The translations under genes and the position numbers were made by a program. DNA of 34,533 nt from Gemmatimonadaceae bacterium (lineage in GTDB: Bacteria; Gemmatimonadota; Gemmatimonadetes; Gemmatimonadales; Gemmatimonadaceae), in NCBI GenBank assembly GCA_013816855.1, contig JACDDT010000022.1, forward strand, positions 1 to 34,533, read 5' to 3'. Every line of letters starts with the position of its first letter. The stretch's first letter is position 1. Under the pieces are notes generated by a model. It did no database searches. It was not told where the DNA came from and worked only from the letters and a program-made list of their open reading frames with translations. Below, piece by piece: positions 1 to 34,533 of this stretch.

Positions 1-96
1 GTGTGGAGCAAGGCCGACGCGGAGCCGAAGATGGCGGCGGATCACCGCGAGGGTGACATGGCGCCAACGAACGCGGCGAAGGGCCGGAAAGGCTGA
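1..96 (+). CDS. Possible 3' end of an upstream gene (partial, unidentified)
   Basis: The first reading frame is open from the window edge to a TGA at 94-96 and would encode the hydrophilic, Lys/Arg/Glu-rich tail of a protein. I do not recognise a family and cannot judge the rest of the gene. The other two forward frames are also short, so the frame choice is weak. The next gene starts about 40 bases later on the same strand. Confidence 0.25.
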   Translation: MWSKADAEPKMAADHREGDMAPTNAAKGRKG

Positions 97-135
97 GCCC
101 GAGCGATCGGACATCGAAGCAGGGGAGCTCAGGAC

Positions 136-201
136 ATGCGCAACACGAATGATCCCACCGATCTGTTGACCCGCGTGCGCGAGGCATTGTCCCGCTCGTG
201 A
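136..201 (+). CDS. Short 21-residue ORF overlapping the HD-GYP gene start
   Basis: An ATG preceded by an AGGGGAG Shine-Dalgarno-like stretch (121-127, about 8 bases away) opens a 21-codon frame. Its TGA overlaps the GTG start of the next gene as GTGA, the usual arrangement for translational coupling. The peptide part DPTDLLTRVREALSRS resembles the last helix of a response-regulator receiver domain (the segment after the conserved Lys-Pro). It may therefore be the remnant of a receiver gene, a coupling leader, or the tail of a frameshifted upstream gene. The frame is closed upstream at 94-96, so no longer protein is visible here. Confidence 0.35.
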   Translation: MRNTNDPTDLLTRVREALSRS

Positions 202-1322
202 CGACCGCCGCGTTTCCATCCAACTCAGATAACGAATCGGCGTTCCAACCACCTCCGCTCACGGGACGCGTTTTCGAGGCGTCTCTTCGGAACGCGCACA
301 TCGTCGTCGTTGACGACGAAGCCTCGGATCTTCTTCTGCTCGACAGGATGCTTCGCCGAGCTGGCGCAACGAACATCACTCTTGTTAGCGACCCCCGTAC
401 AGTTGAAAGCGTGTGCAGGGCGAAGCGCCCGGATCTTGTTCTGCTCGACATCCATATGCGAGAGCGTGACGGATTCGCTGTGCTCAAGGGTTTGGCCCCC
501 TGGTTCACCGCCGGAGAGCGGCTGCCGGTGTTGATGCTCACCGGCGACATGACCGCCGACGTCAAGCACAGGGCACTTTCGCTGGGAGCAAAGGATTTCG
601 TGCAGAAGCCGTTCGACGTTACCGAGTTCGTGCTTCGAATCGAAAACATGCTCCAGACAGGATTGCTTCATCGCCTGCTCACGGAACAGAACGCAACACT
701 CGAGTCGAAAGTCGCCGAGCGCACACGGGCTCTCGAGGAATCGCAGTTGGAAATTCTGGAAAGGCTATTGGGCGCCATCGAATCCAGGGACGGCGATACT
801 TTCCTCCACACCGACCGCGTTGGGATGCTTTCGGCGGAGCTCGGTCACGTGCTCGGCCTGCCGGCGGAGCAATGCGACTTGATCCGGAAAGCGGCGCCGC
901 TTCACGACATCGGTAAAGTCGGGATCCCCGACAGCATACTTCTCAATTCGGGGAAATTGACCGAGGCGGAGATGGACATTATGAAGACGCACCCGGTCAT
1001 CGGTGCGAAGATGCTGTCCGATGGCCGGTCGGAATTAGTGATTGTGGCGGAGCGGATTGCACGCAGCCACCACGAGCGCTGGGACGGCGGTGGCTATCCC
1101 GATCGCCTTGCCGGAGAAACCATTCCGGTCGAAGCCCGTCTCGTCGCGCTAGCGGATTTTTTCGACGCGGTGTCTCACGATCGGGTTTATCGGCCGGCTT
1201 GGCCGAAGGATAAGGTGCTTGCGGAGACTTCCCGCGAGCGGGGGCACCCCTTTGATCCGGCCGTGGTGGACGCGCTACCGGCTGCGCTGCGGGCTATTGA
1301 AAGAGAACCGGTCCGTAGCTGA
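198..1322 (+). CDS. Response regulator with HD-GYP phosphodiesterase domain
   Basis: 374 residues. An N-terminal receiver domain (about 33-150) has the acidic pair D39-D40, phospho-acceptor D84 in LVLLDIHM, T115 and K137. A short coiled linker (about 160-190) leads to a complete HD-GYP domain: H204, HD at 236-237 in PLHDIGKVGIPD, H265, HHE at 291-293 and GYP at 299-301 in HHERWDGGGYP. HD-GYP proteins of this layout (RpfG type) hydrolyse cyclic di-GMP to pGpG or GMP, using a metal centre held by these residues, and are switched by a sensor kinase. All metal-binding residues are present, so activity is expected. The protein has no signal peptide and is cytoplasmic. The GTG start at 198 overlaps the stop of a short ORF. 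No kinase or GGDEF gene is in the window; the partner may lie upstream. Confidence 0.93.
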   Translation: MTTAAFPSNSDNESAFQPPPLTGRVFEASLRNAHIVVVDDEASDLLLLDRMLRRAGATNITLVSDPRTVESVCRAKRPDLVLLDIHMRERDGFAVLKGLAPWFTAGERLPVLMLTGDMTADVKHRALSLGAKDFVQKPFDVTEFVLRIENMLQTGLLHRLLTEQNATLESKVAERTRALEESQLEILERLLGAIESRDGDTFLHTDRVGMLSAELGHVLGLPAEQCDLIRKAAPLHDIGKVGIPDSILLNSGKLTEAEMDIMKTHPVIGAKMLSDGRSELVIVAERIARSHHERWDGGGYPDRLAGETIPVEARLVALADFFDAVSHDRVYRPAWPKDKVLAETSRERGHPFDPAVVDALPAALRAIEREPVRS

Positions 1323-1355
1323 TGCCAGCGGCGCGTCGCCTTAATTCCCCGGCGA

Positions 1356-2426
1356 TTATTTCGTGGGAGCCGCTGCGGCAACGACCAGATCCGCAAACAT
1401 CGGTGTCGAACGTGCGATCGCGCGCTCCTCGTCATTCATCTCCGGAAGAATCTCGGCGAACAAGGGAGTGCTGAGGTAGCGCTCGCCGGTATCAGGCAGC
1501 ATGCAAAGAATCGTCGAGCCCTGCGGGGCCTCCTTGCCCATCTCAAGCGCGGCGGCGAATGAGGCGCCCCCCGATGTCCCGACAAAAATTCCCTCGCGCA
1601 GCGCAAGGTCGTGGCTGCAACGCATCGCATCGGGCCCGGACACCGTAAATACGCGGTGGACCAAACCAGCGTCAATGGCATCACCGGCAAGCTTGGGAAT
1701 GAAGTCTGGACTCCAGCCCTGTATCGGGTGCGGTTTCCAGGATGGATGCCGCGACGCCGGACTGCCGTCGGGTTTCCGCTCCTGCTTGGCGCCGCTGGAA
1801 ATCATCGCGGCGTCGCTCGGCTCCGCCAACACGATCTTCGTTTTCGGACGCTCTTTCGCGAGCACTCGCCCCACGCCCTTGAGCGTACCACCGGTTCCGA
1901 ATCCGGTTACCCAGTAGTCGAGCTCCTCTCCCGGAAAATCGGCGAGAATCTCCTGCGCCGTCGTTCGCGAGTGCATGTCGGCGTTCGCCTCGTTCTCGAA
2001 TTGCCGGGTGAGAAACCAACCGTGCGCGTTGGCGAGCTCCACTGCTTTCTGAACCATGCCCGTTCCGCCCGCAGGCGCCGGCGTGAGAATCACCTTCGCG
2101 CCGAGGAAACGCATAAGTCGCCTGCGCTCGACGCTGAACGATTCGGCCATCGTCACCGCGAGCGGATAGCCCTTCGCCGCGCAAACCATGGCGAGCCCGA
2201 TGCCGGTGTTTCCGCTGGTGGCTTCGACCACCGTTTGACCCGAAGTGAGCGCACCGCGCTTCTCGGCATCCTCGATCACTCCAAGGGCGAGGCGATCCTT
2301 GACTGAGCCGAGCGGGTTGAACGCCTCGATCTTGACGAAGAGGTTGATCCCCGCGGGCGCGAGTTTGTTGATTCTGACGACAGGAGTGTTACCGATCGTC
2401 TCGAGTATGCTGGCGAATCGAGTCAT
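1356..2426 (-). CDS. cysK: Cysteine synthase (O-acetylserine sulfhydrylase)
   Basis: About 356 residues of a PLP-dependent fold-type II enzyme making L-cysteine from O-acetylserine and sulfide in the cytoplasm. From the chosen start (MTRFASILETIGNTPVV, the usual CysK opening) the PLP lysine is K43 in NPLGSVKDR. The substrate loop is TSGNTG at 70-75, the PLP phosphate-binding loop is GTGGTLKG at 177-184, and the C-terminal GTSGGA binds the cofactor ring. A start two codons earlier (2432) is equally possible, and the frame stays open to 2492, but the extra residues do not look like family sequence and no clear Shine-Dalgarno decides. It lies 122 bases downstream of the multicopper oxidase on the same strand and converges on the HD-GYP gene. 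Cystathionine beta-synthase-type activity cannot be excluded, but no CBS domain is present. Confidence 0.93.
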   Translation of the reverse strand: MTRFASILETIGNTPVVRINKLAPAGINLFVKIEAFNPLGSVKDRLALGVIEDAEKRGALTSGQTVVEATSGNTGIGLAMVCAAKGYPLAVTMAESFSVERRRLMRFLGAKVILTPAPAGGTGMVQKAVELANAHGWFLTRQFENEANADMHSRTTAQEILADFPGEELDYWVTGFGTGGTLKGVGRVLAKERPKTKIVLAEPSDAAMISSGAKQERKPDGSPASRHPSWKPHPIQGWSPDFIPKLAGDAIDAGLVHRVFTVSGPDAMRCSHDLALREGIFVGTSGGASFAAALEMGKEAPQGSTILCMLPDTGERYLSTPLFAEILPEMNDEERAIARSTPMFADLVVAAAAPTK

Positions 2427-2548
2427 TTGCATCAGGCACGGAATAATTGAATGGGCATCGCGGGTAACTCCCGCAGTGGCGCAACCATTCATTCAAAATA
2501 ATCAGCTCGGCCACTCGCTCTCTGCGCATCCTGCCGTCTTGAGTGCCG

Positions 2549-4423
2549 CTACTTTACTTCGATCGGATACGAATTCAACGTCGGCGGTACGTTGCGTCGC
2601 GTGGTGATGACCTCGAGCGTCAGGGCTCCCGGTTTGGACGGGGTGAACTCGAAATCGTAGGTCTCGCCCGGGTTCACGATCAGACGGGCCGGACGAACGG
2701 TCGCCTGAGAAGCCGGCAATGTCGCGCCATCTTTCGCGAATGCGCGCCAGAATTGCACCGTGGTATCCGAGAGCAGCCGCACGACTTTGGCGTCGCTGGG
2801 CGCGATGCCGATGAGCCGCAGCCGATAAGTTCTTCCCGTTCTGAAATCGAATCGCGCATGGAAGCTGCCATTAAGCATCGGGACCGCATCAGGCTTCGGG
2901 CCACCCGCGGCGAAAAGCAGAACGCGATCAACATCAGGGTTCCATTTCGTTCCGGGCTCTAGAACAATGAGCGGACCGTACAATCCCGATGAGAGCTGTT
3001 TATCCTCATCGCTATGCGTGTGGTAGATGAATGTCCCCGCCCGGTCTGGAGTGAATTTCACGACGAAGGATTTCCCCGGTGCGATTGCGGGCGCGATGTG
3101 CGATCCCGACCCCGACCAGTCGCCGACGCCGTCGTAGTAGCTCTCGAGTTCGATGCCATGCCAATGGATCGACGCCATGTCCGACGTGCGGTTGTACACT
3201 GTGATCTCGGCGGGAACTCCGCGCGTTAGAATGATCGGTGATCCGGGAAGGCGCAGCGAATCGAGAGCGGGCGGTTTGAGCCCCTCCTGCAAGACGAATG
3301 AAAACCCCGGGCTCGCGCCGAAATAGTAATCCCGTCGATTGATGAAGAGCTTCAGCTTCTGCGGCGCTATAGTGCTAACCCGCGCGGGGGCCGCGTTTCT
3401 CGACGGGCGCACAGTGATGCCCATCACCAATCCCGCCATTTGATCGTAGGTATGATTGTGCATGCCGTGATTGAGGTCCCGCCGAATCACGTCGACGTCG
3501 CCCAGCCGCTGATCGGCCGAGACGTGGTGGATGATGTGGCAATGGAAAACCCAATTGCCGGGCCGGTTGGGAAGCCATGCGAGAGCCATGGTTGAACCGG
3601 GTTCCATGAACTCCGTGACCGCGAGACGTTGGTGGGCCGGCAAGTAGATGCTGTCGCGATCGGCGTCACCGCGGCTGAGGATGCGGTAGTAAAAACCGTG
3701 GAGATGCATCGGGTGCGGCGCGGTCGAGGCGTTGATCACACGCCAAAAGACGGAGTCACCCAGGTTGTACGTAAGCCGCTCGGTATACGGCCAGGAGCGG
3801 CCGTTCACCAGCATGTGAGTCTGGACCGACCGTCGGGGGCGCGTGGAGTCGGAAAGGTCGCCCCAGACAGTGATCACCATGATCCGATCCGCCCGTTTGT
3901 CGCCGGGAGGATCGACGATGAGGGCGCCCGCGAGTTGGCCGTCATTCCAGAAGCCGGCGCCGGCGCGGTCTCCATCGGTTCGCCCCCAGTAGTAGTAGGT
4001 CCCCGGAGTCATCGGAGTGAAGCTCACTTCCCTCGTCGCGCCCGGAGCGAGATCGATGGAGTCGAGCCCCGGCCTTGCCGACAGGCCTCGGACTCGCAGG
4101 CTCTTCGGAAGAGAGTTACGAAGAGTGACATGCACCGGAGTGCCGGCGATAACGCGAAGAAGCGGCCCGGGAGCCTGAAGCGGTTTCCCCTCCTCACTGA
4201 AAGCGAAAACCGTCAGTGCTGGATTGTGCTCACCCTCTGGGTACAACTCGCCGACCTTGGCCTCGAGGCGGACGTTGAGAACGCCGTTCGTAATTGCTCC
4301 CGCCGCCGTGCGGTTATCGTTGGATTCGATGGACAGCGCAGAGGACGCGGCGGTCGGAGCGGACGCGGGGAACCCAAGCGCGACAGGGAGCGCGACAAGA
4401 GCGGCGATGTTCAACACGCGCAT
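2549..4423 (-). CDS. Four-domain multicopper oxidase, exported
   Basis: 624 residues from the chosen ATG, which gives a good signal peptide (hydrophobic stretch 3-17, then FPASA). In-frame starts at 4471 and 4513 would put extra residues before it. Four cupredoxin-like units can be read. Unit 1 (about 50-175) lacks ligands: RVRG stands where HWHG is expected and YYWGR where HSH is expected. Unit 2 (about 180-340) carries HPMHLHG at 237-243 and HCHIIHH at 294-300, normally the C-terminal motifs. Unit 3 (about 355-495) carries HWHG at 420-423 and HTH at 468-470, normally the N-terminal motifs. Unit 4 (about 500-624) has no ligands. One complete type 1 plus trinuclear copper set is therefore present, in reversed order. 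A Met/His-rich stretch (HGMHNHTYDQM, 319-329) links units 2 and 3. A paralogue lies at 6546-8471. Substrate unknown (laccase-like or metal oxidase). Confidence 0.88.
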   Translation of the reverse strand: MRVLNIAALVALPVALGFPASAPTAASSALSIESNDNRTAAGAITNGVLNVRLEAKVGELYPEGEHNPALTVFAFSEEGKPLQAPGPLLRVIAGTPVHVTLRNSLPKSLRVRGLSARPGLDSIDLAPGATREVSFTPMTPGTYYYWGRTDGDRAGAGFWNDGQLAGALIVDPPGDKRADRIMVITVWGDLSDSTRPRRSVQTHMLVNGRSWPYTERLTYNLGDSVFWRVINASTAPHPMHLHGFYYRILSRGDADRDSIYLPAHQRLAVTEFMEPGSTMALAWLPNRPGNWVFHCHIIHHVSADQRLGDVDVIRRDLNHGMHNHTYDQMAGLVMGITVRPSRNAAPARVSTIAPQKLKLFINRRDYYFGASPGFSFVLQEGLKPPALDSLRLPGSPIILTRGVPAEITVYNRTSDMASIHWHGIELESYYDGVGDWSGSGSHIAPAIAPGKSFVVKFTPDRAGTFIYHTHSDEDKQLSSGLYGPLIVLEPGTKWNPDVDRVLLFAAGGPKPDAVPMLNGSFHARFDFRTGRTYRLRLIGIAPSDAKVVRLLSDTTVQFWRAFAKDGATLPASQATVRPARLIVNPGETYDFEFTPSKPGALTLEVITTRRNVPPTLNSYPIEVK

Positions 4424-4767
4424 GCGGTGGCTTTCGGAGAGTGCAGCCCGAAGCGTTTCGAAGGTTGCCATTGGCTTCCAACATACGGGAGAATTTGGAA
4501 TACGCCAACGCATTGCAGGGTTACTTGGATCGTTGGCTTGCGAAATCGGAGCAGCGGCTTATCGCTCACGGGGTCGCTGTAGTGGGTCTCGCTTCAGGTG
4601 TCGGTTCAGCTGTCACACCTCTGCTGGCGCGCGGCTTGCAGTTTTTCGCAGCGGCTAGCAAATTTTTCGCAAGGCGTGCCGCGAGCGGCGGCGCGACCAG
4701 GTCGCAGACCGCCGCCCGACTCGGACGCAAGGTCTGATTCCACGATCCGCTCCGGGAGATCGACTAA
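4424..4767. other. Divergent intergenic region between multicopper oxidase and S8 protease
   Basis: 344 bases that must hold the promoters of both divergent genes. I see no convincing -35/-10 pair. TTTTTCGCA occurs twice about 25 bases apart (within 4635-4680), a possible operator or chance repeat. A short forward ORF crosses the region and is listed separately. A GGGAG Shine-Dalgarno (4754-4758) serves the protease. Confidence 0.5.
4495..4737 (+). CDS. Possible small membrane-associated protein, unknown function
   Basis: An 80-residue frame starts at a TTG with GGGAG (4487-4491) just upstream and stops 30 bases before the S8 protease. The product would have a charged N-terminal helix (about 1-25), a hydrophobic Gly/Ala/Val segment (about 26-55, including GVAVVGLASGVGSAV) and a basic Arg/Lys-rich tail. 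That composition is more protein-like than the usual GC-driven shadow frames, and it would be co-directional with the protease. The frame is open further upstream to 4294 but there overlaps the oppositely oriented oxidase. I do not recognise a family. It may be spurious. Confidence 0.3.
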   Translation: MEYANALQGYLDRWLAKSEQRLIAHGVAVVGLASGVGSAVTPLLARGLQFFAAASKFFARRAASGGATRSQTAARLGRKV

Positions 4768-6231
4768 ATGTTCAGGAAGAATCTCGCCACAGCAGCCCTG
4801 GTGGTACTTTCGCTTGCCTGCGCCGACGCGTCCTCGGGTCCACCGCTGTTCCCCGGCTCGGCAACGGCCAACGTTACTTCCGATCCGGCCCTCGCAGGCG
4901 CTCTCGCGACAGCTTCGCCCACCGCGCTGCTCGATGTCATCGTGACGTACAATGACTCGGTCACTACCAACGATGCGGTCGCCAACTCGCTGCTTGGACT
5001 CGGCGCCGGAGTAATCGGGTTCGAGAATCTCCCGGTGGTCGCCGCGCGCGCTAATCCCGCGCAGATCGCTTCAATGCAGACGGTGAGTGGTGTCGAAGGC
5101 GTCTACCTTAATAGGCAGCTTCAATATCTCCTCGCCGAGAGCATCCCGGCAATTCACGCCGACGCTGTTCACGTCGCGGGTATCACGGGGAAGGGGATTG
5201 GTGTCGCCATTCTGGATAGCGGCGTAGACGGACTTTACAACCAGGACCTCACCTATCCGTCGCACACTGTGGCGAACGTGAAATACCTCGCCAATCTCGC
5301 TGACATCTACACGAATCCGGGCAGCATCGACAAGTCTCTTAAGAAGGGCGCCTCGGTGTTTGTCGAAAATCTTGCGAACACCGAGTCGTCGATGGGCCAC
5401 GGCACCCACGTCGCTGGAATCGTCGCCGCCACGGGAGCGAGCTCCGGCGGCAAGTACATTGGCGTTGCCCCGGGCGCGAATATTGTCGGGATCGCCGCGG
5501 GCGAAGGGCCGGCCATCTTCTGGGCGTTGGCCGGTTTCGATTACATCATCTCGCACCGCGATGCGTACAACATCAAGGTCGTCAACAACTCGTGGGGATC
5601 TGATGGCGCCTACGATGCCAAGGATCCGATCAACAAGGCGACAAAAAAGGTTCACGACGCCGGGATAACCGTTGTCTTCGCCGCCGGTAACTCGGGTCCC
5701 GCGCAGAACACAATGAACCCGTACAGCGTCGCTCCCTGGGTAATCAGCGTCGCCGCAGGTTGCAAGATAGGAGTCATTGATCCCACTAATTCAGCCGCTC
5801 ACTGCGTCGACGGAAACGGGCGCGGTGTGATCGGCGATTTCTCCTCGCGTGGCGTTCCGGGCGATCCGCTGCTCCATCCGGACATCACCGCCCCCGGGGT
5901 TCACGTCGTATCCACTCGCGCATCCACCGGCACCATTCTGAACGCGCTCGACCTCAATCACGACGCCCGGGTGTGCAATATCAGTCTCACCAACCAGGCG
6001 TACTACACCTGCGCGTCCGGCACGTCGATGGCGTCGCCGCACGTTACCGGTGTCGTCGCGCTGATGCAGGAAGCAGCCGGCGGAAAATTGAGTCCGGACC
6101 GGGTGCTTGCAGTGCTTCGTGCCTCGGCCAAGCCACTTGCCGGGTTCGGGGAATGGGAAGCAGGCGCCGGCTACCTCGACGCGCTCGCCGCCGTCAACTG
6201 CATCAAGAACAATTATGCGTGTCTGAAATAA
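4768..6231 (+). CDS. S8 family (subtilisin-like) serine protease, predicted lipoprotein
   Basis: 487 residues. The N-terminus is a lipoprotein signal with lipobox LSLAC (Cys18), so the mature enzyme is probably lipid-anchored outside the cytoplasm. An inhibitor I9-like propeptide spans about 55-118 (LLDVIVTYND start). The peptidase domain follows with catalytic D150 (ILDSGVDG), H211 (GHGTHVAG), oxyanion N308 (AAGNSG) and S420 (SGTSMASPH), so it should be active. Two Cys pairs late in the protein may form disulfides. The start is supported by GGGAG nine bases upstream. It has its own strong terminator and sits between two paralogous multicopper oxidases. No specific substrate can be inferred. 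Confidence 0.93.
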   Translation: MFRKNLATAALVVLSLACADASSGPPLFPGSATANVTSDPALAGALATASPTALLDVIVTYNDSVTTNDAVANSLLGLGAGVIGFENLPVVAARANPAQIASMQTVSGVEGVYLNRQLQYLLAESIPAIHADAVHVAGITGKGIGVAILDSGVDGLYNQDLTYPSHTVANVKYLANLADIYTNPGSIDKSLKKGASVFVENLANTESSMGHGTHVAGIVAATGASSGGKYIGVAPGANIVGIAAGEGPAIFWALAGFDYIISHRDAYNIKVVNNSWGSDGAYDAKDPINKATKKVHDAGITVVFAAGNSGPAQNTMNPYSVAPWVISVAAGCKIGVIDPTNSAAHCVDGNGRGVIGDFSSRGVPGDPLLHPDITAPGVHVVSTRASTGTILNALDLNHDARVCNISLTNQAYYTCASGTSMASPHVTGVVALMQEAAGGKLSPDRVLAVLRASAKPLAGFGEWEAGAGYLDALAAVNCIKNNYACLK

Positions 6232-6291
6232 TGCCGCACCCGGCACGCAGCTGCCGAAGACTCGCGCACGTCCGATAAGTTCCTTAATAAG

Positions 6292-6325
6292 AAAGAGGGC
6301 TCCGACAACTCGGAGCCCTCTTTTG
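6292..6325 (+). terminator. Rho-independent terminator of the S8 protease gene
   Basis: A 14-bp perfect stem (6292-6305 with 6310-6323) has the loop CAAC and runs into TTTT. The core GAGGGCTCC/GGAGCCCTC recurs in the hairpins at 10730 and 16128. Confidence 0.9.
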
Positions 6326-6545
6326 CGTTTAATACGATCATCGTTGCTTCACGAGAAAGCGTACGCTGAGTTTGAATTCTGCCCCGTCCCCAAGAGAAAC
6401 TCGAAGGATATGCGTAGAGCACAAACCAGCTGACAGGATGGCGAGAGCTGGGCAGATCACCAGAGCAAACGGTATCTTTGAATCGCGCGCGCAGGGAGAG
6501 CGCATCACCGCAGTGACAAACGTCGTACACAGCGATCGGGAATTC

Positions 6546-8471
6546 ATGAGCGGTAAACCGGTTTTCGTCGGCACTGCCTGGTATGCGCGCACGGGCGCGC
6601 TGATTCTTCTGGTCGCCGCAGTGGGGGCGACGACTTCACCCCATCTTCCCATCCAAGGAGACGATGCCTCACCTCTCCCGCTCGTTCACGCAAACGACAA
6701 TCGGATCGCAGCCGGCACGCGCACCGGCGACACACTTGCACTAAACCTTGTCGTGAGGATGGCTGACTGGCGCCCCGAGTCGGATTCCGGACCGTCCGTG
6801 GCCGTGGCCGCCTTCGCGGAAGAGGGCAAGGAGCCGCAGATTCCGGCGCCGCTAATACGCACGCGCGAAGGCACGACCATCGTCGCGTCGGTGCGGAATG
6901 CTCTCAGCGATTCCACCATTGGCATCATCGGCCTCGGCAGTCGTCCCTCCCCGAAGAGAGACACGCTCTTCCTCCGCCCCGGCGAGACGAAGCTCATTCG
7001 TTTCGCGGCCGGCGCGGCCGGCACCTATCTCTACCGCGCTGTCATAGGCATGCACGCTCCGGACGACCCACTGCACGAGCGGGAGCAAGCCGCTGGAGCG
7101 CTCGTCGTCGATCCGCGCGCCGGCTCGCCCGCCGACCGGATTTTTGTGATCAACATTTGGGGGGACCAGAAGGATTCCGCCACATACAGCAATGCGTTGG
7201 CGATCAACGGCCGGTCGTGGCCCTGGACGGAGCGGCTCCACACGACGGTGGGCGACACCGTGCGCTGGCGGGTGGTGAATGCCTCCGATCGGCCGCACCC
7301 GATGCATCTCCACGGCGCGTACTTCCGCGTGAACAGCAAAGGAGACGCCTTCAGCGATACGCTCTACGCCGCAGCGCGTCGGCGCCTCGCTGTGACGGAA
7401 GTCTTGAACGAAGAGCGGACTATGCTCATCGAGTGGTCACCGGTGCGTCCCGGCCGCTGGCTTTTTCACTGCCACATCGCGTTTCACGTGATTCCAAGCG
7501 GTGCCCGACTCGTGCCGAGCATCCATGACGGTCACGACGAGGCTTCGAGTAGTCCCCTCGAACACATGGCCGGTCTTGCTCTCGGCATCGAGGCCAGGCG
7601 CGACCCCCGTGCGCATGAGCCAGGTCGCGCGAACCCCCGCTTGTTAAATCTTTACGTGCAGGAAGGCGCGCAGCGAGGGCGCTCTCGGCGCGCGCTTGGT
7701 TTCGTGCTGCAGGAGGGTCGCTCACCGCCCGCTCCCGACTCTGTATTGATTCCCGGATCTATGCTCGTGCTTACACGGAATCAGCCAACCGACGTGCTGG
7801 TCCACAATCGTATCGGCGAGGCCACCGCAATCCACTGGCACGGGCTCGAGCTGGAAAGCTTCTCGGACGGAGTTTCGGGGTGGAGCGGCACGGGCAACAG
7901 GATGGCGCCCGCGATCGCACCAGGGTTCACATTTCTCGCCCATCTCTCGATGCCGAGGGCGGGCACCTTTATCTACCACACCCACCTGCGCGACCTCGGG
8001 CAGCTCACGGCAGGGTTGTACGGCGCGATCGTGGTGCTGGAGAAGGGGCAGCGGTTCGACCCGCGGACGGACCATGTGATCATCTCGGGCTGGGATTGGG
8101 AATGGGACTGCTGTTCGGAGAAGGGTGTTCACGTGCTTGTGAACGGAGACTCGGTCGCTTCGCCAATGATAGGCATGCGTGTCGGCGAGGCGCACCGCTT
8201 TCGCTTCGTAAACATCAGCCCGGCGGGCCGTCTCGATTACTCGCTCCGCCGGGATACCACGCTCGTCGCGTGGCGGGCGCTCGCTAAGGACGGAGCCAAC
8301 CTGCCGGTCAGCCAGGCAACGATGCAGCCCGCCAAAGTCACAGTGGCTGTTGGGGAGACGTACGATTTCGAGTTCAAGCCGACCGAGCCCGGCGAGTACA
8401 CACTTTCGGCGCCAGTCGGGGGTTCCGGCCCGAAGAAAGTGACGTGGGGGCGGCGCATCCTGGTTCATTGA
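6546..8471 (+). CDS. Four-domain multicopper oxidase, exported (paralogue)
   Basis: 641 residues from the ATG at 6546, chosen because a signal-anchor-like hydrophobic stretch (about 16-29) follows it; the frame is open back to 6372. It has the same plan as the oxidase at 2549-4423. Unit 1 (about 60-190) has no copper ligands. Unit 2 has HPMHLHG at 251-257 and HCHIAFH at 308-314. A His-containing linker (SIHDGHDE...HMAGL) follows, then unit 3 with HWHG at 430-433 and HTH at 478-480. Unit 4 (about 500-641) has no copper ligands. One complete copper set is thus present, with the usual C-terminal motifs preceding the usual N-terminal ones. Shared phrases such as GGLVL/MAGL, FVLQEG, APAIAPG and WRA-AKDGA-LP-SQAT show clear common descent. 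A terminator follows the stop. Substrate unknown. Confidence 0.88.
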   Translation: MSGKPVFVGTAWYARTGALILLVAAVGATTSPHLPIQGDDASPLPLVHANDNRIAAGTRTGDTLALNLVVRMADWRPESDSGPSVAVAAFAEEGKEPQIPAPLIRTREGTTIVASVRNALSDSTIGIIGLGSRPSPKRDTLFLRPGETKLIRFAAGAAGTYLYRAVIGMHAPDDPLHEREQAAGALVVDPRAGSPADRIFVINIWGDQKDSATYSNALAINGRSWPWTERLHTTVGDTVRWRVVNASDRPHPMHLHGAYFRVNSKGDAFSDTLYAAARRRLAVTEVLNEERTMLIEWSPVRPGRWLFHCHIAFHVIPSGARLVPSIHDGHDEASSSPLEHMAGLALGIEARRDPRAHEPGRANPRLLNLYVQEGAQRGRSRRALGFVLQEGRSPPAPDSVLIPGSMLVLTRNQPTDVLVHNRIGEATAIHWHGLELESFSDGVSGWSGTGNRMAPAIAPGFTFLAHLSMPRAGTFIYHTHLRDLGQLTAGLYGAIVVLEKGQRFDPRTDHVIISGWDWEWDCCSEKGVHVLVNGDSVASPMIGMRVGEAHRFRFVNISPAGRLDYSLRRDTTLVAWRALAKDGANLPVSQATMQPAKVTVAVGETYDFEFKPTEPGEYTLSAPVGGSGPKKVTWGRRILVH

Positions 8472-8511
8472 GTGGACCGACGTGCGGCTGCACCGTTCAT
8501 TGCGTATTCAG

Positions 8512-8546
8512 ATCCCGTCGCACCCCGTGGCGGGATTTCTTTTTGC
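8512..8546 (+). terminator. Probable terminator after the second multicopper oxidase
   Basis: ATCCCG and CGGGAT form the outer stem (8512-8517 with about 8531-8536), with an inner CAC/GTG pairing. The hairpin is followed by TTCTTTTT. It lies between the oxidase stop and the preferred start of the next gene, which argues against the GTG at 8472 being the real start of that gene. Confidence 0.65.
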
Positions 8547-8549
8547 TCT

Positions 8550-9113
8550 ATGATCGTGACCCATCAATCTGCTCCCGACGTAGAAAGCATCCGCGGTCGT
8601 CTTCTGAAAGTCCTTCGCCTCGCGCAGCAGGGCGTCGGTGGCGAGCGCGAGAACGCGGAGGTTCTGCTCGAGAAACTTCTCCGCAAGCACTCAATGACGA
8701 TGGCCGACCTCGAGGGTGCGCCGGAGGAGGCGCTGCGCCGAGTGTGGATGGCGGCGGGGGATCTCGATGAGCGAAGCGTTCTATCGCAGTTGATTGCGAA
8801 GCTGTTTGGAACAGGGCGCAAGCTCTGGCGCGCCGGGCAGGAATGCAATGTCGGAATTGACGTTACTTCAGCAGAAGGCGCTGCCCTCGTGATCGCGTGG
8901 GAGGTTTACCGCGCAGCGTTTGCGGAGGCGAGACACGCGCTGGTAATGGGATTCTGCTTCAAGCACGGGTTGTACGCCGCGGAAGGAACCAATCCGGAGC
9001 TGGACGATGAGGCGCGGGCGCGGGCGGCGCGTGCGCTCGCGCTGGCGGATGCGCTGCCCGCAGTAGACGCGCCCGGCCGTCGCATCAGCGCGGGTGACGA
9101 CGAAAAGTCGTGA
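8550..9113 (+). CDS. DUF2786-like protein
   Basis: 187 residues from the ATG at 8550; an in-frame GTG at 8472 lies before the terminator hairpin and is less likely. Residues about 12-55 (ESIRGRLLKVLRLA, then AEVLLEKLLRKHSM) match the pattern of DUF2786: a helix with K-L-LA followed by EA-LL-K---LM-KH. The domain is found in phage-related and DNA-associated proteins of unknown biochemical role. The remainder is mostly helical, with an Ala/Arg-rich stretch near 155-170 and no membrane segment or signal peptide. It is followed 45 bases later by an SRAP gene on the same strand, which may hint at a shared link to DNA damage, but this is only a neighbourhood argument. Confidence 0.6.
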   Translation: MIVTHQSAPDVESIRGRLLKVLRLAQQGVGGERENAEVLLEKLLRKHSMTMADLEGAPEEALRRVWMAAGDLDERSVLSQLIAKLFGTGRKLWRAGQECNVGIDVTSAEGAALVIAWEVYRAAFAEARHALVMGFCFKHGLYAAEGTNPELDDEARARAARALALADALPAVDAPGRRISAGDDEKS

Positions 9114-9158
9114 CCAGGATGCTAGCCGTCGGGACCGGAGCCATTTAGCCTTTCTTGT

Positions 9159-9869
9159 ATGTGCGGACGAGCGACCGTTACCAATCCCGAAGGGATCGAA
9201 GAAAAAGTCTACGGCTTCAGCACCCGGTTCGTTCCGACGGAGTGGAGGCCGAGGTACAATCTCAACCCGCGCGAGGACATTCCTGTTGTCCACGTGGATG
9301 ATTCGGGTGAGCGCTCGCTCAGATTGATGCACTGGAACTTCGTGCCGGGGCACCTGGCTTCGCGTGAGCAGGTGATGTCATTCGATTCACAATACTCGAC
9401 CTTCAATGCGAAGATCGAGCGCGCGGCGATCGCTCCCACTTTTCGAAGTGCGTGGCGAAAGCAGCGCTGCCTGGTCGTCGTGGACGGAATATTCGAGTGG
9501 GTGGGAGCGAAGGGCGTTAAAACACCGCATCTCGTCCGCCGCCGGGACCGTGCAACGTTCGCAATGGCCGGATTGTGGAGTGTTTGGCGCGGCCACGACG
9601 GCGAGGAGCTGTGGTCGTGCGCTATCATGGTCGGACCGTCGGCGGAATGGTATCTGCCTTTTCATCACAGAATGGCCGCGATCCTTCCGCCCGCCAGCTA
9701 CGACGCGTGGCTCGATCCGGCGCTCACCGACGCCGCGGCAGTGGAAGAGACGCTGAAGGCCGCTCCATATTCACACAGCGAGCATCTCGAATCGGTCATC
9801 GTTTCGAAAAGAATCAACAATCCGCGGTACGACGCTCCTGATTGTTTGGTTCCCGATGCCGCCGCTTGA
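9159..9869 (+). CDS. SRAP domain protein (YedK/HMCES type)
   Basis: 236 residues. It starts MCGR, so Cys2 becomes N-terminal after Met removal and is the residue that forms a thiazolidine cross-link with abasic sites in single-stranded DNA in YedK and human HMCES. The other conserved positions are present: N83 in FNAKIE, E113 in IFEW and H170 in HHRM, matching the catalytic Asn, Glu and His of the family. Length is typical. It is cytoplasmic, protects abasic sites and has self-peptidase activity. The start is fixed by the essential MCGR. There is no good Shine-Dalgarno (GGAG is about 19 bases upstream). No LexA-type operator is recognisable upstream. Confidence 0.93.
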   Translation: MCGRATVTNPEGIEEKVYGFSTRFVPTEWRPRYNLNPREDIPVVHVDDSGERSLRLMHWNFVPGHLASREQVMSFDSQYSTFNAKIERAAIAPTFRSAWRKQRCLVVVDGIFEWVGAKGVKTPHLVRRRDRATFAMAGLWSVWRGHDGEELWSCAIMVGPSAEWYLPFHHRMAAILPPASYDAWLDPALTDAAAVEETLKAAPYSHSEHLESVIVSKRINNPRYDAPDCLVPDAAA

Positions 9870-9954
9870 GATTCTCGCAAGAGCTTCGCTTAGGCGCCGC
9901 GTAAAAGTCGCAATTCCGTTCTAATTCCGTCTAATTAGATAGCGCGCACTCACC

Positions 9955-9960
9955 TATATT
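9955..9960 (+). promoter_or_regulatory. Possible -10 element of the first LamG-like gene
   Basis: TATATT lies 31 bases before the ATG. The paralogue at 15381 has TATATT at 15343-15348, at nearly the same distance (32 bases), and the M13 gene has TATTAT at 13196-13201 (30 bases). No matching -35 box is evident. Confidence 0.3.
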
Positions 9961-9991
9961 GTCTTCGCTCTCAACGCCATTTGGAGAAACG

Positions 9992-10705
9992 ATGCATATC
10001 AGACTGAATCGCATCACGACCGCTCTTTCGGCGGTGACGCTTATCGCGTGTTCGGCCGGTGACAAAAGCAATACGGATACGACAACCACGACATCGACCA
10101 CGCCGGCGGCGATGACGACGGTTCCCGATAGCGACGCCGCGGCAATCGGCGGCACGGGCGCGCCGAAGGGATTTCTCGCGCGCACGGACGGACCGACGCA
10201 GAAGCTGAGTGACATCAAGTACTCCACGGCCGGCAGTGGCTGGGAAGTGACGACGGGCCCCGCGCACATTCTCTGGGATCCGAAGAACGTGGCGTCCGGC
10301 GATTACACGGTGTCCGCGACATTCGATCAGCTCGGTAAGCCGATGCATCCGGAATCCTTCGGCCTCTTCATTGGCGGAAGCGATCTCTCCGGCCCGAACC
10401 AGAGTTATCTCTACTTTCTCGTTCGCGGGTCAGGTGAAGTGTTTGCACAGACGAGAAAGGGAACGGTGCTCACCGGTCGCCTCGCGTGGCAAAAGAGCTA
10501 CGCTGCACCGGTAGCGGACTCCAGCGGGAAAGCGACCTATACGATAACGATGCGCGTAGCCGGGGATTCCGTCCGTTTTCTCGTGAACGGTCACCAGGCA
10601 GCGGTTCTGCCGAAAAAGGACATTGTCACGGACGGCATTTATGGCGTGCGCATCAATCACAATCTTCACGTCCAGGTCTCGCCGATCAAAGTTACGAAAC
10701 CGTAA
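9992..10705 (+). CDS. LamG/DUF1080-like exported lipoprotein
   Basis: 237 residues. The ATG at 9992 follows GGAGA (9983-9987) and opens a lipoprotein signal with lipobox TLIAC (Cys20); an upstream in-frame start at 9959 would spoil it. A Thr/Ser/Asp-rich linker (about 21-50) precedes a single beta-jelly-roll domain (about 55-237) with FGLFIGGSD, YLYFLVRGSGE, VRFLVNGH and GVRINHNL. This pattern is typical of DUF1080/LamG concanavalin-like folds, which often bind or act on sugars. A close paralogue lies at 15381-16103 and shares most of the domain (by eye roughly 60% identical). It is followed by a hairpin and then by an amidohydrolase gene. No catalytic residues can be assigned. Confidence 0.75.
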   Translation: MHIRLNRITTALSAVTLIACSAGDKSNTDTTTTTSTTPAAMTTVPDSDAAAIGGTGAPKGFLARTDGPTQKLSDIKYSTAGSGWEVTTGPAHILWDPKNVASGDYTVSATFDQLGKPMHPESFGLFIGGSDLSGPNQSYLYFLVRGSGEVFAQTRKGTVLTGRLAWQKSYAAPVADSSGKATYTITMRVAGDSVRFLVNGHQAAVLPKKDIVTDGIYGVRINHNLHVQVSPIKVTKP

Positions 10706-10729
10706 TCGCCGCATCATACGCCAATTCCA

Positions 10730-10759
10730 GGAAGAGGGCTCCGCACGGAGCCCTCTTCC
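10730..10759 (+). terminator. Hairpin after LamG-like gene, copy 1 (terminator-like)
   Basis: A 13-bp perfect stem GGAAGAGGGCTCC/GGAGCCCTCTTCC has a 4-base loop (GCAC). It is followed by GCTAATGG, not a T run, so it may attenuate or stabilise the mRNA rather than terminate strongly. The same element, differing in one loop base, lies at 16128-16157. Confidence 0.6.
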
Positions 10760-10777
10760 GCTAATGGTCGGTCTGAC

Positions 10778-12289
10778 ATGAACGCTTCGTCGATGTCGCG
10801 AATTGCTTTTGGCTTCACTCTTCTAGCAGCGGTGACGGCCGCGGCACAAACGCCGCCGGTGAGCGGGATGCGAGTCAACCGCCTCGTCATCCGAAACGCG
10901 ATGGTGGTCAGTGGGAATGGCACGCCTGCCTCCGGGCCTTACGACATCGTTATCGAGAATCACCGCATCGCGCAAATGCTGCCGCTCGACCCCGTCTCAT
11001 TGCGCAACAACGCGAATAGGCCCGTGGGAGATGCGGAGATTGACGCGACCGGGAAGTATGTTTTGCCGGGAATTATCAACGCGCACGCCCACCTTCAGGA
11101 TGAGCGCGGCGGAATTCCGCAGCCATACGAGTACGAGCTCAAGCTCTGGCTGTCGTGCGGGATCACCACCGTCCGCGAGGTGGGAGCAGACGACACGCGA
11201 AAAGTTCTCGCCATGCGCGAGCGCAGCCGCCTCGGCGAAGTTGCGGCCCCGCGCATTTACGTCTACGCTCGGCTCACAAGTCCTCCAGCACCGTCGTCAG
11301 CGGCTGAGGCACGCCAGCGTGTTCGCGATCTCAAAGCGATGGGCGTGGATGGAATCAAGATCATCGACGTGGATCGCGAAGTACTCGAGGGCGCCGAGGC
11401 TGAAGCGCACAAGGTCAATCTTCGTATTGCGCACCATGTCGGAGTTCAAGATGCAAATGCGTGGGATGATATCCGCCTCGGCACAACCAGTATCGAGCAT
11501 TGGTACGGCATTCCCGACGCCGCATTCCTCGACGGCGTGCAGCATTTCCCGTCGAGCTACAACTATAAGAATGAGGTTGACCGGTTCCGCTACGCCGGAC
11601 GCATCTGGCGCGAGGCCGACTCCGCAATCTTATCTAAGGTTTTAGATGGCATGGTTGCGGCGCATGTCGCGTGGGTGCCGACGCTGGACATCTACGAAGC
11701 GAGCCGAGATCTGCAGCGCGCGCAGACCCAGCCCTGGTTCAAGGATTACCTCCACCCCGCGCTTGAGGAATATTTCCGTCCCAACCCCGCCAATCACGGC
11801 TCGTACTTTATCGGCTGGACATCGACTGACGAAGCATTCTGGAAAGAGAATTACCGCATCTGGATGGCGGCACTTCGCGAGTTCGAGCGCAAAGGCGGAT
11901 TGATTGGCATAGGTGACGACGCCGGTTTCATCTATCAGATGTACGGATTCGGGACGATCCGCGAAATGGAGCTGCAGCAGGAAGCGGGATTCAGCACGAT
12001 CAAAGTCATTCAGCATGCGACGCAGAACAACGCGAGAATCCTCGGAGTCGACGCCGGGCTCGGTAGAGTGAAGCGCGGTTATCTCGCCGATCTCGTCGTG
12101 GTGAACGGAAACCCACTTGAAAATCTCAAAGTGTTATATCCGACAGGCGTGGATCAAATTGTGGGCGGGGCAGTCGTCCACGGCGGCGGAATCGAGTGGA
12201 CGATCAAGGACGGAATTCCGTACCACGTTCCCGAGCTTATTAAGGACGTGAAGGCAATAGTCGCAAACGCGCGCACGGGGCGCAGATGA
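10778..12289 (+). CDS. Secreted amidohydrolase (metal-dependent hydrolase)
   Basis: 503 residues. A signal peptide (MNASSM then a hydrophobic run, ending near AAAQ24) predicts export. The TIM-barrel amidohydrolase domain has HAH at 103-105 (first metal pair) and a likely carboxylated K194 in GIKIIDV. H219/H220 and H241 (SIEHWYG) also lie in the metal site, and the catalytic Asp is D380/D381 in GIGDDAG. The C-terminal GYLADLVVVNGNPLENL is the usual strand returning to the composite beta domain. The family is the imidazolonepropionase/prolidase-like group, whose secreted members hydrolyse cyclic amides or Xaa-Pro dipeptides; the substrate here is not predictable. Its stop overlaps an ATG that begins a truncated DUF4126 copy. 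The hairpin at 10730 lies between it and the LamG-like gene. Confidence 0.88.
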   Translation: MNASSMSRIAFGFTLLAAVTAAAQTPPVSGMRVNRLVIRNAMVVSGNGTPASGPYDIVIENHRIAQMLPLDPVSLRNNANRPVGDAEIDATGKYVLPGIINAHAHLQDERGGIPQPYEYELKLWLSCGITTVREVGADDTRKVLAMRERSRLGEVAAPRIYVYARLTSPPAPSSAAEARQRVRDLKAMGVDGIKIIDVDREVLEGAEAEAHKVNLRIAHHVGVQDANAWDDIRLGTTSIEHWYGIPDAAFLDGVQHFPSSYNYKNEVDRFRYAGRIWREADSAILSKVLDGMVAAHVAWVPTLDIYEASRDLQRAQTQPWFKDYLHPALEEYFRPNPANHGSYFIGWTSTDEAFWKENYRIWMAALREFERKGGLIGIGDDAGFIYQMYGFGTIREMELQQEAGFSTIKVIQHATQNNARILGVDAGLGRVKRGYLADLVVVNGNPLENLKVLYPTGVDQIVGGAVVHGGGIEWTIKDGIPYHVPELIKDVKAIVANARTGRR

Positions 12290-12339
12290 GCTCGGGCACC
12301 GCTCTCGCGGAAGCACTCGGTGTCGAGCCGCCCCGTTAA
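12286..12339 (+). pseudogene. Truncated 5' end of a DUF4126 gene
   Basis: An ATG overlapping the amidohydrolase stop (ATGA) begins MSSGTALAEALGVEPPR and stops. The first 13 codons match the start of the intact DUF4126 gene at 16268; the 37 bases 12287-12323 are identical to 16269-16305. Sequence identity ends abruptly there and the convergent phosphodiesterase gene begins. This is best explained as one breakpoint of a duplication or deletion. Confidence 0.8.
12287..12323 (+). repeat. 37-bp exact direct repeat, copy 1
   Basis: Identical to 16269-16305. Here it follows the amidohydrolase stop; in copy 2 it is the beginning of the DUF4126 gene. Confidence 0.95.
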
Positions 12340-13064
12340 CGTGCGGCGAGAATCGCCGGCACGTCGTCGGTGATGATTCCGCTTACGCCGAGCCGCCACA
12401 TCCCGCGCGCCTCATCAGGGTCGTTCACCGTCCAGATGTGAACCGGCTTGCCCGCCGAGCGCATCGTTCTGGCGAGATACCCGACGGGTAACGGCAATCC
12501 GTGGTACGTCGGCGGGATTGAGAGCGCGCTGACATTCAGGGGCACGGCACCTCGCGCTCCGGATAGAGATCTTGCAAGGAGTCCGATCATTCCGTTCCGA
12601 CCGGGCCCGTGGGCAATCCGCGATCCGTGAAAAATGGCGAGCGCCGTCGAGCTGTACGAATCCACGAGACACCGATCTTCGGCCCGATATTTCTCAATTA
12701 GTCTGCGCGTCCCGGCAGCGGCGAGCGAAGCCTTGATTTCGATGAGGAGGGGGGTGGCCGGAAAACTCCGGAGAACTTCATCGAGCGTCGGGATGCGGGC
12801 GGCGTTGGATCCCGCGCTTAGCGATTTCAGCTCGCGGAGGGTCTTCCGTTCGACGCTGCCCTTTCCGTCGGTCGTGCGATCGACTGTCGGATCGTGAATC
12901 ACCACCACCTCACCATCTTCAGAAATGCGAACGTCAAATTCCAACGCGTCGGCACCGTCGGCGATGCCGAGGCGCATTGCTTCGAGGGTGTTCTCGGGCG
13001 CCCGCGCTCGGCCGCCCCGGTGCGCGATGACCGGCTTCCGGTCGGGATTGAGGAGAACGTTCAC
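12336..13064 (-). CDS. Glycerophosphodiester phosphodiesterase
   Basis: 242 residues. GDPD TIM-barrel motifs are complete: H15-R16 in IAHRGG, E24 (APENT), E42 and D44 in LEFDV, H57 in VIHDPT, E109 and K111 in LIEIKAS, and the late IWTVND. The enzyme hydrolyses glycerophosphodiesters to glycerol-3-phosphate and an alcohol. With no signal peptide it resembles cytoplasmic UgpQ-type enzymes. The start is a GTG at 13064, just before HRGG as usual in the family; no clear Shine-Dalgarno is seen. The gene converges on the amidohydrolase, and its stop overlaps the truncated DUF4126 fragment, so it sits right at the duplication breakpoint. Confidence 0.92.
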   Translation of the reverse strand: MNVLLNPDRKPVIAHRGGRARAPENTLEAMRLGIADGADALEFDVRISEDGEVVVIHDPTVDRTTDGKGSVERKTLRELKSLSAGSNAARIPTLDEVLRSFPATPLLIEIKASLAAAGTRRLIEKYRAEDRCLVDSYSSTALAIFHGSRIAHGPGRNGMIGLLARSLSGARGAVPLNVSALSIPPTYHGLPLPVGYLARTMRSAGKPVHIWTVNDPDEARGMWRLGVSGIITDDVPAILAAR

Positions 13065-13116
13065 CGGGATATCATGGGATGCGAGGGCATTGATAACCTA
13101 AATGTGGGGCGGCTAC

Positions 13117-13141
13117 TGTCGCGCCTAGAGCTAGGCGTGCG
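13117..13141. other. Small palindrome in a divergent intergenic region
   Basis: CGCCTA-GAGC-TAGGCG forms a 6-bp stem with weak flanking pairing, between the phosphodiesterase and M13 peptidase starts. It could be an operator; there is no T run. No further evidence. Confidence 0.3.
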
Positions 13142-13231
13142 AGTCTCTCGCGTCAAGACACTATAGGCTTCCGAGCAACCCCGAGAGACGGCCGCTATTA
13201 TTGAGTTTCAGGCATCCACTCTCCCCCGACA

Positions 13232-15310
13232 ATGCGCCCTCCTTCGGTCATCTGCCGCGCTTCATTCTTTCTTCTCGTACTCGTGAGCCGGGCTGCGCCT
13301 GCACAGCGCGCCGAAGTGAATCCGGCTTACATGGACACGAAATACCCCGCGTGCACCGACTTTTATTCATACGCTAACGGTACGTGGCAGCAGAATGTGG
13401 TGATCTCACCGCGCCAGAGATCGGTCGGTGCCAGTCAGGAGTCGAGTGACCGCGCCGGGATTGTGTTAAACGACATTCTCAAGAATGCCGCCGCCAGCTA
13501 TCGATCCACGCGCGATGTCGCGACCAGGAAGCTGGGAACTTTCTATACGAGCTGCATGGACTCCGCCCGCGCCGATCGCGATGGAATCGCGCCGATACGC
13601 CCGCAGCTCGACCTCATCGATAGAGTCGCGACACCGAAGGATCTGTCGCGCGCACTCGGCAAACTCCACCTGCTCTGGGTCGACGCCGGCTTCGGAACGA
13701 TCACGAGCTTCGCCTCGGGCCAGGGAAGAGTATGGGCGTACGCCGACATGAAGAATGCCGCAAGGAATATTCTTTGGATTTCGCAGGGAGGGATGGGGCT
13801 GCCGGAGCCGGGCTATTACACACGCCGGGATTCCGCGTCAGCCGCGCTGAGAATTGCCTACCGCGATCACATCGCGAGAACGCTGAACATCGGCGGGAGC
13901 TCGACGGCGGACGCCGAGCGGGATGCCGCTGACATTATCGATATCGAGACGAAGCTCGCCGAGGCCTCACTCAAGCCGGTAGAGCAGTTCGAGCCGGCGA
14001 TGATCTACCAGCCAACTACCGTCGGTGCACTGGCGAAGCTCGCCCCGGCGATCGACTGGCCGGTTTATTTCCGGGAGATCGGGATCGCCGGTGAGATGAA
14101 ACCCGGCACGACGATTAGCGCCTCGCCCGGAAAGTTTTTTCGCGCGCTGAGCGATCAGATCTCCGAGCGCCCAATACCGACCTGGCGTGCATATTTGCGC
14201 TGGCAACTGCTCCGCGCAACGTCCGCCTATCTGGGCGCCACTGCGTCTTCGGAGGATTTCAAGCTGGTGACTCTTCTCACCGGCACGACGCAGCCGCCTT
14301 CGCGCGCCGGATGGTGTACGTCGCAGGCAGACGCGCTGATGGGGATGGCGATCGGTGAGATCTATGTGAAAAAGGCATTCCCCGCCGCCGCGAAGAAGAG
14401 AGTCGAGGAGCTGGTGGCCAACGTTCGCGCCGTACTGCGACAGCGCGTCGAGCAAAACGATTGGATGACACCGGCGACGAAGACGGAAGCGCTCAGAAAA
14501 GTAGACGTTGTCCGTGTCGAAGTCGGCTATCCGGCTAGCTGGGTGAGCTACGCAACAGTACCGCTCTCCACTTCACGCGCGTTCGTCGACAACGTGCTCT
14601 CCATCCGCACATTTCTCGACCGGCGCCATCTCTCAAAACTCAGAATTCCGGTAGATCGCGGGGAGTGGGAGATGTCACCGGCGACCGTGAACGCCTATGA
14701 GAACCCGCAGTTCAACGCGCTCTTCTTCCCGGCGGCGATTCTTCAGGCTCCGCGGTTCAGCCTCGATGCCGATGATGCCGTGAACTACGGCGCTCTCGGC
14801 CGCGTAATCGGTCACGAGCTCACTCACTTCTTCGACGACCAAGGGCGACAGTTCGACGCCCGCGGGAACCTACGCGACTGGTGGACGGCGGAAGACGCGC
14901 GCCGCTATCAGGAGCGCGCTGACGTCGTGCGGCGTCAGTACGACGCCTACGTAGCGATCGATACATTGCACGTGAATGGACGCCTGACGCTCAATGAAAA
15001 CATCGCCGACATCGGTGGGCTCACGATCGCCTACAACGCGTTCCAGCGTGCGATGGCGGGGAAGCCACTCGCCGCCGACGCCAATGGATCCACGCCGAAT
15101 CAGGAATTCTTTCTCGGCATGGCGCAGTCGATCCGGTTCAAGACGCGTCCGCAGGAAGTCAGGCGCCGCGTATTCGTGGACGGACATGCGCCGCCGTACT
15201 GGCGGACGAACGGGCCGGTGTCGGCTCTGTCTGAGTTCGCCGCCGCGTTCTCCTGCCACGCCGGCGATCCGATGGTGGGCAGGGAGGCGCTGAAGGGCCG
15301 GCTCTGGTGA
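13232..15310 (+). CDS. M13 family zinc metallopeptidase (PepO/neprilysin-like), secreted
   Basis: 692 residues. A signal peptide (about 1-25, ending AAPAQ) is followed by the long helical N-terminal lobe beginning CTDFYSYANGTW, the standard M13 opening. The catalytic lobe has VNAYENPQFNALFFPAAIL (about 486-504) and the zinc motif HELTH at 528-532. NENIAD at 588-593 supplies the third zinc ligand, E589. The protein ends in RLW, close to the usual C-terminus. Length is typical of family members (about 670-700). It should be an active oligopeptide-cleaving zinc peptidase acting in the periplasm or outside the cell. There is no clear Shine-Dalgarno at 13232, but the signal peptide fixes the start. 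A short hairpin ACGGC/GCCGT (15330-15343) before TATATTTT might act as a weak terminator. Confidence 0.93.
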   Translation: MRPPSVICRASFFLLVLVSRAAPAQRAEVNPAYMDTKYPACTDFYSYANGTWQQNVVISPRQRSVGASQESSDRAGIVLNDILKNAAASYRSTRDVATRKLGTFYTSCMDSARADRDGIAPIRPQLDLIDRVATPKDLSRALGKLHLLWVDAGFGTITSFASGQGRVWAYADMKNAARNILWISQGGMGLPEPGYYTRRDSASAALRIAYRDHIARTLNIGGSSTADAERDAADIIDIETKLAEASLKPVEQFEPAMIYQPTTVGALAKLAPAIDWPVYFREIGIAGEMKPGTTISASPGKFFRALSDQISERPIPTWRAYLRWQLLRATSAYLGATASSEDFKLVTLLTGTTQPPSRAGWCTSQADALMGMAIGEIYVKKAFPAAAKKRVEELVANVRAVLRQRVEQNDWMTPATKTEALRKVDVVRVEVGYPASWVSYATVPLSTSRAFVDNVLSIRTFLDRRHLSKLRIPVDRGEWEMSPATVNAYENPQFNALFFPAAILQAPRFSLDADDAVNYGALGRVIGHELTHFFDDQGRQFDARGNLRDWWTAEDARRYQERADVVRRQYDAYVAIDTLHVNGRLTLNENIADIGGLTIAYNAFQRAMAGKPLAADANGSTPNQEFFLGMAQSIRFKTRPQEVRRRVFVDGHAPPYWRTNGPVSALSEFAAAFSCHAGDPMVGREALKGRLW

Positions 15311-15342
15311 CGACGCTTGATGAAGTAGGACGGCCGAGGCCG

Positions 15343-15348
15343 TATATT
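15343..15348 (+). promoter_or_regulatory. Possible -10 element of the second LamG-like gene
   Basis: TATATT lies 32 bases before the ATG at 15381, mirroring the spacing at the paralogous gene (9955-9960). Confidence 0.3.
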
Positions 15349-15380
15349 TTCACCATTCACAACTGCGAATCGGAGGAATG

Positions 15381-16103
15381 ATGCGTTTACGTTTGGTTCA
15401 GCTCTCGGCCTTCCTGCTCGGCGTGGTTCTCGTTGTAGGGACCGCCGACGCTCAGTCGAAGAGCAAGAAGAAGAAGGCCAGCAAGCCCGCCGCGGCGATG
15501 GTGCACAAGAATATGGACGCCGACGTTCCGGCTATCGGCGGCACCGGAGTTCCAGTCGGATACCAGGGGCGCACTGACCGCCCCACCCAGATGCTGAATA
15601 CTGCGAAGTACGCAACGGTCGGAACAGGCTGGGACATCACCACCGGCCCGGGTCACATTCTGTGGAATCCGAAGGACACGGCCAGCGGGAACTATACGGT
15701 GAGTACCACCATCGATCAGCTCGCATCGCCGGCGCACCCCGAGTCATACGGCCTGTTCATCGGCGGGTCCGACCTCGCTGGTCCGAACCAGACCTACCTC
15801 TATTTCTTAGTCCGCGGCACGGGCGAGATTTTCGCGCAGACCCGTGAGGGCGATAAGCTCACCGGACGCGTTGCCTGGCAGAAGGGTTACGGGGTCCCCG
15901 TCGCTCCAGTCGCGGACATCGCCGGGAAAGCGAGCTACAAGCTCGCGCTGCAGGTCACGGCCGATTCGGTCAGATTTTTCGTGAACGGGCACCAGACAGC
16001 CGCGCTGCCTCGAGGGGATCTCCCCGTGCGCGGCCATTATGGCCTCCGCATCAATCACAACCTTCGCGTCCACGCAACGCCGGTCACTCTCACCCGGCGG
16101 TAA
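15381..16103 (+). CDS. LamG/DUF1080-like exported protein (paralogue)
   Basis: 240 residues. GGAGG (15372-15376) precedes two adjacent ATGs; the second (15381) has the better spacing. Unlike its paralogue at 9992, which has a lipobox, this protein has a type I signal peptide ending near ADAQ. A Lys/Ser-rich segment (KSKKKKASK) follows. The jelly-roll domain (about 52-240) shares AIGGTG, TTGPxHILW, YGLFIGGSDL, YLYFLVRGTGE, FFVNGH and LRINHNL with the paralogue, with a 3-residue insertion near VPVAPVAD. The change of signal type suggests a soluble rather than lipid-anchored product. Sugar binding or hydrolysis is plausible from the fold only. A hairpin almost identical to that behind the paralogue follows. 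Confidence 0.75.
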   Translation: MRLRLVQLSAFLLGVVLVVGTADAQSKSKKKKASKPAAAMVHKNMDADVPAIGGTGVPVGYQGRTDRPTQMLNTAKYATVGTGWDITTGPGHILWNPKDTASGNYTVSTTIDQLASPAHPESYGLFIGGSDLAGPNQTYLYFLVRGTGEIFAQTREGDKLTGRVAWQKGYGVPVAPVADIAGKASYKLALQVTADSVRFFVNGHQTAALPRGDLPVRGHYGLRINHNLRVHATPVTLTRR

Positions 16104-16127
16104 CTTTCGGCGCGGGAAAATTTCTCA

Positions 16128-16157
16128 GGAAGAGGGCTCCTCACGGAGCCCTCTTCC
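16128..16157 (+). terminator. Hairpin after LamG-like gene, copy 2 (terminator-like)
   Basis: A 13-bp perfect stem with loop TCAC, identical to 10730-10759 except for the first loop base. The identity continues into GCTAATGG. There is no T run after it. Confidence 0.6.
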
Positions 16158-16175
16158 GCTAATGGGCAGGTGACG

Positions 16176-16271
16176 ATGACGCGTCGTTTCGTTTCGACAT
16201 CGCTTTCGAGTTTATTGCTCGCGTCGTTCACGCCAGCGCTGGCGGCGCAGCGTGTCTGGGTGCTGAGGTGA
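16176..16271 (+). pseudogene. Orphan signal-peptide ORF, remnant of a secreted-protein gene
   Basis: An ATG with AGGTG a few bases upstream encodes 31 residues. These are a complete-looking signal peptide (MTRRF, then a hydrophobic Ser/Leu/Ala run, FTPALAAQ) followed by only RVWVLR and a TGA. The stop overlaps the GTG start of the DUF4126 gene exactly as the amidohydrolase stop overlaps the truncated DUF4126 copy at 12286. It occupies the position of the amidohydrolase in copy 1, so it is probably what is left after an internal deletion of a secreted enzyme gene. Similarity of the signal peptide itself to that of the amidohydrolase is weak. Confidence 0.6.
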
Positions 16272-16879
16272 GCTCGGGCACCGCTCTCGCGGAAGCACTC
16301 GGTGTTGCGTTCGCAGCGGGGATCAACGTGCCGGCGACTGTCGCGGTGTTGGGAATCGCAGAGCGCGAAGGGTGGATCGCCCAGCTGCCGGCGGGGCTGA
16401 ACGTCGTCGGAGAGTGGTGGATCATCGTTCTCGCCGGCGGGATTTATCTCATCGAGTTTGTAATTACGCTTGTGCCCGGATTGGCGAGCATATGGGAGAC
16501 GTTCCAAAGCATCATCAGGCCTCCGGCGGCTGCGGTGCTCGCCGCGGCGACAGTGTACCATCTCGATCCGAAGCTTCTCATTCCCGCGGCACTGCTTGGC
16601 GGCGGACTCGCCATCACCACTCACGGCACGAAGCTCGGACTTCGATACGCCGTCGACGCTTCGCCGGAACCGGTCACGAACGCGGTCGCGAATTTTGCGG
16701 AGCTTGCGACGATCGCCTCGGTCGGGATCAGCATTTGGCATCATCCGTATCTCACGTTGTCGCTCGCGCTGCTCTTGCTAATGGCGCTCATTCTTCTTGT
16801 GCGACGGGTGATACTGTCGCTGCGACGCGTGTTCAGCGGTAACTGGCTGCGCGCATCCGACCCCGGTGCGAAATCTTGA
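16268..16879 (+). CDS. DUF4126 family membrane protein
   Basis: 203 residues from a GTG overlapping the previous stop. It starts MSSGTALAEALGVAFAAGINVPATVAVLG, characteristic of DUF4126. Hydrophobic segments lie at about 12-33, 48-68, 85-98, 103-118 and a strong final helix at about 160-178, with a basic C-terminal tail. It is an inner-membrane protein of unknown function. A truncated copy of its 5' end lies at 12286-12339. It overlaps the following DUF218 gene by four bases (TTGA), so the two are probably translated together. Confidence 0.8.
   Translation: MSSGTALAEALGVAFAAGINVPATVAVLGIAEREGWIAQLPAGLNVVGEWWIIVLAGGIYLIEFVITLVPGLASIWETFQSIIRPPAAAVLAAATVYHLDPKLLIPAALLGGGLAITTHGTKLGLRYAVDASPEPVTNAVANFAELATIASVGISIWHHPYLTLSLALLLLMALILLVRRVILSLRRVFSGNWLRASDPGAKS
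16269..16305 (+). repeat. 37-bp exact direct repeat, copy 2
   Basis: Identical to 12287-12323. Here it is inside the intact DUF4126 gene. Confidence 0.95.
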
Positions 16880-17685
16880 TCGATCGCAGCTCGCCTCGCG
16901 TTGTGGGGGCGGTAACGGGCTTTGTAGTAGGGGGTCTGGTGTGGGCGGGACTCGATCTCCTTGGCATTTGGTCAGCATTGAAGTTCGACTTTCTGGTGGG
17001 GGCGCTCGCTATCGCAGTAATCGTCGGCGCAATCGCGGGCCTCTGGCTTACTTCTCGCCGGGTTCTCTGGACATTTGCGGCGTTGATTGTTCTTGCTCTG
17101 GTTCTCGTGTCATTCACTCCTATAGCGCCTGCGCTAGCGCATCCACTGGTGAGAGCGGATTCAACCTCGTCTGGCAAGCTCGACGCGGTCGTCATCCTCT
17201 CCGGGGGCATTACAGGCGACAACGCGATGGATTCCCAAACACTCGACCGATTACTCAAAGGCCTTGAGGTACAGCGGGAAAGTGCCGGCTCCGCACTGGT
17301 CATCTCGAGGGAGACATTCACTCGAGGAGGCCGCGTTATTTCGGATTCCGCAGATCAGGCTCGTGTCCTCGCGCTGACTGGCGTGACGGCCCCCGTGCTA
17401 TACATCGACTCTGCGTCCAGCACTCGCGACGAAGCGCTTCGCGTCAAACGTCTCCCGGCCTCGAGAGCGTGGAAGCGGATCGCTTTGGTAACCTCGCCTT
17501 TGCATACGCGCAGAGCGTGCGCCGTTTTCGAGCGCGTCGGGTTCACGGTCACTTGCATTCCAGCCGAGTCTCGTGAGCGCACCATAAAAAATGCCGAAAG
17601 TACCGGAGAGAGGCTCGGGGTTTTTCAAGGCTGGCTATACGAGTTCGCGGGCACCACGAGATATCGGATGAAAGGGTGGATATGA
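16876..17685 (+). CDS. DUF218 (YdcF/ElyC/SanA-like) membrane protein
   Basis: 269 residues from a TTG overlapping the DUF4126 stop. Three hydrophobic helices (about 9-32, 39-58 and 63-87) precede a DUF218 domain (about 100-265) starting LDAVVILSGGI. The domain includes the conserved LVTSPLHTRRA (usual form: VTs-yH--R), STRDEALRV and late GWLYEF. DUF218 proteins such as ElyC and SanA act in envelope integrity and lipid-carrier or vancomycin-related phenotypes; the enzymatic reaction is unknown. Coupling to DUF4126 suggests a two-gene envelope unit. Confidence 0.75.
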   Translation: MIDRSSPRVVGAVTGFVVGGLVWAGLDLLGIWSALKFDFLVGALAIAVIVGAIAGLWLTSRRVLWTFAALIVLALVLVSFTPIAPALAHPLVRADSTSSGKLDAVVILSGGITGDNAMDSQTLDRLLKGLEVQRESAGSALVISRETFTRGGRVISDSADQARVLALTGVTAPVLYIDSASSTRDEALRVKRLPASRAWKRIALVTSPLHTRRACAVFERVGFTVTCIPAESRERTIKNAESTGERLGVFQGWLYEFAGTTRYRMKGWI

Positions 17686-17716
17686 CCGGGCGCAATTTTC
17701 TAATCACGGAGTCTCG

Positions 17717-19048
17717 ATGACGGCGACGTCGGCAACCACGCAGTCGGCTACGGGTGAGCCGCAGGGCATTTGGAAAATCATTACCGCGTCATCGGTAGGG
17801 ACGATGATCGAGTGGTACGACTTCTACATTTTCGGGAGTCTTGCTGCCATCATTTCCACGCAGTTTTACCCGGAGGGCGATCCGACCGCGAGCTTTCTCA
17901 AGACACTCGCAACGTTCGCTGTCGGGTTCGCCGTGCGGCCGTTCGGTGCGCTCGTCTTCGGAAGAATGGGAGATCTCACCGGGCGAAAGGTCACCTTCCT
18001 CACCACGCTGCTGATCATGGGCGGATCCACGGCGGCGATCGGTTTTCTTCCCGGCTACAAGTCCATCGGAATGGCGGCTCCGATCATTCTCGTTCTTCTC
18101 CGCCTCCTCCAAGGTCTCGCACTCGGCGGAGAGTATGGAGGCGCGGCGATCTATGTAGCCGAGCACGCGCCCGATGGAAAGCGCGGGTATTACACGAGCT
18201 TCATTCAGACGACAGCCACCCTTGGTCTTTTCGTTTCGCTCGCTGTAATCCTCATAGTGCGCGGGGCGATGGGTGAGGCGGCATTCAAGGAATGGGGATG
18301 GCGCATTCCGTTTGTCCTCTCGCTCGTCATGCTCGCCATCTCCTACTACGTACGAAAGAGGCTCAGCGAGTCGCCCGTGTTCGCGAAACTAAAGGCCGCC
18401 GGGCAAACTTCGAAGGCTCCCATCAAAGACAGCTTCGGCACGGCGGGCAGCTGGAAGATTTTCTTTACAGTTCTTTTCGGTGCGGCGGCGGGGCAGGCGG
18501 TCGTCTGGTACACGGGCCAGTTTTACGCGCTGCTTTTTCTGCAGACAGTTCTCAAGGTTCCGCTCGAGACGTCGTACATCTGCGTGGCCATCGCGCTGCT
18601 TGCCGGAGCACCGTTGTTCGTAGTCTTTGGAAGTCTCTCGGACAAGATCGGGCGGAAGAAGATCATGCTCACCGGCAACCTCCTCGCGGCGCTGCTCTAC
18701 ATTCCGATCTATCACTTGATGAAGTTTTATTCGTCGCCGGTAAACCCGGTGATGTTAACCCTCCTTGTCTTCGTGCAGGTGGTGTTCGTAACCATGGTGT
18801 ACGGGCCTATCGCGGCGTTCCTCGTAGAAGCGTTTCCGGCGCGGATCCGCTACACGTCGCTATCGCTCCCGTATCATTTCGGGAATGGCTGGTTTGGCGG
18901 ATTCCTTCCAATCATCGCGACGGCTCTGGTAGCCCGGACGGGGAATATCTACGCAGGCTTGGCGTTCCCGATAATCGTCGCGCTCATTACGGTGGTGGCC
19001 GGGTCGGCATTGCTTCGGGATAGACACAATCTTCCGATTATTGAGTGA
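17717..19048 (+). CDS. MFS transporter, metabolite:H+ symporter family
   Basis: 443 residues with 12 predicted membrane helices. The opening IEWYDFYIFGSLA, motif A-like GRMGDLTGRK after helix 2, LLQGLALGGEYGGAA in helix 4 and EWGWRIPF before helix 6 are the signature of the metabolite:H+ symporter group (KgtP, ProP, ShiA, citrate carriers). It should import a small organic acid or zwitterion with protons across the inner membrane; which one cannot be read from sequence. GGAG (17708-17711) supports the ATG. It lies 31 bases after the DUF218 gene and is closed by a terminator. Confidence 0.9.
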   Translation: MTATSATTQSATGEPQGIWKIITASSVGTMIEWYDFYIFGSLAAIISTQFYPEGDPTASFLKTLATFAVGFAVRPFGALVFGRMGDLTGRKVTFLTTLLIMGGSTAAIGFLPGYKSIGMAAPIILVLLRLLQGLALGGEYGGAAIYVAEHAPDGKRGYYTSFIQTTATLGLFVSLAVILIVRGAMGEAAFKEWGWRIPFVLSLVMLAISYYVRKRLSESPVFAKLKAAGQTSKAPIKDSFGTAGSWKIFFTVLFGAAAGQAVVWYTGQFYALLFLQTVLKVPLETSYICVAIALLAGAPLFVVFGSLSDKIGRKKIMLTGNLLAALLYIPIYHLMKFYSSPVNPVMLTLLVFVQVVFVTMVYGPIAAFLVEAFPARIRYTSLSLPYHFGNGWFGGFLPIIATALVARTGNIYAGLAFPIIVALITVVAGSALLRDRHNLPIIE

Positions 19049-19145
19049 CTATGGTAACCGATTGATGTACAACGACCTATAGGCAGTGATTTAAAGCGTT
19101 GTCTTAGGTCTTCGTGGGATAAAAACTAAAAGAAACAGTTGAGAA

Positions 19146-19176
19146 CGCCCCGTCTTTCGACGGGGTGTTTTTTTTG
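19146..19176 (+). terminator. Rho-independent terminator after the MFS transporter
   Basis: A CCCCGTC/GACGGGG stem (19148-19154 with 19159-19165) has the loop TTTC and is followed by TGTTTTTTTT. It ends just before the start of the serine hydrolase gene. Confidence 0.9.
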
Positions 19177-19192
19177 TCCCTAACCTGCGAAA

Positions 19193-20080
19193 ATGTCTGG
19201 TATGATCACCGTCCTTCTCGTGGTACAACTCGCTGCCGCTCTCCCGCCCGACTCTTCGCTCGCAGCCCGCATCACCGCGCGGATCGCGGCGGTTCCGGCG
19301 GCGCAGGTCTCTGTCGCTTACGTCGATCTGGAAACGCGGGACACCCTCTACATCCGCGCCGACACGGTGATGCACGCGGCTAGTACGATGAAAATTCCCG
19401 TGATGGTGCAGCTCTATCGCGATGCGGCCGCTAAAAGTTTCTCGCTCGACCAGGGGCTGATGGTTGTGAACCATTTCGCATCGTTCGCCGACGGGTCGCC
19501 ATTCGAGCTCGTTCCCTCGGAGGACGGTGACACTACGCTGTATCGAGAAGCGGGCAACAGGGTGCCGATACGCCGCCTCATTCACCTGATGATTACGCGC
19601 TCGAGCAACCTTGCGACCGACATCCTCATTTCGCTTGCCGGCCCCGATCGAATCAACGCTACACTTAGATCTCTCGGAGCCGATCACACCTCGGTCCTTC
19701 GCGGAGTGCAGGACATCAAGGCATTCGATGCCGGAATGATCAACACCACCACCGCGCGGGATCTGGCGACAATTCTTACAGCGATCGAAACAGGACAAGC
19801 CGACAACGAGGCTTCCACCCGGGCGATGCGCGATCACCTGCTCGCGGATGAATTCAATGACCGCATTCCCGCTGGAGTTCCGCGTGGAGTCAAAGTCGCG
19901 CACAAGACTGGAGAGATCACCGCCGTCGCTCACGACGCTGCGATCGTTTATCCACCGGGGCGAAAGCCTTACGTGCTGGTGGTGATGACACGCGGGATCC
20001 CCGACCTCTCGGTGGCTGCGGCGCTAACTGCAGACATCTCTCGCCTGGTATACGCGCGCGCGACGGGGGCAGCCAAGTGA
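19193..20080 (+). CDS. Class A beta-lactamase-like serine hydrolase, exported
   Basis: 295 residues; the start is 19193 or the ATG at 19202. A short hydrophobic N-terminus ending near AAALP looks like a signal peptide. Motifs: nucleophile S64 and K67 in ASTMK (SxxK), S137-S138-N139 (in place of SDN) and K238-T-G in HKTGE. The omega-loop region (LRGVQDIKAFDAGMIN, about 169-184) has no Glu in the position of class A Glu166, the general base for deacylation. It therefore belongs to the Beta-lactamase2 group, but genuine lactamase activity is uncertain; a penicillin-binding or peptidase/esterase role is possible. Its stop overlaps the next gene's GTG (GTGA). Confidence 0.82.
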   Translation: MSGMITVLLVVQLAAALPPDSSLAARITARIAAVPAAQVSVAYVDLETRDTLYIRADTVMHAASTMKIPVMVQLYRDAAAKSFSLDQGLMVVNHFASFADGSPFELVPSEDGDTTLYREAGNRVPIRRLIHLMITRSSNLATDILISLAGPDRINATLRSLGADHTSVLRGVQDIKAFDAGMINTTTARDLATILTAIETGQADNEASTRAMRDHLLADEFNDRIPAGVPRGVKVAHKTGEITAVAHDAAIVYPPGRKPYVLVVMTRGIPDLSVAAALTADISRLVYARATGAAK

Positions 20081-20979
20081 AAATCGCGTTTCTCGGACTT
20101 GGTGATATCGGAACGCCCATGGCGCATCACATCGCCGGGAGTAAGCACGAACTCACCGTGTGGAACCGCACAACGTCCAAGGCAGAGGATTTCGTGAAGG
20201 CGCACAACAACGTCGTAGTCGCTTCTTCGCCGGCGGATGCAGTAGGAGGTCGGGATGTGGTGATTACCTGCCTGCCGTCGTCAGTCGAGGTCGAGGAGCT
20301 TCTCCACAGAAAGGACGGAATGCTTCCGTCCCTCCAAGAGGGATCCGTCCTGCTCGACTGCACGTCAGGAGACCCCGAGACGTCGCGTGATATCGCGGCG
20401 GAGCTTGCGACGAGGGGAATTGAGTTCGTGGACGCGCCAGTGAGTGGGGGGACGATTGCCGCCGTCGAAGCCCGACTCACCGTTATGTGCGGTGGAAGTG
20501 AAGCCGCCTTCACGCGTGTGAAGCCGGTGATTGAGATCTTCGGAAAGAAAATCGTGTACTGTGGGCCGGTCGGAACAGGCCACACGGTCAAGGCGGTAAA
20601 CCAGGCGCTCCTCGCCGTTCACATTCTCGCGACCGCCGAGGCGCTCGTCGCGGCATCGAAGGCGGGGGTGAATCCCGCTGTCGCGCTCGACGTCATCAAT
20701 GCCTCTAGCGGAAGGTCGAACAGCTCGGAGAATCTCATTCCCGCTCGCGCGCTAACGCGCGAATTTCCGCGCACGTTTCGTCTCGCACTGCTCGACAAGG
20801 ACGTGGACATCGCTGCACGTCTCGCACAGAGCGTCGGCGTTCCCGCACCGCTAATGCAACTCGCGGCGCGCCTCACCCGAGAGGCGCACGAGCTGCTGGG
20901 CGAAGAAGTCGATCACGTCGAAGCTGTGCGTTTCGTCGAGAAACACGGCGGTGCCGAGATCCGGGACACTGCGAAATGA
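20077..20979 (+). CDS. NAD(P)-dependent reductase, 3-hydroxyisobutyrate dehydrogenase family
   Basis: 300 residues from a GTG overlapping the previous stop. The N-terminal Rossmann domain starts KIAFLGLGDIGTPMA (GxGxxG), with N30-R31 after the second strand. Also present are DAPVSGG (119-125), catalytic K172 and N175 in GHTVKAVNQ, and a C-terminal all-helical domain with LLDKDVDIA. Family members reduce or oxidise beta-hydroxyacids (3-hydroxyisobutyrate, tartronate semialdehyde, succinic semialdehyde). The exact substrate is not predictable. It is cytoplasmic. It lies 42 bases before pyrR, with no visible terminator or attenuator between. Confidence 0.9.
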   Translation: MKIAFLGLGDIGTPMAHHIAGSKHELTVWNRTTSKAEDFVKAHNNVVVASSPADAVGGRDVVITCLPSSVEVEELLHRKDGMLPSLQEGSVLLDCTSGDPETSRDIAAELATRGIEFVDAPVSGGTIAAVEARLTVMCGGSEAAFTRVKPVIEIFGKKIVYCGPVGTGHTVKAVNQALLAVHILATAEALVAASKAGVNPAVALDVINASSGRSNSSENLIPARALTREFPRTFRLALLDKDVDIAARLAQSVGVPAPLMQLAARLTREAHELLGEEVDHVEAVRFVEKHGGAEIRDTAK

Positions 20980-21021
20980 ACGAAGGCGCGCGCTCGCGAG
21001 TTCGCCCATATTTCCCGAGCA

Positions 21022-21570
21022 ATGGCGAATAAGAAAACGACAGTAATGGATTCGAAGGCGGTCGACCGCACGCTCAAGAGGATGGCCGTCGAGATCATCG
21101 AGCTCAACCGCGGGGCGGACGACCTCATTCTCGTGGGAATCCAGCGACGGGGGGTTCAGCTCGCGAACCGTCTCGTGAATCTGATTCGCGAAGGGGAGGG
21201 CGTCACGATTCCCGAAGGATCGCTCGATATCACGCTGTACCGCGACGATCTCCAAACGGTTGGCCCGCGTCCGGTCGTGGGTCCGACGCACTTGCCTTGG
21301 GATTTGGAAGGGAAGCACGTCATCATCGTTGACGACGTCCTCTACACGGGGCGCACGATCAGGGCCGCGCTCGACGAGCTCGCGGACTTCGGCCGCCCGG
21401 CGCGAATTGGACTCGCGGTGCTCGTCGACCGTGGCGGCCGCGAGCTTCCCATTCATGCCGACGTCGTAGGAAAGGACGTGGAAGTGGGCAGCGATGAGCG
21501 CGTTGACGTACTCATCGAAGAGCTCGACGGAAAGACGGAAGTGGTGATCGTTCCCAAAACCTCGACGTGA
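21022..21570 (+). CDS. pyrR: PyrR: pyr mRNA-binding regulator / uracil phosphoribosyltransferase
   Basis: 182 residues, the usual length. The PRPP-binding motif [10 protein letters not shown] is at 103-112; [13 protein letters not shown] (about 36-48) and the flexible-loop YRDD (73-76) are typical of PyrR. In Firmicutes PyrR binds UMP and the pyr leader RNA to promote termination; in some phyla only the phosphoribosyltransferase activity is clear. The 42-base gap upstream has no room for a classical anti-antiterminator leader. It heads pyrR-pyrB-pyrC and its stop overlaps the pyrB GTG (GTGA). Confidence 0.95.
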
Positions 21571-22544
21571 GCGGAGCGCTCGGAAAAGACCTGCTAGGGC
21601 TCGAGGATCTCTCGGCCGATCAAATTCGTTTAATTCTGGACACCGCCGAGCCGTTCAAGGAGATCAGCGAGCGGGCCATTAAAAAAGTTCCCGCTCTGCG
21701 CGGCTCGACGATCGTGAACCTGTTCTTCGAAAACTCGACGCGCACCCGGATCTCATTCGAGTTCGCGGAGAAGAGATTGTCCGCCGACACCGTCAACGTC
21801 TCCGCCACCGGCTCGAGCGTCGCCAAGGGAGAAACGCTCGTCGACACAGCGCGTAATCTCGAGGCGATGCGAATCGACATGGTAGTTATCCGCCATCCCG
21901 CGTCAGGGGCGGCGCGCTTCCTGGCAGACAGAATTCCGTCAAACGTCATCAACGCAGGCGACGGCACCCACGAGCATCCAACTCAGGGTTTGCTCGACAT
22001 CCTCACTCTGCGTGACAAGTTCAAAACGCTCGAAGGGCGACGGGTTTGCATTTGCGGCGACATTCTTCATTCGCGCGTCGCGCGCTCGAACATCTGGGGA
22101 CTGCAAAAGCTCGGCGTCGAGGTCGGCGTCTGTGGCCCGCGCTCGCTTCTTCCCAACGCCATCGACGAGCTCGGCGTGCGCGTGTTCGACAGAATCGAGG
22201 AAGCAATCGAGTGGGCGGAGGCGCTGAACGTTCTCCGTCTTCAACTCGAGCGGATGACGGCGGGATACATTCCCTCGCCCCGCGAATACAATCGCGTCTT
22301 CGGCATCACGCGCGAGCGACTGGACCGCGCGGGCCGGGACATTCTCATCCTTCACCCCGGACCGATGAACCGTGGAGTGGAAATCGATTCAGATGTCGCC
22401 GACGGACCGCACAGCGTGATTCTCGACCAGGTGACGAACGGAGTCGCGATACGAATGGCCGTCCTCTATCTACTCGCGGGCGGGAAGCCGGAGCTGGCTG
22501 AAGCAGCGAAGGGTGGGGAACCCCGCGCGAGAAACGCATCGTGA
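21567..22544 (+). CDS. pyrB: Aspartate carbamoyltransferase catalytic chain
   Basis: 325 residues from a GTG overlapping pyrR. Carbamoyl-phosphate-binding STRTR is at 57-61, the active-site lysine K87 lies in [19 protein letters not shown] at 137-144 contacts carbamoyl phosphate, and LHPGPMNRG is the aspartate-side loop. It catalyses carbamoyl phosphate plus aspartate to carbamoyl aspartate, the second step of pyrimidine synthesis. No pyrI regulatory-chain gene is adjacent; the following dihydroorotase overlaps by four bases, suggesting a class A-type PyrB-PyrC complex or simple coupling. Confidence 0.97.
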
Positions 22545-23821
22545 AGCCGGTGCTTCTTAAGGGCGGCACGCTCATCGACCCGTCGCAGAAGCTCGACGCC
22601 AAGGGCGATGTCCTCATCGCACAGGGTAAGGTCGAGAGCGCCGGCGGTAGGATTTCCGCTCCCGATGAGTGCGACGTCGTCGATTGCACGGGGATGATCG
22701 TGTCGCCGGGATTCATTGACGTGCACTGTCATCTGCGCGAGCCGGGACGCGAGGACGTCGAGACTATCGCGACCGGCGCGCGAGCCGCGGCAGCTGGCGG
22801 ATTCACTGCAGTTTGCGCCATGCCGAATACGGATCCCGTCACCGACAATCAGGCGGCCGTGGGATTCGTCATGCGCCAGGGCGCGAACGCGAACGCCGCG
22901 CGGGTTTATCCGATCGGAGCGATTTCGCTCGGCCAACAGGGCAAGGCGCTCGCCGAATTCGGAGAGATGGTCGGCGCGGGAGCGGTCGCCGTAAGCGACG
23001 ACGGGAAGCCGGTCGTGAGCGCTCAGCTTATGCGTACCGCTCTCGAGTACGCCCGTACTTTTCGCATTCCCGTCATCGATCACTGCGAAGAGCCGACCCT
23101 CGCGGCGGGCGGGGCGATGAACGAAGGAATTGTGAGCGCGCGACTGGGCCTCCGGGGGATTCCGTCCGAAGCGGAGGAGATCATGGTCATCCGCGACATC
23201 CTCCTCGCCCGCCGCACCGGCGGCCACGTTCATCTCGCACACATGAGTACCAAGGGATCGGTCGAGCTCATCCGGTGGGGAAAGGAGCGTGGCATCAACG
23301 TTTCCGCGGAAGTTTGTCCACACCATCTGTCGCTCACGGAAGATCGCGTCATGGCCTATGACACGAACGCGAAGATGAACCCTCCGCTTCGGACCGCAGC
23401 AGACGTTGCTGCCTTACGCGAGGCCGTGAAGGACGGGACGATCGACCTCATTGCGACCGATCACGCGCCCCACCATTACGATGAGAAGGAGCGGGAATTC
23501 GCGGACGCGCCGAATGGCATTGTCGGCCTGGAAACCGCGCTAGCCCTCATTGTCACCCATCTCGTCGAGTCCGGGATCATCACCTACGCCGAGATGGTCG
23601 ACCGGATGTCGTGCACCCCCGCGAGGCTCTTTAATCTCCCGGGTGGGAGCCTGCGTCGCGGAACGGTTGCCGACGTCACCATTTTCAATCCCGACGAGTG
23701 TTGGAAAGTGGATCCGGCGACGTTTCTGTCGAAGGGCAGGAACACGCCTTACGCCGGAATGAAGCTGCGCGGGAAGGCGGTATGTACTATAGTTGCGGGT
23801 CAAATCGTCTATCGGCAGTAG
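22541..23821 (+). CDS. pyrC: Dihydroorotase (class I)
   Basis: 426 residues from a GTG overlapping pyrB. Metal site: HCH at 62-64 in [11 protein letters not shown]153 in VSDDGKP (class I bridging ligand), H181 in IDHCEE, H234 in HLAHMS and D307 in IATDHAPHH. It closes carbamoyl aspartate to dihydroorotate, the third pyrimidine step, and is complete, so catalytically competent rather than a PyrC-prime pseudo-enzyme. It ends the pyr gene group; 41 bases separate it from the zinc-ribbon protein gene. Confidence 0.97.
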
Positions 23822-23862
23822 CTAGGCGCGAATTGACCTGACGAAGGCGGCGGAGAAGGGGG

Positions 23863-24786
23863 ATGAAGGATAAGACATCGGCATCTCTGGACGCTCTAAC
23901 CGGGCTCTTGGGCGAGCGGCAGCGCTATGAGGAATGGCTGTCGGCGCTGGAGTCGCGGAAATCGAGCACGCCCGATTCCGTCTATCAGAAGGTCCGCGCG
24001 GACTACGAGTCCCGCCTCAAGGAAGTATCCGACCGGTTGGGCGCCCGCGCCGGCGAGCTTAAGTCACACATCGATACCCTGACCGCCAAGCTTCAGGAGA
24101 TTTCGAAGGAAGAGACCACTCAGCACGAGGCGCGTCAGGAAGCGGAGATTAGGGCAGCCGTCGGGGAATACGCTGAAGAAGAGTGGCTTCGCATAAAAAC
24201 CGAATCTGAAAAACAGCTTGTGAGAATCGCCGCCGACCGGACGGCGACGGAGACGCAGCTCGCCGAGCTGAATCGCGTTTTTACGCTGAGCACGAATCCG
24301 GGGGCTGCGGGTCCGCTCAATGTTCCGGCACCGGTCGCGCCCACTGCGCCCGCGGCTCCCAAGCCCGCGCCTCCGCCCGCTCCACCCGCTCCACCCGCTC
24401 CGAAACCCACCGTAACGGTCGAGCAGAACGGGACTAAGCGTTCAGGGACCGGGGGATGGCCGCAGCGTGATGGCGATCCGCCGGTGAGCACGATCTCCGT
24501 GTCTCCCGGCACGAGCGACCGCGTTGCAGCGAAGCCGCCCGCGTCGCCGTTCGACGAGTTTTCACCGCTCACGCAGAATATGGGCGTAGAGGGGACGGCA
24601 CCGAGGGTGGAGGATCCGAAGCCTGCTGATACGAGCACCGGAACCGCGACCAAAGCAAAGCGCGGTGGATTGCCGGACCTCCGGACCGAGCAGCAGAAGA
24701 CGCTCAAGTGTCCGGAATGTGGAGCGGCGAATTATCCGACGGAGTGGTACTGTGAAAGATGCGGGGGGGAGCTGGCCACGCTTTAG
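23863..24786 (+). CDS. Coiled-coil, proline-rich, zinc-ribbon protein of unknown function
   Basis: 307 residues. Domains in order: an acidic/basic coiled coil (about 10-145, rich in Glu/Lys/Arg with leucine spacing), a Pro/Ala-rich linker (about 155-190, APKPAPPPAPPAPPAPKP), a disordered Ser/Thr/Gly region (about 190-275), and a C-terminal zinc ribbon with C283, C286, C297 and C300 (KCPECGAAN to WYCERCG). GGAG (23852-23855) supports the ATG. There is no signal peptide or membrane segment. The ribbon resembles the short double-Cys ribbons of scaffold or regulatory proteins. The coiled coil and linker suggest a structural or adaptor protein; I do not recognise a named family. It could be co-transcribed with pyrC. 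Confidence 0.8.
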   Translation: MKDKTSASLDALTGLLGERQRYEEWLSALESRKSSTPDSVYQKVRADYESRLKEVSDRLGARAGELKSHIDTLTAKLQEISKEETTQHEARQEAEIRAAVGEYAEEEWLRIKTESEKQLVRIAADRTATETQLAELNRVFTLSTNPGAAGPLNVPAPVAPTAPAAPKPAPPPAPPAPPAPKPTVTVEQNGTKRSGTGGWPQRDGDPPVSTISVSPGTSDRVAAKPPASPFDEFSPLTQNMGVEGTAPRVEDPKPADTSTGTATKAKRGGLPDLRTEQQKTLKCPECGAANYPTEWYCERCGGELATL

Positions 24787-24796
24787 CGGCAACGAC

Positions 24797-24982
24797 AACT
24801 GAGACTGAACACGTATCAGTTCTCAGTAGCGGAGAAGCACAGTTAATCAGTTAACGACTCGCCGACGCGACGGTACTGTTTCAACGCGTCATCAGAATCT
24901 CGGGCAGACCGGTCGACCAGTAGTTAACTGAGCCCCCTGTGCCACTGCGCCTCTTGTAACTGGTACGTGTTCAGTCGCAGTT
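24797..24982. repeat. 186-bp imperfect inverted-repeat element (MITE-like or structured RNA)
   Basis: The outermost 25 bases at each end (24797-24821 and 24958-24982) are inverted repeats matching at 23 of 25 positions (AACTG[A/C]GACTGAACACGTA, then [T/C]CAGTT). Pairing resumes inside: the segment at 24847-24859 (TCAGTTAAC) matches the complement of 24919-24931, and GCACAG/CTGTGC pairs lie between. The central 59 bases (24860-24918) include GGTCGACC. The whole stretch could fold into one long hairpin. No ORF fits and no target-site duplication is evident. Confidence 0.7.
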
Positions 24983-24990
24983 AAAGGAAC

Positions 24991-25019
24991 AAAAAAAGGC
25001 GCCTCTTGGCGCCTTTCTC
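24991..25019 (-). terminator. Rho-independent terminator of rpsT
   Basis: An AAAGGCGCC/GGCGCCTTT stem (24995-25003 with 25008-25016) has a 4-base loop. Read on the minus strand the stem is followed by seven T. On the plus strand it is followed by TCTCTTTC, so it may work weakly in both directions. Confidence 0.9.
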
Positions 25020-25034
25020 TTTCGTGCTAAACGA

Positions 25035-25271
25035 TTACTTCGCCGTCTTCTTCTTGGTCAGCCGGCTCTTATGTCGAGCGGCCGTATTCTTGTGAATCAA
25101 CCCCTTCCGCGCGGCGCGGTCGAGCAGCTTGATCGCGGCCTGACGCTCGTCGGCGGTTCCGGCACCTGCTCTCTTGAGCGCGGTACGGAGAGTGGAGCGC
25201 TGAGCTCTGTTGCGAACGCTGGCGGCGCGTGATTTCCGCATGTTCTTTTTCGCGGAAGCGATATTCGGCAC
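25035..25271 (-). CDS. rpsT: 30S ribosomal protein S20
   Basis: 78 residues, very basic. It starts MPNIASAKKNMRKS, the standard S20 opening, and ends in a Lys-rich tail (LTKKKTAK). KGLIHKNTAARHKSRL is the conserved C-terminal helix that binds 16S rRNA. Length is slightly below the common 85-88, typical for the short form. It is transcribed alone, ends in a strong terminator, and is divergent from the M50 protease gene. Confidence 0.97.
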   Translation of the reverse strand: MPNIASAKKNMRKSRAASVRNRAQRSTLRTALKRAGAGTADERQAAIKLLDRAARKGLIHKNTAARHKSRLTKKKTAK

Positions 25272-25415
25272 TAAAATCCCCTGTGTATTTGCGGGCTAAA
25301 TCGCCCAGTTGCGAAGGGCGAAAGATACCCCGTCCCGCTCTGCCAATCAACTGCAGGTTGTGATAACTTCCACGCGCACAAGCACCTCCGCGCCGCTTCC
25401 GCCAACCGCCCCGAA

Positions 25416-26105
25416 TTGGAATCCTTCCAGAGCTTTCTACTCATTGCGCCCGTGCTCCTGTTTTCCATGGTCGCGCACGAGTATGCCCATGGCTGGGTAG
25501 CGATGAAGAATGGCGACATGACTGCCTATTCGCTCGGGCGGCTTACGTGGAATCCGATCCCGCACATCGACCCGTTCATGAGCATCATCCTGCCGGTGAT
25601 GATGTACATCTCGACGCACGGCGGGCTGGTATTCGGGGGCGCGAAACCGGTGCCGGTGAACCCGCGCAACTACAGAAACTTCAAGAAAGGGGACATCGCC
25701 GTGTCCCTGGCCGGCATCGTCACCAACATCATCATCGCGATCCTCCTCGTTCCCGCGATCATTCTCATCGGGCTAATCGCACGCGCGGTACCGGCTGCCG
25801 CCGAGACGCTCTCACTGTTTCAGCGGATGTTCACCTACGGCGTCGTGCTGAATCTCGGGCTCGCCGCATTCAATCTCATTCCGATCCCGCCGCTCGACGG
25901 CTCGCACGTGATGAAGTACCTGCTTCCGCCGGCGTGGGGTCTCGGATATCAGCGTCTCGGAAGATTCGGCATACCGATTCTCCTTGTGCTGCTGTGGATT
26001 GGAGGACCGGCGCTCAACATCTGGTTCACTCCCGTCTTCGCCGTTTATCGCGTGGCGATGGGGATTGTGTTTCCATACGTCATCCCCAGCCCGTGGACGA
26101 TGTGA
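25416..26105 (+). CDS. M50 family (site-2-protease-like) membrane metalloprotease
   Basis: 229 residues with about five hydrophobic segments. The zinc motif HEYAH at 21-25 lies in the first helix, and the second motif NLIPIPPLDGSHV (D161) in a later helix supplies the third ligand. This is the compact S2P subfamily without a PDZ domain; it cleaves membrane protein segments. The start is a TTG at 25416: no ATG or GTG is in frame upstream, and later starts would lose the first helix. No Shine-Dalgarno is seen. It is the first gene of the long rightward series ending in mutL. M50 genes of this type often sit next to scpA in several phyla, as here. Confidence 0.9.
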   Translation: MESFQSFLLIAPVLLFSMVAHEYAHGWVAMKNGDMTAYSLGRLTWNPIPHIDPFMSIILPVMMYISTHGGLVFGGAKPVPVNPRNYRNFKKGDIAVSLAGIVTNIIIAILLVPAIILIGLIARAVPAAAETLSLFQRMFTYGVVLNLGLAAFNLIPIPPLDGSHVMKYLLPPAWGLGYQRLGRFGIPILLVLLWIGGPALNIWFTPVFAVYRVAMGIVFPYVIPSPWTM

Positions 26106-26113
26106 CGGGGACA

Positions 26114-26845
26114 ATGTTCGAAACCGCCGAAGCGGCCGAAGTATTTGTCGTCGAGCTCGCCGATTTTTCCGGACCGCTCGATTTGCTTCTCTCGCTCATC
26201 CGCGACGAGCAGATCGACATCTACGACATTCCGATCGCGCGCGTGGCGGAACAATTTCTCGCCCGGATCTCCACACTCAAGCTCGACGAGGCCGCCGACT
26301 ATCTCGAGATGGCCGCGCGTCTTCTCCGCATCAAGGCGCAGATGCTCCTTCCGCGCCGCGAGGGCGAGGACGCCTGGGAGGATCCGCGCGCCGAGCTCGT
26401 GCGTCGTTTGCTCGAGTACCAGCAGGTGCGGGAAGTAGTTGACCTCCTCGAGAAGCTGAGCGAAGAGCGGCGCTCGAGATTCGCGAGGGCGTATCTGCCG
26501 AATCCGGTGGTGCCTCCGCCGACGGGCGCGCTCAGTTTTTCTCTCGCCGAGCTGCTTGGCGCGGTTGACCGCGTTATCCGCATCGCGCGGAAGCCGAACA
26601 TTCACGAAGTCATTCCGCGCGCGCTGGACGTCGACGGCGCGATCGGGGTCGTGCGCGCCATTCTCGCCATGCGGGCGAAGGCTCAGTGGACGGACGTCGT
26701 TCCGAAAAAAGCAGAGCCGTGGCAAGTTCTCTCCGTTCTCCTCGCACTCCTCGAGCTCGCGAAGCTTGGCGAGCTGCGTCTCGATCAACCGCGCGCCTTC
26801 GCGCCCGTCGAAATCTCCCGTGACACCTCTAGCGAAGCTGCTTGA
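26114..26845 (+). CDS. scpA: Segregation and condensation protein A
   Basis: 243 residues. FSGPLDLLLSLIRDEQIDIYDIPIA near the N-terminus and YLEMAARLLRIKAQMLLP (about 57-74) are the ScpA kleisin signature; the C-terminal winged-helix part (about 165-230) ends near RLDQPRAF. ScpA bridges SMC heads and binds ScpB to form the condensin that organises and segregates the chromosome. The ATG at 26114 follows GGGG closely. An in-frame GTG at 26102 overlapping the M50 stop is an alternative. It overlaps scpB by 26 bases. Confidence 0.95.
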   Translation: MFETAEAAEVFVVELADFSGPLDLLLSLIRDEQIDIYDIPIARVAEQFLARISTLKLDEAADYLEMAARLLRIKAQMLLPRREGEDAWEDPRAELVRRLLEYQQVREVVDLLEKLSEERRSRFARAYLPNPVVPPPTGALSFSLAELLGAVDRVIRIARKPNIHEVIPRALDVDGAIGVVRAILAMRAKAQWTDVVPKKAEPWQVLSVLLALLELAKLGELRLDQPRAFAPVEISRDTSSEAA

Positions 26846-27416
26846 AGCGGCGCTCTTCGCGAGCGCTTCTCCGATTTCCGCCGCCGAGCTGAAGTCGATG
26901 GCATCGAACATCGACGAGCCAAGTGAGAACGTCGATATGGCGCTCGCCGAGCTGCGGGATCACTACGAGCAGGACGGCCACGGCGTCGAGCTGCTCGAGG
27001 TTGCGGGCGGCTGGCAAATCCTCACGCGACCCGAATACACCGAGGCTATCGAGCGCGCCCAGCTCGCCGCACGTCCGCAGCGATTGTCTGCCGCGGCGCT
27101 CGAGACGCTCGCGATCATCGCTTACCGTCAGCCACTCGGTAGAGCGGAGATCGAAGAGATTCGCGGCGTCAACGCGGGTGCAATTCTCAAATCACTCCAC
27201 GAGCGCGGCCTCATCGACGTCACCGGCCGCGGCGAAGGAATGGGTCGCCCGCTCCTTTACGGGACCACTCCCACGTTTCTCGAGCAGCTGGCCCTCCGCC
27301 ACCTCGAAGAGCTGCCCCGCGCCGACGAGCTCGCTATCGCTCTCCGCTCTCCTCGGCCCGCGTTGCAAAACGGCAGCGAGCAGCAGCAGGAAGAGACGCA
27401 GCAGACAGGCGCCTGA
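26820..27416 (+). CDS. scpB: Segregation and condensation protein B
   Basis: 198 residues from a GTG (VTPLAKLLEAALFASASPIS), the usual ScpB opening. Two winged-helix domains contain ALETLAIIAYRQPLGRAEIEEIRGV (about 93-117) and GRGEGMGRPLLYGTTPTFLE. It is the partner of ScpA and SMC. The reading frame is open upstream inside scpA, but those residues are not ScpB-like. The Gln/Glu-rich tail is not conserved in the family. Its TGA shares a base with the next ATG (TGATG). Confidence 0.95.
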   Translation: MTPLAKLLEAALFASASPISAAELKSMASNIDEPSENVDMALAELRDHYEQDGHGVELLEVAGGWQILTRPEYTEAIERAQLAARPQRLSAAALETLAIIAYRQPLGRAEIEEIRGVNAGAILKSLHERGLIDVTGRGEGMGRPLLYGTTPTFLEQLALRHLEELPRADELAIALRSPRPALQNGSEQQQEETQQTGA

Positions 27417-28231
27417 TGGCAGAGGCGATGCGGATTCATCGCGCGCTCGCGCGAGCCGGCGTCGCATCGCGGAGAAAAGCGGAAGAGCTGGTTGCCGCGG
27501 GTCGGGTTCGCGTAAATGGCGCTGTCGCCATCACAGGACAGACGGTCGAGCCTGGAAGGGACGAAATCATCGTCGACGGCAAAGAGATTTCGCTTCCTCC
27601 GCTCCAGACGTGGGTCGTTCTCAACAAGCCTTCCGGCGTAATGACGACCGCCTCTGATCCGCAGGGACGCCGCACCGTGTTCGATCTGGTGCCGCCGAAG
27701 CTGGGCCTCACATACGTCGGGCGTCTCGATTACATGACTGAGGGCGTTCTCCTTCTCACCACAGATGGCGAGGCGGCCCACAAATTGACTCATCCGAGCC
27801 ACGAGATCGAGAGGACCTACGTCGCGACCGTGCGAGGAAACGCAGCCGAAGCTGCCCGAATCGCCCGCGGCGGTGTAGAGCTCGACGACGGCGTCGTGAA
27901 ACCGGTTGCAGTTGCCGCGCACAAGCTTACGCGCGGATTGTGGGAGCTGGAGATCACCATCGTCGAAGGACGAACCCGCGAGGTGCGGCGTTTGTGCGAG
28001 GCGCTAGGGTTGGAAACCGAACGCCTTGTTCGAACGCAGTTCGGGCCGGTCAAGCTGGGAATGCTGCCGAGTGGTAAGTCGAGGGCGCTGTCGGTGAAGG
28101 AAAGGGATTTGATTGAAGCTTTCGCTCACGGCGCCGCAAAGCGCGAGGGGAAGCCGGTCCGCAAAGAGATTGAAAAACTGAAACGTGACGGGGGAGCAAG
28201 ACGTGGAGCCACAAACGCCAAACGCCGCTGA
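27416..28231 (+). CDS. rRNA pseudouridine synthase (RluB/RsuA family)
   Basis: 271 residues. An S4 RNA-binding domain (about 5-50, RIHRALARAGVASRRKAEEL) is followed by the catalytic domain with D105 in GRLDYMTEGVLLLTTDG and the late GRTREVRRLCEALG. It converts a uridine to pseudouridine in rRNA; RluB-type (23S) is likely from the scpA-scpB-rluB gene order, but RsuA (16S) or RluE/F specificity is not excluded. A Lys/Arg-rich tail (about 240-271) is an added basic extension. Its last 29 bases overlap the start of the moxR gene. Confidence 0.93.
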   Translation: MAEAMRIHRALARAGVASRRKAEELVAAGRVRVNGAVAITGQTVEPGRDEIIVDGKEISLPPLQTWVVLNKPSGVMTTASDPQGRRTVFDLVPPKLGLTYVGRLDYMTEGVLLLTTDGEAAHKLTHPSHEIERTYVATVRGNAAEAARIARGGVELDDGVVKPVAVAAHKLTRGLWELEITIVEGRTREVRRLCEALGLETERLVRTQFGPVKLGMLPSGKSRALSVKERDLIEAFAHGAAKREGKPVRKEIEKLKRDGGARRGATNAKRR

Positions 28232-29177
28232 CGAAACCGTAGTTCAGGAAGTCGTCAAGGAAGTCGGAAAACGAATCGTCGGCCAGAGCTACATGATCGA
28301 GCGCCTGGTGATCAGCATTCTCACCGGCGGCCACGTTCTCCTCGAGGGAGTTCCGGGATTGGCGAAGACGCTCACCGTGTCGACGCTCGCCGAAACCATC
28401 AGCACCTCCTTTCAGCGAATTCAGTTCACTCCTGACCTTCTGCCTGCCGACATCCTCGGCACGCAGATCTACGAGCAGCATACTGGAAATTTCGCGGTGA
28501 AGAAGGGGCCGATCTTCGCGAACATCATTCTCGCCGACGAGATCAACCGCGCGCCCGCGAAGGTGCAGGCCGCTTTGCTCGAGGCGATGCAGGAGAAGCA
28601 GGTCACCATCGGCGGAACGACATACAAGCTCGACGAGCCGTTCCTGGTTCTCGCCACGCAGAACCCGATCGAACAGGAAGGGACATATCCGCTTCCCGAA
28701 GCGCAGGTCGACCGATTCATGCTCAAGCTGCACGTCGGTTATCCGACTCCCGACGAAGAAAAGGAAGTGCTGCGGAGAATGGCGGGCGGCGTGAAAATTC
28801 CGGTGCGCCATGTGGCCACCCCCGAGGCGATTCTTGCCGCCCGGAAGAGAATTGCCGAGCTGTATATGGACGACCGCATCGTCGACTACATCGTGGGAAT
28901 CGTGCACGCGACGCGTGAGCCCGCTTCCGCCGGATTGAAGGAGCTCGTGCCGCTCATCGAGTTCGGTGCCAGCCCGCGTGCGACGCTGTCGCTCGCACAG
29001 GCATCTCGCGCGCACGCTTTCCTGAGAGGGCGCGCGTTCGTGACGCCAGATGACGTGAAGGCGATCGCTCCCGACGTTCTCCGTCACCGGGTGTTGCGCA
29101 CGTACGAGGCAGAGGCGGAAGAAGTATCCGCCGACGTCATCGTCACGCGCATCCTGGAGGCGATACCGGCCCCGTGA
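28203..29177 (+). CDS. MoxR family AAA+ ATPase
   Basis: 324 residues from the GTG at 28203, which has GGGGGAG seven bases upstream; an earlier GTG at 28185 is in frame. Walker A is GVPGLAKT (49-56), Walker B IILADE (108-113), sensor 1 N154 in ATQNPIEQEGTYPLPEAQ. MoxR ATPases act as chaperone-like remodelers for VWA-domain proteins. Four such genes follow directly, forming a MoxR-Bat cluster linked to envelope stress or aerotolerance in other bacteria. The gene overlaps the DUF58 gene by four bases. Confidence 0.95.
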   Translation: MEPQTPNAADETVVQEVVKEVGKRIVGQSYMIERLVISILTGGHVLLEGVPGLAKTLTVSTLAETISTSFQRIQFTPDLLPADILGTQIYEQHTGNFAVKKGPIFANIILADEINRAPAKVQAALLEAMQEKQVTIGGTTYKLDEPFLVLATQNPIEQEGTYPLPEAQVDRFMLKLHVGYPTPDEEKEVLRRMAGGVKIPVRHVATPEAILAARKRIAELYMDDRIVDYIVGIVHATREPASAGLKELVPLIEFGASPRATLSLAQASRAHAFLRGRAFVTPDDVKAIAPDVLRHRVLRTYEAEAEEVSADVIVTRILEAIPAP

Positions 29178-30124
29178 TTTGGAAGCGGCACACCCGGCGC
29201 GATGACAGCGCCAGGGCGCCGGCTCGCAAAGCGGCAGCCGGCGTCCCGCCGGAAATTCTCCGGCAGGTCAAGCTCATCGAGCTTCGTACACGCGGACTCG
29301 TGAACTCGTTGTTCACGGGCGAGTACCGCTCGGTCTTCAAGGGGCAGGGAATGGAATTCTCCGAGGTGAGAGAATACCAGCCCGGTGACGAAGTGCGCTC
29401 CATCGACTGGAACGTGACGGCGAGAATGCGCCGCCCGTTCGTCAAGCGTTACATCGAGGAGCGCGAGCTCACGGTAATGCTGATGGTCGATCTCTCCGGC
29501 TCGGAGAGGTTCGGAACGGTCAAGCGGTTCAAGAGTGAGCTGGCGAGCGAGCTCGCCGCAGTTCTCGCGATGTCGGCGGTACGCAACAACGACCGCGCGG
29601 GAATTCTTCTTTTCACAGATCGCATCGAGCACGTTGTCCCGCCGAGGAAGGGCCGCCGTCACGTTCTCCGCATCATTCGCGATTTGCTGGCGTTCGAGCC
29701 GAAGGGGAAGGGAACCGATCTCGCCGGCGCGATTGATTACCTCGCGCGCATGCTCGGTCAGCACGCGATCGTCTTCATCGTCTCCGACTTTCTCTCGCCG
29801 GGTATCGAGCGGCCGCTGAAGATTCTCGCGCAGCACCACGACGTAGTTGCGGTGACGGTGGAGGATCCGAGCGAGATGAACCTGCCCAACCTGGGCATTG
29901 CGCGCTTCGTGGATCCCGAGACGGGCAAGACGGTCGAAGTGGATACCAGCAGCCGGGCCGTGCGTACAGCGTATGAGAAGCACACCGGCGAAGAGCGCGA
30001 AACGCGAAAGCATCTGCTGCGGCGTCTCGCGATCGACGAAGTCCCCGTGCACACTGATGCCGGAGTCGTAGAGCCGCTCTTGAAATTCTTCCGCTCGCGC
30101 GAGACGCAATCGAGACGGCGATGA
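29174..30124 (+). CDS. DUF58 protein with VWA-like fold
   Basis: 316 residues from a GTG overlapping moxR. The DUF58 signature is REYQPGDEVRSIDWNVTAR (66-84). It is followed by a VWA-like core with DLSGS (106-110), a MIDAS-type metal motif, and FIVSDFLSPG. There is no signal peptide or membrane helix, so it is cytoplasmic. In other bacteria this protein is the partner of MoxR, the ATPase before it. Its stop overlaps the following ATG-ATG. Confidence 0.93.
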   Translation: MIWKRHTRRDDSARAPARKAAAGVPPEILRQVKLIELRTRGLVNSLFTGEYRSVFKGQGMEFSEVREYQPGDEVRSIDWNVTARMRRPFVKRYIEERELTVMLMVDLSGSERFGTVKRFKSELASELAAVLAMSAVRNNDRAGILLFTDRIEHVVPPRKGRRHVLRIIRDLLAFEPKGKGTDLAGAIDYLARMLGQHAIVFIVSDFLSPGIERPLKILAQHHDVVAVTVEDPSEMNLPNLGIARFVDPETGKTVEVDTSSRAVRTAYEKHTGEERETRKHLLRRLAIDEVPVHTDAGVVEPLLKFFRSRETQSRRR

Positions 30125-31044
30125 TGAACCTTCTCGTTGCTCTATTCATGCAGACGGGGGTGGCGCAGGCGGGGTTCCCCGTTCAGCTGGGCTTCGCACT
30201 TGATCGCGACACCGTCACGGTTGGCGATCACGTGACACTTATCGTGAGAGTGCTAGCGCCCCACGGGTCGCAGTTCGCGGTTCCCGATGGGCCTGACACG
30301 GCGCACAAAGAAGGAACGTACCCCGTCGAGCTGATCGGAAAACGCGCCGCGACGATGCACGGTGATACCGCCGTGATCGGTTACCGGCTCGGGGCTTGGG
30401 ATGTCGGCCCGCAGACGGTGATGATGTCGGACATCGTCGTCACGTACAAGGGACAGAAGCAAGTCGTTCCGCTCGCCGGCATCAACCTCTTCGTCCGTTC
30501 CGTCCTGCCGAAGGACAGCGCGCTTTGGAAGCCGAAGCCAGCCCGCGCGTTCATCACGCTCACGACGTTCGACTGGAAGAAGTGGCTGCCGCTCTTGCTG
30601 CTTCTCCTCCTCGCGATCCTCGCTTGGTGGATATGGCGGCGGTACCGTGCGCGCGCCGCGCTACCCGTCCATCCGTACGAAAGGGCGAAGGCTGAGTTCG
30701 CACGAGTCGAGCGCGAGCATCCGGCGGACCGCGACCCGAACGCTCATATCACGCATATGGCGGACGTGATGCGCGATTACCTCGCCGCGCGAGTTATCGG
30801 CATACGCCGCTCGTTCACTACGCGCGAGATCGTCCCGCGTGTGACGCTGGAGAGCGAAGCACAGCGGCGCCTGCCCGCACTTCTCGAAGAGAGCGACGCC
30901 ATCAAGTTCGCCCGCGCCGCAACGACGCCGGCTGAAGCGATAGCTGGCGGAAGGACTGCGCGCACGATCGTCGATGAGATCGAAACGCGCCGCCTCGCCG
31001 AGGAAGCGGCGGAGAAAGAACGAAAGATGGAGCGCGCGGCATGA
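30121..31044 (+). CDS. BatD-like / DUF4381-like membrane protein
   Basis: 307 residues; the start is ATG 30121 (overlapping the DUF58 stop) or ATG 30124. A short signal-like N-terminus leads to a periplasmic beta-rich domain (about 20-145, DRDTVTVGDHVTLIVRV as in BatD). One strong transmembrane helix follows (155-172, a run of Leu before AILAWWIW), then a basic cytoplasmic helical domain (about 173-307). It fills the BatD position between DUF58 and BatA; its size is shorter than classical BatD, nearer DUF4381. It probably links the VWA proteins to the envelope. Confidence 0.75.
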   Translation: MMNLLVALFMQTGVAQAGFPVQLGFALDRDTVTVGDHVTLIVRVLAPHGSQFAVPDGPDTAHKEGTYPVELIGKRAATMHGDTAVIGYRLGAWDVGPQTVMMSDIVVTYKGQKQVVPLAGINLFVRSVLPKDSALWKPKPARAFITLTTFDWKKWLPLLLLLLLAILAWWIWRRYRARAALPVHPYERAKAEFARVEREHPADRDPNAHITHMADVMRDYLAARVIGIRRSFTTREIVPRVTLESEAQRRLPALLEESDAIKFARAATTPAEAIAGGRTARTIVDEIETRRLAEEAAEKERKMERAA

Positions 31045-32033
31045 GCTTCCCGTCCATCTCATTTTATACTCCGCAGGCGCTTTGGCTTTTGCTGCTGCTC
31101 CCCGCGTGGTGGGCATGGCGGCGCGGACGCCGCGCGGATTCGATCGTTTTTTCCCAGGCGTCCGTGCTCGCCCGCGGGCCGCGCACTGGAAGCTGGATTC
31201 GGAGGGCGATGTTTCTCCTGCGAAACCTCTCCATCGTTTTTCTCATCCTCACGCTCGCTCGGCCGCGTGCCGGCGCGAAAGTGGAGAACCTTTCGAGTCA
31301 GGGAATCAATATCGTCCTCGCTATAGATCTGTCGAGCTCGATGCTGGCGCAGGATTTTCGTCCGCAGAACCGGCTCGAAGTCGCGAAGGCGCGCGTGAAG
31401 TCATTCATCGCGGGCCGCCGCAGCGACCGCATCGGCATCGTCGCCTTTGCAGGCGAAGCGCTGACCCAGGTGCCCCTCACCACCGACTACGCAGTCGTGT
31501 TGCAAGCGGTCGATAATCTTCAGGCTGGTCAGCTTGAGGATGGTACCGCCATCGGCACCGCACTCGCCACTGCTGCGAATCGGCTCCGCGGCGCGCCCGG
31601 GAAATCGAAAGTCCTCATCCTTCTCACCGACGGAATCAACAATCGCGGCACCGTGGATCCGCGCACGGCCGCGCAGGCGGCGTCTGCGTACGGCATCAAG
31701 ATCTACACGATCGGCGTGGGAACCCAGGGCTCAGCACCCGTGCCGGTCGGGCGCGGCCCGAATGGCGGGCTCATCTTCCAGATGCAGCGCGTTGAGCTCG
31801 ATGAAGTCATGCTCAGTGATATCGCGCGTCAGACGGGTGGCCGCTACTTCCGCGCGCGTGACGCTGCCGCACTGCAGGCGATCTACCAGCAGATCGACCG
31901 CCTCGAGAGAGCGCCGGTCCAATCGCGCACCATCGTTCGTTACGCGGAGCTTTTCAGATGGCCTTTGACGCTCGCCATCCTATCGCTTGTGGCTGAGCTG
32001 CTGCTCGTCGCGTGGAGGGCGCCGCTGCCATGA
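31041..32033 (+). CDS. BatA-like VWA membrane protein
   Basis: 330 residues, overlapping the BatD-like gene (ATGA). Two N-terminal membrane helices (about 12-25 and 56-73) are followed by a VWA domain (about 90-295) with intact MIDAS D96-L-S98-S-S100, TDG at about 200 (LLTDGINNRG) and a C-terminal helix (about 306-327). The layout FxxPxxLWLLLLLPxWW is standard BatA. It is held in the inner membrane; the VWA domain is exposed for partner binding and may be remodelled by MoxR. It overlaps the next gene by four bases. Confidence 0.93.
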   Translation: MSFPSISFYTPQALWLLLLLPAWWAWRRGRRADSIVFSQASVLARGPRTGSWIRRAMFLLRNLSIVFLILTLARPRAGAKVENLSSQGINIVLAIDLSSSMLAQDFRPQNRLEVAKARVKSFIAGRRSDRIGIVAFAGEALTQVPLTTDYAVVLQAVDNLQAGQLEDGTAIGTALATAANRLRGAPGKSKVLILLTDGINNRGTVDPRTAAQAASAYGIKIYTIGVGTQGSAPVPVGRGPNGGLIFQMQRVELDEVMLSDIARQTGGRYFRARDAAALQAIYQQIDRLERAPVQSRTIVRYAELFRWPLTLAILSLVAELLLVAWRAPLP

Positions 32034-33667
32034 GCTATCTGAAATTCATTCAGTGGCCTGCGGCGCTCTCGCTTGCCATCGCGCTCCCTGTCGGCATGCT
32101 CTGGCTGATACGCCTCGGAATCCTTTCCCGTGCGAGCCGTCTCGCCCGCCTCGGCACTTCAGAGATGACAGCCCGGCTCGCGCCCTCGCTTACACCGACT
32201 AGCGGTCGTGGGCGGCTGCTTCGGCTTGGGCTCGCGGCGTTTTTTCTCGGGATCGCGTACGCCGGCCCGAGATGGGGTACGGAGCAAGCGGTTGTTAAAG
32301 CCTCGGGCGTAGACATCGTGCTTGCGCTCGACGCATCGCTTTCAATGAACGCGACCGATGAGAAGCCGAGCAGGCTCGTGGCAATGAAGGAGGCGGCGGA
32401 TCGCCTGCGGAATCTCTCGCCAGGCGACCGCTTCGGCCTCATCGCTTTCGCAGGCCGCAGCTACATCCTCACACCGATGACGGTGGACAACAGCGCGCTC
32501 GACCTCTTTCTGCAGAATCTCGATCCAACCATCGTTGGCCAGGGCGGTAGCTCACTCTCGAGCGCACTTCGTCAGGCGACCACTCTCCTCAGTCTTGATA
32601 CCACACAGAGCGATCGCGCGATCGTGCTCCTCAGCGATGGCGAAGGATTCGACGACTCGACGGAGGTTCTTAAAGAAGCAAAGCGAGCTGGCGACGCAGG
32701 TATCGCCCTCATTACTGTCGGATTCGGGACAACCGGTGGCTCGACGATACCGATTCAAGAGAATGGAACGACGACATTTAAAAAAGATGAAAGTGGAAAC
32801 CTTGTCGTCACGAAATATTCCCCCGGCGTGCTCAGCGCGGCTGCAGGCGCAGGGAAAGGAACCTTCATACCCGCGACGAATGCCAATCGCGGTGCTGCCA
32901 TTCGTCAAATGATCAATAAGCTGCACGCTAGTCCGCGATCCGTATCGTCGGGTGAAAATCTTGGAGCACAGTTTCAGTGGTTCGTGCTTCCAGCGCTCAT
33001 TCTTTTACTAGCGGACACGTTTGCCGTAACGCGTCGCGTGAGACGAAGAGCGGCCGCGGCTGCGACGACGGCGGCTGCAATTCTTATCTCTATAATGGGC
33101 TGTAATCGAGGCCCGCCGCGTGACAAGGCCGCCATCGATCTGTACAATGCGGGCACCATGCTTCTCAATCGCGATTCCTTACTGCCTGCCATCGAGCCGC
33201 TCACTCGCGCGGCGGAAACGAAGGATGTCGAGGCGTTATATCGCTCACGTTTTAACCTCGGCTTGGATTTTCTAGTCCAGGGTCTCCGATTCAAGAGGGA
33301 CTCGCTCCAGAAAGACTCCGCCGACGTGCCGCTCGATAGCGCGCTCGCACGCTACAAACAGGTCCTTCTCACCGCACCGACGGACAGCGACGCGAAGTGG
33401 AACTACGAGCTCGCGCTGAGAAAAAAGAAAGGCGGTGGTGGAGGCGGTGGCGGGGGCGGTGGTGGCGGAGGAGGAAACAATCCGCAGCCCCAGCCTTCAC
33501 CGTCACAGAGCAATAATACGCGGAACGTGCCGCGTCCCACTCCGGGGATGTCGCCACAGCGCGCGGAAGCTCTTCTCAACGCTGCCGAGGATCAGGAGAT
33601 GGATGTCCAGGGACGCAAACAGAAAAAGAACGTCCCGCAGCCGCCCCCTCGCGGAAAGGATTGGTAA
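32030..33667 (+). CDS. BatB-BatC fusion: VWA membrane protein with TPR-like C-terminal part
   Basis: 545 residues from the ATG overlapping BatA; an earlier in-frame start (32012) would lie inside BatA. The BatB part (1-340) has helices at about 14-32 and 63-80, a VWA domain with MIDAS D101-A-S103-L-S105 and LSDGEGFDD, and a helix at 316-333. A second signal-like stretch follows: RRVRRR, an Ala-rich hydrophobic run, then ILISIMGC (Cys358), looking like a lipoprotein signal inside the chain. The BatC part (359-545) has TPR-like helices (about 365-465), a 15-glycine run (468-482), a Pro/Gln/Asn linker, and a basic tail with EDQEMDVQGRKQKKN, typical of BatC. In most bacteria BatB and BatC are separate genes. 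Confidence 0.9.
   Translation: MSYLKFIQWPAALSLAIALPVGMLWLIRLGILSRASRLARLGTSEMTARLAPSLTPTSGRGRLLRLGLAAFFLGIAYAGPRWGTEQAVVKASGVDIVLALDASLSMNATDEKPSRLVAMKEAADRLRNLSPGDRFGLIAFAGRSYILTPMTVDNSALDLFLQNLDPTIVGQGGSSLSSALRQATTLLSLDTTQSDRAIVLLSDGEGFDDSTEVLKEAKRAGDAGIALITVGFGTTGGSTIPIQENGTTTFKKDESGNLVVTKYSPGVLSAAAGAGKGTFIPATNANRGAAIRQMINKLHASPRSVSSGENLGAQFQWFVLPALILLLADTFAVTRRVRRRAAAAATTAAAILISIMGCNRGPPRDKAAIDLYNAGTMLLNRDSLLPAIEPLTRAAETKDVEALYRSRFNLGLDFLVQGLRFKRDSLQKDSADVPLDSALARYKQVLLTAPTDSDAKWNYELALRKKKGGGGGGGGGGGGGGGNNPQPQPSPSQSNNTRNVPRPTPGMSPQRAEALLNAAEDQEMDVQGRKQKKNVPQPPPRGKDW
33433..33477 (+). repeat. GGN triplet run encoding 15 glycines
   Basis: Forty-five bases of mixed GGC/GGT/GGA/GGG codons within the BatB-BatC fusion. 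Length change in whole triplets would alter only the number of glycines. Confidence 0.9.
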
Positions 33668-33683
33668 TTCGGATCATTCACGG

Positions 33684-34533
33684 ATGATTTCCATCCTGCC
33701 GGCCGCGGTCGCCGATCAGATCGCCGCCGGTGAAGTCGTCGAGCGCCCGTCATCCGTGATAAAGGAGCTTCTCGAAAACGCGCTCGACGCGGGCGCGAGA
33801 GTCGTCGACATCGCCATCGTGGAAGGCGGCCGTAGGCTGATCAAAGTGAGCGATGACGGCTCGGGAATTTCCGCCGACGATCTCCCGCGCGCCCTCGCGC
33901 GACACGGCACCTCGAAGATCACTTCCGCCGCCGATCTCGTCGGCGTTGCGACATTCGGGTTTCGCGGAGAGGCGTTGCCTTCCATTGCCTCGGTGTCGCA
34001 TTTCGCGATCGACAGTGCAACCGCTGACGGTAGCGGGACTCGAATGACGGCAAGCGGCGGGAAGCTTTCCTCGGCCGAGAACATTTCCCGTCGAAAAGGA
34101 ACGACCGTCACCGTGGAGCAGTTGTTCTACAACATCCCGGCACGACTCAAATTCATGCGCAGTGCGCGCTCGGAGTGGCGGAGCGCGGTTGAAGCCGTAA
34201 CATCGCTGGCCCTCACCCATCCGGACGTGCGCATCACCGTCGAGCACGACGGAAAAGAGGTGCTTACGCTTCCACCGGTGTCGAGCATGCGCTCGCGCAT
34301 TGCCGGTGTTTGGGGAGGGAAGTACGCCGAGGTACTTCTCGAGGTGGAAGACGTCTCCGGCGCATATCACGTGAGTGGATTGGTGCAGCGACCGTCGGAT
34401 GTCGGCACCTCCACGCGCCGGACTTTTCTCGCCGTCAATGGTCGTGCAGTGCGCGACGCCGGAATCGCGCGGGCGGTCGAAGCCGCGTATCGCTCGACCA
34501 TTGTCGCCGGTGTGCGCCCCTCCTTCTTTCTCG
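33684..34533 (+). CDS. mutL: DNA mismatch repair protein MutL (partial, 3' end outside window)
   Basis: The first 283 residues are present. GHKL ATPase motifs: E28 and N32 in IKELLENALDAGA (motif I), DDGSG 57-61 (II), FGFRGEAL 91-98 and GTTVTVEQLFYNIPARLKF (III/IV). The start of the second, ribosomal-S5-like fold (TFLAVNGRAV) follows. MutL couples MutS mismatch recognition to strand incision. The C-terminal dimerisation domain and any endonuclease motif DQHA(X)2E(X)4E are off the window. The ATG fits the family opening; there is no strong Shine-Dalgarno. It lies 16 bases after the BatB-BatC gene. Confidence 0.96.
   Translation, partial: MISILPAAVADQIAAGEVVERPSSVIKELLENALDAGARVVDIAIVEGGRRLIKVSDDGSGISADDLPRALARHGTSKITSAADLVGVATFGFRGEALPSIASVSHFAIDSATADGSGTRMTASGGKLSSAENISRRKGTTVTVEQLFYNIPARLKFMRSARSEWRSAVEAVTSLALTHPDVRITVEHDGKEVLTLPPVSSMRSRIAGVWGGKYAEVLLEVEDVSGAYHVSGLVQRPSDVGTSTRRTFLAVNGRAVRDAGIARAVEAAYRSTIVAGVRPSFFL

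Follow-up and report, generated by a model that had tools for sequence, protein, structure and literature searches.

Multicopper oxidases are sorted by the presence of two, three or six domains, and the larger kinds are derived from two-domain ancestors (PMC3600357). In the bacterial six-domain MnxG-like oxidases and in algal Fox1, the trinuclear copper site lies between domains 2 and 3, with type 1 copper in domain 2 only in the bacterial enzymes, and the trinuclear site of ceruloplasmin is found at the interface of domains 1 and 6 (PMC3600357). According to the accessible part of a survey of soil metagenomes, Gemmatimonadales is the order with the most laccase-like genes, based on two- and three-domain models only, and a four-domain architecture is not described in that part of the report (PMC12045287).

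We analysed a window of 34,533 nucleotides (the whole stretch of DNA under study, from a Gemmatimonadaceae bacterium) which carries, on its minus strand, a gene for a multicopper oxidase made up of four cupredoxin units (P0001). The first-pass annotation had contrasted the order of its copper motifs with that of ordinary multicopper oxidases, but the order has a precedent that it did not mention, since the six-domain MnxG-like oxidases and Fox1 share the placement of the site between domains 2 and 3 (PMC3600357). The new features are thus a form with four domains, the abundance of this form and, in the type 1 loop, an insert enriched in His; the motif order is already known in six-domain enzymes. 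In the open-access literature, which leaves most subscription journals outside and makes absence weak evidence, no description of four-domain oxidases or of a permuted or rearranged domain order was found.

The six-domain MnxG-like and Fox1 enzymes resemble the four-domain family in the location of the trinuclear site and, for MnxG (9bxa), in structure (TMq 0.63), but they contain six domains in >1200 residues, whereas the family described here has four in ~620 residues along with the insert. Two-domain oxidases, which form trimers, have the domain-1/domain-2 order and the similarity seen in each half of the four-domain oxidase; however, they have two domains per chain and sites between subunits, in contrast to four domains and one site predicted within the chain. 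All motifs are common to the three-domain laccases (best PDB sequence match 4f7k), where domains 1-2 correspond to units 3-4 and domain 3 to unit 2. Unlike these laccases, in which HWHG/HxH come first and HPxHLHG/HCHxxxH last, the four-domain oxidase has the reverse order, an extra domain and a different inter-domain geometry. Ceruloplasmin, hephaestin and factors V and VIII are built of tandem cupredoxin pairs, as is the four-domain oxidase, and ceruloplasmin and factor V/VIII are among its best structural matches, but the position of the ceruloplasmin site at domains 1 and 6 differs (PMC3600357).

Gene organization and copper ligands

In its longest form, the open reading frame spans 2549-4513 (minus strand) and has 654 codons for amino acids, and residues are numbered here accordingly. 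The better gene call, and probably the true gene, is 2549..4423 (minus strand), which starts at Met31, since this residue (codon at 4423) directly precedes a Sec-type signal sequence recognized by eye, MRVLNIAALVALPVALGFPASA. The putative Sec signal peptide (residues 31-57; 4343..4423, minus strand), identified by eye from MR, a hydrophobic core and ASA, includes a region where AlphaFold confidence was low (model residues 1-17).

Profiles and alignments divided the remainder of the minus-strand gene into four units, and the chain ends after the fourth, so that there are four cupredoxin units and not six. Unit 1 (3908..4342) is a cupredoxin of domain-1 type that lacks copper ligands (RVRG, YWGR). 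Unit 2 (3398..3907), of domain-2 type and detected by Pfam as well (Cu-oxidase_2), carries a type 1 site and four trinuclear His: HPMHLHG (3695..3715) supplies type 1 His267 and trinuclear His270 and His272, and HCHIIHH (3524..3544) supplies His324, type 1 Cys325, His326 and type 1 His330. An insert of 28 residues (3440..3523) then separates His330 from Met359 (3437..3439), which is the putative axial type 1 ligand from alignment only. Unit 3 (2948..3364), a domain-1-type cupredoxin again supported by Pfam (Cu-oxidase_3), contributes four trinuclear His through HWHG (His450 and His452; 3155..3166) and HTH (His498 and His500; 3014..3022), and unit 4 (2552..2947) is of domain-2 type and without copper ligands.

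The reversed order of motifs, with HPMHLHG/HCHIIHH in unit 2 ahead of HWHG/HTH in unit 3, is real, and Pfam agrees independently by placing Cu-oxidase_2 at 231-333 and then Cu-oxidase_3 at 422-519. The motif positions given in the first-pass annotation were exact when counted from Met31 as residue 1 (HPMHLHG 237-243, HCHIIHH 294-300, HWHG 420-423, HTH 468-470). Its claim that the first and fourth units had lost their ligands was borne out. The two replacements that it cited, RVRG (where HWHG would stand) and YYWGR (where YHTH would stand), are present, but both lie in unit 1. In unit 4, an alignment of 75 members shows that His is missing wherever HPMHLHG/HCH would supply it.

In this alignment the eight trinuclear His, in four HxH motifs, and the type 1 ligands Cys325, His267 and His330 were invariant (75/75), as were Asp461 (of a DGV motif) and Glu455 near HWHG, and Met359 was Met in 74 members and Phe in one. 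A regular expression matched the motif order in 108 of 110 family members. Invariance at 11 of 12 ligand positions, taken with the near-invariance of Met359 and the constancy of the order, argues that the pattern did not arise by chance. Both the Cys and two His of a multicopper oxidase type 1 site, within HCHxxxH, and the full set of trinuclear His are thus found in the sequence, from which the motif order, the conservation of ligands and their loss in units 1 and 4 can be read.

The insert between His330 and Met359 varies from 12 to 43 residues across the 75 members (median 27) and is enriched in His (10.5%, compared to 3.8% overall) and Met (4.9%, compared to 2.2%). It would probably shape the access of substrate and is the best handle on what the substrate may be; our guess is a metal or a small phenolic compound. 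A separate observation concerns another subfamily, of two-domain oxidases (L111-L113, L117 and L120), in which a long insert rich in Met and Gly follows HCHMTHHTMTQM and precedes MGGMFTVLKVR; this insert, too, comes after the type 1 His and is comparable to that of the four-domain family.

Predicted structure and the interface of units 2 and 3

The full-length chain was modelled with AlphaFold2 using the 75-sequence alignment, and the four units were packed confidently (pLDDT 91.6, pTM 0.91). Ceruloplasmin (TMq 0.63-0.65), factor V/VIII and MnxG (9bxa, 0.63) were among the best matches to this model in the PDB. Scores against three-domain laccases and oxidases were 0.31-0.36, although Foldseek keeps chain order and poor scores against three-domain chains are therefore partly expected. 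A search of a library of viral structures gave poor matches only (best TMq 0.31).

A fragment containing only units 2 and 3 folded with a defined interface (pLDDT 87.6, pTM 0.83). Its best TM matches were again six-domain proteins, namely ceruloplasmin (0.59-0.65), factor V (0.61) and factor VIII (0.48-0.59), where the scores do not specify which two domains were superposed. Matches to two-domain oxidases, nitrite reductases and three-domain oxidases (0.27-0.36) were at a level like that of a one-domain superposition. Units 2 and 3 are thus predicted to meet in the manner of successive repeats of six-domain oxidases, and not like the domain pair within a single module. The interface between successive repeats of six-domain oxidases is the kind that carries trinuclear sites. 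The geometry appears similar to that of the six-domain oxidases but not identical, since a TMq of ~0.65 is moderate and the rmsd is about 5-6 Å.

It had been proposed earlier that a single type 1 and trinuclear set was kept, at the interface of units 2 and 3 within one chain, and the sequence and the single-chain models support this arrangement, the interface being a predicted one. Units 2 and 3 lacking a shared interface had been named as the outcome that would count against the proposal, and this outcome did not occur in the predicted fold of either the full chain or the fragment. The location of the ligands and the predicted geometry together place the site between domains 2 and 3, as in MnxG and Fox1.

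Origin of the four-unit chain

In a comparison of HMMs, the best match of unit 1 was domain 1 of two-domain oxidases (score 97, compared to 74 with unit 3), unit 3 was nearest to domain 1 (163) and unit 2 nearest to domain 2 or the last domain (135), and unit 4 scored 72 with domain 2 of two-domain oxidases and 45 with domain 2 of three-domain ones. The first-pass annotation had suggested that the two halves of the chain are repeats, with a failure of the halves to cluster as the refuting result. This failure was not seen: the halves are homologous, with alignment of one against the other scoring 108 for P0001 (shuffled maximum 60) and 70 for the second oxidase of the window, P0002 (shuffled maximum 55), and domain-1 and domain-2 types alternate along the chain. 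We infer from these sequence comparisons that two two-domain modules were joined, and an origin of this kind is well supported.

The same profiles, along with the geometry of units 2 and 3, disfavour a circular permutation of a three-domain laccase, in which the last domain would have moved to the front and an N-terminal cupredoxin would have been added. Units 3-4 do align unbroken to domains 1-2 of three-domain laccases, and unit 2 does match their last domain. However, unit 4 is nearer to domain 2 of two-domain than of three-domain oxidases, unit 1 is of domain-1 type, and the unit 2-3 geometry is unlike that of three-domain structures (a comparison limited by chain order), making this origin highly improbable.

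How the two modules came together was addressed with a tree of modules, in which each half formed a clade of its own (100/100) and the halves joined each other at 77/88, on a branch that was short (0.12, compared to 1.27 and 1.73). AU tests did not reject the grouping of either half with a different two-domain oxidase, of 2a or 2b type (p-AU 0.21-0.37). We tentatively prefer the reading in which a single two-domain oxidase gene was duplicated in tandem, after which both outer half-sites and the second type 1 site were lost. It agrees with the alternation of unit types, with the alignment of the halves and with the best tree, and 28 of the 75 members retain, at the second position of the lost HWHG of unit 1, a His that may be a vestige of that motif. 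The joining branch is nevertheless weak as well as short, other groupings were not rejected, and unit 1 is closer by score to domain 1 of another two-domain oxidase than to unit 3. Of the earlier proposal, then, the homology of the halves and the alternation of types stand, and the duplication itself is only weakly indicated.

The strong clade of each half and their weak joining also speak for an origin in which two distinct two-domain oxidase genes were fused, and the AU tests are compatible with this, but the best tree puts the halves together and no donor subfamily was found for either of them; we consider fusion somewhat unlikely. A relationship to the MnxG-like oxidases, either through loss of the last two domains of a six-domain enzyme or as an ancestor of that kind, finds a parallel in the shared pattern of bacterial six-domain oxidases, with type 1 copper in domain 2 alone and the site between domains 2 and 3 (PMC3600357), and MnxG (9bxa) is among the best structural matches. 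MnxG was, however, absent from the best 60 PDB sequence matches, and we regard this relationship as doubtful. All four origins are compatible with the copper-site mechanism proposed for the enzyme below.

Proposed enzyme

Duplicated or not, P0001 is very probably an exported and catalytically complete multicopper oxidase in which a single chain contains two two-domain modules, one after the other. The type 1 copper of unit 2 would take electrons from the substrate, the four His of unit 2 and the four of unit 3 would form a trinuclear copper site at their interface, and O2 would be reduced there to water. Export and copper loading are inferred, as are this reduction and the class of substrate. 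The ligand-less units 1 and 4 would serve as a scaffold, in place of the neighbouring subunits of two-domain trimers or of the further ring domains of six-domain enzymes. The copper sites most likely work by the standard mechanism.

Four-domain oxidases that are common and have just one working site, at the interface of units 2 and 3, make the step from two-domain ancestors to the larger kinds testable. A bolder reading is that the class survives as an intermediate that links two-domain trimers with six-domain MnxG- or ceruloplasmin-type enzymes, and that the His-rich insert lets it oxidise metal ions (Cu, Fe or Mn); we hold this to be rather unlikely.

Distribution of the family

The window contains a second four-domain multicopper oxidase, P0002 (6372..8471, plus strand), recognized from Pfam and from alignment to P0001 as a paralogue with 43% identity over 585 columns. 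Its true start probably lies downstream of the listed TTG. The two genes are ~1.9 kb apart, with a gene for an S8 peptidase between them. An open reading frame of 213 amino acids with no Pfam match (window 8472-9113, plus strand) directly follows the P0002 stop.

Full or partial copies of the family were found in 32 of 59 genomes of the same taxonomic family, with a maximum of five per genome (in G016). Across 200 Gemmatimonadota genomes, full-length members gave E-values below 1e-160 and ordinary oxidases, which align with only part of the family profile, gave E-values above 1e-33; fragments at contig ends scored in between. This sharp gap in scores divides the four-domain family from ordinary oxidases at the level of sequence. 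A scan of GTDB species genomes provided at least 557 confirmed relatives of P0001, the best 79 distinct loci of which all match over most of the length. Among the matches listed were Gemmatimonadota, Acidobacteriota (Terriglobia), Balneolaceae and one bin each of Rokuibacteriota and Steroidobacter, single bins that may be contaminated. An isolate, Gemmatirosa kalamazoonensis, has one copy on plasmid NZ_CP007129.1; G016, in which one of the five copies has coordinates that match, is probably this organism.

A frameshift or assembly artefact was ruled out by the presence of the same architecture, with no stops, in >100 loci, some of which are shared between the 59-genome search and the GTDB scan. 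Four-domain oxidases are, by these searches, a large and widespread family, and its members may be among the Gemmatimonadales genes reported in the accessible part of the soil survey (PMC12045287). The family brings to light a large set of uncharacterised soil oxidases, whose four-domain architecture would be hidden if automatic pipelines labelled them as ordinary multicopper oxidases.

One locus (L027:70-3336) encodes an in-frame fusion of 1089 amino acids, in which an amidohydrolase (Amidohydro_1 at 83-464) is followed by a four-domain oxidase of the family. An unfused amidohydrolase gene is present at 10778-12289 of the window and has relatives in two other loci.

Genomic context

Besides a loose excess of protein kinases, no conserved operon partner of the oxidase genes was found, and the neighbours therefore offer no clue to the substrate. 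Open reading frames similar to Ser/Thr kinases numbered 25 in 0.97 Mb around the oxidases (L032-L110), or ~26/Mb, compared to roughly 8-11/Mb in six host genomes, the background rate coming from genomes other than those of the oxidase loci. A kinase gene directly adjoins the oxidase gene in 10 of 78 loci, in mixed orientation, and at one locus (L197; G048:C1:450000-469000) an oxidase gene is surrounded by five kinase genes in a stretch of 18 kb.

Gemmatimonadota also encode two-domain oxidases of ceruloplasmin-like sequence (L188, L189 and L190 (G000:C104)), including one from the genome to which the window belongs, with the motifs YFIAADxVxWDYVPG, HPHG, YHSH, HWHG and F/YHCH in that order.
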